Shown in pieces: positions 1-64,000 of a stretch of 64,000 nucleotides of DNA. The stretch's first letter is position 1; each line of letters begins with the position of its first letter. Below the pieces are notes generated by a model, which worked only from the letters and a program-made list of their open reading frames with translations, ran no database searches and was not told the DNA's origin. Source of the stretch: Crocinitomicaceae bacterium (GTDB lineage Bacteria > Bacteroidota > Bacteroidia > Flavobacteriales_D > Crocinitomicaceae); assembly GCA_022447665.1 (NCBI GenBank), contig JAKVAQ010000021.1:21654-85653 (forward strand), given 5' to 3'. Both the position numbers and the translations under genes were made by a program.

Positions 1-270
1 ATTATCGGAAAAAGCCAACGCCTGGTGATGGCAACTAGCGCAGGAAACAGTGCTATCAATTGACAATACTGGATCGTAAAATAGCATACGACCTAGATCC
101 ACTCTCTCTTGCGTAAGCTGATTGTTTTCTGGAAAAACTGGATCTGGAAAACCTTCTGGAATATGTAATTCATAGGGAGTAAACTTTCCTTCTACATCAT
201 TTATTAATGCACTCAAGGAAATAAGAGAGAGCAAACCACCCAACACCACTATTTTCGTACCGTTAAGCAT
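1..270 (-). CDS. Di-heme cytochrome c peroxidase / MauG-MbnH family protein, partial (N-terminal 90 residues)
   Basis: The reading frame starts at an ATG at 270 and runs off the window edge, so only the N-terminus is seen. Residues 1-22 form a hydrophobic signal or anchor. A heme-binding CxxCH motif (CASCH) sits near residue 80, preceded by the family-typical phrase [13 protein letters not shown], which also occurs in the complete paralogue at 1972-3057 as NLGRILFYDELLS. Family members are periplasmic c-type di-heme enzymes; CcpA reduces peroxide, while MauG and MbnH oxidise a partner protein. Which activity applies here cannot be told because the second heme domain is outside the window. It diverges from the pyrophosphatase gene. 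Confidence 0.85.
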
Positions 271-303
271 AATATAAATTTACGAATAATTGAAAGAAGT
301 CAT

Positions 304-311
304 TAATTTTG
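304..311 (+). promoter_or_regulatory. Probable -7 promoter element (TAATTTTG) of the pyrophosphatase gene
   Basis: Matches the Bacteroidetes -7 consensus TAnnTTTG exactly and lies 24 bases before the ATG at 335. Transcription would start near 316-318. That excludes the upstream TTG at 290 as a start codon and favours the ATG at 335. No good -33 TTG at the usual spacing is visible. Confidence 0.5.
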
Positions 312-334
312 AAACGGTAATTAACCCAAAATGT

Positions 335-994
335 ATGTTCAAAATTGAAATCCTCAGCATCCTAATTTTCATTTCTTTCATTAGCTGTTCAGAATCAACC
401 ACAGACAACTCCTTGCCTGAGGTTATGCAAGAAAAACTTCAAATTAATCCGCTTTTGGAGGTGGAACCCTATAGTTCGTCAGACTATATCAATGCTATCA
501 TTGAAATACCGAGTGGTACGAATGAAAAATGGGAAATAGATAAAAATTCTGGACAAATCACTAGAGACTCAATAGATAATACACCTCGAACAATAAATTA
601 TTTGGGTTATCCAGGAAACTATGGTTTTATACCTCAAACACTACTCTCTAAAGATAACGGTGGAGATGGCGACCCTCTTGATATTATCGTTTTAGGACCT
701 TCGGTAGAAAGAGGTACTGTTCTCGAATGCAAAGTAATTGGAGTTTTAGGGATGTTAGATCGGGAAGAGAACGATGATAAGTTGATTGGAATTTCTGTGG
801 AATCAATGATGTTCGACAAAGTCGACGACATCCCAGGGATGCATGAAAATTATCCAGGTGCCCTAGAAATAGTAGAGCTATGGTTCACAAACTATAAAGG
901 TGCAGGCAAGATGGAATCCAAGGGGATAATGAATGCGGACACTGCTCATAAAATTCTTGAGCGGAGTATTCTAGAATTTAAAAGTTTGAAATAA
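335..994 (+). CDS. Family I inorganic pyrophosphatase with a lipoprotein signal peptide
   Basis: Hydrolyses pyrophosphate to two phosphates. The family I signature DGDPLDI is present. The other expected active-site positions are recognisable: the acidic and lysine pair in IEIPSGTNEKWEIDK, the arginine and tyrosine in RTINYLGYPGNYGF, the aspartates and lysine in MLDREENDDK, and the Tyr-Lys pair in FTNYKG. From the ATG at 335 the protein has 219 residues and begins with a hydrophobic stretch ending in FISC, a lipobox-like site, so it is probably exported and membrane-anchored. Family I enzymes are normally cytoplasmic and unanchored, so this is a secreted paralogue by inference. An upstream in-frame TTG at 290 would give 15 extra residues but lies before the likely transcription start. 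Strand and timing are independent of both neighbours; a terminator follows at 1029. Confidence 0.9.
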   Translation: MFKIEILSILIFISFISCSESTTDNSLPEVMQEKLQINPLLEVEPYSSSDYINAIIEIPSGTNEKWEIDKNSGQITRDSIDNTPRTINYLGYPGNYGFIPQTLLSKDNGGDGDPLDIIVLGPSVERGTVLECKVIGVLGMLDREENDDKLIGISVESMMFDKVDDIPGMHENYPGALEIVELWFTNYKGAGKMESKGIMNADTAHKILERSILEFKSLK

Positions 995-1028
995 CTGAAG
1001 CGAACTTCGATTTTTCGAGCATAAAAAA

Positions 1029-1055
1029 AACCGAAAGCATTTGCTTCCGGTTTTT
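1029..1055. terminator. Bidirectional Rho-independent terminator between the pyrophosphatase and T9SS genes
   Basis: An A-tract, a stem AACCG(A)AAGC / GCTTCCGGTT with one mismatch, and a T-tract. It can serve both convergent genes. Confidence 0.75.
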
Positions 1056-1074
1056 ATTCCCGGTTAATATACCT

Positions 1075-1755
1075 TTAAGGAACAATTATCTTACTCGATA
1101 ATACTTTTGTTCGACCTTGATTTATTGTGTAGAAATAAATCCCACTGTGAAGTATACTTGCAATTTCTAAAGTCCCCGCAGAGTTATTAATCTCTTGTGA
1201 TGTCACTAATTTACCCGAGATATCATAGAGGTTCAATACATGACCATTATTAGATGGAAGATCGTAATTGAATTGAATTGTAGCTTTACTTGCATTATAA
1301 AAGGCCTCAACACTGCAAGCATCTTGACTTTCAACACTAAGTGCACTAACGACACCAACCCAAGTCAAAATAATAAAATCGTCCGGATAAGCATCTTCCC
1401 ATAATTTAACGGTAACAGTACTTTGTCCGTAAAATCCATTGGGATAATAATGAATATTCATATACTTAATAAATGATCCTGTTGCCAAATTAAATGACCC
1501 TGAAGTCGTACCCACTGAGTGGCAAACATCCGGATCACACAAAGAATACTCCCAACCAGACTGTAAATCTTCTGATTCTACTTCCCATGACAACGGAACT
1601 GGACCCGTACTATCATTTTGAATAATAAATTTTGAGCCAAATTCAGAAGCTGAAACTTCTCCATAAAAAAGAGTATCGGTGCTCTCTAAGCTGAAATTTT
1701 GAGCAGATAAGGTTCCACTTAATAAAAGCACCAAAGAAAATAAAGTTGTTTTCAT
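1075..1755 (-). CDS. Secreted protein with a T9SS type A sorting domain, passenger unknown
   Basis: Starting at the ATG at 1755 the product has 226 residues and a clear signal peptide (MKTTLFSLVLLLSGTLSAQ). An upstream TTG at 1794 would put a charged stretch before it and is less likely. The C-terminal 75 or so residues have the T9SS type A pattern: a beta strand, VLNLYDISGKLV, a glycine-rich turn and HSGIYFYTI, ending KIIVP. In this family the domain targets cargo through the outer membrane to the surface. The passenger, about residues 20-145, is beta-rich with two cysteines in SLCDPDVC. I recognise no enzyme in it. It is transcribed toward the terminator at 1029 and appears monocistronic. 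Confidence 0.75.
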   Translation of the reverse strand: MKTTLFSLVLLLSGTLSAQNFSLESTDTLFYGEVSASEFGSKFIIQNDSTGPVPLSWEVESEDLQSGWEYSLCDPDVCHSVGTTSGSFNLATGSFIKYMNIHYYPNGFYGQSTVTVKLWEDAYPDDFIILTWVGVVSALSVESQDACSVEAFYNASKATIQFNYDLPSNNGHVLNLYDISGKLVTSQEINNSAGTLEIASILHSGIYFYTINQGRTKVLSSKIIVP

Positions 1756-1837
1756 AATTAAAATTTTATCTGTTTTAAGTAAGAGGCTGTGCAAACAAAA
1801 AAATATGTCACTTAATTTTTAAATGTAAAAAATGCTT

Positions 1838-1845
1838 TATATTTG
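1838..1845 (+). promoter_or_regulatory. -7 promoter element (TATATTTG) of the tRNA-Met gene
   Basis: Exact match to TAnnTTTG, 15 bases before the mature tRNA 5' end, which fits a start around 1850. The -33 region is weak. Confidence 0.6.
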
Positions 1846-1860
1846 CACCCCTAAATCAAC

Positions 1861-1934
1861 GGCGAGGTAGCTCAGTTGGTTAGAGCGCAGGATTCATAAC
1901 CCTGAGGTCGGGAGTTCAAATCTCCCTCTCGCCA
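1861..1934 (+). tRNA. tRNA-Met (CAT anticodon), elongator type
   Basis: Cloverleaf read by hand. The acceptor stem GGCGAGG pairs with TCTCGCC (one G-U pair) and the discriminator is A. The D arm is GCTCAGTTGGTTAGAGC. The anticodon loop TTCATAA carries CAT. The T arm is GGGAG-TTCAAAT-CTCCC. CCA is not encoded. The acceptor start is unlike initiator tRNA, which has a C1-A72 mismatch and three G-C pairs in the anticodon stem. A tRNA-Ile with lysidine-modified CAT is the alternative, but the body matches the usual Bacteroidetes elongator Met tRNA. Confidence 0.92.
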
Positions 1935-1939
1935 CTTTT

Positions 1940-1970
1940 AAAACCGGAAGGCAAGCCTTCCGGTTTTTTT
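1940..1970. terminator. Strong Rho-independent terminator after tRNA-Met, bidirectional
   Basis: Stem AAAACCGGAAGGC / GCCTTCCGGTTTT with a minimal AA loop and flanking A and T tracts. It ends the tRNA transcript and, on the other strand, the MbnH-like operon whose last stop codon is at 1972. Confidence 0.9.
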
Positions 1971-1971
1971 A

Positions 1972-3057
1972 TTAATATCTAATCCCTGGATCTGAATAAT
2001 CGGAATTGTTCAAGTAAGTATCATCAGTTAAGGTCTTTAGGAAGTTAACTAAATCAATCTTATCCTGAGCATCTAACATAAGTCCAGTGGATTCTGTATT
2101 TGCAATAGCTGGATCAACAGTAGAAGAAAGATGTATACCAGAATTATAGTGTTCAACTACTTCTTCCAAAGTTGTAAATCTACCATCATGCATATATGGA
2201 CCCGTAACTTCAATATTTCTTAAGGAAGTCACTTTGAACTTTGCTCTGTCCTCGGCATTCCCTGTTACCGCTTCAAAACCAATATCTGTGAACATTGCAT
2301 CAGTATCTAGTCCATTATTCATGTACTGATCATTCTCAAAATTATTTCCTGAATGGCAATGTGCACAATCTGCTCCTGACTCTGCAGGAAAGAAAGGATT
2401 ATATTCAGCGAAATAGAGTACCCTTCCTCTCTCTTCACTATCAGTCAGCGTTTCTGTACCTAATAAGTAACGATCGTACTTTGAGTTATCAGAAACAATC
2501 GACATCATAAATGCCTCCAGCGCAAATGAAATACGCTCCGCTGAAATTTCCTCTGATCCAAAAGCTCGCATGAAGTGATTTCTATAATTTACATTCGCAG
2601 AAAGCTTTTCGATTACCGAAGGTAGAGTTTCATTCATCTCTAAAGGATCTTGAATTGGTAAAATTGACTGGTGCCTTAATAATTCAGCACGTCCATCCCA
2701 GAAAAATCCATTTGTATTCCATGCTAAATTAAAGATGGCCATTGCTTGCCTTTTACCAACAGCATTATTCACCCCAAAAGAGAACTGATTGGGATCTGAA
2801 AAGCCATTTTCCTGCAAGTGGCAACTAGCACAACTTACCGTTCCATCAGAAGATAAGAGCTCATCGTAGAATAAAATCCTTCCCAGATTAATCTTTTCTG
2901 CTGTTAATGGATTATCAGCAGATAAAGTAGGATCAGGAAGATTTGGACTATACGTCAACACATACGGAGTGTCGTCGTATTCATGCACATACGGTTCCGT
3001 TTTATTACAGCTTGCTAGAATTGTTAGCAATACTATAAACGATATGTAGGGCTTCAT
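1972..3057 (-). CDS. Di-heme MauG/MbnH-like cytochrome c peroxidase family lipoprotein
   Basis: A periplasmic c-type di-heme protein of 361 residues. The signal peptide ends in a lipobox (TILASC, Cys17). The two heme motifs are CASCH at residues 76-80 and CAHCH at 231-235, followed by a conserved VTGPYMHDGRFTTLEEVVEHYNSG segment typical of the second heme domain. Family members either reduce peroxide or, as MauG and MbnH do, oxidise tryptophan in a partner protein. The start codon overlaps the stop of the MbnP-like gene upstream (shared base 3057). That is the known MbnP-MbnH pairing and supports the MbnH-like reading. Its substrate is therefore probably the neighbouring MbnP-like protein, which is inference. 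Confidence 0.85.
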   Translation of the reverse strand: MKPYISFIVLLTILASCNKTEPYVHEYDDTPYVLTYSPNLPDPTLSADNPLTAEKINLGRILFYDELLSSDGTVSCASCHLQENGFSDPNQFSFGVNNAVGKRQAMAIFNLAWNTNGFFWDGRAELLRHQSILPIQDPLEMNETLPSVIEKLSANVNYRNHFMRAFGSEEISAERISFALEAFMMSIVSDNSKYDRYLLGTETLTDSEERGRVLYFAEYNPFFPAESGADCAHCHSGNNFENDQYMNNGLDTDAMFTDIGFEAVTGNAEDRAKFKVTSLRNIEVTGPYMHDGRFTTLEEVVEHYNSGIHLSSTVDPAIANTESTGLMLDAQDKIDLVNFLKTLTDDTYLNNSDYSDPGIRY

Positions 3058-4013
3058 TACTGAACAATTAACTGCTTGGTATCAAGCACTTTATTTTCAT
3101 CAATAACATTTACGATATAAGTACCAGCCGTAAGAACAGGAAGAGTTAATTGAGCTCCTGATTGTGCAGCAACAGTATAAACTTGAGCTCCTTTTACGTC
3201 TAATACGTTTACTCTATCAATTTCATCATTGTCACCTAAGTACACGATAACATTTCCGTCAGTAGATGGATTAGGGTAAACAGACCAATTTATCAGCTCT
3301 TTTTCTTCCGTATTCAAAACTTGTGTTCCAAAAACATCTGTTTGAAAGTTCTTTAATGATTCTAGCGCCTCTCCTGTTTCACCGTGAGAAATCACACCCG
3401 AAGAAACATCAATATCCTTAACAACTTGCCTGTAATCAGCTGAAATACTAATCACCTCTGTCGAACCCTCAGTATTACTAGATGCCATAACAGTTGTTTC
3501 AAAATAATTTACATTACCTAAGCCATGGAATTGCATAGACTGAGCGAAATCCGCTCCAGAAACACCTTCAAAAGCAGCAAATCTATATCCTGCTGTCCAT
3601 CCCCAATGCATTGAAGGAGACTTAGGAGCTAACGGATGATCCGCTGGTAACAACGATGGATCTTCATTATTTTCTGGTGCCTGCACACCAACATGGAACT
3701 TAATCCCTTCTATGGTTGTAAACGTTAAGTTTCCTAATTCTATTTCTGTTGATGGGCCATCTGCAGCGTTCACTAAGGCGATGGTATCAGTACTTATTGC
3801 AGTTTCAGTTCCACCATCGTGAATAAGTGTTAGACTTGACACATAATATTCACATCTGGTCACCTTGAATTGATTTCCGAGATTATTACTTGTTATGTCA
3901 TCTAATGCGAACACATTCGTACCTAAAAAATGATTGATTCTTAAAACTACATCGGTTTGTGCGTTCAAACCTGTAAATGCCACTAAGGCAATGACTAATA
4001 ATATTTTTTTCAT
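3057..4013 (-). CDS. MbnP-like family protein with a T9SS type A sorting domain
   Basis: 318 residues with a signal peptide (to about residue 18, ending NAQ). The central domain has the MbnP-like signature SPSMHWGWTAGYRFAAFEG around residues 133-150, preceded by HPLAP, and an N-terminal segment of the type LRINHFLG. Known MbnP proteins bind copper and carry a tryptophan converted to kynurenine by the partner MbnH. Tryptophans in the HWGW motif are candidates here. The last 80 residues form a T9SS sorting domain (WSVYPNPSTDGNVIVYLG to GTYIVNVI), so the protein is probably displayed on the surface, unlike periplasmic MbnP of methanotrophs. It is translationally coupled to the downstream di-heme gene. 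Confidence 0.85.
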   Translation of the reverse strand: MKKILLVIALVAFTGLNAQTDVVLRINHFLGTNVFALDDITSNNLGNQFKVTRCEYYVSSLTLIHDGGTETAISTDTIALVNAADGPSTEIELGNLTFTTIEGIKFHVGVQAPENNEDPSLLPADHPLAPKSPSMHWGWTAGYRFAAFEGVSGADFAQSMQFHGLGNVNYFETTVMASSNTEGSTEVISISADYRQVVKDIDVSSGVISHGETGEALESLKNFQTDVFGTQVLNTEEKELINWSVYPNPSTDGNVIVYLGDNDEIDRVNVLDVKGAQVYTVAAQSGAQLTLPVLTAGTYIVNVIDENKVLDTKQLIVQ

Positions 4014-4070
4014 GATTTTTAATTTAATTTTTACTGTGTTATTTAATTCGTTTTAATAATAACTACAGTA

Positions 4071-4526
4071 TCAAATTAAGTAGACTTCAAATCTTTCCTG
4101 ATAATTCCATTCGATATCAGGCGGAGGTGGTGGTTTAACTATTTTTTCAAGTTCAAAACCAGTATCAATAGAGAATTGTTCAAACCAAAAGACCTTTGTC
4201 ATTGGAATATCACATTGTAAGTGCTGAACGGTTTGGTTTTCTTCAAATTCAAAACCACTAAACACGAAATCAATGTTGGTGCAGCAAGACTTTTTATTTA
4301 ACCTAGTCTTTGAAGGTTGGGTTTTATTTTTGTGAAATGGACAAACCTTTTTTTTGTGACAGCTTTCAGATTGATTAGCCATATCACAAAGAGCCGCATT
4401 ACCAAAAAAAGTGTAAGACTTTAACTCTTCCTTACAATAATGCCCTTCCCATCTAAGGCTGGTACTGGAAAATAGCACCAAAAAAAGACAAAAAACTATA
4501 CCAATATTCTTTACAATATTTCGCAT
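4071..4526 (-). CDS. HYC_CC_PP family protein
   Basis: A 151-residue exported protein showing all three motifs that give this Bacteroidetes family its name: HYC at residues 29-31, CC at 81-82 and a proline run at 132-136. A hydrophobic N-terminal segment (residues 6-24) should act as signal or anchor. It has nine further or paired cysteines and several histidines (SCHKKKVCPFHK), which would suit metal binding or disulfide formation. The function is not known to me. These genes usually lie beside outer-membrane transport or metal genes; here it is the first gene of the run leading into the MbnP-like/MbnH-like pair, so a shared role in metal handling is a reasonable inference. Confidence 0.8.
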   Translation of the reverse strand: MRNIVKNIGIVFCLFLVLFSSTSLRWEGHYCKEELKSYTFFGNAALCDMANQSESCHKKKVCPFHKNKTQPSKTRLNKKSCCTNIDFVFSGFEFEENQTVQHLQCDIPMTKVFWFEQFSIDTGFELEKIVKPPPPPDIEWNYQERFEVYLI

Positions 4527-4649
4527 TCAACGTGAAAATAAGAATTTCTACTTGTAGATCAAAGAAAATAGTTTCTCTAAATTGAACACCTAAAGACTCA
4601 TAAATATCAGTTTGGCAATGACAATAGGCAGAAATGAACCTGAAACAAC

Positions 4650-5483
4650 TTATTGATCTGCGAAAAAATCAATCATTCTACCAATGGCGTCTTCAAAATC
4701 AGGAGGTAAATCATTTGATTCCCAAGGATGACTGGCACCAAAAGTATGACCGGCGCCTTTCACTATAGCTAACCTTGTATTCGTCCACTTTGCCATATTC
4801 TGACCTTCTGAAATACTAACTGCCAAATCCATATCTCCATGAATCTGAAGAAAAGGAATTGTCAAATTTTGGGCAGCGTTTTCAATATTTAGTCGCTTTG
4901 CATTACGCACAAAATCCTCATAAAAAGAAATGAAATGTGGCATTTCCTGTTTGGTTCTACCATTTAGAATATATCGTACACCCTCCCTTTTCCAATCGAC
5001 TAATTCATCGCCAATAGGAAATCTGGAACCTATATCAGAAATTCCTGCTAAGGAAATCATCTTCTTTATTCTATCATCTTCATTCGCGTATATCGTGCAC
5101 ACTCCTCCCCCTCGACTGTGACCTATCAAAAAAATAGGAAGGTCCAATTTCATTTCTTGTTGAATTAAACGAGCTACCTCATCAGTAACTATACTTAAGT
5201 CTTCTAATTCAAAGGAATAGGTATTTTTCCCAAAAGCCTCCAAATCATCAAAATCAATTGGATTGGTAACCGTTCCACCATTATGTGAGAAATTGAATTT
5301 GACAAACCCAAATCCGTTTTGCACAAACTTCTCTTCCATTAAACGCCAACATCCCCAATCTTTATAGCCTTTATATCCATGTGCAAATACAATAACAGCC
5401 TTATCTGAACTCGAAATTCTTGCATCTAACAAAGTCCCTCTTCCTTGAGCTCCTTTGAACTCTTTATTCACAAATTCAATCAT
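4650..5483 (-). CDS. Alpha/beta hydrolase (serine esterase/peptidase-like)
   Basis: 277 residues with a complete alpha/beta-hydrolase layout: an HGYKGYKDWG loop after the first core strand (His35-Gly36, oxyanion side), nucleophile elbow GHSRGG at 121-126 (Ser123), an acid in LQIHGDMD near residue 216, and the catalytic histidine in GAGHTFGASH. No signal peptide, so cytoplasmic. The substrate cannot be assigned; close family types include dienelactone-hydrolase-like and acyl-peptidase-like proteins. It starts only 20 bases from the divergent lipoprotein gene at 5504, so the two promoters must overlap or lie within genes. Confidence 0.85.
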   Translation of the reverse strand: MIEFVNKEFKGAQGRGTLLDARISSSDKAVIVFAHGYKGYKDWGCWRLMEEKFVQNGFGFVKFNFSHNGGTVTNPIDFDDLEAFGKNTYSFELEDLSIVTDEVARLIQQEMKLDLPIFLIGHSRGGGVCTIYANEDDRIKKMISLAGISDIGSRFPIGDELVDWKREGVRYILNGRTKQEMPHFISFYEDFVRNAKRLNIENAAQNLTIPFLQIHGDMDLAVSISEGQNMAKWTNTRLAIVKGAGHTFGASHPWESNDLPPDFEDAIGRMIDFFADQ

Positions 5484-5503
5484 ATACTCTATCTTTGATC
5501 ATA

Positions 5504-5890
5504 ATGGTTGACCTAAAAATTAAAGTTAGAAAATTCTCTCTCATTCTTATTATCGGAATACTTCTAAGCTCATGTGTTAAAGGATTCGGAAAGAAACACG
5601 AAAATGGGAATTTAGAAATCTATTATACGGAGAGTGTAGGAATAAACTATGTTGAAAGTCTATCTCAATATTACGCCGAGAATAATCTCATAGGAGATGA
5701 AAAGCATTCAATACAATTAACTACAGATACTGAGCAATTTTTGCTTCGATTGGTTTCCTTAGAATCTGAAACAGAAGAATCAAAAAGAAACCTTGAATTA
5801 CTCGAAAAGGATTTGGCAAATACAGTTTTTAAAGACAGAAAGTTTAAGATTCAGCTTTGCGACGCCTTTTTTAATCCCAAGAAAGGTTAA
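5504..5890 (+). CDS. Small lipoprotein of unknown function
   Basis: From the ATG at 5504 the product has 128 residues and a signal peptide ending ILLSSC, a good lipobox. A TTG nine bases earlier is possible but less likely. The mature part has a charged, probably helical segment (SLESETEESKRNLELLEKDLAN) and no motif I recognise. It is nine bases ahead of the epimerase/CBS gene and is probably the first gene of that operon. Confidence 0.7.
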   Translation: MVDLKIKVRKFSLILIIGILLSSCVKGFGKKHENGNLEIYYTESVGINYVESLSQYYAENNLIGDEKHSIQLTTDTEQFLLRLVSLESETEESKRNLELLEKDLANTVFKDRKFKIQLCDAFFNPKKG

Positions 5891-5899
5891 TTTTACCAT

Positions 5900-6910
5900 A
5901 TGAAAATTTCTGCCAGTATCTACTCTGATAAAGAGAACTCTATTCTTGATACAATTGCAGCGCTTAATGCTTCTCATGTGGATATGATTCATGTGGATTG
6001 TAATGATGACTTAAATGTTTTCGCAGATATTGAAACGATCATGGAAAATTCAATAATTCCTATTGATCTTCATATCATAACTGGCACACCTGAACGCTTT
6101 TATCCCGCTCTCGAAAAGTTTGACTTAAACTACGTGACTTTTCAATACGAGGATTTAAACGGAAAAAAACTCGAAATACCTAAGGACTTTACTGGGCAAC
6201 GTGGTCTAGCGATAACATCAAATACTGAAATTGAAGTCTTTGATGAATATGCTGATGATTTTGATTTTATTCTATTTATGGCAACGATTCCTGGGCAAAG
6301 TGGAGGAAAATTTGATAAGCTGAACTTTCGAAAAATCAGAGCATTTCAGCAAAAATACCCCAATAAGAAAGTGCACGTTGATGGTGGTGTAAATGCGGAA
6401 GTTTCTTTTATACTAAGAAACATGGGGGTTTACGCTTCTGTGTCGGGCTCTTACCTTTTCAATTCGGCAAATATTAATACAGCCTTACTCAATTTAAAAT
6501 TGGCAGAAATTGAATCACAATATTTGGTAAAGGACTTTATGCGAGACCTAAATGAATCGCCAAATATTTATAAAAAAGACCTGAATTTAGAAGGCGTTTT
6601 GAATGCAATGGACACCGGGAAGCTCGGTTTTACCATGATTTTAAACGATGATGATTCTCTACACGGAATTATCGGAAATGCAGATTTAAGAAATGGTTTA
6701 AGAAATTCTCTTGAAGACTTGAATAACTTGGATTTGAATGCATGCATTAATCAAACACCCCTAACAATAAATGATACCTACACGGTTTACCAATTACTCA
6801 GATACATAAAAAGAGAACCTCGCCCTATTTTATATTTACCTGTTGTAGATTCAACTGGTAAAGCTACGGGTGTTGTAAACTTTATGAACCTAATTAAAGG
6901 AGAAATATGA
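5900..6910 (+). CDS. Ribulose-phosphate 3-epimerase-like barrel fused to a CBS domain pair
   Basis: 336 residues in two parts. Residues 1-200 align by motif with ribulose-phosphate 3-epimerase. The metal ligands are recognisable as His31 and Asp33 (IHVD), His58 (DLH) and the Asp of VDGG. The phosphate-binding phrase ATIPGQSGGKF stands where VNPGFGGQKF is usual, and VSGSYLF replaces VAGSAIF. Residues 210-336 look like two CBS motifs (GKLGFTMILNDDDSLHGIIGNADLR and PILYLPVVDSTGKATGVVNFMNL), a nucleotide-sensing module also found at the C-terminus of arabinose-5-phosphate isomerase KdsD. Its last codons overlap the DAHP synthase gene by four bases. It might be a sugar-phosphate epimerase feeding the KDO or shikimate branch; that is inference. 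Confidence 0.75.
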   Translation: MKISASIYSDKENSILDTIAALNASHVDMIHVDCNDDLNVFADIETIMENSIIPIDLHIITGTPERFYPALEKFDLNYVTFQYEDLNGKKLEIPKDFTGQRGLAITSNTEIEVFDEYADDFDFILFMATIPGQSGGKFDKLNFRKIRAFQQKYPNKKVHVDGGVNAEVSFILRNMGVYASVSGSYLFNSANINTALLNLKLAEIESQYLVKDFMRDLNESPNIYKKDLNLEGVLNAMDTGKLGFTMILNDDDSLHGIIGNADLRNGLRNSLEDLNNLDLNACINQTPLTINDTYTVYQLLRYIKREPRPILYLPVVDSTGKATGVVNFMNLIKGEI

Positions 6911-7902
6911 TAGTACATCTCAAAAAAGAGATAGGCCTGGCAGAAGCTGAGGCGATTGCAGAGAAAGAAAGTGGTTTCTTAGTGGAAGAAGCAGATAAGT
7001 TTGTTTTAATAACGGGCTCAGGACAAAAAGAGACCTCAATTGATTCATCTAAAATTTTAGAAACATTCGTTTTTGAAAATGACATTCAATTGGCTTCTAG
7101 GAATTATATCAAGGAAACTAGAAAGATTAAGATTGGAAACGTAGAGATTGGTGGTGATACTAAGAATACAATTATGATTGCTGGACCTTGTTCAGTTGAA
7201 TCAGAGTCACAAATAACAACTTCTGCAGAGATGCTAGTTGATCAGGGATTAACAACGCTTCGTGGCGGATGCTATAAACCTCGTACCTCTCCTTACAGCT
7301 TTCAAGGACTTGGATTGGAAGGTCTAAAGCTATTGGCTAAAATGAGAGAACAGTACGGACTCAACATTATTACAGAAGTTCGAGATGCAACGCATGTAGC
7401 CGAGGTAATTGAATACTCCGATGTAATACAAATTGGCGCAAAGTCGATGTATGACCATGGTATTTTAAAGGCTTGTGGCAAAACGCAAAAACCGGTAATG
7501 ATAAAGCGTGGTTTTGGAACTACTTTGCAGGAATTCGTTCAATGTGCGGAGTTCGTTTTATCTGGAGGAAATCCTAATGTAATTCTTTGTGAAAGAGGAT
7601 TAAGAACATTTGAAACAAAGACAAGGTTCACGCTAGACTTATGTGGCGTAGCATTCTTAAAAGAGCATACAAACCTTCCGATTATCCTTGATCCGTCTCA
7701 TGCCATGGGGCACGCTTATGGAGTGCCTGATTTAACTCGAGCATGCTTAGCGATGGGGATTGATGGCTTAATTATAGAGGTACATCCCAATCCTAAAGTG
7801 GCTAAATCAGACGCTTCACAGCAATTAAATCACGGAGAATTCCTTAACTTGCGTAAAACGTTAGACCCTATTGCTGCTGCCATTGGGCATAAAATGATCT
7901 AG
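6907..7902 (+). CDS. aroF: DAHP synthase, AroF type with N-terminal ferredoxin-like domain
   Basis: Condenses phosphoenolpyruvate and erythrose 4-phosphate to DAHP, the first step of the shikimate pathway. The N-terminal 70 residues (MIVHLKKEIGLAEAEAIAEK) match the ferredoxin-like regulatory domain of Thermotoga-type DAHP synthase, and the barrel carries MIAGPCSVES, LRGGCYKPRTSPYSFQG, KRGFG, ILCERGLRTFE and ILDPSHAMG. KDO-8-phosphate synthase was considered because the next gene is kdsC-like, but the N-terminal domain and RTSPYSFQG point to DAHP synthase. The start overlaps the epimerase/CBS stop and the next gene begins one base after its stop. This is the second DAHP synthase in the window and has no attenuator. 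Confidence 0.9.
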   Translation: MIVHLKKEIGLAEAEAIAEKESGFLVEEADKFVLITGSGQKETSIDSSKILETFVFENDIQLASRNYIKETRKIKIGNVEIGGDTKNTIMIAGPCSVESESQITTSAEMLVDQGLTTLRGGCYKPRTSPYSFQGLGLEGLKLLAKMREQYGLNIITEVRDATHVAEVIEYSDVIQIGAKSMYDHGILKACGKTQKPVMIKRGFGTTLQEFVQCAEFVLSGGNPNVILCERGLRTFETKTRFTLDLCGVAFLKEHTNLPIILDPSHAMGHAYGVPDLTRACLAMGIDGLIIEVHPNPKVAKSDASQQLNHGEFLNLRKTLDPIAAAIGHKMI

Positions 7903-7903
7903 T

Positions 7904-8569
7904 ATGAACAATTACATGAGCAACCTTTTGTTTCTATGCGAAAGAAAAGGAATCAGTATTACGGAATTTGAAAATATAATTTACATTCCGAAAGTTCGAA
8001 TAATGGAACCAACTCCAGAAGAGCTTTTAAGAATATCAGATTTCTTTGATTTGCCCATTGATGTTCTTATTAAGAAGGATTTAACGGCTTATCATCGTAC
8101 AAACAATAAGGAAATTAAGTTGGTGATTTTAGATGTAGATGGAACGCTAACAGACGGAGGAATGTACTTTTTTGAAGACGGTAATCAAATGAAAAAGTAC
8201 AATTCCAAAGATGGTTTAGCGATTATGGCCTTGATCAAAAACGGAATTGAATTCGGAATCATTTCTCATGGGAGAAAATTAAAGATGGTTCAAGACCGTG
8301 CAGATTTATTGGGAATTCAAAGAGTATATGTTGGCACCGACTCTAAAGTTCAAGTGCTTGAAGGCTGGTTAAAAGAAATGAACATTACCAAAGATCAAGT
8401 AGCGTTTGTTGGAGATGACAAAAATGACTTAGAAATCATTAATTATGTTGGTTTCTCTGCTTGTCCGTCTGATGCTTTACCTGAGGTTAAGTCGGCATGT
8501 GATGTTATTCTAGAAAAAGCCGGAGGAAGAGGATGCGTGCGAGAGTTTATAGACAATTGGCTAAACTAA
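7904..8569 (+). CDS. kdsC: KdsC-like HAD phosphatase (YrbI family) with an N-terminal helix-turn-helix-like extension
   Basis: Probable 3-deoxy-D-manno-octulosonate 8-phosphate phosphatase, which releases KDO for LPS core synthesis. Residues 72-221 carry HAD motifs DVDGT (Asp77 nucleophile, Asp79 acid/base), the serine of IISHGR, a lysine in TDSKVQ and GDDKND, plus the family phrases NSKDGLAI and GGRGCVREFI. Residues 1-65 are extra: SNLLFLCERKGISITEFENII and the following PTPEELLRISDFFDLPIDVLI look like a Cro/CI-type helix-turn-helix. KdsC is usually about 170-190 residues, so 221 fits a fusion. Whether the extension binds DNA or serves oligomerisation is unknown. Confidence 0.8.
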   Translation: MNNYMSNLLFLCERKGISITEFENIIYIPKVRIMEPTPEELLRISDFFDLPIDVLIKKDLTAYHRTNNKEIKLVILDVDGTLTDGGMYFFEDGNQMKKYNSKDGLAIMALIKNGIEFGIISHGRKLKMVQDRADLLGIQRVYVGTDSKVQVLEGWLKEMNITKDQVAFVGDDKNDLEIINYVGFSACPSDALPEVKSACDVILEKAGGRGCVREFIDNWLN

Positions 8570-8573
8570 TTTC

Positions 8574-9482
8574 TTGACCAATAAAACCAAACATTTAGTA
8601 TTTATTGTCGGACCTACCGCTATCGGTAAAACGGGTCTTGGTGTACATTTAGCTAATAAGTATAATTCTGAAGTTATTTCTTGTGATTCCCGTCAGATAT
8701 ACCAGGAGATGGCGATTGGAACAGCTAAGCCTACAGTAGAAGAAATGGAGGGTGTTCCTCACCACTTTGTAGATTCACACAGCATTTTTGACCGGTATAC
8801 TGCAGGCATGTTTGAAACAGATGCCCTAAAACTAATTGACACTTTATTTGAGAAACATGATGTTTTATTTGCTGTTGGTGGATCTGGCTTATATGTAAAT
8901 GCATTGGCCTTTGGCATTGAGGACATACCTTTTAAGCAAGAGGTTCGTGATGCTGTTATCAACCAATGGGAAAACGAAGGCTTAGACAAACTGGTAGCTG
9001 AATTAAAAGAAATTGACCCTGAATATGCCGCTACAGCTGATTTAAAAAACCCAAGAAGAGTAATGAGAGGTCTTGAAGTCTATAAAATGTCTGGTAAAAA
9101 ATACTCTGAGTGGAGAAACACCAAAAAGAAGCGCCCTTTCAAAATGCACTGGATTGGTCTAAACACAGAACGTGAAACACTCTACGAGCGAATTCATAAA
9201 AGGGTAGATATTATGTTGGAAAATGGATTGCTTGAAGAAAATAAAGAGCTGTTTCAGCATAAAGGACTGAAACCACTAGAAACAGTGGGCTATCAAGAAA
9301 TATTTAAACACCTTGAAGGAAACGCAACATTAGAAGAATCAATCGAGCAATTAAAGAGAAACACCCGTGTTTTCGCTAAAAAGCAGATTACATGGTTCAA
9401 AAAAATTCAAGACGTAAAATGGTATGCTCCAAGGGACAGGAAACAAATAGAAATGGATTTGGTTCACAATTTATCTAAATAA
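8574..9482 (+). CDS. miaA: tRNA dimethylallyltransferase
   Basis: Transfers a dimethylallyl group to A37 of tRNAs that read UNN codons. 302 residues, normal length. Walker A is GPTAIGKTGLG at residues 13-23, followed by SCDSRQIYQEMAIGTAKP (catalytic Asp) and the GGSGLYVNAL and NPRRVMRGLEV segments. The start appears to be TTG at 8574, four bases after the kdsC stop, because the Walker motif lies at its usual distance from it and no ATG is in frame. It is the last gene of the operon that starts at 5504; a separate promoter for the next gene is visible. Confidence 0.93.
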   Translation: MTNKTKHLVFIVGPTAIGKTGLGVHLANKYNSEVISCDSRQIYQEMAIGTAKPTVEEMEGVPHHFVDSHSIFDRYTAGMFETDALKLIDTLFEKHDVLFAVGGSGLYVNALAFGIEDIPFKQEVRDAVINQWENEGLDKLVAELKEIDPEYAATADLKNPRRVMRGLEVYKMSGKKYSEWRNTKKKRPFKMHWIGLNTERETLYERIHKRVDIMLENGLLEENKELFQHKGLKPLETVGYQEIFKHLEGNATLEESIEQLKRNTRVFAKKQITWFKKIQDVKWYAPRDRKQIEMDLVHNLSK

Positions 9483-9506
9483 ATTTCGCTATATCGGTAA
9501 TAGTTT

Positions 9507-9514
9507 TAAATTTG
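9507..9514 (+). promoter_or_regulatory. -7 promoter element (TAAATTTG) of the PUR-like gene
   Basis: Exact TAnnTTTG match, 28 bases before the ATG at 9543, in the short gap after miaA. Transcription should start near 9520. Confidence 0.55.
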
Positions 9515-9542
9515 TGTTAGTTATTGATTAAAAAACGAGAAG

Positions 9543-9854
9543 ATGAACGAGAGAAATGATGAAGTTTTTTCAAAGCGTGTAAAAGCAGGAAAAAGAACGT
9601 ATTTTTTTGATGTAAAAACGACTAGAGGAAAAGACTTATACTTAACAATAACAGAAAGTAAAAGAACTGGAGACTACGATGGGAAACCTGAGTATGAAAA
9701 GCACAAAATCTTTCTATACAAAGAAGACTTCGAAAAATTCGAAGATGGTTTAGGTGAAGCTCTAGGAAAAATCAAATCACTTTGGGAGTCCGGAGAATAC
9801 AAAAAGCCAGAAGTTCGTGAACACCACGAAGAAGTGACATTCGAAGAATTATAA
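9543..9854 (+). CDS. PUR-alpha-like DNA/RNA-binding protein (DUF3276 family)
   Basis: A 103-residue cytoplasmic protein with a single PUR repeat: FSKRVKAGKRTYFFDVKTTRGKDLYLTI followed by a helix (FEKFEDGLGEALGKIKSLWE) and an acidic tail (HHEEVTFEEL). This family is near-universal in Bacteroidetes and binds single-stranded purine-rich DNA or RNA; the cellular role is not established. It has its own promoter and terminator. Confidence 0.9.
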   Translation: MNERNDEVFSKRVKAGKRTYFFDVKTTRGKDLYLTITESKRTGDYDGKPEYEKHKIFLYKEDFEKFEDGLGEALGKIKSLWESGEYKKPEVREHHEEVTFEEL

Positions 9855-9880
9855 CCGCAACACTTTATACAAAGCAAGAG

Positions 9881-9908
9881 CCCCGCGACATTGTTTGCGG
9901 GGTTTTTT
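9881..9908 (+). terminator. Rho-independent terminator of the PUR-like gene
   Basis: Stem CCCCGC / GCGGGG with a ten-base loop and six T residues, 27 bases after the stop codon. Confidence 0.9.
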
Positions 9909-10070
9909 GATTTATAGCAGTGCCATAAAAAACACCGTTAGCAATAAAATTTCCAACACTCTCTCTAATACAACTTTCATAACTCACATTTTTATTGGTC
10001 CCTTATATGTTGGACGAGAAATGAGTAAAAAGGTTTAAGTCAAGATTTTATTTAGGAGTATTTTAACAAA

Positions 10071-10101
10071 AAAAGCCAGCCCTTTGGAGGCTGGCTTTTT
10101 T
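10071..10101. terminator. Rho-independent terminator of the glutamine synthetase gene
   Basis: GCCAGCC / GGCTGGC stem flanked by A and T tracts. On the minus strand it follows the stop at 10117 closely. The 160 bases between this and the terminator at 9908 show nothing else that I can support. Confidence 0.9.
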
Positions 10102-10116
10102 ACGATCTTATGTCGA

Positions 10117-12306
10117 CTACTTCGTGAAAAGTAGTTCTCTTAATTTTGGCAGTGGCCACATTTCGTCGTCCACCATTATTTCAAGTTTGTCAGCATGATA
10201 ACGGATATCATCAAACTTTGATTTCACATTATCACAGTACGCGTAAGCCTTCTCTCTTAAGTCTTCCATCGCATTCGCTTTCTTGCGCTCTTCAATCATC
10301 AAATTCGTTTTATCATTCATAGCATTTACATGCTTAGAAATTGATTTGATGAAATTGATTTGAGTACGAGCTGCTTCTTTTCCTTCTTTAGCTCCAAGCA
10401 CATTCATTAAACCTTCCACGTTCTTAATTAGAATGTTTTGATACTCCAGTGCTACTGGCATTATGTGGTTCTTGGCTAAGTCACCCATCACCCTAGCTTC
10501 AATCTGCAACTTCATGATGTAATTTTCCAACTCAATCTCATGACGCGCCTCCAACTCAATATTAGATAAGATATCAAGACCACTGAATAAATTCTTAGTT
10601 TCTTTTCTTGACCAAACATCCAATGCTCTTGGAGTGTCTTTAAGGTTAGAAAGACCTCTCTTTTCTGCTTCTTTTACCCACTCATCGCTATATCCATTTC
10701 CTTCAAATCTAATCTTCTTAGAATCTTTGATTAATACTTGAAGTTCTTTTAAGATGGCTTCATCTTTCTTATCTCCCTTTTTAATCTTAGCATCAACGTT
10801 CTTTTTAAAATCAATTAGCTGATTCGCTACGATGGTATTTAAAACAGTCATTGCTTGAGCACAGTTTGCAGTTGATCCAACCGCTCTAAACTCAAATTTA
10901 TTTCCAGTAAAAGCAAAAGGCGACGTTCTGTTTCTATCTGTGTTATCCAATAGTAACTGAGGAATTTTACCAATACTTAATTTAAGTTCAGTTTTATCCT
11001 CAGGTGTCATCTTTCCAGCTTTGATTGATTTTTCTAAATCATCTAACATCTTAGAAAGCTGTGTACCAATGAATACAGAAATAATTGCCGGTGGCGCTTC
11101 GTTGGCCCCGAGTCTATGATCATTACTTGCCGAAGCAATTGACGCTCTAAGCAAGTCTGCATTATCATGAATCGCCTTGATTGTGTTCACAAAGAAGGTC
11201 AAGAACTGCATATTAGACTTCGGGTTCTTACCAGGTTGTAATAAGTTAACTCTTGTGTCTGTTCCTAAAGACCAGTTATTGTGTTTACCTGAACCGTTAA
11301 TTCCAGCAAATGGCTTTTCGTGCAACAACACCCTGAAGTTATGTTTTCTCGCAACCTTTTCCATTACATCCATTAAAAGAAGGTTGTGATCATTAGCAAT
11401 GTTCACCTCCTCAAACATAGGAGCACATTCAAACTGATTTGGCGCTACTTCATTATGACGCGTAGTAACAGGAATACCCAATAAATGCGATTCATATTCA
11501 AATTCGCGCATAAAAGCTGTTGCTCTTTCTGGAATAGATCCGAAGTAATGATCATCCAACTGTTGGCCTTTTGCCGGTGAGTGACCGAACAAAGCTCTTC
11601 CCGTCATTACTAAATCAGGACGCGCATTATATAATGCTGTATCTACCAAAAAGTATTCTTGCTCCCACCCTAGTGTTGCTCCAACACTGGTTACATTCTT
11701 ATCGAAATAATGACAAACATCTTTCGCTGCCTTTTCTACTCTATCTAGCGCCTTTAATAATGGCATTTTATAATCTAAGGCCTCACCTGTGTAGGCAATA
11801 AATACTGTAGGAATACATAAAGTTTTTCCAATTACGAAAGCCGGAGACGTAGGATCCCATGCAGTATAACCTCTCGCCTCAAATGTATTTCTAATTCCAC
11901 CGTTAGGAAAAGAAGATGCATCTGGCTCTTGCTGTACTAGTAAATCCCCTTCAAATCTTTCGATTGCTTTACCTGGCCCAATTGGCTTAAAGAAACCATC
12001 GTGCTTCTCGGCAGTTGAGCCTGTTAATGGCTGAAACCAGTGCGTATAATGTGTTGCCCCCTTTGAAATTGCCCAATCTTTCATTGCTGTAGCAATTTGA
12101 TCAGCATGAGTTCGATCAACAGGAGTTCCGTGTTCTACAGCTGACTTCACAATTTTATATGCCTCATCAGTTAAACACTCCCTCATTTTATCTAAATGAA
12201 ATGTATTCTCTCCAAAATACTCTGAAACTCTTTTTTCCGGAGTTTTCATGTGCATAGGTGCTCTATTTAACACCTCATCAAACGCTTTACTTCTAGAATT
12301 TGCCAT
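10117..12306 (-). CDS. glnA: Glutamine synthetase type III
   Basis: Makes glutamine from glutamate, ammonia and ATP in the cytoplasm. The 729-residue length is that of GSIII, far above the roughly 450-470 of GSI. Family phrases are plain: the N-terminal VSEYFGENTFHLDKMRECL, ATHYTHWFQPLTG, GWEQEYFLVD (metal-binding glutamates), TTRHNEVAPNQFECAPMFEE, GSGKHNNWSLGT and RNRTSPFAFTGNKFEFRAVGS. Its C-terminal 150 residues are helical, as expected for GSIII. It is monocistronic between its own promoter at 12325-12356 and a terminator. This is the main ammonia-assimilation enzyme visible in the window. Confidence 0.96.
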   Translation of the reverse strand: MANSRSKAFDEVLNRAPMHMKTPEKRVSEYFGENTFHLDKMRECLTDEAYKIVKSAVEHGTPVDRTHADQIATAMKDWAISKGATHYTHWFQPLTGSTAEKHDGFFKPIGPGKAIERFEGDLLVQQEPDASSFPNGGIRNTFEARGYTAWDPTSPAFVIGKTLCIPTVFIAYTGEALDYKMPLLKALDRVEKAAKDVCHYFDKNVTSVGATLGWEQEYFLVDTALYNARPDLVMTGRALFGHSPAKGQQLDDHYFGSIPERATAFMREFEYESHLLGIPVTTRHNEVAPNQFECAPMFEEVNIANDHNLLLMDVMEKVARKHNFRVLLHEKPFAGINGSGKHNNWSLGTDTRVNLLQPGKNPKSNMQFLTFFVNTIKAIHDNADLLRASIASASNDHRLGANEAPPAIISVFIGTQLSKMLDDLEKSIKAGKMTPEDKTELKLSIGKIPQLLLDNTDRNRTSPFAFTGNKFEFRAVGSTANCAQAMTVLNTIVANQLIDFKKNVDAKIKKGDKKDEAILKELQVLIKDSKKIRFEGNGYSDEWVKEAEKRGLSNLKDTPRALDVWSRKETKNLFSGLDILSNIELEARHEIELENYIMKLQIEARVMGDLAKNHIMPVALEYQNILIKNVEGLMNVLGAKEGKEAARTQINFIKSISKHVNAMNDKTNLMIEERKKANAMEDLREKAYAYCDNVKSKFDDIRYHADKLEIMVDDEMWPLPKLRELLFTK

Positions 12307-12324
12307 TATTTTCTAAATTTTTGA

Positions 12325-12356
12325 CAAATGTATGTTTTTTGAAGGGGGTAAATCAA
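12325..12356 (-). promoter_or_regulatory. Promoter of glutamine synthetase: -33 TTG and -7 TACATTTG
   Basis: Reading the minus strand, TTG (12356-12354) is followed after 21 bases by TACATTTG (12332-12325), an exact TAnnTTTG. The predicted start near 12320 gives a leader of about 15 bases. The spacing equals that of the trp promoter in this window. Confidence 0.7.
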
Positions 12357-12444
12357 GAAAAAGTATTAATTTTTATTAACACCCCCTTATTTTTTACCTA
12401 CAACTAAAAAAAAGTATTGTTTTCGCATGGGAGACCCCTAAAAA

Positions 12445-12531
12445 TTTCTAGAAACTGGACTACATGACGGGTCAAAACATCTAAAACTGTCTTTTTGGCA
12501 TATTAAACTTCAAAAAAGCGTCATTTTGTCT
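12445..12531 (+). promoter_or_regulatory. Candidate stress-response operator region upstream of hsp20
   Basis: Four sequence elements stand out between glutamine synthetase and hsp20: a perfect palindrome TTTCTAGAAA (12445-12454), an inverted repeat TGAC-GG-GTCA (12465-12474), and two related blocks CTGTC-TTTT-TGGCA (12487-12500) and GCGTC-ATTT-TGTCT (12518-12531) whose starts are 31 bases apart. No TAnnTTTG promoter is seen, so an alternative sigma factor or a heat-shock regulator is possible. The assignment is inference. Confidence 0.35.
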
Positions 12532-12595
12532 TGTTTTTTCTAATGGTATTGGTTTTGAACTAAGGAAAGAGAATTAACAAACAAATATTTTTAAA

Positions 12596-13045
12596 ATGAA
12601 TACATTAAAATTAAATACAAGAAAACCAAAGACAGAAAGCAATTTAGGATCATTATTCGATTCATTCTTTAAACCTGATTTTTTTGGAGGCATAGACCCT
12701 TACCACAGATCACCATTTAAAAAACCATCAGTAAACATTATAGAATCGGAGCAAGATTACAAATTAGATTTCTCTGTGCCTGGTTGGAAAAAAGAAAACA
12801 TTAAAATTGAAATAGACGATAAGATTTTGATCGTTTCAGGTGAGGTTCAAACGGAAAAGACTGAAGAGAATGATAAATTAAAGAGACGCGAATTCAAGTC
12901 AGAATCATTCAAAAGAAGTTTCGTATTACCAGAGGAGATAGACGATAGTAAGATTGATGGTAAATATGAAGATGGGATTTTGAGTATCACTTTACCAAAA
13001 ACAGAAAAGGCGATCAAAACAAAGAAACAAATAGAAATTTCATAA
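12596..13045 (+). CDS. Small heat-shock protein, Hsp20/alpha-crystallin family
   Basis: An ATP-independent holdase chaperone that keeps unfolded proteins soluble. 149 residues: a variable N-terminal arm with LGSLFDSFFKPDFFGG, the alpha-crystallin domain from about residue 44 (PSVNIIESEQDYKLDFSVPGWKKENIKIEI), the conserved GILSITLPK near the end, and a C-terminal I-x-I motif (QIEIS) used for oligomer assembly. It stands alone with a long AT-rich upstream region and a terminator directly behind it, as usual for a stress-induced gene. Confidence 0.93.
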   Translation: MNTLKLNTRKPKTESNLGSLFDSFFKPDFFGGIDPYHRSPFKKPSVNIIESEQDYKLDFSVPGWKKENIKIEIDDKILIVSGEVQTEKTEENDKLKRREFKSESFKRSFVLPEEIDDSKIDGKYEDGILSITLPKTEKAIKTKKQIEIS

Positions 13046-13078
13046 TAGCTTTTTTCATAGAGTGGGTTAGTTAACGTT

Positions 13079-13112
13079 AAAATCCTCGGTCAGCATTGGC
13101 CGGGGATTTTTA
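13079..13112. terminator. Terminator after hsp20, shared with the convergent M48 operon
   Basis: Long stem AAAATCCTCGGTCA / TGGCCGGGGATTTT with two wobble pairs and a GCAT loop, then T residues. The stop codon of the small gene at 13110-13247 overlaps its edge. Confidence 0.8.
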
Positions 13113-13247
13113 GTTAGTGGGGTTTACGTAAATTCTTTCTTGGATAACAGGATCCTTTTTCGTGAAATAACCTAACCTATACAATGTAATCACACCTAAA
13201 ACAAGACAGATTACAATAACCAAAACTATCTTCAACCAATCTTTCAT
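13110..13247 (-). CDS. Small single-pass membrane protein, 45 residues
   Basis: An ATG at 13247, one base after the M48 protease stop, opens a frame of 45 codons. Residues 4-24 (WLKIVLVIVICLVLGVITLYR) contain a single membrane segment followed by a short polar tail. The tight spacing behind the protease gene and a shared terminator suggest it is the last gene of that operon. I recognise no family; the function is unknown. Confidence 0.6.
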   Translation of the reverse strand: MKDWLKIVLVIVICLVLGVITLYRLGYFTKKDPVIQERIYVNPTN

Positions 13248-13248
13248 A

Positions 13249-14481
13249 TCAATTTCTTAATGCCGCTATTCTCTTTAATAACGGAGGATGAGAATAATGC
13301 ACAAACACGTAAGCCGGATGAGGAGTAAGATTACTTAACGAATCTACCGACAATTTCTTTAACCCAGAAATCAACGGAGCCGCATCATAAGTTTTTCTTG
13401 CAAAATCATCCGCCTCAAATTCATTTTTCCTAGAAAGAACACTCATAAATATTCCGGTAATTAAATTAACAGGACTGAATATAATCCCAAACGCTATTAT
13501 ACCTACATGAAAGCTTATAGACTTGGCACCCAAGGCTTGCGCTATCTCCGGAATAGTAAGAAAAAACTCCAACAAAAACAACGTGAGCCCCATTTGCAAC
13601 AATGATATTACCATACTCACTAGAATATGTTTCTTTTTATAATGTCCAATTTCATGCGCAAGAATAGCCAACAGCTCTTCTGTCGTGCATTTTTCAATTA
13701 ACGTATCATAAAGAGCAATTGTTTTTCGAGGACCAATACCACTAAAAAAAGCATTGGCTTTTGTAGATCTTTTAGACCCATCAATTACATAAATGTTTTT
13801 AATTGGATAACCTATTTTACTGGCGTAATTATCTATTGCAATCTTTAACTCTCCTTCCTCCAATGGTTTTAACTTGTTAAACAAGGGAAGAATTACATCA
13901 GCATAGAGCATGTTAACAATAAACATAAAGCCGCCAATAACCAACCACAACCAATACCAGTAACCACTTTGAAAATACTCAAGAATATAAATCACGACCC
14001 ACAAAAGACCTCCACCAATTAACCCTGCTAAGAAGATTCCTTTGACCTTATCCAACACGAACGTTTTCCATGTTGTTTTATTAAAACCAAAACGCTCCTC
14101 AATTACAAAAGTACCATAGATAGAAAAAGGCATGCTTATTATCGAACTTGCCAGAGCTATGACAATAAAGAACAATGCCGCCTGAATAAACGAATCCCCC
14201 GAATAAGACTTCACCCAGTCATCAAGCATACCGAATATTCCAAAACCAATAATCGACATTATTAATGCAACCGAAATCAAAGAAGAAATCAGACCTAGTT
14301 TGTCTTTCGCCTGTTTGTATTCTTTCGCCCTTTTATATTCTGAAGGATCGTAAGCATCTTTCATTTCTTCAGGAACCGTATTGCTCCAATTCTTCGAATT
14401 CAAAAAGCCTAGAACTTGATCAAAAACAAAGTCAAACAAAATCAGACCTATAATTAAGAAAAACCAAAAATTCGCACTCAT
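13249..14481 (-). CDS. M48 family (Ste24/CAAX-protease-like) zinc metallopeptidase
   Basis: 410 residues with several membrane segments (about 5-22, 62-84, 100-120, 150-168, 178-200, 285-310, 320-340), as in the Ste24 type. The zinc motif is HEIGH at 276-280, with the third ligand in NEFEADDFA. FNKLKPL and the GIGPRKTIALYDTLI segment before the motif are also typical. Bacterial members act in membrane-protein quality control; the true substrate is unknown because prenylation is not expected here. Its start codon overlaps the stop of the VWA gene at base 14481, so the two are translationally coupled. Confidence 0.92.
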   Translation of the reverse strand: MSANFWFFLIIGLILFDFVFDQVLGFLNSKNWSNTVPEEMKDAYDPSEYKRAKEYKQAKDKLGLISSLISVALIMSIIGFGIFGMLDDWVKSYSGDSFIQAALFFIVIALASSIISMPFSIYGTFVIEERFGFNKTTWKTFVLDKVKGIFLAGLIGGGLLWVVIYILEYFQSGYWYWLWLVIGGFMFIVNMLYADVILPLFNKLKPLEEGELKIAIDNYASKIGYPIKNIYVIDGSKRSTKANAFFSGIGPRKTIALYDTLIEKCTTEELLAILAHEIGHYKKKHILVSMVISLLQMGLTLFLLEFFLTIPEIAQALGAKSISFHVGIIAFGIIFSPVNLITGIFMSVLSRKNEFEADDFARKTYDAAPLISGLKKLSVDSLSNLTPHPAYVFVHYSHPPLLKRIAALRN

Positions 14482-16550
14482 TAGTAAGCCCCGTGATATT
14501 TACGCATTCCCCATTCCAGAGCAATAAGGAACACAATTATTAAAAACAACCATTTATAATCAATGAGATCATCGAAGGTCTTCTCTTTGTAAACTACTGT
14601 TACTATATCTTCCCTATTCAAAATATCGTTCTTTAAGCTAGTCATTTGCAATGGTAAATAGAACATACCATTACTCTCTTTGGATATAGATTTTAGCAAT
14701 CGGTGGTTCGCTCGTCCTGATACCCATTCCAGCTTAACCTCTTTCACCAAAAACGTTCCAGTTTTCTTAAATGTTTCCCCTTGAAATACCGTAACCGCAG
14801 TCCACTCATAGATTCCCTGAGCTAGATTACCTAAGTCCAGCTGGTAGGCATCTGTTGTTCTTACGAAGGCCGATTTAAATTCATTATTGTCTTGATTCTT
14901 ATAAGTCAATTGTACTTCAGGCTCATTAATTAGCTCAAAAGATTTATTATAAAGTTCTGCCTTAAATTTTACTGGTTCATTTTCCGTAAACTCATTACTC
15001 GTAAAGACGCGGAACGGGTCCTTATTTTCTTTTAACGCTAGGTAAGAAATAAGCTTTGTAAAGAATTGCTCAAAATTTTTGGTCGATCCATTTCTGGCTT
15101 GGTCAAATAGTCTCCAGCGCCAGAATCCTTCTCCTAAAATCACTCCAATTCTGCTAGCATTCTTTTTTGTGAAATAAATCAATGGTTTTTCTAATTGAAT
15201 ATTACCCACTTTTTGATAAGCCAATACATCAACAGCAGAACTCACTGTATAATTTCCAAAAGGAGAAGCAAGCGGCGGTGCATTGGTTAAGGTCTGAATC
15301 ACTTCAGGCGATAATAGAATTTCTTTAAAATTCGGATTAAATCCTATACCTACATCTTCTGTATTCGAAGCCACACCATTTATCCCAATACCTAACTCAG
15401 TAACAAACCTCATATTAGCGCCAATACCTGCAATAACTAAAAAAGGACGGTCTCCATTCTTCACCGCTTCTTGAATCAATGGGTTTTTCTTTTTGTAATT
15501 ATAGAGTACAATTAAATCGTATTTCTTAATCTCCTTTACATCCTCCGTTTTAACATAATCAACCTCGTAGTTCTTGTTGTTTTCTACTACAAATCGAAGT
15601 GCTGCCATATCAGGGTGCGGTTCATCACTCGCCAATAAGATTTTTTGACGACCATCTATAACTTCTAAATAAAAATTGGAGGTATTATTCTTATACGTAA
15701 ACTCATCACTCAGCTGAGTCACTTCAACAGTATATTTTCTGAAACCGATACTTGAGGCCTTTAAAACAAAATTCAATCTTGTCTGAGGCGAATTCGAGTT
15801 AAGTAACAATTCTTGTGCAGCCAATTCACGCTCACCTTCCTTGATCGAGACTTTTACTTTTTCTCCACCTGATTTTGAATGTGAAATCAACACATCAACA
15901 GGAGATTCATTACCAAAAAAAGCGATGTTATTATGTTCAACAAAATCAATTTTCACATCCTTCAACTCGGTCGTGTCGCCCATGCCGATGGTGAAAATCG
16001 GGATGTAGTTTTTAGAAGAAATTTCATAAATCGGATTGGAGCCTTCATTGTAAATACCATCGCTAGCCAAAATAATTGCTCCAACATTGCGATTCGGATA
16101 CTGACCAAAAATATCAGAGAACACGTTTGATATATTAGTCGATTTACCTGAATAATCTAGATCCCCGCCCTTTATCAACTCATTTGAGAACACGTAGTCC
16201 ACTACTTCAAATTTTTCAGATAAGTCAGACTTAAGTTGTTGTATTTCTTCTGGGAATTGACTTTTGTAAAAAGAAGAATCCTTATTAATTAAGATGGAAC
16301 CTGAATTATCCGTTGCAAGAAAAACGAGGGGCTTTTCTTTTCTCTCGATATCCCGTTCGAGAACTATCCCCAACAATAATAGCAACAAAAAAAAGGCTCC
16401 TAAAAATCTTAAACTTGCCATTACCCACCTTAAATAAGGAGGCACATCATCCAGCAACTTCTCTTTTCTGTAGAGAAAAAATGCATACGCAAAAGCCACT
16501 ACTGTAACTACGATTAACCAGACAGGTTGATATGTAAAGAGAAAATTCAA
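14481..16550 (-). CDS. Large VWA-like membrane protein
   Basis: 689 residues. Two membrane segments lie at the N-terminus (about 10-28 and 42-64), and one lies near the C-terminus (VWLF-type stretch WLFLIIVFLIALEWG). Between them is a von Willebrand A-like domain with an intact MIDAS start DNSGS at residues 81-85 and a second part ILASDGIYNEGSNP. The middle part (LIVLYNYKK, LVIAGIGANMRF) resembles the class I glutamine amidotransferase-like fold often joined to such domains. Proteins of this architecture are common in Bacteroidetes and have no defined function. It heads the operon with the M48 protease, which suggests a joint envelope role. Confidence 0.8.
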   Translation of the reverse strand: MNFLFTYQPVWLIVVTVVAFAYAFFLYRKEKLLDDVPPYLRWVMASLRFLGAFFLLLLLLGIVLERDIERKEKPLVFLATDNSGSILINKDSSFYKSQFPEEIQQLKSDLSEKFEVVDYVFSNELIKGGDLDYSGKSTNISNVFSDIFGQYPNRNVGAIILASDGIYNEGSNPIYEISSKNYIPIFTIGMGDTTELKDVKIDFVEHNNIAFFGNESPVDVLISHSKSGGEKVKVSIKEGERELAAQELLLNSNSPQTRLNFVLKASSIGFRKYTVEVTQLSDEFTYKNNTSNFYLEVIDGRQKILLASDEPHPDMAALRFVVENNKNYEVDYVKTEDVKEIKKYDLIVLYNYKKKNPLIQEAVKNGDRPFLVIAGIGANMRFVTELGIGINGVASNTEDVGIGFNPNFKEILLSPEVIQTLTNAPPLASPFGNYTVSSAVDVLAYQKVGNIQLEKPLIYFTKKNASRIGVILGEGFWRWRLFDQARNGSTKNFEQFFTKLISYLALKENKDPFRVFTSNEFTENEPVKFKAELYNKSFELINEPEVQLTYKNQDNNEFKSAFVRTTDAYQLDLGNLAQGIYEWTAVTVFQGETFKKTGTFLVKEVKLEWVSGRANHRLLKSISKESNGMFYLPLQMTSLKNDILNREDIVTVVYKEKTFDDLIDYKWLFLIIVFLIALEWGMRKYHGAY

Positions 16551-16629
16551 TTAATACGATTCAGGCCAAAGTTACGAAATATGTGATTCGAAGAAGAGAA
16601 TATATTTATTAGAGTTTTATATTTGACTG

Positions 16630-17589
16630 GTGGAAAAAACGAGCAAGAATTTTTTTCAATTAATAGGTCTTGGTTTCAAGAATTATGGGACTGGAATAAA
16701 ATTCCTGATCACGCACAAACTCTATTGGTTTGCCATATTCCCGCTTGTACTATTTCTAGGTGTTTATTTCATTGGAATCTATTTTTTGAATTTAGAAAAA
16801 GGAATTGGTGAAGACATAGCCTCATTAAGTACCGAAGTTGATTCTTTAAATGGTATTATTTGGCTAACAACCAAAATGATTTTCTTCGATGCTCTTTATA
16901 TGGTATTTACGAAATTCACGCTTTACATTGTAGTTATACTTCTTTCTCCTTTAATTGCTATGCTTTCCGAAAAAATAGAGGAAATTTTAACCGGAAACAA
17001 ATACCCTTTCAATTTAAAGCAGTTGATTAATGATGTTAAACGTGGGATAAAGATCGCAGCAAGAAACTTATTTTGGGAATACTTGTTTTTAGTAATTATT
17101 CTAGGGGTAGCATCTTTCTTTGGAGGCTCGGTGAAAAACATTCTAATCTTCTCTTTACCATTACTTATAGGTTTCTATTTCTATGGATTTGCATTCATAG
17201 ACTACATTAACGAAAGAAGAAGACTGAACATACAACAGAGTATTCATTTTGTATCTAAGCATCGTGGCCTAGCCATTGCCATTGGGAGTGTTTATTATAT
17301 CTGTTTTCTTTCGTTTCATGGTGTTTACCGAAAATTTGACACCCTCGCTATTGACACTACAACACAATTAATCTGGGGGTCCGTTCTTTTCATAACCTTC
17401 CTTTGCGCCGCTTTGGCACCAATTTTGGCGATTACAAGTGCAACCCTCTCTATGCACGAAGTTGTTGACCTTAGTAAAAATGAATTTGCGATAAAAACTG
17501 AGAAACCAAAAAAAATCGATCAAGAAGAAGAGGAAGACTCTCTTGAAGAAACCTCAGAGCCTGAAGAAAAGGATGATTTAAACGAATAA
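16630..17589 (+). CDS. EI24 domain-containing membrane protein
   Basis: 319 residues starting with GTG at 16630. Membrane segments are at about 28-52, 75-108, 145-162, 168-188, 208-226 and 240-265, a layout like CysZ/EI24 proteins; CysZ moves sulfate but many homologues are uncharacterised. The phrase VILLSPLIAMLSEKIEEILTG is the conserved EI24 part. The last 40 residues are highly acidic (EEEEDSLEETSEPEEKDD), an unusual cytoplasmic tail. It precedes the TPR/PD40 gene by 38 bases. Confidence 0.8.
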   Translation: MEKTSKNFFQLIGLGFKNYGTGIKFLITHKLYWFAIFPLVLFLGVYFIGIYFLNLEKGIGEDIASLSTEVDSLNGIIWLTTKMIFFDALYMVFTKFTLYIVVILLSPLIAMLSEKIEEILTGNKYPFNLKQLINDVKRGIKIAARNLFWEYLFLVIILGVASFFGGSVKNILIFSLPLLIGFYFYGFAFIDYINERRRLNIQQSIHFVSKHRGLAIAIGSVYYICFLSFHGVYRKFDTLAIDTTTQLIWGSVLFITFLCAALAPILAITSATLSMHEVVDLSKNEFAIKTEKPKKIDQEEEEDSLEETSEPEEKDDLNE

Positions 17590-17627
17590 TTTTTTATCTT
17601 CGGATTATCGCTGAAAATCGAAAAAAA

Positions 17628-18992
17628 ATGAAAAAACTCGCACTCGCATTTATTTTGGCCACTATTAGTTTTAGTGCCTCTGCCCTAACTCCACCAGATT
17701 CAACAAATACAATATTTGAAAAAGGAACTGCTGCTTATATAATTGGGGAAGGAAAGAACCTATATAATGAAGGGGCTTATACACTGGCTCTAGCCAAATT
17801 CAGAAACGCTTTAGAGAAAGACAAGAATAATGCGCAAGCGACTTATTGGATTGCAGAATGCCACTTAGCTCTTAGAAATTATGAAAAAGCCATTGATAAC
17901 GGAGAAAAAGCTAGAGAACTTGACAAAGAAGTTTCCAATGAACTGGCTTATCTATTAGGTGTAGCCTACCATAGAACAGGTAATCTAGATAAATCAATTG
18001 AAAACTTCCAAATGCTCAAAACTTCACTTTCTCAAACACGCTACAAGGAATTAGACGTAGATTTCAGAATTGCCGAAGTTGAGCGCGCAAAAACCATGAT
18101 GGCTACACCAATTAAAGTAAATATTACCGCTTTAGGTATGCATGTAAACAGTCCTCAGGATGAATATGCCTTAGTTTACTCATCAAATAGAAGAGCAATG
18201 TATTTTACATCAAGAAGATCAGATACAAACGGCGGCGGTGTAAGTTCAGGTGATTCAAGATACTTCTCCGACATTTATGTTTGTCTTTGGGATACCGTAA
18301 ATAACAAGTGGGGTGAAGCATCGAATGATTTAGACATTAACAGAAGACTAAACTCTTATGGTTTTGATGGCGTTGCACACATTACGATGGATGGAGGCAT
18401 GATGCTTTTAACAATCAATACTATGGGGTTAAAATCTCCTAAACCTAAAACAAGACATACAGATATTTTCTATTCTAAATTCTCAACAAAAGGTACTTGG
18501 ACGAAACCAAAACCAATGCCTAAGCCTATTAATTCAGTTTTCTTTGATGCTGCGCCTTGCTTTAATGGAGACGAGACCGCGATATACTTCATTTCTGAAC
18601 GCCCAGGAGGAATGGGAATGGCAGATATATATGTATGCGAAAAAGAAGGAAAAGAATGGGGTAAGGCTAAAAACTTAGAAATCTTAAATACAAAAGGTCA
18701 AGAAACTACTGTTTACGTTACGCCAGATGAAAGCATGATATTCTTTAGCTCTACCGGTCATGAAGGTATGGGTGGATATGACATCTACGTTTCGAAAAAT
18801 GTTGACGGAGAATGGACAGCACCGAAGAACCTTGGTTACCCAATTAATACCGTGTCTGACGAAACGCACTTCAGATATTATGAAGACTTAGGAAAAGCTT
18901 ATTATTCTACCTTCTCTACTCCAGATAATGGTGGAAAAGGACGTCGTGATATTTTCGAAATTGGCTTGAAAGATTATACTTGGCCAGAATAA
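17628..18992 (+). CDS. TPR and PD40 (beta-propeller) repeat protein, PorE-like but without an OmpA domain
   Basis: 454 residues with a signal peptide (MKKLALAFILATISFSASA). Residues 35-150 are tetratricopeptide repeats (YTLALAKFRNALEKDKNNAQATYWIAECHLALRNYEKAI). From about 165 on come PD40-type propeller blades, with repeats such as MYFTSRRSD, IYFISERPGGMGMADIYV and IFFSSTGHEGMGGYDIYVS. PorE of the T9SS has the same order followed by a peptidoglycan-binding OmpA domain; that domain is missing here. So it is periplasmic or outer-membrane associated, perhaps a scaffold for the barrel protein encoded next, but the role is inference. Confidence 0.8.
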   Translation: MKKLALAFILATISFSASALTPPDSTNTIFEKGTAAYIIGEGKNLYNEGAYTLALAKFRNALEKDKNNAQATYWIAECHLALRNYEKAIDNGEKARELDKEVSNELAYLLGVAYHRTGNLDKSIENFQMLKTSLSQTRYKELDVDFRIAEVERAKTMMATPIKVNITALGMHVNSPQDEYALVYSSNRRAMYFTSRRSDTNGGGVSSGDSRYFSDIYVCLWDTVNNKWGEASNDLDINRRLNSYGFDGVAHITMDGGMMLLTINTMGLKSPKPKTRHTDIFYSKFSTKGTWTKPKPMPKPINSVFFDAAPCFNGDETAIYFISERPGGMGMADIYVCEKEGKEWGKAKNLEILNTKGQETTVYVTPDESMIFFSSTGHEGMGGYDIYVSKNVDGEWTAPKNLGYPINTVSDETHFRYYEDLGKAYYSTFSTPDNGGKGRRDIFEIGLKDYTWPE

Positions 18993-19012
18993 TTAGAATT
19001 ACCATGTTAATA

Positions 19013-19033
19013 AGTCAAACTTTCAATTTGACT
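19013..19033. repeat. Inverted repeat AGTCAAA-N7-TTTGACT
   Basis: A perfect 7-base inverted repeat 20 bases after the TPR/PD40 stop. It overlaps the -33 TTTG (19027-19030) of the next gene. It could be a U-poor terminator stem or an operator; the sequence does not decide. Confidence 0.4.
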
Positions 19034-19059
19034 GGTATTTTATAAAAGTCGTACCTTTA
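19027..19059 (+). promoter_or_regulatory. Promoter of the SPOR/TSP3 barrel gene: TTTG and TACCTTTA
   Basis: TTTG at 19027-19030 and TACCTTTA at 19052-19059, 21 bases apart; the -7 box misses the consensus at its last base. The start would fall near 19064, making the ATG at 19064 too early and supporting the ATG at 19082. Confidence 0.5.
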
Positions 19060-19081
19060 TAATATGGGCCTTAGCGCTAAA

Positions 19082-21253
19082 ATGAAAATTACTTTACTCG
19101 CCTTACTGTCATTGTTTTTAACGAATAATGCTTCAGCTGAAGATACTTTGGCCTCTGTTTTTCGTCCTAGAATAGGTCTTGGAACTGGTACAATGGGATA
19201 TTATGGTGAGATTCAGAATTATCAAAAATCATTCACACCTACGGTAAATAAAATTGGTGGTTTAGTTTATGTAAACGCTCCTTTTACGCGCTTTTTTAAC
19301 GTTGAAATGATGGCGTCTTACGGCAAGGTTGCATCAAACGAACGTTCGTTGTACAGAAACTTAAACTTCGAGTCTAGAATTAGATCATTAAGCCTGAATC
19401 TATATTATAACTTCTGGCCAATGGTCAACTATAAAACAGGCAAGTTTAATCCTTTTGTTGGCGTGGGAATTACCTCTTTGGAGTTTTTATCCAAAACGGA
19501 TTTATACGACCGACAGGGACGTATGTATCACTACTGGTCTGATGGTTCAATTAGAAGTTTAGCTGAAACTGACCCTAATGCTTCTGACGCGCTCTATTTA
19601 TACAGAGATTACGACTACGAAACTGACTTAAGGTCACTCGATGCTGATGGTTTAGGAAAATATAGAGAACAGAGCTTTGGTTTTCCATTTACAGCAGGTA
19701 TGGAGTTTCACCTTTCGCCTCGATGGGATTTTAGACTAGCAACTACATGGACCCTTACTTTAACGGACTTAATTGACAATATTTCTCCTGCAGGCACCGG
19801 TGTAAGACAAGGCGACAATAGTAAAGACAGACTATTGTTTACTTATGTTTCTCTTAGCTATGATTTACAACTTCCGGACAAAGATACTCAAGGTGACGAA
19901 GAAGGAATTGAATTTTTCGCTGATTGGGATACAAATGACTGGGATAAAGATGGTGTGATTGATGCACTTGACGATTGCCCGGGAACTCCGTTGGAGGCAA
20001 AGGTAGATTCTTCGGGATGTCCGCTTGATAGTGACCAAGACGGTGTTCCTGATTTTTTGGATGATGAAAAGAGCACTCCATTAGGGAATTATGTTGATGA
20101 ATTTGGAGTAACAATTACCGAAGAGCAATTCCAAAGACACTTAGAATTGTATTATGATTCAACTGGATACTTACAAGAATTTACAGAGATAAGAACAGTA
20201 GTAAATTCTGGTAAAGCAGACAAGCATTATAGAAAAGATCCTTTAGCTGATGTTACCGGTAAAAACTATGTGATAGTTATGGGAGCTGAATCCAAAGACA
20301 TTACCGCGAATGACTTACACAAGTTCTTAGGATTTGCAGATTTCCAGACCGTAGTGAAAAATGATACTGTGTATTACATTATGGGTGAATACAACAGTAT
20401 ACAGGATGCAGTTGCGGCGAAAACCGAATTGGAAAAACTAGGAATTGAAGTAGAAAACGTTGCTACGAATAATACAGTGCACAACATCATCAATCCAGTT
20501 GATAGCTCAATTATCAGTAAGGTAGAGAACATCAATAAAGAAGAAGGCTATGAAGGTCCAGATTTAGCTCTTGAAGAAACTACTTATATGGTTCAGATTG
20601 GAGCGTTCTCAAAACCAGTAGATGTGGATAAAGTATTCCCGAATACAGACAACGTTTACTTTGCTGCCGGTAAAGATGGTATTACGAGATACTATACCGG
20701 TAAGTACGACAATTGGGATGACGCCAAGAAAATGCAAGATGAAATGCATGCGCGTGGATATCCTAAGGCCTTTGTTGTTGCCTATGAAAAAGGAGAACGT
20801 ATCACGCTTAAAGAAGCTGGAGTTAAAACTGAACAACTTCCGAGTAATTATGACGAAACGAAAGAGATTGAAACATTCGTAGATCCGAAAGGAGAAAATC
20901 CACTGGACAACACAGATGGATCTAACGAAACGGATACAACATCAACGAACACTTCCAATATCATCAACGGAATAAACATGGACAATGTAAGATACCGCGT
21001 TAAGTTGGGTACTTACGAAGGTGAGATTCCTATTGAAGTATTTAATATTTATTCATCAATTGGTGGTATCAAAACTGTGAAAAACTTCGATGGCTCCACA
21101 TCTTACTACTCACGTCAATTCAACACTGAAGAAGAACGTGATGCTGCTATCAAAGAATACGAGAGCTATGAACTAGTTGGTCTCCTACCAACCACTGAAT
21201 ATGATGGTGAGTTCTACACTCCAGAGGAATTCAAACAATTACTCGGTCAATAA
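19082..21253 (+). CDS. Outer-membrane barrel protein with thrombospondin type 3 and three SPOR-like repeats
   Basis: From the ATG at 19082 the product has 723 residues and a signal peptide (KITLLALLSLFLTNNASA). Residues to about 270 are an outer-membrane beta-barrel of the OmpA-like kind. A calcium-type TSP3 segment follows (DWDKDGVIDALDDCPGTP, then DSDQDGVPDFLDD). Three SPOR-like modules come next, near 395-460, 505-570 and 640-705, with the phrases YIMGEYNSIQDAVAA, MVQIGAFSKPV/YYTGKYDNWDDAKK and RVKLGTYEGEIP/YYSRQFNTEEERDAA. SPOR domains bind denuded peptidoglycan, so the protein may join outer membrane and wall. It lacks the C-terminal OmpA domain that usually ends TSP3 barrels. An ATG at 19064 would add six residues. 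Confidence 0.8.
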   Translation: MKITLLALLSLFLTNNASAEDTLASVFRPRIGLGTGTMGYYGEIQNYQKSFTPTVNKIGGLVYVNAPFTRFFNVEMMASYGKVASNERSLYRNLNFESRIRSLSLNLYYNFWPMVNYKTGKFNPFVGVGITSLEFLSKTDLYDRQGRMYHYWSDGSIRSLAETDPNASDALYLYRDYDYETDLRSLDADGLGKYREQSFGFPFTAGMEFHLSPRWDFRLATTWTLTLTDLIDNISPAGTGVRQGDNSKDRLLFTYVSLSYDLQLPDKDTQGDEEGIEFFADWDTNDWDKDGVIDALDDCPGTPLEAKVDSSGCPLDSDQDGVPDFLDDEKSTPLGNYVDEFGVTITEEQFQRHLELYYDSTGYLQEFTEIRTVVNSGKADKHYRKDPLADVTGKNYVIVMGAESKDITANDLHKFLGFADFQTVVKNDTVYYIMGEYNSIQDAVAAKTELEKLGIEVENVATNNTVHNIINPVDSSIISKVENINKEEGYEGPDLALEETTYMVQIGAFSKPVDVDKVFPNTDNVYFAAGKDGITRYYTGKYDNWDDAKKMQDEMHARGYPKAFVVAYEKGERITLKEAGVKTEQLPSNYDETKEIETFVDPKGENPLDNTDGSNETDTTSTNTSNIINGINMDNVRYRVKLGTYEGEIPIEVFNIYSSIGGIKTVKNFDGSTSYYSRQFNTEEERDAAIKEYESYELVGLLPTTEYDGEFYTPEEFKQLLGQ

Positions 21254-21263
21254 ACCTATTCAC

Positions 21264-22205
21264 GTGCTAGCTAAAACTCTTGGATCGGTATTTATGTTAC
21301 TGCTTGTTTGCGGCGCCTATGGTCAGCAAATAAGAAAAGGTAAAACCACCCTTGATTTTAGACTTTATGGAAAGGTAAAAAACCTTGAAATAACCACGGT
21401 AAACCGGAATAAGTCGGAAACAAAACTCTCTCCTAGAATAGAGACTTACACTTTTAATGAAGAAGGAAGAAGCACTTTTTATTCATTTCAAGGAGCGAAT
21501 TGGTATTCAGAGGTGTTCTATGATACAGTTGGATATGCCGTAAGGAAGGTAATAAATGGTAAAGAATACCGCTTCATTAATTCATATATGCTGGGGGCTT
21601 TAATGAAGGTAGAATACGATTCGATTATTAGTAAAGATGATTTCCTACCTTTTTGGATGTTTGGTTACGACGGTGATTTTAACCTAGGTTTCGAGACGCA
21701 TTATAACAGTGAGCGCTTTATGGTTTTTAACTATAAACATGTTTACGATAAATATGGTCGTAAAATTGGAATCACCAGAAAATGCTGCGATGAAAACGCT
21801 GAATTCCACACAAAACTTATCGGAGAAAAATTTGAGTATAATAGAAGATCAAATGTTATTAAACACTCCATTTTTAGCGAAGAGTTTGGTAAAGCTGAAA
21901 TTCACCATAAAGAATATAACAGTAGAAATAGAGTAACGAAAGACAGTATCGTTATTTCATTCAATAGCTCTTACAGCATCAAACCTAAAAAGAGATCAAG
22001 AGAAAACTTAAGCAGGGTAAAGACTTATACCTATGACGAGGAAATGAACTTAATAATAGAAACTTGTAAAACAGAATTCGATAAAAAGCCTTTGGTATAT
22101 ACGTATGAATACGAATTTGACGCATCTAAGAACTGGACAAGAAGAGTTAAGAAATTAGATGATGAAATTATCCAAGAAACCACGAGAGTAATTACATACT
22201 ACTAG
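21264..22205 (+). CDS. Secreted protein of unknown function with YD-like repeats
   Basis: The likely start is GTG at 21264, giving 313 residues with a signal peptide (LAKTLGSVFMLLLVCGAYGQ). Longer readings would begin inside the preceding gene. The mature part repeats a motif of the form Y-D-K-Y-G-R-K-I-G or Y-T-Y-D-E-E-M-N-L, like YD repeats of bacterial surface proteins but more diverged. It follows the SPOR barrel gene by 11 bases and may be cotranscribed. Its stop codon shares CTAG with the convergent gene at 22202. Confidence 0.6.
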   Translation: MLAKTLGSVFMLLLVCGAYGQQIRKGKTTLDFRLYGKVKNLEITTVNRNKSETKLSPRIETYTFNEEGRSTFYSFQGANWYSEVFYDTVGYAVRKVINGKEYRFINSYMLGALMKVEYDSIISKDDFLPFWMFGYDGDFNLGFETHYNSERFMVFNYKHVYDKYGRKIGITRKCCDENAEFHTKLIGEKFEYNRRSNVIKHSIFSEEFGKAEIHHKEYNSRNRVTKDSIVISFNSSYSIKPKKRSRENLSRVKTYTYDEEMNLIIETCKTEFDKKPLVYTYEYEFDASKNWTRRVKKLDDEIIQETTRVITYY

Positions 22206-22819
22206 CGAAGTCTAGTTTTTGTTAAATCAATGGCGAATTGCAGGACATTCATAAATTTTTCTCTATTCTTTTTATGTCCTAGAACTCCAGTAATGCTATA
22301 AGATAACAGACCGTCTTTGCATGAAATGGTCCCCGCTAAATCATCTTTTATTGCAGTTAATCTAGCTTGATTCTCATAATTCATCAGAGATCGGAATTCG
22401 TCTTCTGATTTACTTTTCATTAGAAATGCCTTATCGAAAGCAGCATCTCCAAATTCTATATCCTTAAATCCTAAGAGTTTCCCAGTTTTACTAAAGAACT
22501 GTTCTTTACCTATGGAAAAATCAAAGTTCAGGCCTGAACTGGCAAGCGTAAATGTAGTTACAACTTGTTGATTCTTTCCAGACCCAACCATTTTCTCATA
22601 AATGTTCAATTGCACTCCATTGTATTCGCCTTGAACAGAATTAAGTGTAGCGAACATGTACTTGGAAAAAGAATATTGAAGATTATGTTCTTTGGCAAAT
22701 TCCGTGAAGATCAACGTTTTCTTCTTGTTTTGTTTTATTGCCCATCGAATCGTCAAAACGACTATTCCAATGAGGACACCGAAAAACAATACGACGATTA
22801 AAATACCTGTTGCGTTCAT
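22202..22819 (-). CDS. Single-pass membrane protein of unknown function
   Basis: 205 residues with an N-terminal membrane anchor (residues 5-28, ILIVVLFFGVLIGIVVLTIRW) and a cytoplasmic domain of about 170 residues. The domain has the pattern HNLQYSFSKYMFATLNSVQGEYNGVQLNIYEK and GKLLGFKDIEFGDAAFDKAFLMKS, as in small uncharacterised Bacteroidetes membrane proteins. I cannot name a family. It overlaps the convergent gene by four bases and is 27 bases upstream of the next gene on its strand. Confidence 0.55.
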   Translation of the reverse strand: MNATGILIVVLFFGVLIGIVVLTIRWAIKQNKKKTLIFTEFAKEHNLQYSFSKYMFATLNSVQGEYNGVQLNIYEKMVGSGKNQQVVTTFTLASSGLNFDFSIGKEQFFSKTGKLLGFKDIEFGDAAFDKAFLMKSKSEDEFRSLMNYENQARLTAIKDDLAGTISCKDGLLSYSITGVLGHKKNREKFMNVLQFAIDLTKTRLR

Positions 22820-22846
22820 ATTCTAAATATAGAAAAAAGAAACTGA

Positions 22847-24427
22847 CTAATTCTTGATGAAACGCACAGCAGAACGACTGTGATTGTTGAGCACGTGAAT
22901 TAGATATGCTCCAGGTTCTAAAGACTGAATATCGATTATTTCATTCATCTTATTTTGACCACTTTTTATCAATTTCCCTTGAAGATCAAAAATCTTGTAC
23001 TCTCCTTCCTTTGACAATTGAATATAGTCCCTCGAAGGATTTGGAAATATCTGAAGTGTTTTAGTATTACGCCCTTCAGAAGAAAGATCGTTAACCAAGC
23101 TTAAGCCAATAAAAACAATATCGGTAAAATTAGAACCAGAGACGTTATTCATGTATCCGCCTAGAAACATTTTATCGTCAATAATATGAAGACATTCCAA
23201 CCCTAATTCATCATCAGAGTCAACATCAACCCTGTAAAATCCTTCATCAAACAAATCCGTTCTAAGGTTATAATTGTCATCAAGGGCTGCAAATTCAAAA
23301 TCATCTGAATGATAGCCTGGACTTGTGCTTGAATGCAATTTAGAATACTCCCCTACAAATATTAAGTCATTGTACTGTATCAAACCTCTTGTCCTTAAGT
23401 CTCTTTCCACATTAGCAAGCTCTGTAAGTGAAATTAAAGTACCAGTAGTATCCACGATTTGAATTAAACTCTCTTGATCCATTAAACCATCTGTTTCAAT
23501 CCCCATTAACACCTTCCCATTATGGTAGGTCAATGACTTTAAATAATGGTTTCCTCCAACGTCTGATTGAAAAATGAATGGACCTGGAATTGAGAAATCG
23601 GCGTTAAACTCCCCATCCTTGTTAATAGAAACTAGGTTTAAATGCGTATTTGCGGTCAATAAATAGCCTCCAGCAGCATAGTAATTATTATTGACCTCGA
23701 TAATCTTATCTAAGTATCCGCCTTCACCATGTTTGTAGGTATATGCTGGTACTTCAAACTCATCCGTAAGCGCACCTGCAAACATATCATAAACAATCAC
23801 CCCGGTTGTGCCGAATGTACTATCACGATCCCCATTCTGAAGCAACCTCCCCAACATAGGAAACTCATAACCAGTACCTTCATCATCTTCAGTAGAGCCG
23901 CAGAACACCAATTTGCCTTGAGCATCCATTAACAGCTCCCCAGGCGTGTTATAGGTGCCTAAAAAATCATGTATGAAATAGCCATCATCGGCAAAGTCTA
24001 GATTTAGATTTCCAGTATGATCAATTTTAGAAATGAAAAACGTATTTGTGTCAACGATGCCAGAATTTGAAGCTCTTCCCATTAAATAAATTCCGCTGGT
24101 GTCCCAAACGGCAGAATTAATTGAGGTTATAGTATTTCCTGGACAATCAGTTCTGTAAATACCATCTACTCCAAAACTCGGATCGATTTCTCCGAGCTGG
24201 TTCATTTTACCGATATATAAATCGAACGGGTAAATACCCCCGAGGTTTTCCGAGGTGTTACCGTAGAAATAGATGTTTCCATCGTCATCTTGAAAAACCC
24301 CGACAAGTTCGTCGAGGTTATCCAGATCAAAAATTACTCTCCCACTTGCACCAAAATCTTCGTTAAGATCCTGTGCATGCAGTGTTATCCCCAAAATAAC
24401 ACAGAGCAGGAGAGATAAGCTTTTCAA
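22847..24427 (-). CDS. Secreted delta-60-type repeat protein with a T9SS type A sorting domain
   Basis: 526 residues with a signal peptide (KSLSLLLCVILGITLHAQ). The body consists of repeats of the delta-60 style, for example DPSFGVDGIYRTD, LDFADDGYFIHDF and DSTFGTTGVIVYD, each pairing a serial phrase with a value-like segment. The last 75 residues are a T9SS sorting domain (LQIFPNPSRDYIQLSKEG, IFDLQGKLIKSG, PGAYLIHVL). So it is surface cargo, function unknown. It lies five bases after the YHYH gene on the same strand and is probably cotranscribed with it. Confidence 0.75.
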   Translation of the reverse strand: MKSLSLLLCVILGITLHAQDLNEDFGASGRVIFDLDNLDELVGVFQDDDGNIYFYGNTSENLGGIYPFDLYIGKMNQLGEIDPSFGVDGIYRTDCPGNTITSINSAVWDTSGIYLMGRASNSGIVDTNTFFISKIDHTGNLNLDFADDGYFIHDFLGTYNTPGELLMDAQGKLVFCGSTEDDEGTGYEFPMLGRLLQNGDRDSTFGTTGVIVYDMFAGALTDEFEVPAYTYKHGEGGYLDKIIEVNNNYYAAGGYLLTANTHLNLVSINKDGEFNADFSIPGPFIFQSDVGGNHYLKSLTYHNGKVLMGIETDGLMDQESLIQIVDTTGTLISLTELANVERDLRTRGLIQYNDLIFVGEYSKLHSSTSPGYHSDDFEFAALDDNYNLRTDLFDEGFYRVDVDSDDELGLECLHIIDDKMFLGGYMNNVSGSNFTDIVFIGLSLVNDLSSEGRNTKTLQIFPNPSRDYIQLSKEGEYKIFDLQGKLIKSGQNKMNEIIDIQSLEPGAYLIHVLNNHSRSAVRFIKN

Positions 24428-24431
24428 GCTA

Positions 24432-25706
24432 TTATTCTTTTATGAATCGAGAGAAATATTTTTTCTCCTCTGATTGAATTTGAATCACATAAGTTCCTGG
24501 TGTCAATGCTGATATGTTCACAGCGTAGGCTTCTTCCACCACGCCATTTAATACTTCTCTACCCAGTTGGTCAAAGATTTTGTACGTACCCGAAGAAATC
24601 CCATCAAAGTTTAGTTGATTAATTACAGGATTTGGATATACAGAAAGGAATTCAGCTTTATCCTCTTCAATACTTAAATCACTACCACATGTTCCTGATG
24701 GAATAGTAACGTTTCCAGACATTGGTCCAATCTCAGAAAGAGACGCTTCTCCATAGTACTCAAAACCAGTCAGGTATGGGAAATCAGGATCGCCTGAACC
24801 ATCCGTTGAAAGGAAATAACAATAGATTCCAGATGGAAAATCAGGTGTAATACAGAAACGGCCATTATACTCATCTAGCGTACCAGCATCTGTGAATTCA
24901 TAATCTTGCTGGTAAGTTCCGAGTGGAAAGGTTGTGAAATCTGAAGGACCAGGAGGCGTTGAAGTAGAACCATCCGGTAAAGTTGTTCTATCGGACATTG
25001 TTCTTAGTTCATATCCAGACTCCATTCTTACTACCGGGCTTGATGCGTCCATTGGATTAGCATATCCGAAAGGACCATAAATTGGGAACCCATCAAATGC
25101 CCAACCAATGATTGGTGAGTGTTCCGTAGAAGGGTCTGTATAAAGTGCACTTGGATTGGCGTGATAGTGATAAGTACTCATACCATCAGCATGCCCGTTT
25201 CCTCCAGCATCCATTGTAGCTCCTTCGGAAACCCAAGCATCAGCATACCAAATTCCATCGCCGTCTCCAGCATTCTCATTGGTAGAAGCTTTATATGAAC
25301 GTGCATCTCCAATTCCATATAGTTGTACTCCGTTTACTGCGATTCCCAGAGCCCCAACTTCAGGTTGAGGAGTTTTAGTTCCGGTTTCTTCTTGGGGGGC
25401 TAGTGGGAATCTATACGTATGTAAATCAGCAGCGGGAACATTAGGATTCATTTCCCAAGGTCCCATATGGTAACTTGCTAAACCATTTGCTCTGATGTAA
25501 ACGTAATTATCGTCAGTACATATTGTAAGAATATCTGCAGAATCAGTAAGGTTTACTATTGATGTAGTTGGAGGTGGGCCAGGATAATAATCATAAGAGG
25601 CAGTAGCTCCAGTTGTGTTTAGCATCCAAGAATCCACTTGTGGGATTTGAGCGAATGCTAACGTTCCACCTAAAAGCATAATGCTTGCGGTAAAAGTAAG
25701 TTTCAT
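24432..25706 (-). CDS. YHYH-domain protein with a T9SS type A sorting domain
   Basis: From the ATG at 25706 the product has 424 residues with a signal peptide (KLTFTASIMLLGGTLAFAQ). Starts at 25730 and 25754 only add a charged leader. The YHYH domain is clear: GIAVNGVQLYGIGDARS, the motif TYHYHANP, GWAFDGFPIYGPFGY and an EYNGRFCITPDFPSGIYCYFLS segment. The family name comes from the YHYH motif; its activity is not known to me. A type IX sorting domain closes the protein (LSVYPNPVINQLNFDG, IFDQLGREVLNG, PGTYVIQI). The downstream delta-60 protein shares the transcript. Confidence 0.85.
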   Translation of the reverse strand: MKLTFTASIMLLGGTLAFAQIPQVDSWMLNTTGATASYDYYPGPPPTTSIVNLTDSADILTICTDDNYVYIRANGLASYHMGPWEMNPNVPAADLHTYRFPLAPQEETGTKTPQPEVGALGIAVNGVQLYGIGDARSYKASTNENAGDGDGIWYADAWVSEGATMDAGGNGHADGMSTYHYHANPSALYTDPSTEHSPIIGWAFDGFPIYGPFGYANPMDASSPVVRMESGYELRTMSDRTTLPDGSTSTPPGPSDFTTFPLGTYQQDYEFTDAGTLDEYNGRFCITPDFPSGIYCYFLSTDGSGDPDFPYLTGFEYYGEASLSEIGPMSGNVTIPSGTCGSDLSIEEDKAEFLSVYPNPVINQLNFDGISSGTYKIFDQLGREVLNGVVEEAYAVNISALTPGTYVIQIQSEEKKYFSRFIKE

Positions 25707-25880
25707 AAAGTTAAATTTTAGGTTGTACATAGGTTTTGATCGGAACACTTTCAAAAAGTTTAATGCGGGATTAAATAAAAGAGTATTCGCTTGTCCAAAA
25801 GTCCACCCCGAAGATAGAACATAGCATTGTGAAAATTGAATTTATTAATGGGTACAAAGTAGGTACAAGCTAGTCGCAGT

Positions 25881-27541
25881 CTACATTTCTATCAGTACAT
25901 CTAACAGGTTTTCAGACTTTTGAAGCTTCATTTTCTTGCGTATTCTTTTTCGCGCAATGAATACAGAATCAGGTTGAATATTTCGATAATTAACAATTTC
26001 CTTAGCGGATAGTTTTAATCGAATGAGTCCACAAAGCTCAATTTCGGAGTTCGTTAATTCGGGATATGTCGTTTTTAGTTTCTTATTGAATGATCGGTTT
26101 ATCTCCTCAATATTCTCAAACTGAAACTTCTGTTTCTCCTCGGTCATTAATTGAAAATTCAATTCATCAATTATCTTCTTGACACGAATTTTATCTTCTG
26201 CCTCCTCAAAGGTTTTGATAATTTTCTCTTTACACTCCTCCAACCAAGTGCGTTTCCTACGAATCTCCATAGAGATATCTATTAGATTTTGGCTTTGGAG
26301 TTGATTTTCGTATTCAAGTTGAGTTGATTTTAGCTTTTCATTCTCAAAGAGAGATTCTGTTAACTGTTTATTGATACTAACCGTTTCTAACGCTGCTTTA
26401 CGTTTGTTAGCACGATTGAATAGTACAACCACCAGAAACAAAAAGAACATAATTAAAAATGCTGTTAGGGTAATCCAAAATTGCACGGATACCTTTCTCT
26501 CCTTTTCAACCTGCTGTCTTTGCTGCTTCTCGAAACCTAGAGCCTCGTTCTTCTGATCCTCTAATAGTAAAAAGAAAAGTTCAAAAGCATAGTCTAGTAA
26601 TGCCTTTTCATAGAGCTTTGAAGAGACTCTGCTATTAATCAGCGCTTGATTAACTAGAGATAAATTCTCTTTGTCACCCATTGCCGTGTAGAGTAATATC
26701 TTCGCCTCCAATAAAATTTCGTTGAGTGCCTGGAATTTCCCTAAACGTATGTTCTTATTCCTTAAATCAATATTGGTAAGGATATCTTCAGCAGTTTTCA
26801 GCTCACCCATCTTGGTATAGGTGACTCCTTATCTTATTTGCGCCTGTAGGATCTTTTCCTTTTTTCCAGTCTAATATAAATCCTTTCATTTGTTTTGAAG
26901 CGTAGTAAAGCCTCTTCATAATTCCCCAAATTCAAAGCAATTAAACCATAGTTGTCATATATACTCCCGTAAAAAGCTGAGTCAGAATTCTCATCCACTA
27001 AAGATCTGATTGAATCAGCGGCCGAGATATAATGGTATGCGTTATCGTAATCCTCAGCCATAATATAAGTGTAGCCTATGTAATTGTACTGGGTAGAATT
27101 GCGGGAGACAGTTGACTATCAGAGCTATAAAGGATTTGACAAACGGTAATAATATATCGCCGAATCATATTGTTCTGCTGAGAAATAGACAAATGCCCTG
27201 AACGTTTGAATTTTATATTGCTCTCTACCGTCGAGATATGGTTTTGTAGCACCATCTACCAAGTTTATTACGCGATTGGACATTTTATAGGCTCCTACTT
27301 GCCTTAAAAACCGGGCAAATTCATAGTCCACAAAAATTTTCTCTCGTTGTGAAAGCGGCGATCTTCGTGACAGTTGCGCAATCATCGTATCAATATTTTG
27401 CTTGTCTTTTGAGGTTAATTCAAACGAAGAGGATTTTAACTCAAAATCAGAATCCACTATAATATCTTGAGAGAAAGAATGTACCTCAAGCAAGAACAAA
27501 AGCAGAAATATGTATCGGAATAAACTCAAAATATAGGTCAA
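25881..27541 (-). pseudogene. Decayed TPR-transmembrane-HTH regulator (LuxR-like C-terminus)
   Basis: Three pieces of one gene. Piece 1 (27541-27125) starts with a signal-like segment and TPR repeats. Piece 2 (27061-26834) continues in the same frame but three stop codons (TAG, TGA, TAG) lie between them; a shifted frame there reads YSSDSQLSPAILPS and looks more native, so two compensating indels are likely. Piece 3 (26810-25881) is in another frame; a run of six A at the end of piece 2 (LEKRK) would continue as KEKILQAQIR with seven, and then a TAA stop interrupts before GVTYTKMGEL. Piece 3 has more TPR, a membrane segment (VQFWITLTAFLIMFFLFLVVV), a coiled coil and a C-terminal HTH with LTNSEIELCGLIRLKLSAKEIV. 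Sequencing error cannot be excluded. Confidence 0.75.
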
Positions 27542-27786
27542 TGAATTGAACCTAGAAAGATCGTTAATTTCAATTTATTATGAAACGCTCTTAGATTAGA
27601 ATTTAAGGTTTCATTGAAATTCTAATGTGAATTCTTAAAAAAATTATTCTACATGTGGTAAATTTATAAGAAGTAATTACGGACTCAAGTTGTATCAACC
27701 AAACTCGGTTTAAAACTGAAGAAAAAAATCCCAATAAATGATACAACAACTTGCCGACATAAACTGTTAAAATATAAAATGTAATT

Positions 27787-28443
27787 ATGGATTCTAAATT
27801 AGTGAAAGAAGCGTTTGAGATTGAGTCAAAATCAGGAGAGTTATTAGATGAAGCAATGACAATTATTCATGGAGACTCGAATGACATTAACGGTCTTAAA
27901 CGAGATATGCATGACAAACTCCTTTCAATTAATACGATTGAGCGTATTTGCCTGAAGTACCGCTTGCGAATTTTGGACATTTCATATTTTAAAGGTGAGC
28001 TGCCACAAGAAGCAATAGATAAAGTTCAAGAAATAGAGAGCAAGTACAAAACAACACTTAAGCCACTTAAAATTATAGCACCAGGTCGTTTATTCGAGTT
28101 GGAAGACAGCGAGATTGACCCCATTTTATTGGCAGAAATTGAAGAAAACAAGTTTCTTTTCATTCACAAATGGGGAAACGAATTCAACTTCTTTAGAAAG
28201 GTAAGTTCGTTACCTGTGAGAAGTCCAAAAGCAATGGCTATATCATTAGGGTTTGTGGCCTTAACTTTTTCTATGCTAATAGCACTTGCAACGTATGATA
28301 TTCAAGGATTAAAGCCGATTGAATTTATTTTCGGAACGGCCATCATTTTCGTAGGCGTTGTTGGGTTTATGGTTTTCATTTGCCTAGCATTTAATTTTTT
28401 CCCTACAAGCATGATTTGGAGATCGCGTTATCTCGATCGCTAG
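27787..28443 (+). CDS. Membrane protein of unknown function with two C-terminal membrane segments
   Basis: 218 residues. Residues 1-150 are soluble and mostly helical. Two membrane segments follow at about 150-170 (AMAISLGFVALTFSMLIAL) and 178-203 (FGTAIIFVGVVGFMVFICLAF), with a short tail. The hydrophilic part gives no motif I recognise. It is separated from the decayed regulator by 245 bases and ends one base before the trpA stop of the convergent operon. Confidence 0.5.
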   Translation: MDSKLVKEAFEIESKSGELLDEAMTIIHGDSNDINGLKRDMHDKLLSINTIERICLKYRLRILDISYFKGELPQEAIDKVQEIESKYKTTLKPLKIIAPGRLFELEDSEIDPILLAEIEENKFLFIHKWGNEFNFFRKVSSLPVRSPKAMAISLGFVALTFSMLIALATYDIQGLKPIEFIFGTAIIFVGVVGFMVFICLAFNFFPTSMIWRSRYLDR

Positions 28444-28444
28444 C

Positions 28445-29200
28445 CTAACGCAAAGATTCAATAAAGGTATCTGCGCTTTCAGATGCCAAAGACTTTATAA
28501 AAGCGGAGCCTATAATGCCTCCGCTGAAGTGTTTTGTAGCGTCCTGAAACGAAGCGGCATCAGATATCCCAAAACCAACCACAACAGGGGTTTCAATGGG
28601 TCTTTCAGAGAAACTCTTGAGATTACTTTCAATATCTTCAGTACCGAATAGTGTGTTCGATCCGGTGATGTTTGATTTCGCCACAAGGTAGATGAAAGGG
28701 GAATTCTGTTGATCTATTAGTTTCAGGCGCTCTGCACTTACATCTGGCGTTACCATAAAAACCAATGGTACCTCGGCCGCTTCAAAAATGCTTTTGTACT
28801 TCTGAATATACACTTCTATAGGGAGATCGGGAATTAACACTCCATCTATTTTAGTTGATTTACAGAACTCTGCAAACTTTTCAATACCAAATTGTAATAC
28901 AGGATTGAAATAGCCCATTAAAACAATTGGTAGGTCAGATGTTTCTCTTACCTGCTTAACTTGCTCAAAAAGTACTTCAATATTCATACCATTATTCAAA
29001 GCAATGGTTGACGCTTCCTGCACGGTTGGTCCATCAGCCATTGGGTCAGAAAAAGGCATGCCGAGTTCAATAAAATCAATACCCGACTTCTCTAATCGGG
29101 GTATTAGCTCCAAAGCAGAATCCTTCTTAGGATAGCCCGCCGGAAAATAAATACTCAATTTTTTATCTTTTGTAAGTGTAATTTTTTCTCTAAGGTTCAT
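28445..29200 (-). CDS. trpA: Tryptophan synthase alpha chain
   Basis: Cleaves indole-3-glycerol phosphate to indole and glyceraldehyde 3-phosphate. 251 residues, of family length. IELGMPFSDPMADGPTVQEAS holds the catalytic Asp and its partner Glu, and PVVVGFGISD and GGIIGSAFI form the phosphate site. The start overlaps the trpB stop at base 29200, so the subunits of the complex are made in a coupled way. It is the last gene of the operon; no terminator is visible before the convergent gene. Confidence 0.97.
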   Translation of the reverse strand: MNLREKITLTKDKKLSIYFPAGYPKKDSALELIPRLEKSGIDFIELGMPFSDPMADGPTVQEASTIALNNGMNIEVLFEQVKQVRETSDLPIVLMGYFNPVLQFGIEKFAEFCKSTKIDGVLIPDLPIEVYIQKYKSIFEAAEVPLVFMVTPDVSAERLKLIDQQNSPFIYLVAKSNITGSNTLFGTEDIESNLKSFSERPIETPVVVGFGISDAASFQDATKHFSGGIIGSAFIKSLASESADTFIESLR

Positions 29201-30375
29201 TATAAGTGTTTTAAATAAGTAGATAAATCTTTATCTCCTCTTCCTGAAAGGTTAAGGACGACTGTTTTTCCTTGGATATCTAATCTTTCCAATGCAGCAA
29301 TGGCATGTGAGGTTTCCAAGGCCGGAATTATTCCCTCTAACCTACTGAAAGACAAACCTGCTGAAAGTGCTTCATTATCAGTAATCGCAATGGATTGTAC
29401 TCGTTTAGAATGAATTAAATGAGCATGCATGGGTCCGATTCCAGGATAGTCTAGTCCCGCCGAAATAGAATAAGGTTCTACAATTTGGCCATCCTTTGTT
29501 TGCATGAGCAAGGTTTGAGAACCATGAATTACTCCAATCGTTCCAAGCACTGAAGTTGCCGCACTCTGACCGGAATCTACCCCTCTTCCAGCCGCTTCTG
29601 CAGCTATCAATTGCACATCGGAATCTATAAAATGGTAAAATGCTCCAGCCGCATTACTTCCTCCTCCAACACAAGCCACCACCATGTCTGGGTTCTCCTT
29701 ACCCGTTTTCTCCAAAAGTTGTTTTTTTATCTCATCTGAAATTACTGATTGAAAATAGGCCACCATTTCTGGATAAGGGTCTGGACCTACCACTGAACCA
29801 ATGATATAGAATGTATCGTCTACGTTAGCTAACCAGTCGCGAATAGCTTCGTTAGTGGCATCCTTTAGTGTTTTACTTCCACTCTCTGCAGCTCTTACCT
29901 CTGCCCCCAACATTTTCATGCGACCTACGTTAGGCTTTTGGCGCTCAATGTCTATGGCTCCCATATACACAATACACTCCAAGCCCATTAATGCGCAAAC
30001 AGTTGCAGTGGCCACACCGTGCTGTCCTGCACCGGTCTCTGCTATAATCCTCTTCTTGCCCATTCGCTTGGCCAATAATATTTGACCAATAGTATTGTTC
30101 ACTTTATGTGCTCCAGTGTGGTTAAGGTCTTCCCTCTTCAGATAGATCCCGGCCTGAAGCTTTTCCGATAAATTTTTGGAATAATACAAAGGCGTTGGTC
30201 TCCCCACATAATCTGCTAATAAGGCTTTAAACTCTGCTATAAATTCGGGTTCTGAAGAATAATACAAGAAAGCATTTTTTAGCTCCTCTACATTCTTACG
30301 CAACATTTCAGGGATAAAAGCTCCGCCGAAATCTCCGTAAAACCCATGCTCATCTGCTATTGGTGAATACTTCAT
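29200..30375 (-). CDS. trpB: Tryptophan synthase beta chain
   Basis: Joins indole and serine to form tryptophan using pyridoxal phosphate. 391 residues. The cofactor lysine is in [12 protein letters not shown], with [13 protein letters not shown] and the glycine-rich GGGSNA phosphate-cofactor loop nearby. Ends with LSGRGDKD. The gene overlaps trpF by four bases and trpA by one, keeping the alpha-beta pair coupled. Confidence 0.97.
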
Positions 30376-30968
30376 TTTAATTGTGATTTAAATTCTTTTA
30401 ATAATTCTGTTTTTTTTACTCCTGGACTTGATTCAAAGGCAGAGTTTACATCGATTCCGTAAAGTTTTGGATGGTCTAATTCATTAATGGCTTTTACATC
30501 ATCTGGGCCTATTCCTCCGCTCAATAAAAAAGGTTTTTCCTGCGTGTAATTTTCAAGAATCTTCCAATTGAATTTCACCCCATTCCCACCAAACTTCTTC
30601 CCTTTGGTATCAAACAAAAAATAAGTGGCGGAAGAATAATCTCGGCAACAATTAAAGTCGAAGGTCTCGTTCACTGAAAAGGCCTTAATCGTCTTTACCT
30701 CCTTAGCCACAGCATTCAACGTCTTAGGTGTTTCATTCCCATGCAATTGCGCATAATCTAGGTCATACTTTTTACACGTAGCAATTACATTGTCAGGTGT
30801 TTCATTCACAAAGACCCCTACCCTTTTTGCTCCGTTCTTTCTTTTAGGAATTTGCTTTACATACCTTGATGATCCAGGATAGAATATGAATCCTACAAAA
30901 TCTACCCCTAAAGCATCGATGGCCATGGCATTTTCCGAATATTTCAGTCCACAACATTTTAGGCGCAT
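30372..30968 (-). CDS. trpF: Phosphoribosylanthranilate isomerase
   Basis: Isomerises phosphoribosylanthranilate to its carboxyphenylamino-deoxyribulose form, the step between TrpD and TrpC. 198 residues. The N-terminal [12 protein letters not shown] has the catalytic cysteine, and YAQLHGNE, the aspartate of [14 protein letters not shown] and [11 protein letters not shown] are family motifs. It is a separate gene here, not fused to trpC as in enterobacteria. Overlaps trpC by 10 bases. Confidence 0.95.
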
Positions 30969-31744
30969 GTCGCAAAGTTTTCAGGTGATTTTAAACTTCT
31001 AATTTCAGTTCTAAAGCGTGGCTCCTTTAACAAAGATTCTCCGATTAAACATCCATTAAATCCAAGCTCGTATAATTCCTCTATTTCATCCAAAGATTTA
31101 ATTCCGCTTTCCGCAATTTTAAAGGCATTCAATGGTAAGTATGGAAGAAGCGTCTTACAATTTTCGATAGATGTTTCAAGTGTATCTAAGTTCCTATTAT
31201 TAATACCAATAATATCGGCTGAGCTAGGAACCTTAAACAACTCTTTTTCAGAATGGAATTCAACGAGTACTTCTAAGTTTAATGATTGCGCGATTTGGCA
31301 TAAGTACTTCACATGATAGCTGTCCAATACCTCTGCGATCAAAAGAACTGCATCTGCACCAAAAGCCTTGGCTTCGAACAATTGAAACTCATCAATAATG
31401 AAGTCTTTTCTTAGAATTGGTACGCCATATTTACGTGCCGCTTTTAAATCTTCTACTTGTCCTTTAAAAAAGTGCTGATCGGTTAAAATAGATAGGGCAC
31501 TTACATTATTCGACATGTAATCACCTAATACTTCATCAATACCCGCAGAGGTTATGTGACCTGCCGAAGGTGAACTTCTTTTATATTCTGCGATGATGCC
31601 TGTACCTTTAATCAGCGCCTTTTTGAGAGATCGTCGTTCTTCTTGATACAATTCAAAATCAACGAGTTCTCGAATCGTATACTTGCGTTTTGACTCGATT
31701 ATCTCTGAACGTTTTTTCTCTATTATTTCATTCAACAGTTTCAT
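30959..31744 (-). CDS. trpC: Indole-3-glycerol phosphate synthase
   Basis: Closes the indole ring from the carboxyphenylamino sugar phosphate. 261 residues from the ATG at 31744; a TTG at 31750 would add two. Motifs AEYKRSSPSAG, ILTDQHFFKGQ, LRKDFIIDEFQ and GINNRNLDTL are conserved, with the catalytic lysines and glutamates in place. Its start lies 17 bases inside the end of trpD, a sign of coupling. Confidence 0.96.
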   Translation of the reverse strand: MKLLNEIIEKKRSEIIESKRKYTIRELVDFELYQEERRSLKKALIKGTGIIAEYKRSSPSAGHITSAGIDEVLGDYMSNNVSALSILTDQHFFKGQVEDLKAARKYGVPILRKDFIIDEFQLFEAKAFGADAVLLIAEVLDSYHVKYLCQIAQSLNLEVLVEFHSEKELFKVPSSADIIGINNRNLDTLETSIENCKTLLPYLPLNAFKIAESGIKSLDEIEELYELGFNGCLIGESLLKEPRFRTEIRSLKSPENFATCA

Positions 31745-32732
31745 ATGCAAGGCTTAATAGTTTTTCTAAATTTTTATATCCGTTATTGATCAATGCTTCA
31801 TGCGCTTCTTCATAAGCATCTGTGAAGGACTTTTCCGGGGTAAAGCATTGAATACCCAGAGCTGCGTTGGCTAGTACGGCTGAAGTTTGAGCACGCGTTC
31901 CAGTTCCTTTTAAAATGTTCACTAGAATCTCAGCTGACTCCTCCACTGTTTCTCCCCCGGCTAAAGCTTCTTGGCTCAGATTCTCCAAGCCTAAATCACT
32001 TGGTGAGATTTGCTGAGAATATCCGTTCGTACTCAAGAGAAAACCCGAAGTTAAACTCACTTCATCATAACCATCCAATCCATGTATTACCTTGTAATTT
32101 GCACGTTCTTTACTCAGTATCTCTTGATAAACCCTTACCAACTTCTGGTTAAAAACCCCAGTTAATTGGTATTCTGGTTGCACTGGATTTAAAAGCGGCC
32201 CTAAAAAGTTAAAGAAGGTGCTTACCCCTAAACTTCTTCGAATATTCGCCACCGCTTTTAGGGCTGGGTGAAACAATGGTGCGTGTAAAAAGCAAATATT
32301 ACATTCATCTAATTCCTGCTGAAGTTTGTCAGAATCTGGCGAAAAACGGTACCCTAATTGCTCTAACACTGTGGATGAACCACAATTTGAAGACATTCCA
32401 TAATTCCCATGCTTAATGACTTTATACCCTGCCGCTGCGATTACTAATGCTGCCGTTGTTGAGATATTAAATGTGTTTTTGCCATCTCCTCCTGTGCCGC
32501 ATACATCGATTGCATTTTTAGGGGATAAATTAGGCTTGGTAGCCATTTCCATTAGCACCTTTCTAAATCCTTGAATTTCATTCACAGAAATAGGTCGAAT
32601 GCTAAGCGTCGTAATGGCTGCCACTATTTGCGTTTCTGTAGCCGTTTGATGAATAATATGGTTCATCAACTCCTCCGCTTCCTCGTGCGAAAGCGAAATA
32701 CCACTATGCAATTTTTGAAGTAACTCTTTCAT
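31728..32732 (-). CDS. trpD: Anthranilate phosphoribosyltransferase
   Basis: Transfers the phosphoribosyl group from PRPP to anthranilate. 334 residues. The PRPP-binding loop CGTGGDGKNTFNIS and KHGNYGMSSNCGS are typical, as are FFNFLGPLLNP and the helical N-terminal domain. It overlaps trpG by 29 bases, in keeping with tight coupling along the whole operon. Confidence 0.97.
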   Translation of the reverse strand: MKELLQKLHSGISLSHEEAEELMNHIIHQTATETQIVAAITTLSIRPISVNEIQGFRKVLMEMATKPNLSPKNAIDVCGTGGDGKNTFNISTTAALVIAAAGYKVIKHGNYGMSSNCGSSTVLEQLGYRFSPDSDKLQQELDECNICFLHAPLFHPALKAVANIRRSLGVSTFFNFLGPLLNPVQPEYQLTGVFNQKLVRVYQEILSKERANYKVIHGLDGYDEVSLTSGFLLSTNGYSQQISPSDLGLENLSQEALAGGETVEESAEILVNILKGTGTRAQTSAVLANAALGIQCFTPEKSFTDAYEEAHEALINNGYKNLEKLLSLAYETVE

Positions 32733-33297
32733 TTTTTCTTTGGTTTACATGGGTTAAAAAATTCTTTATCATCGTTTCTCCTTCAGGAGTTAATATTGAT
32801 TCTGGGTGAAATTGGAATCCATAATGCGGTTTTCCATGAATCGCTAAAGCCATTACATGATCATCTGAAAAGGCCGTGAACGCTGCATTCGATGCCTGTT
32901 CATTTTTCACTTCCCATGAATGGTATCGTGCGCCTTGAAAGGTTTTAGACACATCCTCAAAAAGGAAAGATCCGTCATGCTCTATTTCAGTTTGAACACC
33001 GTGTAGCGCTTCTTTTGGCTGTACAAGTTCTAATCCGTTCACCTGGGCTATTGCCTGCATTCCTAGACAAATACCCAGCATTGGAAGGGAATCATTTTCA
33101 CGTACAATATCCAATAATCTTCCAGCATCTTTCGGTAAACTTGGTCCTGGTGATAGCACAAGCCCATCATACTTCTGCGCATCTATGGGCTTTATTTTGT
33201 CATTTCTTAATACGTTTACCTCAGCTCCTACCTTTACCAATAAAGCTTTTAGATTGTGGGTAAAGGAATCGTAATTGTCAATTAATAAGATGTTCAT
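32704..33297 (-). CDS. trpG: Anthranilate synthase component II (glutamine amidotransferase)
   Basis: Supplies ammonia from glutamine to TrpE. 197 residues, a single-domain class I amidotransferase. The nucleophile Cys77 sits in LGICLGMQA, with the histidine and glutamate in FQFHPESILT, and LSPGPSLP is the usual oxyanion-side loop. It could also serve folate synthesis (pabA) if no other copy exists, but its place in the operon says TrpG. Confidence 0.96.
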   Translation of the reverse strand: MNILLIDNYDSFTHNLKALLVKVGAEVNVLRNDKIKPIDAQKYDGLVLSPGPSLPKDAGRLLDIVRENDSLPMLGICLGMQAIAQVNGLELVQPKEALHGVQTEIEHDGSFLFEDVSKTFQGARYHSWEVKNEQASNAAFTAFSDDHVMALAIHGKPHYGFQFHPESILTPEGETMIKNFLTHVNQRKNERVTSKIA

Positions 33298-34679
33298 ATC
33301 ATTTCATTTGCAAGTGAAATAGCTGACTCAACAGCTCCCACTTTGTTATAGATTTCTTCTAATTCTGATTGTGGCACAGAATCTTTCACAATCCCTGCTC
33401 CAGCTTGGTAATTCAATGTTCCTTCGTGTGCAAAACATGAGCGTATTACAATGGCCGTATTCAAGTCTCCATTAGGAGAGAAATGACCTACGATGCCGCC
33501 ATAGTAGCCTCTGTTTTCATGCTCATACTCATCAATCAACTCCATAGCTTTGTATTTTGGAGCACCGCTCAGTGTTCCGGCAGGGAAGGTCATCGCTAAG
33601 GTTTCTAAGTTGAATCCTTCTTTTGCCTCTGCCTTGCCCGTAACTTTCGAAACCATGTGAATCACGTGCGAGAATTCTTGAATTTCCTTGAATTGGTTCA
33701 CTTCCACATCAGTACATGAAACATTTAAATCGTTTCTTGCCAGGTCTACCAACATGTTATGTTCTGCATTTTCCTTAGGATCATTTTTTAATTGCTCCAT
33801 TAGTGCAAGGTCCTCTTCCTTTACACCAGTTTTCTTCATGGTTCCGGCGATCGGGTGAATTTCAGCTACTCCATTTTTAATGACTAAATGAGCTTCTGGA
33901 GACGCCCCCAATAATATAGCCGATTGAAGATTTAAGTAGAACATGTATGGAGAAGGATTTATGCTTCTCAAGGCGCGGTAAACCTGAAACTCATCTCCTT
34001 CATAGTTTTGAGAAAAACTTCTAGAAAGCACCAATTGAAATACATCTCCGTAAGCGATGTTCTCCTTTGCTTTTCCAATTAATTCTAGGAAGGTATCCGG
34101 CTCAATATTCGTGTTGCGTTCTGAGTTTACCTGAAAGTGCGATTGAATAGAGAAGTTGATACGAAGATGATCTAAAATCATGTTGAAATTTGGTTCCTTC
34201 TCTTCAAAATCATTGATCAATACCTCAATCTCATTGGTGAAATTATCAAATATTAGAACGAATTCGTAAGCGTTGAGTAATACCTCAGCAGATTTGGTAA
34301 ATCTGTTACGTGTCTTGAAGTGAATGTCTTCCATTAACGGAATAGCATCGTATCCAATAACACCAAAGAGTCCGTTCAATGCAGCCTTTTCTTTGTTTAC
34401 AAACTCATAACCATTAAGCAGGTCTTGTACCTCAACAATTGAGTTCACTTCTTTTTTTTCGATGAAGCCTAAACGGTCGGTTAATTCAAGTTTTCTGTTT
34501 TGAACTTTTAGGGAAATAATAGGATTTCCACAGATGAAAGACTTGGAGTTTTTACGGTCATGATAGTCCGAACTTTCAAAGAGCGATACTGCCTCAAACT
34601 CATCGCGAAGCTTGTTGAAAGCCGCTATGGGCGTGAGATGATCGGCTATTATTTTTTTACTATGTGTATAAATTTTCAC
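33294..34679 (-). CDS. trpE: Anthranilate synthase component I
   Basis: Makes anthranilate from chorismate with ammonia from TrpG. 461 residues, normal length. The N-terminal LFESS at 33-37 corresponds to the LLESS element that binds feedback-inhibiting tryptophan. Chorismate-site motifs follow: NPSPYMFYL, LGASPEAHL, HPIAGTMKK, ARNDLNVSC, GTLSGAPKYKAMELID and YQAGAGIVKDS. First structural gene of the operon, behind the leader peptide at 34762-34824, and so controlled by attenuation by inference. Overlaps trpG by four bases. Confidence 0.97.
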   Translation of the reverse strand: MKIYTHSKKIIADHLTPIAAFNKLRDEFEAVSLFESSDYHDRKNSKSFICGNPIISLKVQNRKLELTDRLGFIEKKEVNSIVEVQDLLNGYEFVNKEKAALNGLFGVIGYDAIPLMEDIHFKTRNRFTKSAEVLLNAYEFVLIFDNFTNEIEVLINDFEEKEPNFNMILDHLRINFSIQSHFQVNSERNTNIEPDTFLELIGKAKENIAYGDVFQLVLSRSFSQNYEGDEFQVYRALRSINPSPYMFYLNLQSAILLGASPEAHLVIKNGVAEIHPIAGTMKKTGVKEEDLALMEQLKNDPKENAEHNMLVDLARNDLNVSCTDVEVNQFKEIQEFSHVIHMVSKVTGKAEAKEGFNLETLAMTFPAGTLSGAPKYKAMELIDEYEHENRGYYGGIVGHFSPNGDLNTAIVIRSCFAHEGTLNYQAGAGIVKDSVPQSELEEIYNKVGAVESAISLANEMI

Positions 34680-34703
34680 TGTGTTTTCTTAAGTTTTGGG
34701 AAT

Positions 34704-34737
34704 AAAAAAAGCGGCTTACCTGAGTAGATAAGCCGCT
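34704..34737 (-). terminator. Attenuator terminator of the trp operon
   Basis: On the minus strand AGCGGCTTA / TAAGCCGCT with a loop of ten bases is followed by seven T. It lies between the leader peptide and trpE. The 5' arm and loop contain TTATCTACTC (34731-34722), which can instead pair with GAGTAGCATAA at 34772-34762 to form the antiterminator, one bulge allowed. Confidence 0.9.
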
Positions 34738-34761
34738 GAAATATTTAGATATACAAAAGGT

Positions 34762-34824
34762 TTATGCTACTCGCCAAAGTCGAGTAAGCCACCAAAATTT
34801 TGTATTTAAATTCAAATATGTCAT
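34762..34824 (-). CDS. trpL: trp operon leader peptide (attenuation control), 20 residues
   Basis: An ATG at 34824 opens MTYLNLNTKFWWLTRLWRVA, with tryptophan at codons 11, 12 and 17 and phenylalanine at 10. The end of the coding part overlaps a hairpin TACTCG / CGAGTA (34786-34768) that corresponds to the 1:2 pause structure. A ribosome stalled at the double tryptophan would cover strand 1, free strand 2 to pair with strand 3 and prevent the terminator. With enough tryptophan it would reach the stop, block strand 2 and let the terminator form. The whole set, found by reading, is a textbook attenuator. Confidence 0.88.
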   Translation of the reverse strand: MTYLNLNTKFWWLTRLWRVA

Positions 34825-34842
34825 TGCGTTAGATCGCTGGCA

Positions 34843-34874
34843 CAAAGTTCTGCAATTTTTTTTCTTATTTCCAA
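34843..34874 (-). promoter_or_regulatory. Promoter of the trp operon: TTG and GAACTTTG
   Basis: On the minus strand TTG (34874-34872) is followed after 21 bases by GAACTTTG (34850-34843), one change from TAnnTTTG. Spacing is identical to that at the glutamine synthetase promoter. Start near 34838, about 14 bases before the leader ATG. Confidence 0.55.
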
Positions 34875-34965
34875 CAAAAAAATAAAATAAATTTCTATTT
34901 AAATGATTTACAGTATTTTAAAATTTATTTTGAATTTATTTCTCAATTATTGAACAAAATTACCA

Positions 34966-34973
34966 TAGCTTTG
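34966..34973 (+). promoter_or_regulatory. -7 promoter element (TAGCTTTG) of the aromatic-leader operon
   Basis: Exact TAnnTTTG. Transcription should begin about 4-6 bases later, almost at the leader ATG at 34978, so the leader mRNA may be leaderless or nearly so. No -33 TTG at 21 bases is present. Confidence 0.55.
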
Positions 34974-34977
34974 TGTT

Positions 34978-35022
34978 ATGTATTTAACGGCAAGAAACTT
35001 TTGGAACTGGTTCAGGACTTAA
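34978..35022 (+). CDS. Aromatic amino acid leader peptide upstream of DAHP synthase-chorismate mutase, 14 residues
   Basis: ATG at 34978 opens MYLTARNFWNWFRT, with the cluster F-W-N-W-F at codons 8-12 and a tyrosine at codon 2. The aromatic density in so short a frame, its position directly behind a promoter and 31 bases ahead of a Rho-independent hairpin mark it as an attenuation leader. The codons would sense charged tRNA for both phenylalanine and tryptophan, suiting control of the common first enzyme of the aromatic pathway. Confidence 0.85.
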   Translation: MYLTARNFWNWFRT

Positions 35023-35053
35023 TGGTCTCGGGTCTTTCTATATAATAATATTT

Positions 35054-35080
35054 AGTCTCCGAGTCGGGGACTTTTTTTTT
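35054..35080 (+). terminator. Attenuator terminator ahead of DAHP synthase-chorismate mutase
   Basis: AGTCTCCG / CGGGGACT (one G-U pair) with a loop of three bases and eight or nine T. It sits 16 bases before the ATG at 35096. The alternative CTCGGG (35027-35032) pairing with TCCGAG (35058-35063) would prevent it. Confidence 0.85.
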
Positions 35081-35095
35081 GCCAAAAAGATTGTG

Positions 35096-36157
35096 ATGAA
35101 CATAGATGATTTTAAACGGCCATTGATTATTTCAGGCCCATGTAGCGCAGAAAGTGAGCAGCAGGTTTATGAAACTTGCAAGCGATTGAAAGATGGAGGA
35201 AGAGTGAATGTATTGCGCGCTGGGATTTGGAAACCTCGTACGCGTCCGAACTCTTTTGAAGGGGTTGGGGCTGTAGGATTGCCATGGTTAATTAAAGCAG
35301 GAAAAGAGTTGGATTTGCCTGTAATTACGGAAGTGGCCAATGCACTTCACGTGGAAGAAGCCCTAAAAGCTGGGTTCAAAAATCTATGGATTGGAGCACG
35401 ATCTACAGTAAACCCATTTACGGTGCAAGAGATTGCCGATAGTTTACGTGGTGTTGAAGGATTAACCGTGATGATTAAGAATCCGATTAACCCAGATTTG
35501 GCCTTATGGATTGGTGCTTTTGAACGCTTTAAAATGGTAGGTCAAAATGATTTACATGCCATACACCGAGGGTTCTCATTACACCGAAAAACTAAGTATA
35601 GAAATGAGCCAATGTGGGAGATTCCTTTGGCCTTTAAAAACGAAATTCCTGAGGCCAAAATGATTTGTGACCCAAGTCATATTGCGGGAAATAGAGAGTT
35701 ATTAAAACCAGTGAGTCAAAAGGCTTTAGACCTTGTGTATGATGGATTAATGATTGAGTCTCACATTACACCTGATGAAGCTTGGAGTGATGCCGCTCAG
35801 CAAATAACACCAGAGACCTTAACGGAACTGGTAAATGGACTTACAATTCGTTCGGTTGAATCGTCAAATGAAGAGATTGAAGAAAATTTAGATTCCATGC
35901 GTTCTGAAGTGAACCAAGTAGATGCGGAGATTATTCAGTTAATTGCCACTCGAATGGGAATAATTGAGCGTATTGGTGACTTTAAAAAGGATAATTCCAT
36001 TACAATTCTTCAACCAGAAAGATGGGCTGAAATTCAGCGATTACAAACAGAAAAAGGTAATGAATTAGGACTTTCAGATTCCTTTATACTTCAATACCTT
36101 GAGGTAATACATCAAGAATCTATTCGCAGACAAACAAAGATTATGAATGAGGGTTAA
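35096..36157 (+). CDS. aroG: Bifunctional DAHP synthase / chorismate mutase
   Basis: From the ATG at 35096 (a GTG three bases earlier is possible) the product has 353 residues. Residues 1-255 are a DAHP synthase barrel with ISGPCSAES, LRAGIWKPRTRPNSFEG, IKNPINPD and CDPSHIAGN. Residues 265-353 are a chorismate mutase of the AroQ type (EENLDSMRSEVNQVDAEIIQLIATRMGIIERIGDFKK) and may also act as allosteric sensor. It is the second DAHP synthase in the window, next to the trp operon and behind its own attenuator, so it is likely the amino-acid-regulated isozyme. It lacks the N-terminal domain of the copy at 6907. Confidence 0.93.
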   Translation: MNIDDFKRPLIISGPCSAESEQQVYETCKRLKDGGRVNVLRAGIWKPRTRPNSFEGVGAVGLPWLIKAGKELDLPVITEVANALHVEEALKAGFKNLWIGARSTVNPFTVQEIADSLRGVEGLTVMIKNPINPDLALWIGAFERFKMVGQNDLHAIHRGFSLHRKTKYRNEPMWEIPLAFKNEIPEAKMICDPSHIAGNRELLKPVSQKALDLVYDGLMIESHITPDEAWSDAAQQITPETLTELVNGLTIRSVESSNEEIEENLDSMRSEVNQVDAEIIQLIATRMGIIERIGDFKKDNSITILQPERWAEIQRLQTEKGNELGLSDSFILQYLEVIHQESIRRQTKIMNEG

Positions 36158-36245
36158 AGGGAGAGTGAGTGTTGAGAGTGGAGAGCCCAACGTCAATAAC
36201 TTTTGAGTCATCTTTCTCTATTTAAACTATAAATTGAATAAATGT

Positions 36246-36983
36246 CTAATAGTAATAGACTTCGCCTTCTTTAGTATAAATCGTGTCAACTTGATAGAAA
36301 TCCATATAATTTCTATTAATTGAATCGAAGGCCAATTCAGAATCCTCATAACCTATGTAATAAAATACATTGGCTAGAGACTCCTTAGTAAAAGGTAGAC
36401 CATAATAAATAAAATCGGCGTTATCGTACAATAACATCAAACAAAGTACAGGGGAGGTATCCTCTGTAAAATAAATGGTCGTTAAAAGTTCTCCGAATGA
36501 CAATTCACATTCTAGTAATGGGTAAAATTCCTTAATGTGCGGCATCATTAAATCATAATAAGCCTCATCTCCTCCAACAAAACCAGTCAATACGAGTTTA
36601 AGGTAATCAGTGTATTCAATAGTTTTTGCATTGTCAGAGTATAAAATTGGAGATTGGCAATACTTATATCGGGTACCTCGAGAATAATCTAGGTCAACCC
36701 AAATAGATCCGGTATAGTTTCCGTATTCTGCAGAAAACAAAAGACAGATGTAATCTTTTAACATGACAGAAAACTGCAACCCATCCGCAACATTTGAAAT
36801 ATTTCCTACATGAACTTCAAACCCTCGGCTTACATGATTATAGGTCCAATTAAGATTGGCTTCTTCATCCACTTCAGCTAAAGATTCATGAAAGCCAATT
36901 TCGATCTTAGCTGCATTATCTTGGCCAAAGGATGACAAACAAATCAAACAAAAAAATAATATGCTTATTTTTCGGAAATACAC
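36246..36983 (-). CDS. Secreted protein of unknown function
   Basis: About 245 residues with a signal peptide (YFRKISILFFCLICLSSFGQ). The start is uncertain: GTG at 36983 or TTG at 36986. The mature protein is rich in tyrosine and acidic residues; short phrases like GFVGGDEAYYDLMMPHIKEFYPLLECEL give no family. It is the first of two small unknown genes between the aromatic operons and the polysaccharide cluster. Confidence 0.5.
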   Translation of the reverse strand: MYFRKISILFFCLICLSSFGQDNAAKIEIGFHESLAEVDEEANLNWTYNHVSRGFEVHVGNISNVADGLQFSVMLKDYICLLFSAEYGNYTGSIWVDLDYSRGTRYKYCQSPILYSDNAKTIEYTDYLKLVLTGFVGGDEAYYDLMMPHIKEFYPLLECELSFGELLTTIYFTEDTSPVLCLMLLYDNADFIYYGLPFTKESLANVFYYIGYEDSELAFDSINRNYMDFYQVDTIYTKEGEVYYY

Positions 36984-37084
36984 CAATCAATATTGTAGTC
37001 AAAAATAACTAAGATTATCGATATCATAAAAAGAGGATTTAGCCAAAGGGACACAAACCGAGCAGAGCTATTTGATCATATATA

Positions 37085-37423
37085 TTAATTAAACCTTTCA
37101 TCAACTACAGTAGAGACAGAATAATCTGATTTAGAATACTTTATTCTTAAGTCTTCTGTTCCAATTAGAGCTGAATCTACTTCGTTTTTGAATATCCAAG
37201 ATAATCCACAATACTCAAGGTCTTCAATATAATAACAGTAATGCACTGCCCAAGAACCCCTTTCAGTGGAATATCTGATAACTTTCGCATTAGTTTCGAG
37301 AGAATCCAGAAGTAAATTTTCTTTGTAATTCTCATATAATTTTGCTGAAAATAGAACTACACAGAATGTTATAATCAAAACCGGCCAAGAAAATAATATC
37401 TTTTTAACTCTATTGTTACTCAT
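37085..37423 (-). CDS. Small membrane-anchored protein of unknown function
   Basis: 112 residues with one N-terminal membrane segment (SWPVLIITFCVVLFSAKLY, residues 13-31) and an outer domain. The pattern NAKVIRYSTERGSWAVHYCYYIEDLEYCG and LRIKYSKSDYSVS resembles the DUF3592-type of small membrane proteins, but I would not claim the family. It lies 38 bases downstream of the GT2 gene on the same strand. Confidence 0.5.
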   Translation of the reverse strand: MSNNRVKKILFSWPVLIITFCVVLFSAKLYENYKENLLLDSLETNAKVIRYSTERGSWAVHYCYYIEDLEYCGLSWIFKNEVDSALIGTEDLRIKYSKSDYSVSTVVDERFN

Positions 37424-37460
37424 TTAAATATGAATTAATCTGCTCACGAACTAAGACCAA

Positions 37461-38774
37461 CTATAACCCCATTCGCTTCGCGTGTTGCGAGGTTTTCTTT
37501 GGGTTCCAAGGGTCGTTATAAGAGAGTTTAAAGAAGAGTTCTTGTACGTAGGCAACAGAACGCACAATTCTCAGGTAATACCCAAAATAAATTACCATAC
37601 ATGGAATATAAATAAGGAAGTAAGACATTGGTGCGTGACTCCGTTTACGATACACCGAATAAAGCACAAACTTAACAAAATTCGTAATGGTATAGAGCAA
37701 GAAGTTGGTGATTAAAATATTGAGAATGAGGGAACGGTAATTAATGATCATATCACTCAAATACACATACCACTTGACGTTCAGTACAAGGTTATACGTA
37801 ATGTTCTCTACAAAAGAGATGAAGTTCGAGAACTTAAAGGATTGATTTGGCAAGAGGACATCGTGATGCTTCCGAATCCTAAATCGAATTAAGGATTTAT
37901 CCCAGCGCAGTCGCTGTTTTGCTAATTTTTTAAAGGTACCCGGAGCATTTGTCAAGCAAATAGCATCTTGCTCAAACTTAATCTTGTACCCAATTTTTCG
38001 AATCTTAACTGTAATGTCACCATCCAGTCCAGGACCTATATCCCAACCTTTTACCTTCTCTAATACATCAGCTCTAAAAGCACCAAAAGCACCAGAAATA
38101 ATACGGTAAACACCTAACTTCGAGGTAACAACACGACCAATACTAATGGTATCAAAATACTCAATGGCCTGCAAAGTAGTGGCCAAGCTCTGCTTGTAAT
38201 TACGCACCATTACGTTACCACCAACTCCACCTACTTGTTTGTCGAGGTAAAATGGAATAATGATTTTTTCTATCGCGTCTCTATCATAGGAGCAATCCGC
38301 ATCTAAGTGAACAATAAACTTCCCTTTACAGAATCTTAATCCCGTATTGGCGGCAGAGGCTTTACCTCCTCGAATCTCATTTCGGACAAATTGATCTATC
38401 CACCCGGCTTTCTCTAAATCTCGACCAATCGTAGGGGTGTCATCATCAGAACCATCATCAATTACAATGACTTCTATATTTTGGTAGGTTTGCTCTTTTA
38501 ATGAGCGAATGAGCTTATAAATGTGCTTCCCTTCGTTCTTACCAGGAATAATTATGGAGACCAATGGATTCTCAAAAAGGAATTCTTGTCTTGCCTTTTC
38601 GTACTTGTCTCTATTTAAGTATTTACTGAGCCTCCAAATGTTTAGAACAATCCATTCAATTACAAAATAGCGAATGAATTCGAAGAAAATATAGAACCAG
38701 AAAAGCCTAACAAAGTGACCAACGTTTAAACTTTGCAAGAACCTTAGGTAATTGTCTAATATTTCTTCAATCAC
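37461..38774 (-). CDS. Processive family 2 glycosyltransferase (polysaccharide synthase-like)
   Basis: 437 residues, inner-membrane enzyme of the cellulose/hyaluronan/PNAG synthase type. Catalytic-domain motifs: DDGSDDD at 106-112, DAD at 158-160, the acceptor region SGAFGAFR at 227-234, GLDGD at 249-253 in place of the usual TED, and QRLRW at 287-291. One membrane segment precedes it (about 20-48) and three or four follow (about 325-345, 348-372 and 385-405). The substrate sugar cannot be told. It is the last gene of a four-gene operon (TolC/barrel fusion, HlyD, TackOD1, GT2), which suggests the chain it makes is exported through the adaptor and outer-membrane channel. Confidence 0.85.
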   Translation of the reverse strand: MIEEILDNYLRFLQSLNVGHFVRLFWFYIFFEFIRYFVIEWIVLNIWRLSKYLNRDKYEKARQEFLFENPLVSIIIPGKNEGKHIYKLIRSLKEQTYQNIEVIVIDDGSDDDTPTIGRDLEKAGWIDQFVRNEIRGGKASAANTGLRFCKGKFIVHLDADCSYDRDAIEKIIIPFYLDKQVGGVGGNVMVRNYKQSLATTLQAIEYFDTISIGRVVTSKLGVYRIISGAFGAFRADVLEKVKGWDIGPGLDGDITVKIRKIGYKIKFEQDAICLTNAPGTFKKLAKQRLRWDKSLIRFRIRKHHDVLLPNQSFKFSNFISFVENITYNLVLNVKWYVYLSDMIINYRSLILNILITNFLLYTITNFVKFVLYSVYRKRSHAPMSYFLIYIPCMVIYFGYYLRIVRSVAYVQELFFKLSYNDPWNPKKTSQHAKRMGL

Positions 38775-40199
38775 CTACTCTAGCTCCTTTGTTAATTGGT
38801 GAATATGCATCTCTGGCGACATTCCGTAATCAAGTGGAATTACATGCGTATGGAATTGAACCTCCATGCTCTTGAGGGTTGTTTCCATTAATCGCTTGAG
38901 AATATCAATAATCTCGGATAAGATCTTTTTCGCAATTCTCGTAGGGATTTCATTCATGGAGAGTACAATGGTCGATGAATTCTGGAATGAAATAATATCT
39001 GATGAACGAATGTTTGATCGAATTACTTTGACAATCTCAATCAATAAATCCTTTTGTACATCAGACCCTAATTGAGAATAAACCTGCGAAGGGTTATCAA
39101 TTTTAATGGCACATACGTTTGATGATCCTTCCGTTTGACGTAGACGTTCGATCTCGTACTTTAACATTGTCTTGAATGTCTCGTACTTCACAGAACCAAT
39201 AATTTCCTCGATATCCTTTGCAGTAGTTACGAATCCATTAATGGCAGCCATTTCCCCTTTCTTAGTAAGGGTATATTTCTTAATCGTTCTTTCTGCCAAC
39301 TGCTCAGCGCGCTGATCTTGCCCACATGACATACATTTTGCATTCACATTATAGTCTTGGAACTTATGTCCGCAATTATTACAAGTATGTAACACCGAAG
39401 GTTTATCGTAATCTACTCCAATATGGCGAAGACGTTTATTACACTTCGGACAATCTAATTCATCATCAATTTCGTTAGTAAAATCGTCAATAGGGCCTAC
39501 ATATCCGCATGGGAAATGATGAATAATATCTTGCGTTTTAGAGTTTGAACTCGAACACTTAGGACAAACCTCTCGATAACTCAAACGTCCACTATTACAA
39601 TTTCCACAGAGGTATACCTTATCGTGAAATTCCGATTCGAATATTCCTTCTTTCTCTGCAATCTCTAAAATGTCTAATATTGAATGTTCATCGTGACGAG
39701 AGAAGTTTACCGATAATATTGGGTAAGAATAATTAATATCTGCGTACACGTAAGGTATAGGTTCTAGAACTCGGTCCTCACTGGTATACATGAAGCAAAT
39801 GACTTTTTCAATCATTTGGGCTTCAAATGAAATAGACTCGGTGAATTTTAACTCACTCGACCTCGTACGGATTCTTTCCGTTTCATCCTTTAAGAATGGA
39901 AGCTGATCTAAACTATACAAAGTACCATCTGTTAGCTTCTGAATAAAAGGGTCTGTGATCGTTGCACCACGGAGAATGTAAACCGGCTTCAAGTATATAT
40001 CGTGCTTTTTGTGGGCACGAATTCTACGTACAATTTGTCGTACAAATGCCTCATCACGTCCGTCAATAATCACTGCATCATGAAACTCAACATCCTCCAC
40101 CACTAGCCCATCAAACCTATCAATGATAAGGTATGAGAAGCCATCACTCTTAACAACTGAGTCTGATATTTGCTCTATTTCAGGTTTTTTCTCCTCCAT
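38775..40199 (-). CDS. TackOD1 zinc-ribbon protein with a degenerate GGDEF-like domain
   Basis: 474 residues, soluble. Residues 20-120 form a receiver-like region (YLIIDRFDGLVVEDVEFHDAVIID). Residues 130-295 match the TackOD1 layout: HDEHSILDILEIAEKEGIFES followed by zinc-ribbon cysteine pairs at 198/201, 212/215, 231, 250/253, 273/276 and 289/292. Residues 335-474 look like a GGDEF fold (FKTMLKYEIERLRQT, VCAIKIDN, SDIISFQNSSTIVLSM) in which the active-site GGDEF loop is replaced by NSST. So it should not make cyclic di-GMP and may bind a ligand or a partner. Its stop is adjacent to the GT2 start and it overlaps the HlyD gene by one base, so it is probably the regulator of the synthase. Confidence 0.72.
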   Translation of the reverse strand: MEEKKPEIEQISDSVVKSDGFSYLIIDRFDGLVVEDVEFHDAVIIDGRDEAFVRQIVRRIRAHKKHDIYLKPVYILRGATITDPFIQKLTDGTLYSLDQLPFLKDETERIRTRSSELKFTESISFEAQMIEKVICFMYTSEDRVLEPIPYVYADINYSYPILSVNFSRHDEHSILDILEIAEKEGIFESEFHDKVYLCGNCNSGRLSYREVCPKCSSSNSKTQDIIHHFPCGYVGPIDDFTNEIDDELDCPKCNKRLRHIGVDYDKPSVLHTCNNCGHKFQDYNVNAKCMSCGQDQRAEQLAERTIKKYTLTKKGEMAAINGFVTTAKDIEEIIGSVKYETFKTMLKYEIERLRQTEGSSNVCAIKIDNPSQVYSQLGSDVQKDLLIEIVKVIRSNIRSSDIISFQNSSTIVLSMNEIPTRIAKKILSEIIDILKRLMETTLKSMEVQFHTHVIPLDYGMSPEMHIHQLTKELE

Positions 40200-41341
40200 T
40201 AAAATGTTCGTTTACTAATTGTAACACTCAATTTGTAATATTTCTTCCAAATCTCAAGGTCTTCTGTTGAAATTGGAATAATGTCTGCGGCCAAAGTTCT
40301 TGTTGTTGGCTCAAATTTCTTTTGGAATTCTTCTGGTAAAATGTACGTTGCAGAATAGAATCGATTAATCATTCCTACAGACTCAGTACCGTCTGCGAAC
40401 TCTAAGTTTACTAAATCTCCCTCACTTAAATATTTAAGGTCTGTTTGATCAAAGAATCCTTTAATATGCACATGGCTTGCCTGGTGGATGGAAAGAATTG
40501 TCTCTGTTTTCAGTGCTACTTCGTATGCTTGTTTATTTAAACGCGTTACAGTACCGTCAATAGGGCAAGTAAACACCTTGAAGTCTTGAATTTGCTCAAT
40601 TCCAGCCAACATATGCTGAGGCTCTAAACCGAAAGTATTATTACCTCCGCCGCCACCGGTAGAATTTTGTTCAATAGTAACATCTAAGTCTTGCTCATCA
40701 ACAATCAATCCTTCTAAATATTTTATCTGGCGATACATCACCGAGTTCTCCGACTCATTAATGTTAATCGCAGATTCTAGTTTCGAAATCTGATATTCTA
40801 AATTTTCTAAATTCGTGTGCGAAACCGCGTCAAGAATCACCTCATTCCTTACACGCTCAAGATCCTCTTCATACAAGGCTAAAAGCTTTTTATCATCCTT
40901 AATTCTTGCATTGTTTAGGGCAACATTCTTGCGTAAATTATACAGTTCCCGTTCAATCCATGAGTCTGGTTTCGACTTACCTCCAATGGTTACAGAATTA
41001 CTTCCTCCGCCTCCGCCATTGCCGAATAAATCATCGTCTAAGAAATAGGTAAAAAGGGTATCTCCAATTTTAACATCCTGCCCCTCTTCAATGGCGAATT
41101 CTAAGATTCGTATGTCATCAGTATGACGAATGTCTACATTTTCAAATAGAACCTGCCCGTTCCCTTCAATGTAGAAATAATGGTTGAGCATAAAGCGCCC
41201 AATAAAAAAGGCAAGAACCACAAGAAGAGCGATATAGATAAAACGATCCCAGTTGAAAGGAGACTTTTGTTTCTGAATCTCCTTTTCATCCATGTAGCGC
41301 AAATAGCTATCGCCTTTTCTTTTAAAGCTTATACTCTTCAT
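40199..41341 (-). CDS. HlyD-like membrane fusion (adaptor) protein
   Basis: 380 residues: a short cytoplasmic part, one membrane segment at about 33-55, a biotinyl-lipoyl-like half (ILEFAIEEGQDVKIGDTLF), a coiled-coil hairpin near 125-215, the second lipoyl half (FKVFTCPIDGTVTRLNKQAYEVALKTETILSI) and a beta-barrel. Two glycine runs (GGGGGS near 110 and GGGGGNN near 230) flank the hairpin and are unusual in length. Adaptors of this type join an inner-membrane enzyme or pump to a TolC-like channel; here the only inner-membrane partner visible is the GT2 synthase. No ABC or RND transporter gene lies nearby. Confidence 0.82.
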   Translation of the reverse strand: MKSISFKRKGDSYLRYMDEKEIQKQKSPFNWDRFIYIALLVVLAFFIGRFMLNHYFYIEGNGQVLFENVDIRHTDDIRILEFAIEEGQDVKIGDTLFTYFLDDDLFGNGGGGGSNSVTIGGKSKPDSWIERELYNLRKNVALNNARIKDDKKLLALYEEDLERVRNEVILDAVSHTNLENLEYQISKLESAININESENSVMYRQIKYLEGLIVDEQDLDVTIEQNSTGGGGGNNTFGLEPQHMLAGIEQIQDFKVFTCPIDGTVTRLNKQAYEVALKTETILSIHQASHVHIKGFFDQTDLKYLSEGDLVNLEFADGTESVGMINRFYSATYILPEEFQKKFEPTTRTLAADIIPISTEDLEIWKKYYKLSVTISKRTF

Positions 41342-41343
41342 TC

Positions 41344-43380
41344 TTATTCAACACTTTTTCTATCAAACTCAATTAATCGGCGCAAGTCATGGTATGCAAA
41401 TTTGCGGAGCGCAGTTTTATCATACATGGCTTTCATCTTGTTCTCCATCCCAATTCTATTCTCAAAATCCTCTGTTCTAAACGCTAAAACCATCTTCGGG
41501 GTTGAATTATCGATAAAGGGAGTGATTTTTCTCGTTAAAAACTCAGTATCAACGTTTTCATAACACATAAAGTAAATGGCGTTAACTTTTGGAAAGAGCT
41601 CTTCAATAACATCTATTCCATAATGGGTAGGAATTGATATTGATAGTTCTAGATCATTCGCCTCACAGAATTTATTCACATTTCCCACATAAGCGATATA
41701 CTCATTTAAATACTCCTGCTTACGTGATTTATAATCATCGAAGGTATGTGGTTCAATATCTAAATGGAATCCTGTAGGCTCAATATCTGGATACGCATCT
41801 AAAATTCCCTGCATATACCCATGCATGTCTTTTTCAAAGAATAGCTTATTATTCCCCAACATAAAATGAATCTCTGCATTGGCCTGAGCAAACTGCATAA
41901 ATGTTTTCTTTTCTGGAATAGTATCTATCTTTTGAACCGCCATTATAATTTTATCAAACTCATTGTAAATCACATATTCCGCCAAGAATTCAGGGGTATA
42001 TTTCTCAAATGTTTTACTCCAAACATATACTGAACGCTCCTTATTATCGATGTATTCATTAATTTCTTCTGCCGGCTGAACCGAGATAATATCACGAATA
42101 TCAGTGTTCGGAATCTTGGAGTGAACCTTTAAAGCCTTGAGGTAAAGATTTTGGAGTAAATCAACCAATTCGATATCTATGCTCAACAAGTCGTCATAAA
42201 TCTCTAAACCAAGTAAAGGATTAATGTTATTATCGCCCAAACTAATTTTCACTTTCTCAATGCGCATGCGTTCCATGAAGATTTTACGCTTTTGATAAAA
42301 TGAAACAAACTGCTTAAGCTTATATCGGAATTCATACCCTGTATTCAAAATATCTTCATGTAAACTAGAGCGCTCTTGAATCATTCGTTCATTATCATAT
42401 AAATACTTGGTGCTTTCTATTTCATTCTTAAGCTTTGTATTGAATGGAATTGGGATTGAAAAATTCAACCCGGCTGAAACGAATGTTCTGTTGTTATTAT
42501 TTACTAGATCGTAATAATTGTAGCGAGCATAAGCTCTCAAGTTGATTTGGTGATACCAGCTATAATAGTCTTGGTAATCTCTTTTGGCCAACATACTATC
42601 TGTTTGTGCGCCAATCAATCCAAAAATATAATCGTAGTTTAAGTCGATTAAAGGAAGGTTCTTAGGATCGAAGGCTAAAGTATCATCCTCAATACCCAAA
42701 TACTCGTTGTAGCTACTGTAAATACTTAGCATACTCTCTACCTCTGCTAATCTCGAGTCAATTTTAATAAGATCCTCCTTCGTTAATTTCTTGAGTAGGA
42801 CCAATTCTTCAATCACATTATATTGCTCTTGTAAACTTGTTTTTCTAGCTTCAAGCAATTCAATCTTTACTTTATTGAAGGTGAAGATGGTTTGATCAAA
42901 ACGCAAGAGATAGTGAAAACTCTCTTCGGTTAACTGGCCTTTTAATTGATCACGAATAATTTGATCTTCTAAAATTCTAGCCTGTGCTTTGTTTTCGAAG
43001 AAACCATTATCTAGAATACGCCATTCCAGACCAGCGTTAAACCTTCTGTTAAAGACTAGGTTATCGTCAATGGTGCCAATTTCTGGGTTAAAATTCTCGA
43101 GGTATCCACCAGTAATATAAAGGCCATAATCATTCTCAGTGTACTCTAGACGTTTTTCTAAATATTCCGCCCTACTTGCAATTGCCTTTGTTCGCTTTAG
43201 CTTTGAAATGCTGTGGATTACGTTGGTAGTGGTGTCTTGAAATTCTACTGGAACATAGTGGGTGTTATTGAATAAATCTTGAAGTTGACCGACCCTTGAA
43301 TAAAAGGTAGTATCCTTTTGCGCATAAACAATGTTTACGCTGCAAAGCATAATGAGGGATATTCGTTTTAGTAAGTTCAA
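41344..43380 (-). CDS. TolC-like outer-membrane channel fused to a glycosidase-like TIM barrel
   Basis: 678 residues, longer than the 430-490 of a plain TolC family protein. A signal peptide ends near residue 20. Residues 60-430 give the TolC pattern of long helices with two beta segments (LYITGGYL, VSAGLNFSIPIP). Residues 448-678 look like a separate barrel: AVQKIDTIPEKKTFMQFAQANAE, then GFHLDIEPH at 537-545, whose Asp541 and Glu543 recall the DxE acid motif of GH18-type enzymes, SISIPTHYG, VNAIYFMCYEN and PKMVLAFRTEDF. No known protein with this fusion comes to mind. It is the first gene of the polysaccharide operon; the barrel would lie in the periplasm or at the exit and could trim or bind the exported chain. 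Confidence 0.75.
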   Translation of the reverse strand: MNLLKRISLIMLCSVNIVYAQKDTTFYSRVGQLQDLFNNTHYVPVEFQDTTTNVIHSISKLKRTKAIASRAEYLEKRLEYTENDYGLYITGGYLENFNPEIGTIDDNLVFNRRFNAGLEWRILDNGFFENKAQARILEDQIIRDQLKGQLTEESFHYLLRFDQTIFTFNKVKIELLEARKTSLQEQYNVIEELVLLKKLTKEDLIKIDSRLAEVESMLSIYSSYNEYLGIEDDTLAFDPKNLPLIDLNYDYIFGLIGAQTDSMLAKRDYQDYYSWYHQINLRAYARYNYYDLVNNNNRTFVSAGLNFSIPIPFNTKLKNEIESTKYLYDNERMIQERSSLHEDILNTGYEFRYKLKQFVSFYQKRKIFMERMRIEKVKISLGDNNINPLLGLEIYDDLLSIDIELVDLLQNLYLKALKVHSKIPNTDIRDIISVQPAEEINEYIDNKERSVYVWSKTFEKYTPEFLAEYVIYNEFDKIIMAVQKIDTIPEKKTFMQFAQANAEIHFMLGNNKLFFEKDMHGYMQGILDAYPDIEPTGFHLDIEPHTFDDYKSRKQEYLNEYIAYVGNVNKFCEANDLELSISIPTHYGIDVIEELFPKVNAIYFMCYENVDTEFLTRKITPFIDNSTPKMVLAFRTEDFENRIGMENKMKAMYDKTALRKFAYHDLRRLIEFDRKSVE

Positions 43381-43428
43381 GTTCCGTACTTATAGCACAC
43401 CAATTACTTGGATACGAAACTTTTAGAA

Positions 43429-44400
43429 TTAGGATACAATTATTTTATTCCCGCAATCGAAATGTTGCTTAGGACAGGCCTTAAACCCGTGCAGTCCGCA
43501 AGGGCGGCAAGAAAGGGCTTCTTTTACCTCCACTATTTCGCTATTCTCTGATAAAGGACCAAAACCAAATGCTGGAACAGTAGAGCAAAAGAAAGCTGTA
43601 ACGGGTGTATTAGTTGCTGACCCCATGTGCAAAGGAGCAGAATCATTAGCATAAATTCGCTTGGCTTTTGAAATAAGCCTGGCACTCTGCAACAATGATA
43701 AATTAGAGGCGATAAGAATATCACTCCTCTCCGATTTTTCCGCTATTCTATTTAATAGTTCTTTGTCGCCCGGCGCGCCTACCAAAACGATTTGATCTTC
43801 TTTTTTAAGTTTTAGGAGTTCTACCCATTTCTCTTCCGGCAATTTCTTTGTTTCCCAGACTGATGCCGGAGCAAGAACTAAATGATTATTTAAAGATTCT
43901 AATTCTGCCGGCAGTTGAACGGCATCTGCATGTAGTTTAGGATTTAATAGCTTAGGACTAATCTTTTGAATTGCTGGAGATAAATTTAAAAGACCGAAGT
44001 TTCGTTCAATTTCATGTTTTCCATTGCCGATTTCATGCCGTAGACTTTTCGTGTAAAAAGAAGAGAAGAAATTTCCTTTAAAACCCAACTTCACTTTTGC
44101 TTTAGAACGATACGTCATAAACCCTGCATTTGAAAAACGCTGGAGATTAACGACTAGGTCATACTCTTGTTCCCTTATTTCTTTAACTGTTTTAAACAGG
44201 TTTTTGTACTTGTCTTCCTTTTTGTTCCAAACTATTAACCGGTCGATAAAAGGATGACCTTCAAGTAGATTTTCGTTTCCTTTTCTTACCACCATATCCA
44301 GCTTGGCCTCTGGTAGAGAAGCATGGATTGTTTCGAGGAGAGAAGTCGCTAAAATTACATCTCCAATAAAAGCAGTTTGTATGAGTAGTATTCTATTCAT
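43429..44400 (-). CDS. Family 9 glycosyltransferase (heptosyltransferase-like)
   Basis: From the ATG at 44400 the product has 323 residues. Longer starts would lie within the thioesterase gene and add a non-family leader. Motifs: N-terminal RILLIQTAFIGDVILAT, YDLVVNLQRFSNAGF, LAPASVWETKKLP and ANDSAPLHMGSATNTPV with the donor-binding region. These enzymes transfer heptose or a similar sugar to the LPS core. The end has CRPCGLHGFKACP, cysteine-rich as in the WaaC/F group of some families. Overlaps the thioesterase stop by eight bases. Confidence 0.85.
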   Translation of the reverse strand: MNRILLIQTAFIGDVILATSLLETIHASLPEAKLDMVVRKGNENLLEGHPFIDRLIVWNKKEDKYKNLFKTVKEIREQEYDLVVNLQRFSNAGFMTYRSKAKVKLGFKGNFFSSFYTKSLRHEIGNGKHEIERNFGLLNLSPAIQKISPKLLNPKLHADAVQLPAELESLNNHLVLAPASVWETKKLPEEKWVELLKLKKEDQIVLVGAPGDKELLNRIAEKSERSDILIASNLSLLQSARLISKAKRIYANDSAPLHMGSATNTPVTAFFCSTVPAFGFGPLSENSEIVEVKEALSCRPCGLHGFKACPKQHFDCGNKIIVS

Positions 44401-44794
44401 ACGGAGGCAGATGCGCGTACGATTGACGAACACTTTCGTCAATTGGAATTGCATCACCATTATGATCAATTCTTACGAAAATGAAAATAGTTGAGCACAC
44501 CATTTTTTCTTCGCCGGTGTAGAAGTTACTTGCTCGAGCCTCCACATACATGGTCATAGATGATTTACCAACGCTTTTAACCTCTCCATAGATGTTTACT
44601 TGATCACCTACTTTTACGGGACGCTTAAAGATCATTTCATCAATCTTAACGGTAACCATATTTGGATTTTTACACACTGAACATGCAAAGGTCGCCGCGG
44701 CTTCGTCTAGCCATGCCAACATAATACCTCCGAACAAATTTCCGTGAACACCAATATCCTTGGTCATACAGAGTTTAAGTGCTAATTTTTCCAT
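44393..44794 (-). CDS. Acyl-CoA thioesterase, hotdog fold (YciA/BACH type)
   Basis: 133 residues. The hotdog signature is GVHGNLFGGIMLAWLDEAAATFA (Asp in the catalytic helix), then MVTVKIDEMIFKRPVKVGDQVNIYGEV. Family members hydrolyse acyl-CoA of various lengths in the cytoplasm. It directly precedes, and overlaps, the GT9 gene and is separated from the GT4 gene by no bases, so all three form one transcript. Confidence 0.87.
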   Translation of the reverse strand: MEKLALKLCMTKDIGVHGNLFGGIMLAWLDEAAATFACSVCKNPNMVTVKIDEMIFKRPVKVGDQVNIYGEVKSVGKSSMTMYVEARASNFYTGEEKMVCSTIFIFVRIDHNGDAIPIDESVRQSYAHLPPYE

Positions 44795-45847
44795 TTAAGC
44801 TTTTATGTTTAATATTTTTTCAGTCCAAATACGCGGTGTGTTTTCCAGACCAATTTCATGACTATTTCCAGCCATTTCAATCAATTCTTGGTCAGATAGG
44901 CGTTCAAGTTGCTCAAAGACACGCTTGATCTCCTCCTCACTTCCTGCCGTAAAAACAAAGCCATTTTCTGTTCTACAAAAAGCAGATGCTGCACCAACCT
45001 CTTCAGAGATTAACAAGGGATAACCCGCCACTGCAAATTCTTGTACGGACACGCCCCATGGCTCAAACTTACTCGGCAATATATACACCCCCGTATCTCT
45101 TATTATATCCGACATCTCAGAGGGTTGCATAAAACCGAAATGTCTAATTTTTTCGTGCTCTACCCTATTCTCCCATTCATCTCCTGTACCCACACACCAT
45201 AACTCCCAATCGGAAGGATTATTTTTTTGCCATTCAATAAAAGCATTCCACATTTCGAAAATACCTTTATGCTCCACATACCTTGCTAGGTAGAGAATCC
45301 GCTTTGGAAAGATTTTTCTTTTTTCTTCTTTGGTACGTGTATAAGCCTCAGTAAATAGATCGGTATCTGCGCAATAAAATCCTCGTTCAATTCTAGCCGT
45401 TGGAAAGCCCAATTTCACAGCAAATTTGAACTGTGGATCCCCTGGAACCCAAGCATGTGTGAACGTACGTTTTAAATAAACTGGAGAAATAGCCGAGGCA
45501 ATCTTCTGCTTTAAACTTCCCACCCAGTGATTATCGATACACACTACCGTAGGGATTGACCGCTTAAATTTCTTCACAATCTTTACATAATCCTTATCCA
45601 TCCAGCCAGAACAAATAAGTTTCTCAGGGCCAAAAGTCACTAGGTGATTGTAAATTTCATCTACCGTCTTCCCTTTTCTATCGATCACTTCAACATTCTC
45701 AGGAAATTGAAATTCGAAGGGCGCTTCACTATTCACAGGCCAGCGATATAGCAAAACATCTGCACTTATAGCCAGTTCCTTTAAACAAGCTACTGTATAG
45801 CCCGCTATTTCGGTATATAAAAATGCTATTTTTGCTTTACCAGACAT
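44795..45847 (-). CDS. Family 4 glycosyltransferase
   Basis: 350 residues, GT-B fold. The C-terminal half shows YLARYVEHKGI, VGTGDEW, and the donor-site phrase SKFEPWGVSVQEFAVAGYPLLIS, where Glu and the following residues bind the nucleotide sugar. No membrane segment. It probably adds a sugar to LPS or another surface glycan, with the exact substrate unknown. It starts 23 bases from the divergent rsmE gene and is followed at once by the thioesterase. Confidence 0.85.
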   Translation of the reverse strand: MSGKAKIAFLYTEIAGYTVACLKELAISADVLLYRWPVNSEAPFEFQFPENVEVIDRKGKTVDEIYNHLVTFGPEKLICSGWMDKDYVKIVKKFKRSIPTVVCIDNHWVGSLKQKIASAISPVYLKRTFTHAWVPGDPQFKFAVKLGFPTARIERGFYCADTDLFTEAYTRTKEEKRKIFPKRILYLARYVEHKGIFEMWNAFIEWQKNNPSDWELWCVGTGDEWENRVEHEKIRHFGFMQPSEMSDIIRDTGVYILPSKFEPWGVSVQEFAVAGYPLLISEEVGAASAFCRTENGFVFTAGSEEEIKRVFEQLERLSDQELIEMAGNSHEIGLENTPRIWTEKILNIKA

Positions 45848-45870
45848 TGCAAGACAAATTTAGCAATTGC

Positions 45871-46581
45871 ATGATGATGAAGATAAAGCACACTTTTTTT
45901 TCTGAAGATACTTCTGTTAATGAACTACCAAGCATTGAAGCCAATCATGCTTTAAGGGTTCTGCGCATGCAAGTTGACGACCTGTTTTATCTTATTGACG
46001 GAAAAGGAACCAACCTCACTTGCAAGATTTCTAGAATAGAAGGCAAGCGGTTAATCTATGATATCCTTAGAGAAGAAAAAATCGAATACAATGGTCCGAA
46101 AGTGGCCATAGGTATAGCATTACCAAAAAGTAAGGACCGTATTAACGTGTTTCTTGAAAAGACTGCTGAAATTGGAATACATCAAATAATTCCTTTGGTG
46201 AGTAAGAATTCGGAACGTCAAAACTTTAAGCGTGATAAGATGCAGCATACTTTAATTAGTGCATTAAAACAATCAGGTAATTACTATTTACCAGAAGTTT
46301 TGGAGCCACAAAACTTTGAAGTATTTGTTAAGAACGTTGATGAAGAAAAAGAAAAGTTCATTGCGCACTGTGAGGAAGATGGCGACAAACAGGAGTTGAA
46401 ATCTGTTTATAAGTCGGGTAAAAATGCACTAATTCTAATTGGACCGGAGGGCGATTTTACATCCGAAGAGCTTATCTTAGCAAAAGAAAATGGTTTTATC
46501 CCCGTTAGTTTGGGTAATAGTCGTTTAAGAACAGAAACAGCAGGAATTGTAGCATGTCATACTTTTCACGTTTTATACTAA
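45871..46581 (+). CDS. rsmE: 16S rRNA (uracil(1498)-N(3))-methyltransferase
   Basis: Methylates U1498 of 16S rRNA. 236 residues from the first of three consecutive ATG codons at 45871; ATG at 45874 or 45877 is equally possible. The C-terminal SPOUT knot is plain: LILIGPEGDFTSEEL, SLGNSRLRTETAGI, with an N-terminal PUA-like domain (HALRVLRMQVDDLFYLIDGKG). It overlaps the DUF4159 gene by 28 bases, so the two are coupled. Confidence 0.93.
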   Translation: MMMKIKHTFFSEDTSVNELPSIEANHALRVLRMQVDDLFYLIDGKGTNLTCKISRIEGKRLIYDILREEKIEYNGPKVAIGIALPKSKDRINVFLEKTAEIGIHQIIPLVSKNSERQNFKRDKMQHTLISALKQSGNYYLPEVLEPQNFEVFVKNVDEEKEKFIAHCEEDGDKQELKSVYKSGKNALILIGPEGDFTSEELILAKENGFIPVSLGNSRLRTETAGIVACHTFHVLY

Positions 46582-47216
46582 TTCTTCTAGTACTCTTAAG
46601 TGCTAATGGGTACTCTCAATCTTACCAAATAGCTTTATTAAAGTATAATGGTGGAGGCGATTGGTACGCGAACCCAACTGCTTTGCCCAATTTAGTTCGT
46701 TTCTGCAATAAAAACTTAGGCACTAATATTTCGGAGGAGATCGCTACAGTTGGTGCGAACGATATTGATTTGTTTAACTATCCTTTCATTCACATGACGG
46801 GCCATGGTAATGTGGTTTTCTCTCCTGAAGAAGCTGAAAATCTTCGTAATTATATGATTGGTGGAGGGTTCTTGCATATCGATGATAATTACGGAATGGA
46901 TCCTTTTATTCGAATAGAAATCATGAAGGTTTTCCCCAATAATAAATTTGTTGAGCTGCCGCCTTCTCATCCTATTTTTGATCAGAAATATAAATTTTCG
47001 AAAGGTCTTCCAAAAATTCACAAACACGATGGTAAGCGTGCTCAAGCTTTTGGAATATTACATGAAGGAAGATTGGTTTGTTTATACACGTATGAAACAG
47101 ATTTAGGCGACGGCTGGGAAGATGCTCCAGTACACGGGGACAGTCCTGAAAAACGTGCAGAGGCTTTACAAATGGGCGCAAATATAATTCAGTATGTTTT
47201 CACAGAGCATCACTAA
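46554..47216 (+). CDS. DUF4159 domain-containing exported protein
   Basis: 220 residues with a signal peptide (RFILILLVLLSANGYSQ). The domain has the form YQIALLKYNGGGDWYANPTALPNLVRF, FIHMTGHGNVVF, GGGFLHIDDNYGMDPF, and is related to the amidotransferase-like fold; no enzymatic activity is known. Such genes in Bacteroidetes often lie beside VWA and TPR membrane proteins. Here it is followed, with an overlap of 23 bases, by another unknown exported gene. Confidence 0.85.
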   Translation: MSYFSRFILILLVLLSANGYSQSYQIALLKYNGGGDWYANPTALPNLVRFCNKNLGTNISEEIATVGANDIDLFNYPFIHMTGHGNVVFSPEEAENLRNYMIGGGFLHIDDNYGMDPFIRIEIMKVFPNNKFVELPPSHPIFDQKYKFSKGLPKIHKHDGKRAQAFGILHEGRLVCLYTYETDLGDGWEDAPVHGDSPEKRAEALQMGANIIQYVFTEHH

Positions 47217-48231
47217 AATCATATTGCTCTTTGTTTTGCTTGGTTGGGCAGGCTATGGTCATTCCAGAATCGACTCAACCAACGTAATTCGTTCACCTTA
47301 TAAGAAAGAACGCGATAAATTCTTCACCTTCCAAACTTTTAAAAGAGGTTTCAATTCGGACTCTCTAAAAAATGAACTCGATAAACTCGAGGGAAGAAGG
47401 AAAGACGTTTGGTCGCGGATGGATAGTTTGCACTTTGCTCAAGCCACACTAAGAACAGGCAATTATAAGTTAGCCGATCATTATTTTCATTACTTGAATC
47501 CAAGTATAAAAACAGAAAACGAATATTGGTGGAATCATATTGAGACATTATTAATGACCGATCAAATTCGTGTTGGTTTAGAGATCATGAATCACGATAT
47601 GCCTGGGGTTCTGCAATTTTCTGAGGTATATTTCATGAAAAAGATTTTCATTGCAGAAATTGCGCAGAAAAAAGACGTAAAATGGTATAAAACACATTCC
47701 GTGCTTAAGTGGGAGGTTGATACTACCTTGAATCCAACAGATGAAGACTTTGACATCAACATTGTGCAACCGATTAAAAACTTGGATAAGGTATTAAAAA
47801 GAATCATTCATCATATTCATGAAGAAGATCCTGTAATCTCGAGAACAGCATATGAAATGGCTATGGTTATGGAGCCTTATTTCAGCAAATCACAGACCTA
47901 TATTATTCTAAGTATTGCGCGACATTACAATAAATGGGACAAAGAAATACTGGCGGAAATAAAACGGGTAAAATCAGAATTACTCTTTGATAAACTGAAG
48001 ATTCCAAATTTCAGAACCTATTTCCCTCGAACAGAATACTGGAGATTTGATTATGAGATGTTAAAAGAGAAGGTAATCGAAAGTAAACGAGAGAAAAATC
48101 TTGAGACACCTGTACTAAGAGTTGAGGCTGAAAAACAAGAGTTAGGATTTGATCCTCAGATTATTGTAGTAGTTGGCATTGCATTTGTATTTTTAAGTGT
48201 ATTAATATTTCTACGTGCAAAAAGGAAATAA
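47194..48231 (+). CDS. Exported helical protein with a C-terminal membrane anchor, unknown function
   Basis: 345 residues with a signal peptide (SITKIILLFVLLGWAGYGHS) and a membrane segment near the C-terminus (IIVVVGIAFVFLSVLIFL) followed by RAKRK. Between them is helical, TPR-like material (ATLRTGNYKLADHYFHYLNPS). No family is recognised. It overlaps the DUF4159 gene upstream and is one base ahead of the lipoprotein gene. Confidence 0.6.
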   Translation: MFSQSITKIILLFVLLGWAGYGHSRIDSTNVIRSPYKKERDKFFTFQTFKRGFNSDSLKNELDKLEGRRKDVWSRMDSLHFAQATLRTGNYKLADHYFHYLNPSIKTENEYWWNHIETLLMTDQIRVGLEIMNHDMPGVLQFSEVYFMKKIFIAEIAQKKDVKWYKTHSVLKWEVDTTLNPTDEDFDINIVQPIKNLDKVLKRIIHHIHEEDPVISRTAYEMAMVMEPYFSKSQTYIILSIARHYNKWDKEILAEIKRVKSELLFDKLKIPNFRTYFPRTEYWRFDYEMLKEKVIESKREKNLETPVLRVEAEKQELGFDPQIIVVVGIAFVFLSVLIFLRAKRK

Positions 48232-48232
48232 T

Positions 48233-48670
48233 ATGAAAAGATTAAATTTTTTAGGAGCTATTGCTCTATCGATTTTTTTGGCGAGTTGTGGAAACTCGAA
48301 AGAAGTGACCGAAGAAGGTAATACTCCAGCGGTTAAAAAGGGAGTAATTATTGATAGCTGGGATAACTATAAAGAGAATGCGAATACTAACATCAATAGC
48401 GTTACTCTTGAAGGTGATATTTTAACGCTCGGCATTTCTTACAGCGGAGGTTGTGAAAAGCACTCTTTTGATTTATTAGGCAGCAGAGATATACTTAAAT
48501 CTATGCCTCCTAAACGAGGAATTGTTCTTTACCATAACTCAAACGGGGATTCTTGTAGAGAGTTCATAGAAGAAACCTTGACCTTTGATATAAGCGACTT
48601 TGCTTCAGGTACAGGTACTATCCATCTTAATCTAGAAGGGTGGGACGAGGTTATTGTATACGAGCCTTAA
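48233..48670 (+). CDS. Lipoprotein of unknown function
   Basis: 145 residues from the ATG at 48233, with a lipoprotein signal ending FLASC. The mature part holds two cysteines in GISYSGGCEKHSFDL and SCREFIEETLTFDIS, probably paired, in a beta-rich fold. It is the last gene of the rsmE operon and its TAA stop is shared (TTAA) with the convergent pseudogene. Confidence 0.65.
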   Translation: MKRLNFLGAIALSIFLASCGNSKEVTEEGNTPAVKKGVIIDSWDNYKENANTNINSVTLEGDILTLGISYSGGCEKHSFDLLGSRDILKSMPPKRGIVLYHNSNGDSCREFIEETLTFDISDFASGTGTIHLNLEGWDEVIVYEP

Positions 48671-49807
48671 AGCTTAATATCTATATCGAATCGAATTCGC
48701 GTACCATTCTCGTGTGAAGGACCTTGTTTCACAAGAACTTCTACCATAAAGAACCTTGAGGAGAGCTTTATTTTATCACTCACCATATACCCTACTTTCA
48801 ATTCAATACCATGGTAGTTGGTTAAACGACCTGCTGGTGAACCCACATTTCCGTAACTCCAACGCGTCCAATCGTTTTGGGCAAGGATATCGATAGCCCC
48901 ATATTTTTGCATGTGCGCATAAGTCACAAGGAACAGGAAATCATTTTTTTTCAATTGACCGTATTGAATAGCTGCAACAAAAGAAGTTTTTTGATCTTGC
49001 ATTGAAATGGCAATAGAATCATTACTACCGTAATCCAAAAGATTAAGGTTATAATCCACCATGAACTTGATATTCTGATTTTTAAAAGGCTTGTAGGCTA
49101 TCCCTGATTGAAAGATGAAATAATCTTGGGTGTAAGTCGCCTTACGATCCGGATAATTTCCTATGTCATTGAAAAACTGTGCACCTGTGAATAATAAAAG
49201 GTCATCTTGTTTCCAATAGAATTGGGCGACAGAGAAGTAACGATCAGATAAAAAATCTAAACCTGAAGTGGTCATGATAAAATGGCCTAAATGTACACCT
49301 GCGTTCGACTCCTAAAGCTTTGAACCGTTGTTCATAAATGAGTAATGGAAATATACTCCCTCAGGATTCACGTTATCACTGAAGTAAAGCTCATTTTGTT
49401 TAATGAAGGGATATTCAATTTTACCCAAAGCGAATCCTATCTTCGTCCAGGTAGCTTTAAAATAAAGTTTATCAAATCCAACTTGAGGTAATCCAAAATC
49501 ATTATAACCGCTCGATCCTAAGGTGATCTTGAGGATCTTGAGGATTGCTCGCTACACCCGTTCGAATTCTCATTCCAAAATCAGCCCAGGTATTCACGGA
49601 ATATTTCATTCCCCATCTAGCGCGGTACCAAAATCTAGATCGCGGATCAGTATATGAACTATCTTGATTTCTATTGTTCCAATCTTGTTCAAATCGAAAT
49701 CTAAAATCTGCATTAAAACTAAGCTTGGGAGTCTCTGTTGAGTCTGATTGTCCTAAAGAAATAAAACCACAGAAAAACGCTAAACTAAGCGTTATCAGCT
49801 TTTTCAA
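48667..49807 (-). pseudogene. Decayed outer-membrane porin-like gene
   Basis: The 5' piece (49807-49502) has a signal peptide (KKLITLSLAFFCGFISLGQ) and porin-like start FNADFRFRFEQDW, then leaves frame after PQDPQDH. In the +1 frame the native-looking reading goes on as LGSSGYNDFGLPQVGFDKLYFKATWTKIGF and on to NNGSKL, where an in-frame TAG stands (likely once TGG) before ESNAGVHLGHFIMTTSGLDF. From there to the end the frame is open (48667-49275). So one indel and one nonsense change are needed. The region is beta-strand rich. The frameshift lies beside a GATCTTGAG direct repeat. Confidence 0.78.
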
Positions 49808-50546
49808 AATACTTTAATTTAAGTCCAGATTCGTCTAAAACCGCATAGGTATTGTAAGATATCCAGTCGCCAGTATTGATATACTTACTTTTTTCGTTTA
49901 GATCAAATTCAATGGGTAGGTGTCTATGCCCAAAAATAAAAAAATCAAAGTGTTTTTTAGCTAAAATACTCTTACAGAACTGAATTAGCATTTCTTTTTC
50001 TTCTCCGTAGAACTTTGCATCCTTCTCTCCTGTCGCCGCCCTACTCGTTTTAGAAGATGAGTTAGCCAACCAAATACCGAAGTTGGGATGAAAGCGCGCA
50101 AAGAGCCACTGACACGCTTTGTTACGGAATACTTTTTTAATAAACTTATATCCCCTGTCACCTGGTCCTAACCCATCGCCATGACCAATATAGAATTTGT
50201 AGCCAAAATACTCTCGTTCAATTTCAGTACGATGCATCTGAACTCCAAGTTCTTTGGGAATATAATCGAAGATCCACATATCATGATTACCAATGAACCA
50301 ATGTACAGGAATACCTGAATCTGTTATTTCTGCAATCTTTCCTTGCAGGCGAACAAAGCCTCTAGGAATGGCTCTTTTATATTCAAACCAAAAGTCAAAA
50401 ACATCTCCAAGAAGGTAAATTTCTGAGGCATCTTCTTTTACTTGATCGAGCCAACGACATATACGTTTTTCTCTGTCCAAGCTCTTTTCGTAACTCGGAA
50501 CACCCAAATGAAAATCGGAAGCAAAGTAGATTTTTTTGTCAGCCAT
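49785..50546 (-). CDS. lpxH: UDP-2,3-diacylglucosamine diphosphatase (LpxH-like)
   Basis: Makes lipid X in lipid A synthesis. 253 residues of the calcineurin-like metallophosphatase fold: SDFHLG, GDVFDFW, GNHD, GHGDGLG and GHRH carry the two-metal site. Length and the FEYKRAIP segment fit LpxH rather than LpxI or LpxG. It overlaps the 5' end of the porin pseudogene by 23 bases and its start shares base 50546 with the thioredoxin gene upstream. Confidence 0.87.
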   Translation of the reverse strand: MADKKIYFASDFHLGVPSYEKSLDREKRICRWLDQVKEDASEIYLLGDVFDFWFEYKRAIPRGFVRLQGKIAEITDSGIPVHWFIGNHDMWIFDYIPKELGVQMHRTEIEREYFGYKFYIGHGDGLGPGDRGYKFIKKVFRNKACQWLFARFHPNFGIWLANSSSKTSRAATGEKDAKFYGEEKEMLIQFCKSILAKKHFDFFIFGHRHLPIEFDLNEKSKYINTGDWISYNTYAVLDESGLKLKYFEKADNA

Positions 50547-51697
50547 TAAAAGCCAAAGATAGTTTTTAACTGATTTTCGAGAAGCTGACCTCGTAATTTT
50601 GTTGCGATAATTTTTCCTTCTCTATCAATTAACACGGTAAACGGAATACTCTTGACTGCATAAGCCTGAGCTGCTGCATTGCCCCATTTCTTAAGGTCAC
50701 TAACGTGGTAAGGCCAGATTAATCCATCCGCTTTAATCGCTGCTTCCCATGGTTCTTTCTTTCCATCTAGCGATACCGAGAAAACTTCAAAACCTTTTTC
50801 ATTGTACTTGTTGTAAAGCTTAACAACATTTGGATTTTCTGCTCTACACGGTCGGCACCAAGAGGCCCAGAAGTCTATTAATACAATTTTACCTCTTAAA
50901 TCAGAAAGCCTTAAGGTATCTCCCGTTGGATTCTGCATAGCAATTTCTTTGGCCTCGTTTCCTGGCTCTAGAAAAGCTGTCGCTTGTTTTTCTAAAACTT
51001 TCTGCTCCTTATACTTTACAATATTAACTACCGAAGGAGACTCAGCAAAGGTCTGGTTGAGCGCGTCAACCACTTGAACGAATAAGGCCCATTCTTTCTC
51101 CTGATCTATAGCATTTACAGTAGCAATTAATGCAGGCGTACCGCCATACATTTGTATAAATTGATTTCGATAATTAAAGAAGGTAGGAGCATAAGTCGCG
51201 AAGAAGGTGTTTACTTCTGTTTGTTTTGTTGGATCTTTTTTTAATTCAGTTTTTAAAGAATCTTCTACCCTTTTAAATTCTTGATGACGGATTATAAAAT
51301 CATTTAAGCCAGCAGAAACAGGATCTCCTACAAATTTTGCCGTCTTCATGAGATCACTAGCATCAGCAAATACAGCCAATGAGTCTCCATTTCTCAAAGC
51401 CAGGTTAAGCGTTTGTCCGTTTGGAAGAACCAAGTAATAATAGTCAGGAAATGGGATAGGCGTCGAGATAATGAACTTCCCATTTTCATCAGCCGTTACT
51501 GTTTTAATGATGGAGTTGGGACGTATACTTTGACAACCCAAACCTACATTCATATTTTCTCCTCCAGTTAGCTTCCCTTCAATGTAAACAGGGGGAGGTC
51601 CTTCCACTTGATTTTGAGGATAATTCGCTACTTGTCCTAAAACCAGACCTATAGCTAAAATTGCTAACGTGAAAAATATATGTTTAAGTCCTTTCAT
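50546..51697 (-). CDS. TlpA-like thiol-disulfide oxidoreductase, periplasmic
   Basis: 383 residues with an N-terminal hydrophobic signal or anchor. The N-terminal half has a DUF4369-type beta domain (YIEGKLTGGENMNVGLG) and helical middle part. The C-terminal thioredoxin domain has WCRPC in DFWASWCRPCRAENP and the cis-proline in SIPFTVLID. Family members reduce disulfides in the periplasm, for instance for cytochrome c maturation, which would suit the di-heme enzymes of this genome. It is a paralogue of the next gene, ten bases away. Confidence 0.85.
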   Translation of the reverse strand: MKGLKHIFFTLAILAIGLVLGQVANYPQNQVEGPPPVYIEGKLTGGENMNVGLGCQSIRPNSIIKTVTADENGKFIISTPIPFPDYYYLVLPNGQTLNLALRNGDSLAVFADASDLMKTAKFVGDPVSAGLNDFIIRHQEFKRVEDSLKTELKKDPTKQTEVNTFFATYAPTFFNYRNQFIQMYGGTPALIATVNAIDQEKEWALFVQVVDALNQTFAESPSVVNIVKYKEQKVLEKQATAFLEPGNEAKEIAMQNPTGDTLRLSDLRGKIVLIDFWASWCRPCRAENPNVVKLYNKYNEKGFEVFSVSLDGKKEPWEAAIKADGLIWPYHVSDLKKWGNAAAQAYAVKSIPFTVLIDREGKIIATKLRGQLLENQLKTIFGF

Positions 51698-51706
51698 TAC
51701 TTCTTT

Positions 51707-52924
51707 TTAACCAAGAACCTCTTGCAACTTTTGTTCCAATTGAGGCCCACGAAGGTTGGTACCAATTACAATACCATTTTCATCAATTAACAATGTTGTT
51801 GGTATTTGACGGATTCCATAAGCTACACCAGCTGCCGAATTCCAACCTTGTAAATCAGAGACGTGATTTGGCCAAGTCAGGTTGTCCGCATCAATCGCCG
51901 CTTTCCAATGGTCTGCATTATCATCTAAAGATACACTATAAACCGTAAATCCTTTATCCTTAAACTTTGCGTACATGTTTACCACATTAGGATTCTCTTT
52001 TCTACAAGGCGCGCACCAAGATGCCCAGAAGTCGATCAACACTGTTTTTCCCCTCAAAGAAGAAAGAGCAATATTATTCCCGTTCACATCTGGTAAGTTG
52101 ATCTCAGGCGCTTCTTCTCCGATAGTCGGCGTTGCGCCACCTGTAACGGGCTCCGGCGGGTTTTTCATTGCTACAATTTGTGCTTGTACATTTTGAATGT
52201 CTTTATCAATAAAACCAGGATACTCTGAGTACGGATATTTCTCTTTTAAAGCATTAGACACTTGTTCAAAATATCCTAAATCTGTTGAATCAAAGGCCAA
52301 CAATCCACTTGCAGGAAATAATTCTCTAAGCAGTAACCAATTGGTTGGTGAGTTCGGGTTTGCTTCAATTTTCTCAATCGCGTAATCACGCTGGATAAAC
52401 GAAATACTGTCCAACTGGTTCATGATCTCCTTTATTCGAACGGTATCATTCGGAGCAGTTGTTTGCATTTGTGTGTAAAGCAGTTTCTCTTGATCAAAAA
52501 ACTGTTTTATAAAATCTAAGTAGTCCTTTACTTCTTGGCCGTAAGAAGAACCTTCAATTGAATAATTCTCTCCTATTCCAGGAACATCTCCACTCACCGT
52601 AATCTCAGTATCTGATTCATCGGAGAAAAAAATTACAGGCATATCTGATTCACCTATTATTAGAATGTATTCTCTTAATTGGTTGGTTTTTGTTTCCAAC
52701 TCAAAAACGCCATTCATAATCATTCCTGAATCTACCATCACTTGCTCACCACCCTCGAAAGCCATTAAATAAGCCATTTGATTGTCAGCTCCTCTTACAT
52801 CTCCTCTTACAATAGTAGTAGGTTGTGCATTTTGCTCAACCATTTCACCACTATCTTCTCCATCACCTGAACATCCATACATAAAAAGAGCCAGAGGTAA
52901 TATCCACATTAATTTCTTCAACAT
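51707..52924 (-). CDS. TlpA-like thiol-disulfide oxidoreductase lipoprotein
   Basis: 405 residues. Lipoprotein signal ending FMYGCSGDG, a DUF4369-like N-terminal domain (VRGDVRGADNQMAYLMAFEGG) and a C-terminal thioredoxin domain with WCAPC in DFWASWCAPCRKENP and cis-proline in QIPTTLLID. A tandem paralogue of the gene at 50546, with which it shares about the same layout. Its start shares base 52924 with the gatB stop. Confidence 0.85.
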   Translation of the reverse strand: MLKKLMWILPLALFMYGCSGDGEDSGEMVEQNAQPTTIVRGDVRGADNQMAYLMAFEGGEQVMVDSGMIMNGVFELETKTNQLREYILIIGESDMPVIFFSDESDTEITVSGDVPGIGENYSIEGSSYGQEVKDYLDFIKQFFDQEKLLYTQMQTTAPNDTVRIKEIMNQLDSISFIQRDYAIEKIEANPNSPTNWLLLRELFPASGLLAFDSTDLGYFEQVSNALKEKYPYSEYPGFIDKDIQNVQAQIVAMKNPPEPVTGGATPTIGEEAPEINLPDVNGNNIALSSLRGKTVLIDFWASWCAPCRKENPNVVNMYAKFKDKGFTVYSVSLDDNADHWKAAIDADNLTWPNHVSDLQGWNSAAGVAYGIRQIPTTLLIDENGIVIGTNLRGPQLEQKLQEVLG

Positions 52925-54381
52925 TAACCTAATTTTTTATTTATTAATTGGGTCGCCATTTTTGGGTCAGCCTTTCCCCTACTTTTTTTCATTAATTGTC
53001 CCATTAAGAATCCCATTAATTTCTTTTCTCCATTCTTAAATCGTTCTACTTCAGCAGGATTTTCAGCAATTACTTCATCTAAAAACCCTTCTATTTCATT
53101 CCCATCATTACTTTGCAACCAATCATTATCAGCAGCTATTTTTTCTGGATTCCCAGGATTTTCTAGCATGGCAGGGAATATTTTCTGAGACGCTAAATTA
53201 TGCGAAACCTTACCCTCATCAATTAAGTTTACCAATTCTCCTAATTGCTCAGGGGTAATTTGAAATTCTGAAACTGGAATTGCCTGGGCGTTCAAGTATG
53301 ACTTCATATCTCCCATAACCCAGTTAGCCGCAGACTTATAATTTGAAGTTGTTTTAATCACCTCTTCAAAGTACAATGCAATTTCCTTTTGATCAGTAAG
53401 AATACCAGCGTCATATTCTGATAACTTTAATTCATTGGTATAACGCTTAAACAAGTAATTTGGTAACGGTGGCATGCCTTCCTTTACCTTGTCTATATGA
53501 TCCTGTGTTACACGAATTGGTTGCAAGTCTGGTTCAGGAAAGAAACGATAATCATTCGCTGCTTCCTTACTACGCATTGCAGTAGTTTCATTTGTTAAAG
53601 CGTTGTAATTTCTAGTTTCTTGAGCAATCTTTTCTCCTTTTTCTATGGCTATGATATGGCGCTCAATTTCATGCTCAATTGCACGCTGAACATTACGAAT
53701 AGAGTTCATATTTTTTACCTCAACACGCTGCCCATATTCTTTCGCTCCTTTCAACATCACAGAAATATTCGCATCACAACGAAGCGAACCTTCTTCCATG
53801 TTTCCATCACATATATCAAGGTAACGTACTAGTTTACGTATCTCAGTTAAATAATCGTAAGCCTCTTGCGAAGTAGCGATGTCCGGTTCCGAAACAATCT
53901 CAATAAGCGGAACACCAGCTCTATTTAGGTCGATAAGCGTATTGAATGGATCAATATCGTGGATACTTTTACCAGCATCTTCCTCCATATGAATTCTAGT
54001 AATTCGAATTCCTTTTTCATTGCCCTCAGCATCTTTAATCACAACCTCACCACCAGTACAAATTGGCGTTATATCTTGGGTAATCTGATACCCTTTTGGC
54101 AAATCTGGATAGAAGTAATTTTTTCGATCAAAGCTCTGATATTCGGCGATTTCACTACCAATTGCAAGTCCCATTTTAATCGCATAATTAATGGTCTGCT
54201 TGTTCATTCTAGGTAAGGTCCCCGGATGACCAAGTGAAATTGCACTTACATTGGTATTTGGTGCCGCTCCGTATTCATTAATATCATTTGAATATGCTTT
54301 TGTTTTAGTAAGCATTTGCGCATGGACTTCTAATCCAATTACTGGTTGATATTTATCGCGTATTTCCTGTGTTAGTTCCAT
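52924..54381 (-). CDS. gatB: Aspartyl/glutamyl-tRNA(Asn/Gln) amidotransferase subunit B
   Basis: Part of the GatCAB complex that converts misacylated Glu-tRNA(Gln) or Asp-tRNA(Asn). 485 residues, normal length. VIGLEVHAQMLTKTKAYSND, LGHPGTLPRMN, YFYPDLPKGYQI, NRAGVPLIEIVSEPD and LRCDANISV mark the catalytic half; the C-terminal helical YqeY-like part ends in KKSRGKADPKMATQLI. No gatA or gatC is within the window. Confidence 0.97.
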   Translation of the reverse strand: MELTQEIRDKYQPVIGLEVHAQMLTKTKAYSNDINEYGAAPNTNVSAISLGHPGTLPRMNKQTINYAIKMGLAIGSEIAEYQSFDRKNYFYPDLPKGYQITQDITPICTGGEVVIKDAEGNEKGIRITRIHMEEDAGKSIHDIDPFNTLIDLNRAGVPLIEIVSEPDIATSQEAYDYLTEIRKLVRYLDICDGNMEEGSLRCDANISVMLKGAKEYGQRVEVKNMNSIRNVQRAIEHEIERHIIAIEKGEKIAQETRNYNALTNETTAMRSKEAANDYRFFPEPDLQPIRVTQDHIDKVKEGMPPLPNYLFKRYTNELKLSEYDAGILTDQKEIALYFEEVIKTTSNYKSAANWVMGDMKSYLNAQAIPVSEFQITPEQLGELVNLIDEGKVSHNLASQKIFPAMLENPGNPEKIAADNDWLQSNDGNEIEGFLDEVIAENPAEVERFKNGEKKLMGFLMGQLMKKSRGKADPKMATQLINKKLG

Positions 54382-55194
54382 TTATAAACTAGCAATTAAT
54401 TCTTTCATTATCACTGTCATTTTTGGTTCTTGCTTTTCAGCTACCGCAATGATTTCAGGAATATCTATTGGTTTAATTTTTCCAGGTATTCCCAGGTCTG
54501 TTACAATTGAAATGGCAAACACTGGAATATCCATATGGCGAGCAACAAGTACTTCAGGAATCGTTGACATTCCTACCGTATCACCACCGATAATTCGGAG
54601 GTATTTGTATTCCGCTTCCGTTTCCAATGCAGGACCAGTTAATCCGGCATATACTCCTTCCTCAACTTTAATATCATTCGCTTTAGCAATCTCCAATGCT
54701 TTTGCTCTCATTTCAGGACTGTACGTTTCGTATAAATCAACAAATCGAGGTCCTAACTGATCAAGGTTTTCACCAATTAATGGGTTATCAGGAAATAGGT
54801 TGATGTGATCCTTAATGATGACAATCTCTCCTACTCCAAAATCTGGGTTCAATCCTCCCGCTGCGTTGCTCAAAAGAAGCTTTTCAACTCCTAAGAACTT
54901 CATTACGCGAATGGGAAAAGTAATTTGCTCCATTGAATACCCTTCGTAATAATGGAAACGCCCTTGCATGGCAACAACGTTCTTATTTCCCAACTTACCA
55001 AAGATTAATTGACCTGAATGGCTTTCTACAGTTGACAGAGCAAAATTTGGAATCTTAGAGTAATGGATTTTAGTTTCCACTTCTATTTCATTCACAAGAC
55101 CACCAAGTCCTGTACCTAATACAATTCCGATTTCAGGAGTCATTTTGACTCTTGCACTAATGTACTCTGCTGCTTCAGTTATCTTCTTTAACAT
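54382..55194 (-). CDS. Purine nucleoside phosphorylase (inosine/guanosine type)
   Basis: Phosphorolyses inosine and guanosine in purine salvage. 270 residues of the trimeric PNP-I family: GIVLGTGLGGLV, the phosphate histidine region GRFHYYEGY, SNAAGGLNPDF, and the base-site TGPALETEAEYKYLR with GGDTVGMSTIPEV. It overlaps lpxK by 20 bases and is directly followed by gatB, so the three unrelated genes are on one transcript. Confidence 0.93.
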   Translation of the reverse strand: MLKKITEAAEYISARVKMTPEIGIVLGTGLGGLVNEIEVETKIHYSKIPNFALSTVESHSGQLIFGKLGNKNVVAMQGRFHYYEGYSMEQITFPIRVMKFLGVEKLLLSNAAGGLNPDFGVGEIVIIKDHINLFPDNPLIGENLDQLGPRFVDLYETYSPEMRAKALEIAKANDIKVEEGVYAGLTGPALETEAEYKYLRIIGGDTVGMSTIPEVLVARHMDIPVFAISIVTDLGIPGKIKPIDIPEIIAVAEKQEPKMTVIMKELIASL

Positions 55195-56209
55195 ATGCCT
55201 TAATTAGCTGATTAAATTTGGGTTCATCATCAAGCTCCACGCTTATTTCTTGATAAAACCAAGGGTAATCTTTGATTGCCTCTTTAGTTTCATCGCCCTG
55301 TAGCCTCATTGCATCCTTTTCAGTTGTAATAATAGCTGGGGTTTTAGCGTCAGCAAATTTACCAAATATATTATGAATGTTTTGTAGATCTTTTATAGTG
55401 AAATTATGATGGTCATTAAAGTTGAAATGATGTAAAATATTGTAAGATTTTGAAAGCTCATTTTTCAATGGTTCACTTTTAGCAATTCCCGTCACAAGAA
55501 TGATATCCTTAGTGATGAAATCTTGTCCAGTTAACGATAGAATTTTACCGTACTTAATCTTTGAAAAGAATAGCGGAACATTTTCCAAAAGTCCTAATTT
55601 CTTTCTCCATTGAGCCTTGTCTAGGTCTAAGCTCGGACATTTCGTCAACACCACAACATCTGCTCTATTCTTACCATTACGAAACTCTCTCAAATCACCC
55701 ATAGGCAAAATAAAGTCTGCGCTGTAGGGCTGATCATACGTGGTTAATAGAATATTGAAACCGGGAGATATTGCTCTGTGCTGAAAAGCATCATCCAATA
55801 AAATGGTATTAGTTTCTGGTAAATTCCTCATGATATCTACCACACCAAGAACACGTTTTGCATCTACAGCAACGTTAATTTCTTTTCCGAATTTTTTGAA
55901 GTACTGAAAGGGTTCGTCACCAATCGTTTTCGCTGAATCTTCATTTCCTGCCAATCTAAACCCTTGTGTTTTTCTTCCAAAGCCTCTACTTAAGGTAACG
56001 ACATTCCGTTCTTCTTCCAAGAGCCTTATTAGGTATTCAACATGGGGAGTTTTTCCTGTACCTCCCATGCTTAAATTCCCAACATTTATAATTGGTACAG
56101 AAAATTTGGTTGATCTAAACCACTTCATTTTATACATGCCATTTCGCAGCAAGACTACCAACCCATAAAGCAAGGCAAAAGGAAATAGAAAAAATCGTAG
56201 AAACTTCAT
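55175..56209 (-). CDS. lpxK: Tetraacyldisaccharide 4'-kinase
   Basis: Phosphorylates lipid A disaccharide at the 4' position on the cytoplasmic face of the inner membrane. 344 residues, normal length. An N-terminal amphipathic membrane helix (FLRFFLFPFALLYGLVVLL) precedes the Walker A, GNLSMGGTGKTPHVEYLI; later motifs are SRGFGRKTQGF, LLDDAFQHRAISPG and TTEKDAMRL. Together with lpxH in this window it completes part of the lipid A pathway. Confidence 0.95.
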   Translation of the reverse strand: MKFLRFFLFPFALLYGLVVLLRNGMYKMKWFRSTKFSVPIINVGNLSMGGTGKTPHVEYLIRLLEEERNVVTLSRGFGRKTQGFRLAGNEDSAKTIGDEPFQYFKKFGKEINVAVDAKRVLGVVDIMRNLPETNTILLDDAFQHRAISPGFNILLTTYDQPYSADFILPMGDLREFRNGKNRADVVVLTKCPSLDLDKAQWRKKLGLLENVPLFFSKIKYGKILSLTGQDFITKDIILVTGIAKSEPLKNELSKSYNILHHFNFNDHHNFTIKDLQNIHNIFGKFADAKTPAIITTEKDAMRLQGDETKEAIKDYPWFYQEISVELDDEPKFNQLIKAYVKEDN

Positions 56210-56321
56210 TCAAAGCAAAGTTAAACTTCTAAACTAGATTAAATACTTGATAGAAGTTAACGAATAATAAAAACGTAAAATTGACTCCATTATTTCCTGA
56301 AAAAGGCTTTAAATTTAGCTT

Positions 56322-57098
56322 ATGCGAATGCTACTGCTTCTAATTTCTTTAGTCTCTAATATTACTTTTTCTCAAAAAACTAAATATGTTTTTAGTGTTC
56401 GCAAAAATGTCCATGCATTAAATGGAATTCAAGGTTATAAATCAACTTCATTCGAATCTCAGAAGAAAAGTTTAATGAAATATGGAGACGAAGTCATTGT
56501 TCTTGAATACATGCCCAACAAGGTTGAGTTAAATGGATACTTTGGAAAATGGGTTAAAATACTTTCTAGGGACACTGTATCCTTTGTTCCTGATGTTTAT
56601 CTATCGGACTTAGCATGTACGGAGGTTGACCAAACCTTTAAATACCTGAAAGATTATTTCTACGATAATTTTAAATATTTGGAAGGAGACAAACAATTCA
56701 AAATCACGGAATCCTTGAGACGGAGAGAAGCAAAGTTCAGCGAGGGTGATTACAGATTCAAGGGGGAAGATTGCTATTACTACGAAGAATTCAATTTCTC
56801 AAAGCGGCATTCCGTTCAGGAAGTATTTGTGGTGCTCCAAAATTTCAACTGGAATTTTCACGAGCTTTTATTTAACGATAGAGACTACGAGAAGAACGAA
56901 GATGGTCACTCTACAGCTCAATACTATAAACCATCGGATTTCATGACTCTAGACTATTTATTATCCTACAAGAAAAATGAAAAGGGAGAATACACTTACC
57001 TTTCAGCTTACTTCGACTGTGAGGCTGGTGGTGGATATTTGACGGCCGAAGAAACTTCAAACTCAATTAAAGTTTCACATGAATATGGATGTCATTAA
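56322..57098 (+). CDS. Exported protein of unknown function with an SH3-like N-terminal part
   Basis: 258 residues with a short signal peptide (RMLLLLISLVSNITFSQ). Residues 20-95 (KNVHALNGIQGYKSTSFESQ and GDEVIVLEYMPN) have a bacterial-SH3-like look: WVKILSRDTVSFVPDVYLS. The rest is tyrosine- and acid-rich without a motif that I know. It stands alone between lpxK and the convergent amidohydrolase-like gene, sharing the stop with the latter in TTAA. Confidence 0.55.
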   Translation: MRMLLLLISLVSNITFSQKTKYVFSVRKNVHALNGIQGYKSTSFESQKKSLMKYGDEVIVLEYMPNKVELNGYFGKWVKILSRDTVSFVPDVYLSDLACTEVDQTFKYLKDYFYDNFKYLEGDKQFKITESLRRREAKFSEGDYRFKGEDCYYYEEFNFSKRHSVQEVFVVLQNFNWNFHELLFNDRDYEKNEDGHSTAQYYKPSDFMTLDYLLSYKKNEKGEYTYLSAYFDCEAGGGYLTAEETSNSIKVSHEYGCH

Positions 57099-57898
57099 AG
57101 CGGATATTTCAAAATCTCCAATAAATCCTTAAAGTTATTCTTAAGCACTTCTTGCATAATTCCTGCGCGCTCCTCGTGATAATGACGCTCTGAATCATCC
57201 ATGTATAAGTTCTTATTACGCTCTAGCTGAAGGGCATGAATGTTTTTCGAAGGGTCTCCGAAGTAGCGGGTGATATGACCTCCCTTAAACGGATCGTTAT
57301 GATTGACCTGGTATTTTCCCCTCAGGTTCTCAAGTGTCTTTGTGATCAACTTTGTTGACGCAGATTTTTCATCATTATTACCGAGAATCATTTCAGGAAA
57401 AACTTCAGGACGAATACTTGGCACAAACGAACGAATGGAATGCTCATCCCACAAAAGAACCTGATCAAATTTCTCAATTCTAGCATCCAAAAACTCCTGA
57501 ATCTTCTGGTAATAGGGCCAATAATAAACATCTAATCTTCTTTTTACTTCCTCAATATTGGGCTCCTTCCCAGTTTTGTAGATGGGTTGACCTAGGAAAT
57601 CTGTTGTTGTGCAAAGTCCGGTAATCACTCTTCCATCATTGTACAACGGAACACTTTCAGGGTCTCGGTTAAGGTCAATTACCCATCGATGATAATGGGC
57701 ATAAACAACAGTGATCCCCAATTCTGCGGCAAAGGAATTTAATCGATCTAAATACCAATCTGTATCATCTAAATCCCCAACCTTATCTTCTTTATAATCG
57801 TTCTTTAACTCGTCGGGAAAGGCAGTCCCACAATGTGGTATACTTATGACGATTGGCACTTCGTTAGCTGTTGGTTCTATGACTTTGAAAGGATTCAT
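57095..57898 (-). CDS. N-formylglutamate amidohydrolase family protein
   Basis: 267 residues from the ATG at 57898; a GTG at 57916 would add six. The family motifs are IVISIPHCGTAFP (His metal ligand), YAHYHRWVIDLNR, WDEHSIRSF, GHITRYFGDPSKNIHALQLERNKNLYM. Hydrolyses N-formylglutamate in histidine breakdown where it is HutG, but close relatives act on other N-formyl or N-succinyl amides and no hut genes are here, so the substrate is open. Confidence 0.85.
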   Translation of the reverse strand: MNPFKVIEPTANEVPIVISIPHCGTAFPDELKNDYKEDKVGDLDDTDWYLDRLNSFAAELGITVVYAHYHRWVIDLNRDPESVPLYNDGRVITGLCTTTDFLGQPIYKTGKEPNIEEVKRRLDVYYWPYYQKIQEFLDARIEKFDQVLLWDEHSIRSFVPSIRPEVFPEMILGNNDEKSASTKLITKTLENLRGKYQVNHNDPFKGGHITRYFGDPSKNIHALQLERNKNLYMDDSERHYHEERAGIMQEVLKNNFKDLLEILKYPL

Positions 57899-58009
57899 TT
57901 TAGAATGATTTACCACGAAGATAAGCTTTTCTAGATTTCAACAACTGTGAATAACTTCCGCTCTTCCCACCCTATTTGGAGCTTATTTAATGCTTAATTT
58001 GGCCGTCCT

Positions 58010-58693
58010 ATGAAAAACCTGTCGGTCTGCTTATTGGCTATTGTTAGCCTAGGAATTACCTCATGTTCCAAAGAGAAAAATGATAACTACGTTGTTGCTA
58101 CAATTAAGACTGTAGATGCTGATACCGATGTTGGAATACCGGCTGAAGTTAAATTAGAATGGCGTAATGAAAAAGATGAAGAAGCAGGAATACAAACTGT
58201 AAATTTCAATAACACAAACAGCGCAGGTATTCTTCAAATTGAAGAGAAGTTAAAAGGGAAACCAAGGTATGTTCAAATCAAAGCACGCCCGTTTGATTAC
58301 TACGTTCCTCCTTATGTAAATGAATTGCATTTTGATGAGCAGGATATAGATATGGAAGAAACCAATATTCTAACATTCAGATTTTACCCGGTATACTATT
58401 ATAAATTTCACTTCAATTCAGTTGATTGTTTTGATGAGACCGATTCAATGCGATATACGTGGATTTATAGACCAACCATTGGTGAATTTGATCAGTCTGA
58501 ACCAGTTATGTTATATGGTTGTGTTGATCAAGTAATGCCAGCAGGACCAACCTATAGCGACGCTTTATACAGCTATGACGATGAAGTAACGCTGAAGTAT
58601 GACATTTGGAGAAACGGTGTGCATACGAGCAACACCATCGTTTATGAAAATCTAGCAAAAGCTACTGAAAACCTTATTGAAGTAGAATTCTAA
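58010..58693 (+). CDS. Lipoprotein of unknown function
   Basis: 227 residues with a lipoprotein signal (LGITSC). The mature part is beta-rich, with a first domain of the carboxypeptidase-regulatory look ([23 protein letters not shown]) and a second one with paired cysteines ([14 protein letters not shown]). It has no enzymatic motif. Its TAA stop overlaps the TAG stop of the convergent purC gene in CTAA. Confidence 0.6.
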
Positions 58694-59640
58694 TTTAGAC
58701 TTGCCAGGCAGTCTAATACATTCTTTTCAATTCTTTCTTGAAGATTACTTACATCTCCAGAGCGATCGAATTTTTCACCAGTAACGATTTCGTATAGTTC
58801 TATGTAACGGTTCGTAACCAGGTTTACAAAATCATCTGGCATTTCAGGCATCGTTTGTCCTTCAAGTCCTTGGAATCCATTTTCAATTAACCACTCGCGC
58901 ACAAATTCTTTACTCAATTGCTTTTGGCGCTCACCAGCGGCTTGCTTTTCTTCGTACCCTTCTTTGTAGAAATAACGTGAAGAGTCCGGGGTATGAATCT
59001 CATCAATCAAATAAATCTTTCCGTCCTTTTTACCAAACTCATATTTCGTATCTACCAGGATTAACCCTTGCTCTGCCGCGATCTCAGTTCCTCTTTGAAA
59101 TAAGGCTCTTGTGTACTTTTCTAATTGCACATAATCCTCTTCGCTCACAATTCCCTGGCGAATAATCTCTTCTCTAGAAATGTCTTCATCATGACCTTCT
59201 TCAGCCTTTGTTGCAGGAGTTATAATTGGTTCAGGAAATTTATCATTCTCTTTCATCCCTTCAGGCATTTCAACACCACAAAGCAATCTTCTACCTGCTT
59301 TATATTCTCTAGCCGCATGCCCTGCCATATATCCACGTATTACCATTTCAACTTTGAATGGCTCACATTTATGCCCAACTGCCACCATTGGGTCTGGAGT
59401 ATCTATTAACCAGTTCGGAACAATATCTTCCGTAGCCTTTAAAAACTTTTTCGCTAATTGATTCAGCACTCTACCCTTAAAAGGAATAGCTCTTGGAAGA
59501 ATATGGTCAAATGCCGAAATTCTATCTGAAGCGACGATTACGATCATTCCATTATCCAATGAATAAACATCCCTTACTTTTCCGTTGTATACTTCAGTTT
59601 GTCCTGGGAAATTAAAATTCGTTTCTTTAACTGCTTCCAT
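58690..59640 (-). CDS. purC: Phosphoribosylaminoimidazole-succinocarboxamide synthase
   Basis: Eighth step of IMP synthesis: joins CAIR and aspartate using ATP. 316 residues, the longer type found in Bacteroidetes and yeast. [53 protein letters not shown] and [13 protein letters not shown] are typical. Its start shares base 59640 with the phoH stop, so the two genes are coupled. Confidence 0.97.
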
Positions 59641-60572
59641 TATTCTTCAAATGCTTTAATAATCTTTTTTACTAGTTTATGACGAATCACATCGTTTTCA
59701 TCCAATTGAACGATCGAAATTCCGTCAATATCATTTAATCTCTTCAATGCGGAAACCAATCCTGAATATTGATTCCTAGGTAAGTCAATCTGAGAAATAT
59801 CGCCGGTAATGATAAACTTAGCCGACTTACCCATACGGGTTAAGAACATCTTCATTTGACTCTCCGTTGAGTTTTGAGCCTCATCTAAAATCACAAAGGC
59901 ATTGTCTAAGGTTCTACCACGCATAAAAGCTAAGGGAGCTACTTCAATAATTCCATGCTCAACAAATTCTGCGAGTTTTTCAGGTGGAATCATGTCACGC
60001 AAACCATCATAAAGCGGTTGCATGTATGGGTCTAACTTCTCTTTTAAATCTCCTGGAAGAAAACCTAAATTCTCTCCCGACTCAACAGCAGGTCTTGTTA
60101 AAATAATTCTTCTAACCTCTTTATTTTTTAATGCTGCAACAGCCAAAGCAACCGCAGTATAGGTCTTACCGGTACCAGCAGGTCCTATCGCAAAAACCAT
60201 ATCGTTCTTCTGCGACTCCATCACTAGCTTCCGTTGGTTCGCTGTTCTTGGCTTGATCACCTTACCATGCGTACCATGCACAATCGTTTCACCATGCTCA
60301 TCAAAAGGAATTTCCTCTCCTTCTTGGATCATGAGGTTATTAATATTGTTCTCGGTTAAGCGGTTGTATTTGTGAATATGTTTAAAAAGAAGTTCAATCT
60401 TTTTCTCAAACTTTTCGATTTGGCTTGGCTCTCCAATTACCTTGATTTCACTACCTCTAGATATGATTTTAAGTTGTGGAAAATAACCTTTGATTAACTT
60501 CAGCTTCTGATCATTCACACCAAGTAATTCCAATGGTGATACGCCTGTAATTTCTATGGTTTTCTCTTCCAA
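59640..60572 (-). CDS. phoH: PhoH family protein (PhoH-like ATPase, YbeZ type)
   Basis: 310 residues. The N-terminal third has a KH-like region ([34 protein letters not shown]), followed by a RecA-like core with Walker [16 protein letters not shown] and Walker [10 protein letters not shown], and a sensor [15 protein letters not shown]. YbeZ-type PhoH proteins act with YbeY in rRNA maturation and phosphate or stress responses, but the partner is not seen here. Confidence 0.92.
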
Positions 60573-60621
60573 ACTGTTAATATATTTTAGAGGTTCTTAT
60601 TTTTATGATTGGATTATCATT

Positions 60622-60629
60622 TAATTTTG
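60622..60629 (+). promoter_or_regulatory. -7 promoter-like element (TAATTTTG) ahead of the SAM hydrolase gene
   Basis: Exact TAnnTTTG, 58 bases before the ATG at 60688. No -33 element is obvious at 21 bases. The leader would be about 50 bases long. Confidence 0.4.
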
Positions 60630-60687
60630 TCTAAAATTAGAAATTTCTACCCAACAAAAGGTCTAGAAATAAGAATTTGATGTAAAA

Positions 60688-61551
60688 ATGAGTATAGTTA
60701 CCTTAACTACTGATTTAGGCTTGAGCGACCACTTCGTCGCATCAATCAAAGGGCAACTAATCTCTCAAAATCCGAAACTTCAAATTATTGATATCACTCA
60801 TGAGGTAGAACCTTTTAGTCTAGCGCAAACGGCGTATTACTTGAACAATGTTTTCAGAGACTTTCCAGAAGGTACGATTCATTACATTGGTGTAGACAGT
60901 ATTCCACGCATTAATATCGGAAACGAACAGAACAACCGTTATCCAACAATAATGGAACTGGGTGGACATTACTTTATAGGATGTGATAATGGTGTTTTCT
61001 CATTGCTAAATAACTACCAACAGGCAAGTAAAATTATTCGTATCGATGACTTTTCTGCCAAGTTTGCTTTGAGACATCCGACGCGCTACATCTACATTCC
61101 CGCAATTTTAGCCTTAAGCAAGGGAAAATCTATTGACGAACTTGGAGAACCGGTGAGCGCTGTAACACGGGCAATTGTGCCTCAGCCTACCTTGGAAAAA
61201 GACCTTGTTAAAGGTTCGGTCATGCATATAGATCATTACGGTAACGTGATTGTGAACATTACCGAAAAGCTGTTTAATGAAATCGGCAAAAAGAATCCAT
61301 TCACCATATACTTTAAGCGTTCACAATATTTCATTGAAACGATATCTAAGAACTATCATGACGTACCAACAGGTGAAAAGCTCGCTCACTTTAATGAAAA
61401 CGGCTTTTTAGAAATTGCCATCAACAAAGGTGTGCGCGGCAATGGCGGAGGAGCAGACTCACTACTTGGTTTAAAAGTGAATGATATTATTCGAATTGAA
61501 TTCCACCCAAAAGGTTCTAAAGACAGTATAGATTCGTTATTTCCTACTTAG
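60688..61551 (+). CDS. SAM hydrolase / SAM hydroxide adenosyltransferase (DUF62 family)
   Basis: 287 residues. The family motif TLTTDLGLSDHFVASIKG binds SAM; the catalytic Asp lies in it. VEPFSLAQTAYYLNNV, the C-terminal VMHIDHYGNVIVNIT and GANGGG-like RGNGGGADSLLG complete the pattern. Related enzymes split SAM to adenosine and methionine with water, or to chloro- or fluoro-adenosine in halogenases. The physiological role in Bacteroidetes is unclear. The next gene starts one base after its stop. Confidence 0.9.
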   Translation: MSIVTLTTDLGLSDHFVASIKGQLISQNPKLQIIDITHEVEPFSLAQTAYYLNNVFRDFPEGTIHYIGVDSIPRINIGNEQNNRYPTIMELGGHYFIGCDNGVFSLLNNYQQASKIIRIDDFSAKFALRHPTRYIYIPAILALSKGKSIDELGEPVSAVTRAIVPQPTLEKDLVKGSVMHIDHYGNVIVNITEKLFNEIGKKNPFTIYFKRSQYFIETISKNYHDVPTGEKLAHFNENGFLEIAINKGVRGNGGGADSLLGLKVNDIIRIEFHPKGSKDSIDSLFPT

Positions 61552-61552
61552 C

Positions 61553-61837
61553 ATGATACAACGTATAGTAAAACTTACCTTCAAAGAAGAACACGCGGAA
61601 GAATTTGCTCAATTCTTTACTGAAGTGAAAACAAGAATTGAAAGTAATAAAGGATGTAATGAAGTACGATTGTTACGAGATGTTAACAATAGAAATATCT
61701 TTTTTACTTATAGTTTTTGGGATACTGAAGACGATATAAATACTTACAGAAAAAGCGAACTTTTTGGAATGGTTTGGCCAAAAGTTAAAAAATGGTTTGA
61801 CGATAAACCTGAAGCATGGTCTGTAGAACTACTTTAA
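61553..61837 (+). CDS. Antibiotic biosynthesis monooxygenase (ABM) family protein
   Basis: 94 residues, a ferredoxin-like dimer fold: RIVKLTFKEEHAEEFAQFFTEVK, a short acidic turn, then FFTYSFWDTEDDINTYRKSELFG. The ABM family includes heme-degrading monooxygenases, but many members only form dimers with unknown ligands and no heme ligand can be inferred here. It is in the operon with the SAM hydrolase. Confidence 0.8.
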   Translation: MIQRIVKLTFKEEHAEEFAQFFTEVKTRIESNKGCNEVRLLRDVNNRNIFFTYSFWDTEDDINTYRKSELFGMVWPKVKKWFDDKPEAWSVELL

Positions 61838-61847
61838 GTACATAGTT

Positions 61848-62561
61848 ATGAAATTACCACTTTATTTATTCATTCCATTCGCACTTTTACTATCATGCGC
61901 TGAGGAATCAAGCCAAAAAGAGTCGAATGAAGTTGAATTAACGGAAGAAATCGTTCAAGAAGACGAAGCTGTAGAAGAAATCATTGAAGCCCCTGCCATT
62001 GAAATTGAAGAAGTGGTAGAGGTAGAAAATGAAAACTGGCAAATTGATGATTATGTTCATTTTATTCTAGGTACCAAAGTTGGTAATACCTTCGAAGATG
62101 CAGAAGAACCTTATTATCACCATTACATGGATCTTGATATTGGTGCTGGATATGCTGAAGTTACAGGAGCTTACGAAGGAGCAAGCACTTATGTTTTATG
62201 GAGAATGGGAAATGGAAATGACCTTATTGGCACCACGAGTTATGGTTGTGGACCGGTTTGCGACTACAGTTATTTATTTCAAGAATATGATGGAACTAAA
62301 GCAACAGATGTAACAGAAACAATTCTTCCTCAAGAAGAAATTGCAGCACATTTTGAAAAGATTGAAAAGGAAATGCAGGACAAGTATCCCGACTTTACTG
62401 ACGATCCACATGGACAGTACATGTATCAACTTCCTAAAGAAGGGACTGATTTAACGCTATACATGTCTTACCATCTCAATGATTTCGAATTTCCGATTAT
62501 GGTATTGAGCTGGGATAAAGAGAAATTCTCAGTGAAGGAGAAAATGAGTGATTTGCCTTAA
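61848..62561 (+). CDS. Lipoprotein of unknown function with an acidic linker
   Basis: 237 residues with a lipoprotein signal ending LLLSC. Residues 20-65 are a glutamate-rich linker (EEIVQEDEAVEEIIEAPAIE). A globular domain of about 165 residues follows, with GTKVGNTFEDAEEP, YVLWRMGNGNDLIG and a CGPVCDYSY cysteine pair. No family is recognised. It is 10 bases after the ABM gene and likely cotranscribed. Confidence 0.6.
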   Translation: MKLPLYLFIPFALLLSCAEESSQKESNEVELTEEIVQEDEAVEEIIEAPAIEIEEVVEVENENWQIDDYVHFILGTKVGNTFEDAEEPYYHHYMDLDIGAGYAEVTGAYEGASTYVLWRMGNGNDLIGTTSYGCGPVCDYSYLFQEYDGTKATDVTETILPQEEIAAHFEKIEKEMQDKYPDFTDDPHGQYMYQLPKEGTDLTLYMSYHLNDFEFPIMVLSWDKEKFSVKEKMSDLP

Positions 62562-62595
62562 GGGTTACCTTCTCACCTAATCGACATAAAAGGAT

Positions 62596-63063
62596 ATGAA
62601 ATGCTTACTTATCCTTTTATTCTTTCTTCCTTTTCTTTCAATAGCTCAACGCTACCATAAACCTAAGCATGAGTTTCTAGGACCTCATCAAATTTGCCCC
62701 AATCTCACTTATACTTATCAAGGAATTCATTCTATGGGCGTTGATTTCGGTGCCATTGGCTTTATGAATGGTGAGAATTTTCTTGGACTTAAAGTTGGTG
62801 GTGCAATGCATCTCCAAAATGAGTATCGAAGTTATCGCCTACGAACGGGACTAGTTTATCAAAGAGCTGTTACCGATATTGTGAGCGTAGGCGCGAGAGC
62901 CTTTATTTCAAGACACCCGCGAGTAGGCATTGAAAGTATTGTCTTTAGTCCTTCCGTTGGTTTTCACCTAGGCGTTTTACAATTCTATTATGGCCTGAAT
63001 ACCCTTCCTGTTGGAGCATCAAATCTGAAAACACATACATTGAGCGTAATTATTGGGCATTAA
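62596..63063 (+). CDS. Exported outer-membrane-like protein of unknown function
   Basis: 155 residues with a signal peptide (KCLLILLFFLPFLSIAQ). The sequence alternates in a way that suits a small beta-barrel (MGVDFGAIGFMNGENFLGLKVGG, RLRTGLVYQRA, VGARAFIS, SVGFHLGVLQFYYGLNTLP). A good ribosome-binding site AAAAGGA lies six bases ahead of the ATG, uncommon in this window. The terminator at 63064 follows directly. Confidence 0.6.
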   Translation: MKCLLILLFFLPFLSIAQRYHKPKHEFLGPHQICPNLTYTYQGIHSMGVDFGAIGFMNGENFLGLKVGGAMHLQNEYRSYRLRTGLVYQRAVTDIVSVGARAFISRHPRVGIESIVFSPSVGFHLGVLQFYYGLNTLPVGASNLKTHTLSVIIGH

Positions 63064-63092
63064 AAAAGCCCACTCAAAAGAGCAGGCTTTCT
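63064..63092. terminator. Bidirectional terminator between the barrel gene and ndk
   Basis: AAAAAGCC-CA-CTC / GAG-CA-GGCTTT hairpin with an internal CA/CA mismatch, flanked by an A tract and a short T tract. It serves both convergent genes. Confidence 0.7.
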
Positions 63093-63112
63093 AAATATTA
63101 TATCGGATTTAA

Positions 63113-63535
63113 TTATCCTACTAACTCTTTAGCAGAGAAGTGGAAGTTCGATTCGATTTCAGCGTTATCGTCAGAATCCGATCCGTGAGCAGCATTCTCA
63201 GCTTTAGACTTTGCGAATTTCTTTCTGATAGTTCCTTCAGCGGCTTCAGCAGGATCAGTAGCTCCAATTAAAGCTCTGAAATCAGCAACAGCATTTTCTT
63301 TTTCAAGAACTGCAGCAACAATAGGTCCACTTGACATGTAGTCAACTAACTCTCCGTAGAAAGGACGCTCTTTGTGAACTTCGTAGAATTCACCTGCACG
63401 CTCTTTAGAAAGCTGCGTTAACTTCATTGCTTTTACTTTAAAACCAGCTTCAATAATCATGTCGATTATTTTTCCTGTATGACCAGCTGCAACTGCCTCT
63501 GGCTTTATCATTGTTAATGTTCTATTCGTTGCCAT
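63113..63535 (-). CDS. ndk: Nucleoside diphosphate kinase
   Basis: Balances nucleoside triphosphates by phosphate transfer through a histidine. 140 residues, normal length. The catalytic histidine of NAAHGSDS is the phosphate carrier, and [23 protein letters not shown], and [22 protein letters not shown] are conserved. It has its own promoter (TATCTTTG at 63570-63563) and stands alone. Confidence 0.97.
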
Positions 63536-63562
63536 AGTGGAATCTTCTTAAATAATTTTCGG

Positions 63563-63570
63563 CAAAGATA
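63563..63570 (-). promoter_or_regulatory. -7 promoter element (TATCTTTG) of ndk
   Basis: Exact TAnnTTTG on the minus strand, 27 bases ahead of the ndk ATG. Start expected near 63557. Confidence 0.6.
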
Positions 63571-63615
63571 TATATCCCATTATAATCCCGAAAGAAAAGA
63601 TTGAACTAATTACTT

Positions 63616-63631
63616 TTTAGGCAAGCCTAAA
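63616..63631 (+). promoter_or_regulatory. DtxR/MntR-like operator: TTTAGGC-AA-GCCTAAA
   Basis: A perfect 7-2-7 palindrome close to the iron- or manganese-dependent regulator consensus TTAGGTTAGCCTAA. It ends ten bases ahead of the -7 box of the TonB receptor gene, so a bound repressor would block the -33 region. The regulator gene is not in the window. Confidence 0.65.
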
Positions 63632-63640
63632 TTTATTTTT

Positions 63641-63648
63641 TATCTTTG
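63641..63648 (+). promoter_or_regulatory. -7 promoter element (TATCTTTG) of the TonB-dependent receptor gene
   Basis: Exact TAnnTTTG, 22 bases before the GTG at 63671. Start expected near 63653. Confidence 0.65.
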
Positions 63649-63670
63649 TACAATAAAAATTTTTAATATA

Positions 63671-64000
63671 GTGAGATTAGTTTTTTCTATTGCTCTAATT
63701 TTAAGTTCATTCACCCTGTTTAGCCAGGGAAATGTAACAGGTCGTATTATATCCGAAACAGGAGGCATTGGTTTTGCAAAAATCTTAATCAATAAAGAAC
63801 AGGGGATTATAGCTGACGCCAATGGGAATTTCAGTTTTACCTCTGACAGTGATTCTATACACTTGAGAATTTCAGCAACAGGATATACAACTCTAGATAC
63901 CTCGTTATTATGGAAGAACGAAATTATCATTAACCTAATTCCAAATATTTTCTCAGATCCTGTGGTGGTAACAGGAACCATGCGAGAAATGACTATTTCT
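63671..64000 (+). CDS. TonB-dependent receptor, partial (N-terminal 110 residues)
   Basis: Starts with GTG at 63671 and leaves the window at 64000. Signal peptide RLVFSIALILSSFTLFSQ, then a carboxypeptidase-regulatory-like domain (GNVTGRIISETGGIGFAKILI, DANGNFSFTSDSDSIHLRISATGY) and the TonB box region DPVVVTGTMREM, which marks the start of the plug. Receptors with this leader import siderophores, vitamin B12, metals or glycans across the outer membrane. The DtxR/MntR-like operator upstream points to a metal or siderophore substrate. The plug and barrel lie beyond the window. Confidence 0.85.
   Translation, partial: MRLVFSIALILSSFTLFSQGNVTGRIISETGGIGFAKILINKEQGIIADANGNFSFTSDSDSIHLRISATGYTTLDTSLLWKNEIIINLIPNIFSDPVVVTGTMREMTIS

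Follow-up and report, generated by a model that had tools for sequence, protein, structure and literature searches.

A four-gene operon from a Crocinitomicaceae bacterium resembles Mxd-type polysaccharide export and includes its own TolC-like channel

The 64,000-nucleotide stretch of DNA analyzed here (the window) carries, at positions 37461-43380 of its minus strand, four ORFs lying head to tail that encode, in transcription order, a TolC-like channel, a HlyD-like adaptor, a TackOD1 regulator, and a GT2 synthase. We consider it fairly likely that these proteins together form a dedicated machine of the Mxd kind for synthase-dependent polysaccharide export, whose polymer, conduit, and signal we infer below. 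ORF calling, Pfam, and fold searches bear out the four linked genes and the domains that a sequence-only reading had assigned to them. The products are 678 (channel), 380 (adaptor), 474 (regulator), and 437 (GT2) residues long, and the intergenic spacings of 2, −1, and 0 bases in transcription order come close to the gaps of one to three bases or overlaps of a single base described in that reading. The features are as follows.

41344..43380, minus strand: TolC-like channel with a PgaB/GH18-like barrel, first gene of the set (ORF, weak Pfam OEP, AF2, Foldseek, VIA)
41746..41772, minus strand: GFHLDIEPH, GH18-like Asp/Glu motif, codons 537-545 of the channel protein (alignment A1, column count, codon check)
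40199..41341, minus strand: HlyD-like periplasmic adaptor, or membrane fusion protein (Pfam HlyD_3, AF2, fold matches)
38775..40199, minus strand: cytoplasmic regulator with TackOD1 and degenerate GGDEF domains (Pfam, alignment A2)
38997..39008, minus strand: RSSD, an RxxD motif, codons 398-401 of the regulator, five residues ahead of the GGDEF site (motif table, codon check)
37461..38774, minus strand: GT2 polysaccharide synthase, PgaC/IcaA-like (Pfam, NCBIfam, alignment A3)

Eight neighboring ORFs were scanned for domains (35093-36157, 36246-36986, 37085-37423, 43429-44469, 44795-45847, 45823-46581, 44393-44794, and, with NCBIfam only, 33294-34679). None of the eight contains a transporter domain, and 36246-36986 and 37085-37423 have no domain match at all. 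In agreement with the earlier claim that the operon has no ABC, RND, or MFS transporter, no gene for such an inner-membrane pump was found among the four operon genes and these eight neighbors. Promoter and terminator scans were close to background (38 sites versus 35.2 in shuffles and seven versus 7.0, respectively), so the limits of the operon are drawn from spacing and synteny only.

The channel protein begins with what was judged by eye to be a signal peptide-like N terminus, followed by a TolC-like part (residues ∼50-430) and a (beta/alpha) barrel resembling PgaB and GH18 (∼445-675). Its Pfam OEP score is slightly below the cut-off of 22 (20.7 bits, 3.9e-4), and rises above it as a six-frame hit (24.2 bits). 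This weak score is backed by the AlphaFold model (mean pLDDT 83.9, pTM 0.57), which has four strands, long helices, and a C-terminal barrel, and by fold searches that retrieve TolC with both Foldseek (1.9e-12) and VIA (Z 18.6). For the barrel, the first VIA match is the glycosidase domain of PgaB (Z 19.2, rmsd 3.4, 227 residues), tied with the chitinase-like protein 1jnd (Z 19.1) and followed by GH18 enzymes (Z 17-18.5). The GH18 catalytic motif is DxxDxDxE; the barrel has H539-x-D541-x-E543, with a His ahead of the Asp and Glu, and Gly537, His539, Asp541, Glu543, and Pro544 (G-x-H-x-D-x-E-P) are invariant in all 18 channels of alignment A1, two of which match Pfam GH18. Alignment A1 covers 18 of 23 channels, the others (L057, L059, L060, L061, and L065) having no full barrel as judged from length and alignment rather than fold. 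Four of these five loci carry a UDP-glucose/GDP-mannose dehydrogenase, which suggests that the polymer may differ between loci.

The adaptor consists of one transmembrane helix, a split lipoyl domain, an alpha-hairpin, and a beta-barrel. It matches Pfam HlyD_3 (6.8e-5, 24.0 bits versus a cut-off of 22.2), as do 27 of the 28 rows of alignment A4 (22 phylum and six plasmid rows, L058 and L036 omitted; alignment A5 is A4 minus the plasmid rows), and its AF2 model (mean pLDDT 76.4, pTM 0.43) has EmrA and MacA as top fold matches. PDB sequence searches with the channel and adaptor returned nothing useful, in contrast to the fold searches. The GT2 matches Pfam Glycos_transf_2 (1.4e-29), and its best NCBIfam model is PgaC_IcaA, at 6.3e-46 and 157 bits versus an equivalog cut-off of 422. 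This model matches all 28 GT2s of alignment A3 (22 phylum and six plasmid rows; L022 and L036 omitted because their genes are cut, that of L022 by the contig end), in which Asp107, the DxD at 158-160, Asp251, and the QRxRW at 287-291 are invariant. The synthase-adaptor-channel layout proposed earlier is supported.

The regulator combines a receiver-like N terminus, a TackOD1 zinc-ribbon domain (residues 127-311; Pfam 4.3e-54, 183 bits versus a cut-off of 32), and a degenerate GGDEF domain (341-450; 9.4e-7) whose GGDEF site reads NSSTI. All 29 regulators scanned match Pfam TackOD1; the corresponding alignment, A2, holds 22 of the 23 phylum loci (L068 omitted) and seven plasmid loci. The RxxD motif occupies a position that we take to be that of the c-di-GMP I-site and is kept in 11/11 regulators of the window's clade and 16/29 overall, a count that leaves out L035 because the motif spacing is wrong there. 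Its retention throughout the clade would be odd if no nucleotide binds at this position. The role of the TackOD1 domain has been reported as obscure in the literature, and the operon suggests a function for it.

A synteny search across the phylum, as had been proposed, found the set outside the window's strain: 22 genomes carry it at 23 loci, with an identical order in all (spacings were tabulated for 21 of the 23, leaving out L022 and L058), a recurrence that goes beyond chance. In a sample of 392 genomes from the phylum, TackOD1 exceeds its cut-off in 12, and the identical 12 are marked by a channel profile with an E-value limit of 1e-15; this profile derives from the phylum loci themselves, and in each genome it was applied only to the top two first-look candidates. 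Seven TackOD1 matches below the cut-off were excluded, six in this sample and one elsewhere (L030), whose stretch contains none of the nine window proteins. Among proteobacterial plasmids, the order TackOD1-GT2-adaptor was found in 6/6 named copies read, and all 15 plasmid records with a close GT2 fall within the 23 records matching TackOD1. A search of PLSDB with the channel protein returned nothing at E 0.01, so the plasmid copies are uninformative as to whether proteobacterial systems have this channel. Among the proteobacterial stretches read, an OEP gene is listed nearby only in L035 (the gene tables have gaps, and L032 lacks one altogether), suggesting that, in these stretches, the channel lies outside the core module. 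On the opposite strand, L035 has an MFS/HlyD/OEP set, which makes its nearby TolC gene weak evidence for a link.

The single GGDEF match in the window genome is the operon regulator itself, and a profile search found no EAL. Likewise, GGDEF outside the operon, EAL, and PilZ were found in 0/22 carrier genomes by profile searches, which divergent enzymes can escape, whereas the same GGDEF profile matched 188 of the 380 non-carriers of the phylum sample (many by single, moderate matches, which denote domain presence rather than catalytic competence). This contrast suggests that the Mxd-like machine here probably runs without c-di-GMP, and with no other GGDEF found in the 22 carriers, the regulator does not appear to depend on c-di-GMP supplied by a GGDEF enzyme. 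Fisher's test for GGDEF outside the operon gives p = 4.6e-4 (0/12 carriers versus 188/380 others), a test that ignores phylogeny; the window's class is represented by just two further genomes in the GGDEF match list of the sampled non-carriers, implying that the class is broadly without GGDEF and that lineage confounds the test. Another possible source of a cyclic nucleotide, a CD-NTase (SMODS profile), was found in 2/22 carriers. A defense cyclase of this type feeding the regulator is unsupported for the window genome, which has no SMODS match.

In the machine that we envisage, the GT2 would polymerize a chain, probably HexNAc-containing, and push it over the inner membrane. The HlyD-like adaptor would sit above the GT2, in the usual place of a pump, and dock the TolC-like channel, while the barrel, on the channel's periplasmic side, may clip or edit the passing chain, as PgaB acts on the PNAG chain in transit. 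The receiver-like/TackOD1/GGDEF-like protein would gate the synthase from the cytoplasm, and its signal here could be phospho-signaling, protein contact, or another ligand instead of c-di-GMP from a GGDEF enzyme. Because synthase, adaptor, and channel share one operon, a pump-free conduit becomes testable with three linked genes. More tentatively, and with somewhat less than even confidence, we suggest that an Mxd-type machine, under c-di-GMP control in other organisms, was acquired or retained by bacteria free of c-di-GMP enzymes, with its own channel, a built-in glycosidase, and another signal. In that case another nucleotide would bind at the RxxD site retained by the dead GGDEF domain, or the site would serve solely as a protein switch. 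The operon also provides a naturally occurring example of a c-di-GMP-type regulator whose host genomes yielded no c-di-GMP enzymes.

Since a HlyD/TolC pair usually works with an ABC, MFS, or RND pump, the GT2 might instead make its glycan separately while the adaptor and channel serve a pump encoded elsewhere, the linkage reflecting shared regulation only. The adaptor's resemblance to EmrA and MacA and the presence of three further OEP proteins in the window genome fit such an arrangement, but we think it unlikely, given that TackOD1 and the channel profile pick out the identical 12/392 genomes, that the eight scanned neighbors include no pump gene, and that GT2 and adaptor are adjacent in all six proteobacterial copies read. 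The machine could also be a PNAG-type variant of Pga, with TolC and the PgaB-like barrel in place of PgaA and PgaB, which is a narrower form of our preferred explanation and does not exclude it. PgaC_IcaA is the nearest model to the GT2 (6.3e-46) and the PgaB glycosidase domain is the first fold match of the barrel (Z 19.2); however, the GT2 scores 157 bits where the cut-off is 422, 1jnd ties with PgaB (Z 19.1) with GH18 enzymes close behind (Z 17-18.5), none of the four operon proteins has a polysaccharide deacetylase domain by Pfam, and four loci carry the UDP-glucose/GDP-mannose dehydrogenase, all of which leaves a PNAG product doubtful.

A functional c-di-GMP receptor in the degenerate GGDEF domain, supplied by a cyclase that escaped the profiles, would accord with the conserved RxxD motif (11/11 in the clade, 16/29 overall) and with the binding of c-di-GMP by Shewanella MxdA. 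Nevertheless, this appears quite improbable when the window genome has the regulator as its sole GGDEF match and no EAL found, and when 22/22 carriers have no other GGDEF, EAL, or PilZ match as against GGDEF in 188/380 others.

The closest counterpart is the Mxd system (mxdABCD) of Shewanella oneidensis, in which mxdABC, a putative biofilm polysaccharide cluster, encodes within a single operon the regulator MxdA, the GT2 MxdB, and the efflux-pump homologue MxdC. Mutants in mxdA and mxdB do not aggregate, and MxdA binds c-di-GMP according to two research papers, whereas a review, in the passage available to us, credits the c-di-GMP effect to MxdB (PMC8683041). Taking Mxd by description, a regulator, a GT2, and an efflux-type adaptor are encoded together, as in the window operon. 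The Mxd order is A-B-C, as in the six proteobacterial plasmid copies, as opposed to channel-adaptor-regulator-GT2 in the 23 phylum loci; set side by side by description, the proteobacterial TackOD1-GT2-adaptor modules fit mxdABC in both parts and order. The window operon adds a dedicated TolC-like channel with a glycosidase-like barrel, and 0/22 carriers of the window-type set had another GGDEF, EAL, or PilZ found. The annealing part of an MR-1 mxd promoter primer (PMC3691769) matched the genome contigs once, in a Saprospiraceae MAG (L038), which we attribute to chance because a search for nine window proteins at E up to 1 recovered none of them there.

A synthase-HlyD-TolC conduit has been proposed for cyanobacterial cellulose in the XcsAB-TolC model (Maeda et al. 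2018, reviewed in PMC12430437). As outlined in the available passages of that review, it shares with the window operon a GT2 synthase, a HlyD-like adaptor, a TolC channel, a glycosidase, and the lack of a pump. However, its synthase bears either a PilZ domain or a PCR domain, while the window genome has no PilZ match, and the genes for its synthase, adaptor, and TolC do not share an operon, although those for the synthase, the HlyD-like protein, and the endoglucanase can. The window operon, by comparison with these descriptions, has the channel inside, the glycosidase-like barrel fused to it, and another regulator. Similarly, in the literature passages available to us, alginate (Alg8/Alg44) and mixed-linkage glucan (BgsA/BgsB) systems pair a GT2 with a HlyD-domain partner, BgsB being that of the mixed-linkage glucan synthase; unlike the window set, Alg44 includes a PilZ part, the C terminus of BgsA binds c-di-GMP, the alginate porin is AlgE, and TolC is not named in those passages. 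The sequence-only reading holds for linkage, lack of a pump gene among the eight neighbors scanned, conservation, and layout, but not for its view of the set as possibly undescribed, in light of the TackOD1-GT2-adaptor core on proteobacterial plasmids that fits the mxdABC description, and of XcsAB-TolC and BgsB as far as these sources describe them.

The Pga/Ica systems resemble the operon in that its GT2 is nearest to PgaC_IcaA and the first fold match of its barrel, tied with a chitinase-like protein, is the PgaB glycosidase domain. PgaA is the TPR porin of the Pga system; the window set has a TolC-like channel in its stead, as well as a HlyD-like adaptor and no deacetylase domain. What is new relative to the described systems is that no c-di-GMP enzymes were found alongside the machine, that the operon includes its own channel, and that this channel bears a barrel resembling PgaB and GH18 folds in which the Asp and Glu are kept.

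Four adjacent head-to-tail genes on the minus strand make up a conserved, synthase-dependent polysaccharide system at positions 37461–43380 of the window. The sequence-only reading had described this arrangement, and all four ORFs were present, separated by gaps of 2, −1, and 0 bases in transcription order.

41344–43380, minus strand: channel protein, 678 residues, first in transcription order
40199–41341, minus strand: adaptor, 380 residues, second in transcription order
38775–40199, minus strand: regulator, 474 residues, third in transcription order
37461–38774, minus strand: GT2, 437 residues, fourth in transcription order

In Pfam searches, the fourth ORF carries a GT2 domain (1.4e-29), the regulator combines TackOD1 (4.3e-54) with GGDEF (9.4e-7), the adaptor matches HlyD_3 (6.8e-5), and the channel protein matches OEP weakly (3.9e-4). 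No pump gene was found beside the set, in agreement with the same reading, as domain profile scans revealed no transporter domain in the eight neighboring ORFs. Immediately upstream of the channel gene, and in its orientation, the region 43429–45847 encodes a heptosyltransferase-like GT9 protein, a 4HBT thioesterase, and a GT4 protein. GT9 also adjoins the four genes in 8 of the 10 relatives, so the operon is possibly longer. Downstream (33294–36157) are ordinary aromatic amino acid genes, anthranilate-synthase-like and DAHP-synthase/chorismate-mutase. At least 150 Por_Secre_tail profile matches are present in the window's genome; this family is characteristic of Bacteroidota, and the phylum is accordingly taken as Bacteroidota, in line with the sequence-only reading.

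The synteny search across the phylum that had been proposed beforehand showed that the set recurs in one order. TackOD1 scored over the cut-off in 11 of the 59 genomes searched as relatives and in 12 of the 392 genomes sampled across the phylum, the window's own genome being included in both counts. Channel, adaptor, regulator, and GT2 follow each other identically in all ten other relatives and in all 12 loci of eleven other phylum genomes, which with the window gives 23 loci in 22 genomes; the GT2 gene is cut by a contig end in one locus (L022), and 1025 bases separate regulator and GT2 in another (L027). At E up to 1e-15, a channel-protein profile matched exactly the 12 of 392 genomes with TackOD1 over the cut-off and none of the remaining genomes of that sample. 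These loci went into building the profile, and only the two best first-look candidates were scored per genome; what is informative is therefore the lack of matches elsewhere, within these bounds. Domains, gene order, and co-occurrence are established for a set that is patchily distributed and retains its own channel.

The residues D107, D158, D160, D251, D253, and QRxRW are invariant in all 28 GT2 proteins. PgaC_IcaA, the best NCBIfam model for the window GT2 (6.3e-46; 157 bits versus a cut-off of 422), matches all 28 as well; the enzyme is therefore classed as a processive-type GT2 near PgaC rather than an established PNAG synthase. The base-Asp motif reads LDGD in the window (codons 250–253; 38016–38027), position 250 being L or M and position 252 G in all 22 phylum rows, and E and L, respectively, in the six proteobacterial rows. 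The adaptor model (mean pLDDT 76.4, pTM 0.43) contains a TM helix, a split lipoyl domain, a two-helix hairpin (44 + 43 residues), and a beta-barrel. Its best fold matches are EmrA and MacA, with HlyD also listed, and their whole-chain RMSD is large (17–40 in the first rows) because the domains are placed differently. HlyD_3 matches 27 of the 28 aligned adaptors.

The AlphaFold2 model of the channel protein (18 rows; mean pLDDT 83.9, pTM 0.57) shows two strand pairs and two long-helix pairs, which is the TolC pattern, and a barrel at about residues 446–670. The match to TolC reached 1.9e-12 in Foldseek, and VIA-align superposed the channel part on TolC 7ng9 with Z 18.6 and RMSD 5.2 over 360 residues. 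For the barrel, VIA-align ranks the glycosidase domain of PgaB first (4p7o; Z 19.2, RMSD 3.4, 227 residues), in a tie with a chitinase-like protein (1jnd; Z 19.1), and GH18 proteins come next. Gly537, His539, Asp541, Glu543, Pro544, Met605, Tyr607, Arg635, and Asp638 are invariant in all 18 channels with a barrel. Compared with the GH18 motif DxxDxDxE, the Glu and one Asp are therefore kept, and one Asp is replaced by His; Pfam GH18 matches just 2 of the 18 barrels. Given the topology of TolC, the fused barrel would lie in the periplasm.

The barrel is present in 18 of the 23 loci and not complete in five (L057, L059, L060, L061, and L065). In four of these five (L057 and L059–L061), the adaptor and regulator genes are separated by a gene for a UDP-glucose/GDP-mannose dehydrogenase, called by Pfam for L057 and L059 and by 82–95% identity to L059 for the other two. 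In six loci (L058, L062–L064, L066, and L067), the regulator N terminus is receiver-like; its phospho-site residue is Asp in five of them and Asn in L066. In these six loci, a small gene (106–119 residues) stands separately before the regulator, a part that is fused to the regulator in the window's clade. Response_reg matches 7 of 29 regulators (Pfam). One genome (G259:C116) carries two copies of the set on opposite strands about 15 kb apart, representing two subtypes: L057, without a full barrel and with the sugar-nucleotide dehydrogenase, and L058, with a barrel and a receiver-type regulator. The L058 adaptor (L058:5293–6834) ends in a C-terminal SPOR domain, which is peptidoglycan-binding. 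Within or just after the operon, seven loci encode related proteins of 398–656 residues, by eye secreted and lipoprotein-like and in some cases linked weakly (1e-6), which are perhaps a matrix anchor (L058:787–2019, L062:5553–6824, L063:11538–12818, L066:5936–7132, L059:11274–13238, L060:11873–13825, and L061:4671–6641); the L059 protein contains a DUF4114 domain.

Eleven cysteines are invariant in all 29 regulators, equal to the number reported for TackOD1, a domain of obscure function that has been described from response regulators of archaea and from some bacteria (PMC5847659). The GGDEF site of the window regulator reads NSSTI. An RxxD at c-di-GMP I-site distance is kept in all 11 regulators of the window's clade. 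Counting properly spaced motifs, 16 of the 29 regulators have it, including three gammaproteobacterial proteins. No c-di-GMP enzymes were found in the genomes carrying the system: the window's genome, at 99.98% completeness, has the operon regulator as its sole GGDEF match and gave no EAL in the profile search, and across the 22 carriers the six GGDEF matches (E up to 0.001) all fall within the operon's own regulators, with EAL and PilZ each in 0 of 22. The GGDEF profile works in this phylum, matching 190 of 392 genomes, two of which (G000 and G259) are the operon's own. Outside the operon, GGDEF matches occur in 188 of 380 non-carriers versus 0 of 12 carriers (Fisher p 4.6e-4, kinship uncorrected), the 188 being counted irrespective of catalysis. 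The GGDEF matches listed include just two further genomes from the class of the window, so the window's lineage is broadly without GGDEF. Kinship, this scarcity, and counting irrespective of catalysis weigh against a strong reading of the contrast; a GGDEF enzyme seems not to be needed where the set occurs here.

TackOD1, GT2, and adaptor genes also follow each other on plasmids of Plesiomonas, Photobacterium (unannotated, the module being taken from ORFs), Phyllobacterium, Roseibium, Methylocystis, and a Rhodobacteraceae, among seven neighborhoods inspected; in Aeromonas (L036), the record end cuts GT2 and anything after. Three plasmid adaptors bear a HlyD-family annotation, the rest being hypothetical or without annotation. 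TackOD1 matched in 23 plasmid records, 15 of which also had a match at 1e-30 to the Plesiomonas GT2; the remaining eight comprise six records from haloarchaea and two weak matches of short length. No plasmid record had this GT2 type at 1e-30 without TackOD1. In Roseibium (L034:475–14387), the TackOD1 protein carries a response-regulator annotation and has genes with CHASE and Hpt domains in its vicinity, a setting suggestive of phosphorelay input to the module.

MxdA of Shewanella oneidensis has a degenerate GGDEF motif. One account presents the mxd operon as a putative exopolysaccharide cluster required for biofilm, in which MxdA has unknown function and indirectly controls c-di-GMP, MxdB is a GT2, MxdC has efflux-pump homology, and MxdD has no known homology (PMC3691769); two other papers describe MxdA as c-di-GMP-binding, in contact with CheY3, and a probable activator of the Mxd machinery (PMC7666153; PMC11395469). 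Since parts and order match, the TackOD1–GT2–adaptor module likely belongs to the Mxd kind, the likeness being drawn from the Shewanella description rather than from sequence. A synthase passing its chain into a HlyD–TolC conduit, which the sequence-only reading had put forward as possibly new, is plausible but not new, given that a review relays the proposal that XcsA, HlyD-like XcsB, and TolC form a tripartite cyanobacterial cellulose exporter, with XcsC as an endoglucanase (PMC12430437), and that BgsB, the partner of BgsA, is described as carrying a HlyD domain (PMC9495663). We infer this conduit for the present system, as we do its polymer and signal. The core of the set is a Mxd-like TackOD1–GT2–HlyD module; its form in this phylum also includes a dedicated TolC-like channel, which in most loci bears a PgaB/GH18-like barrel.
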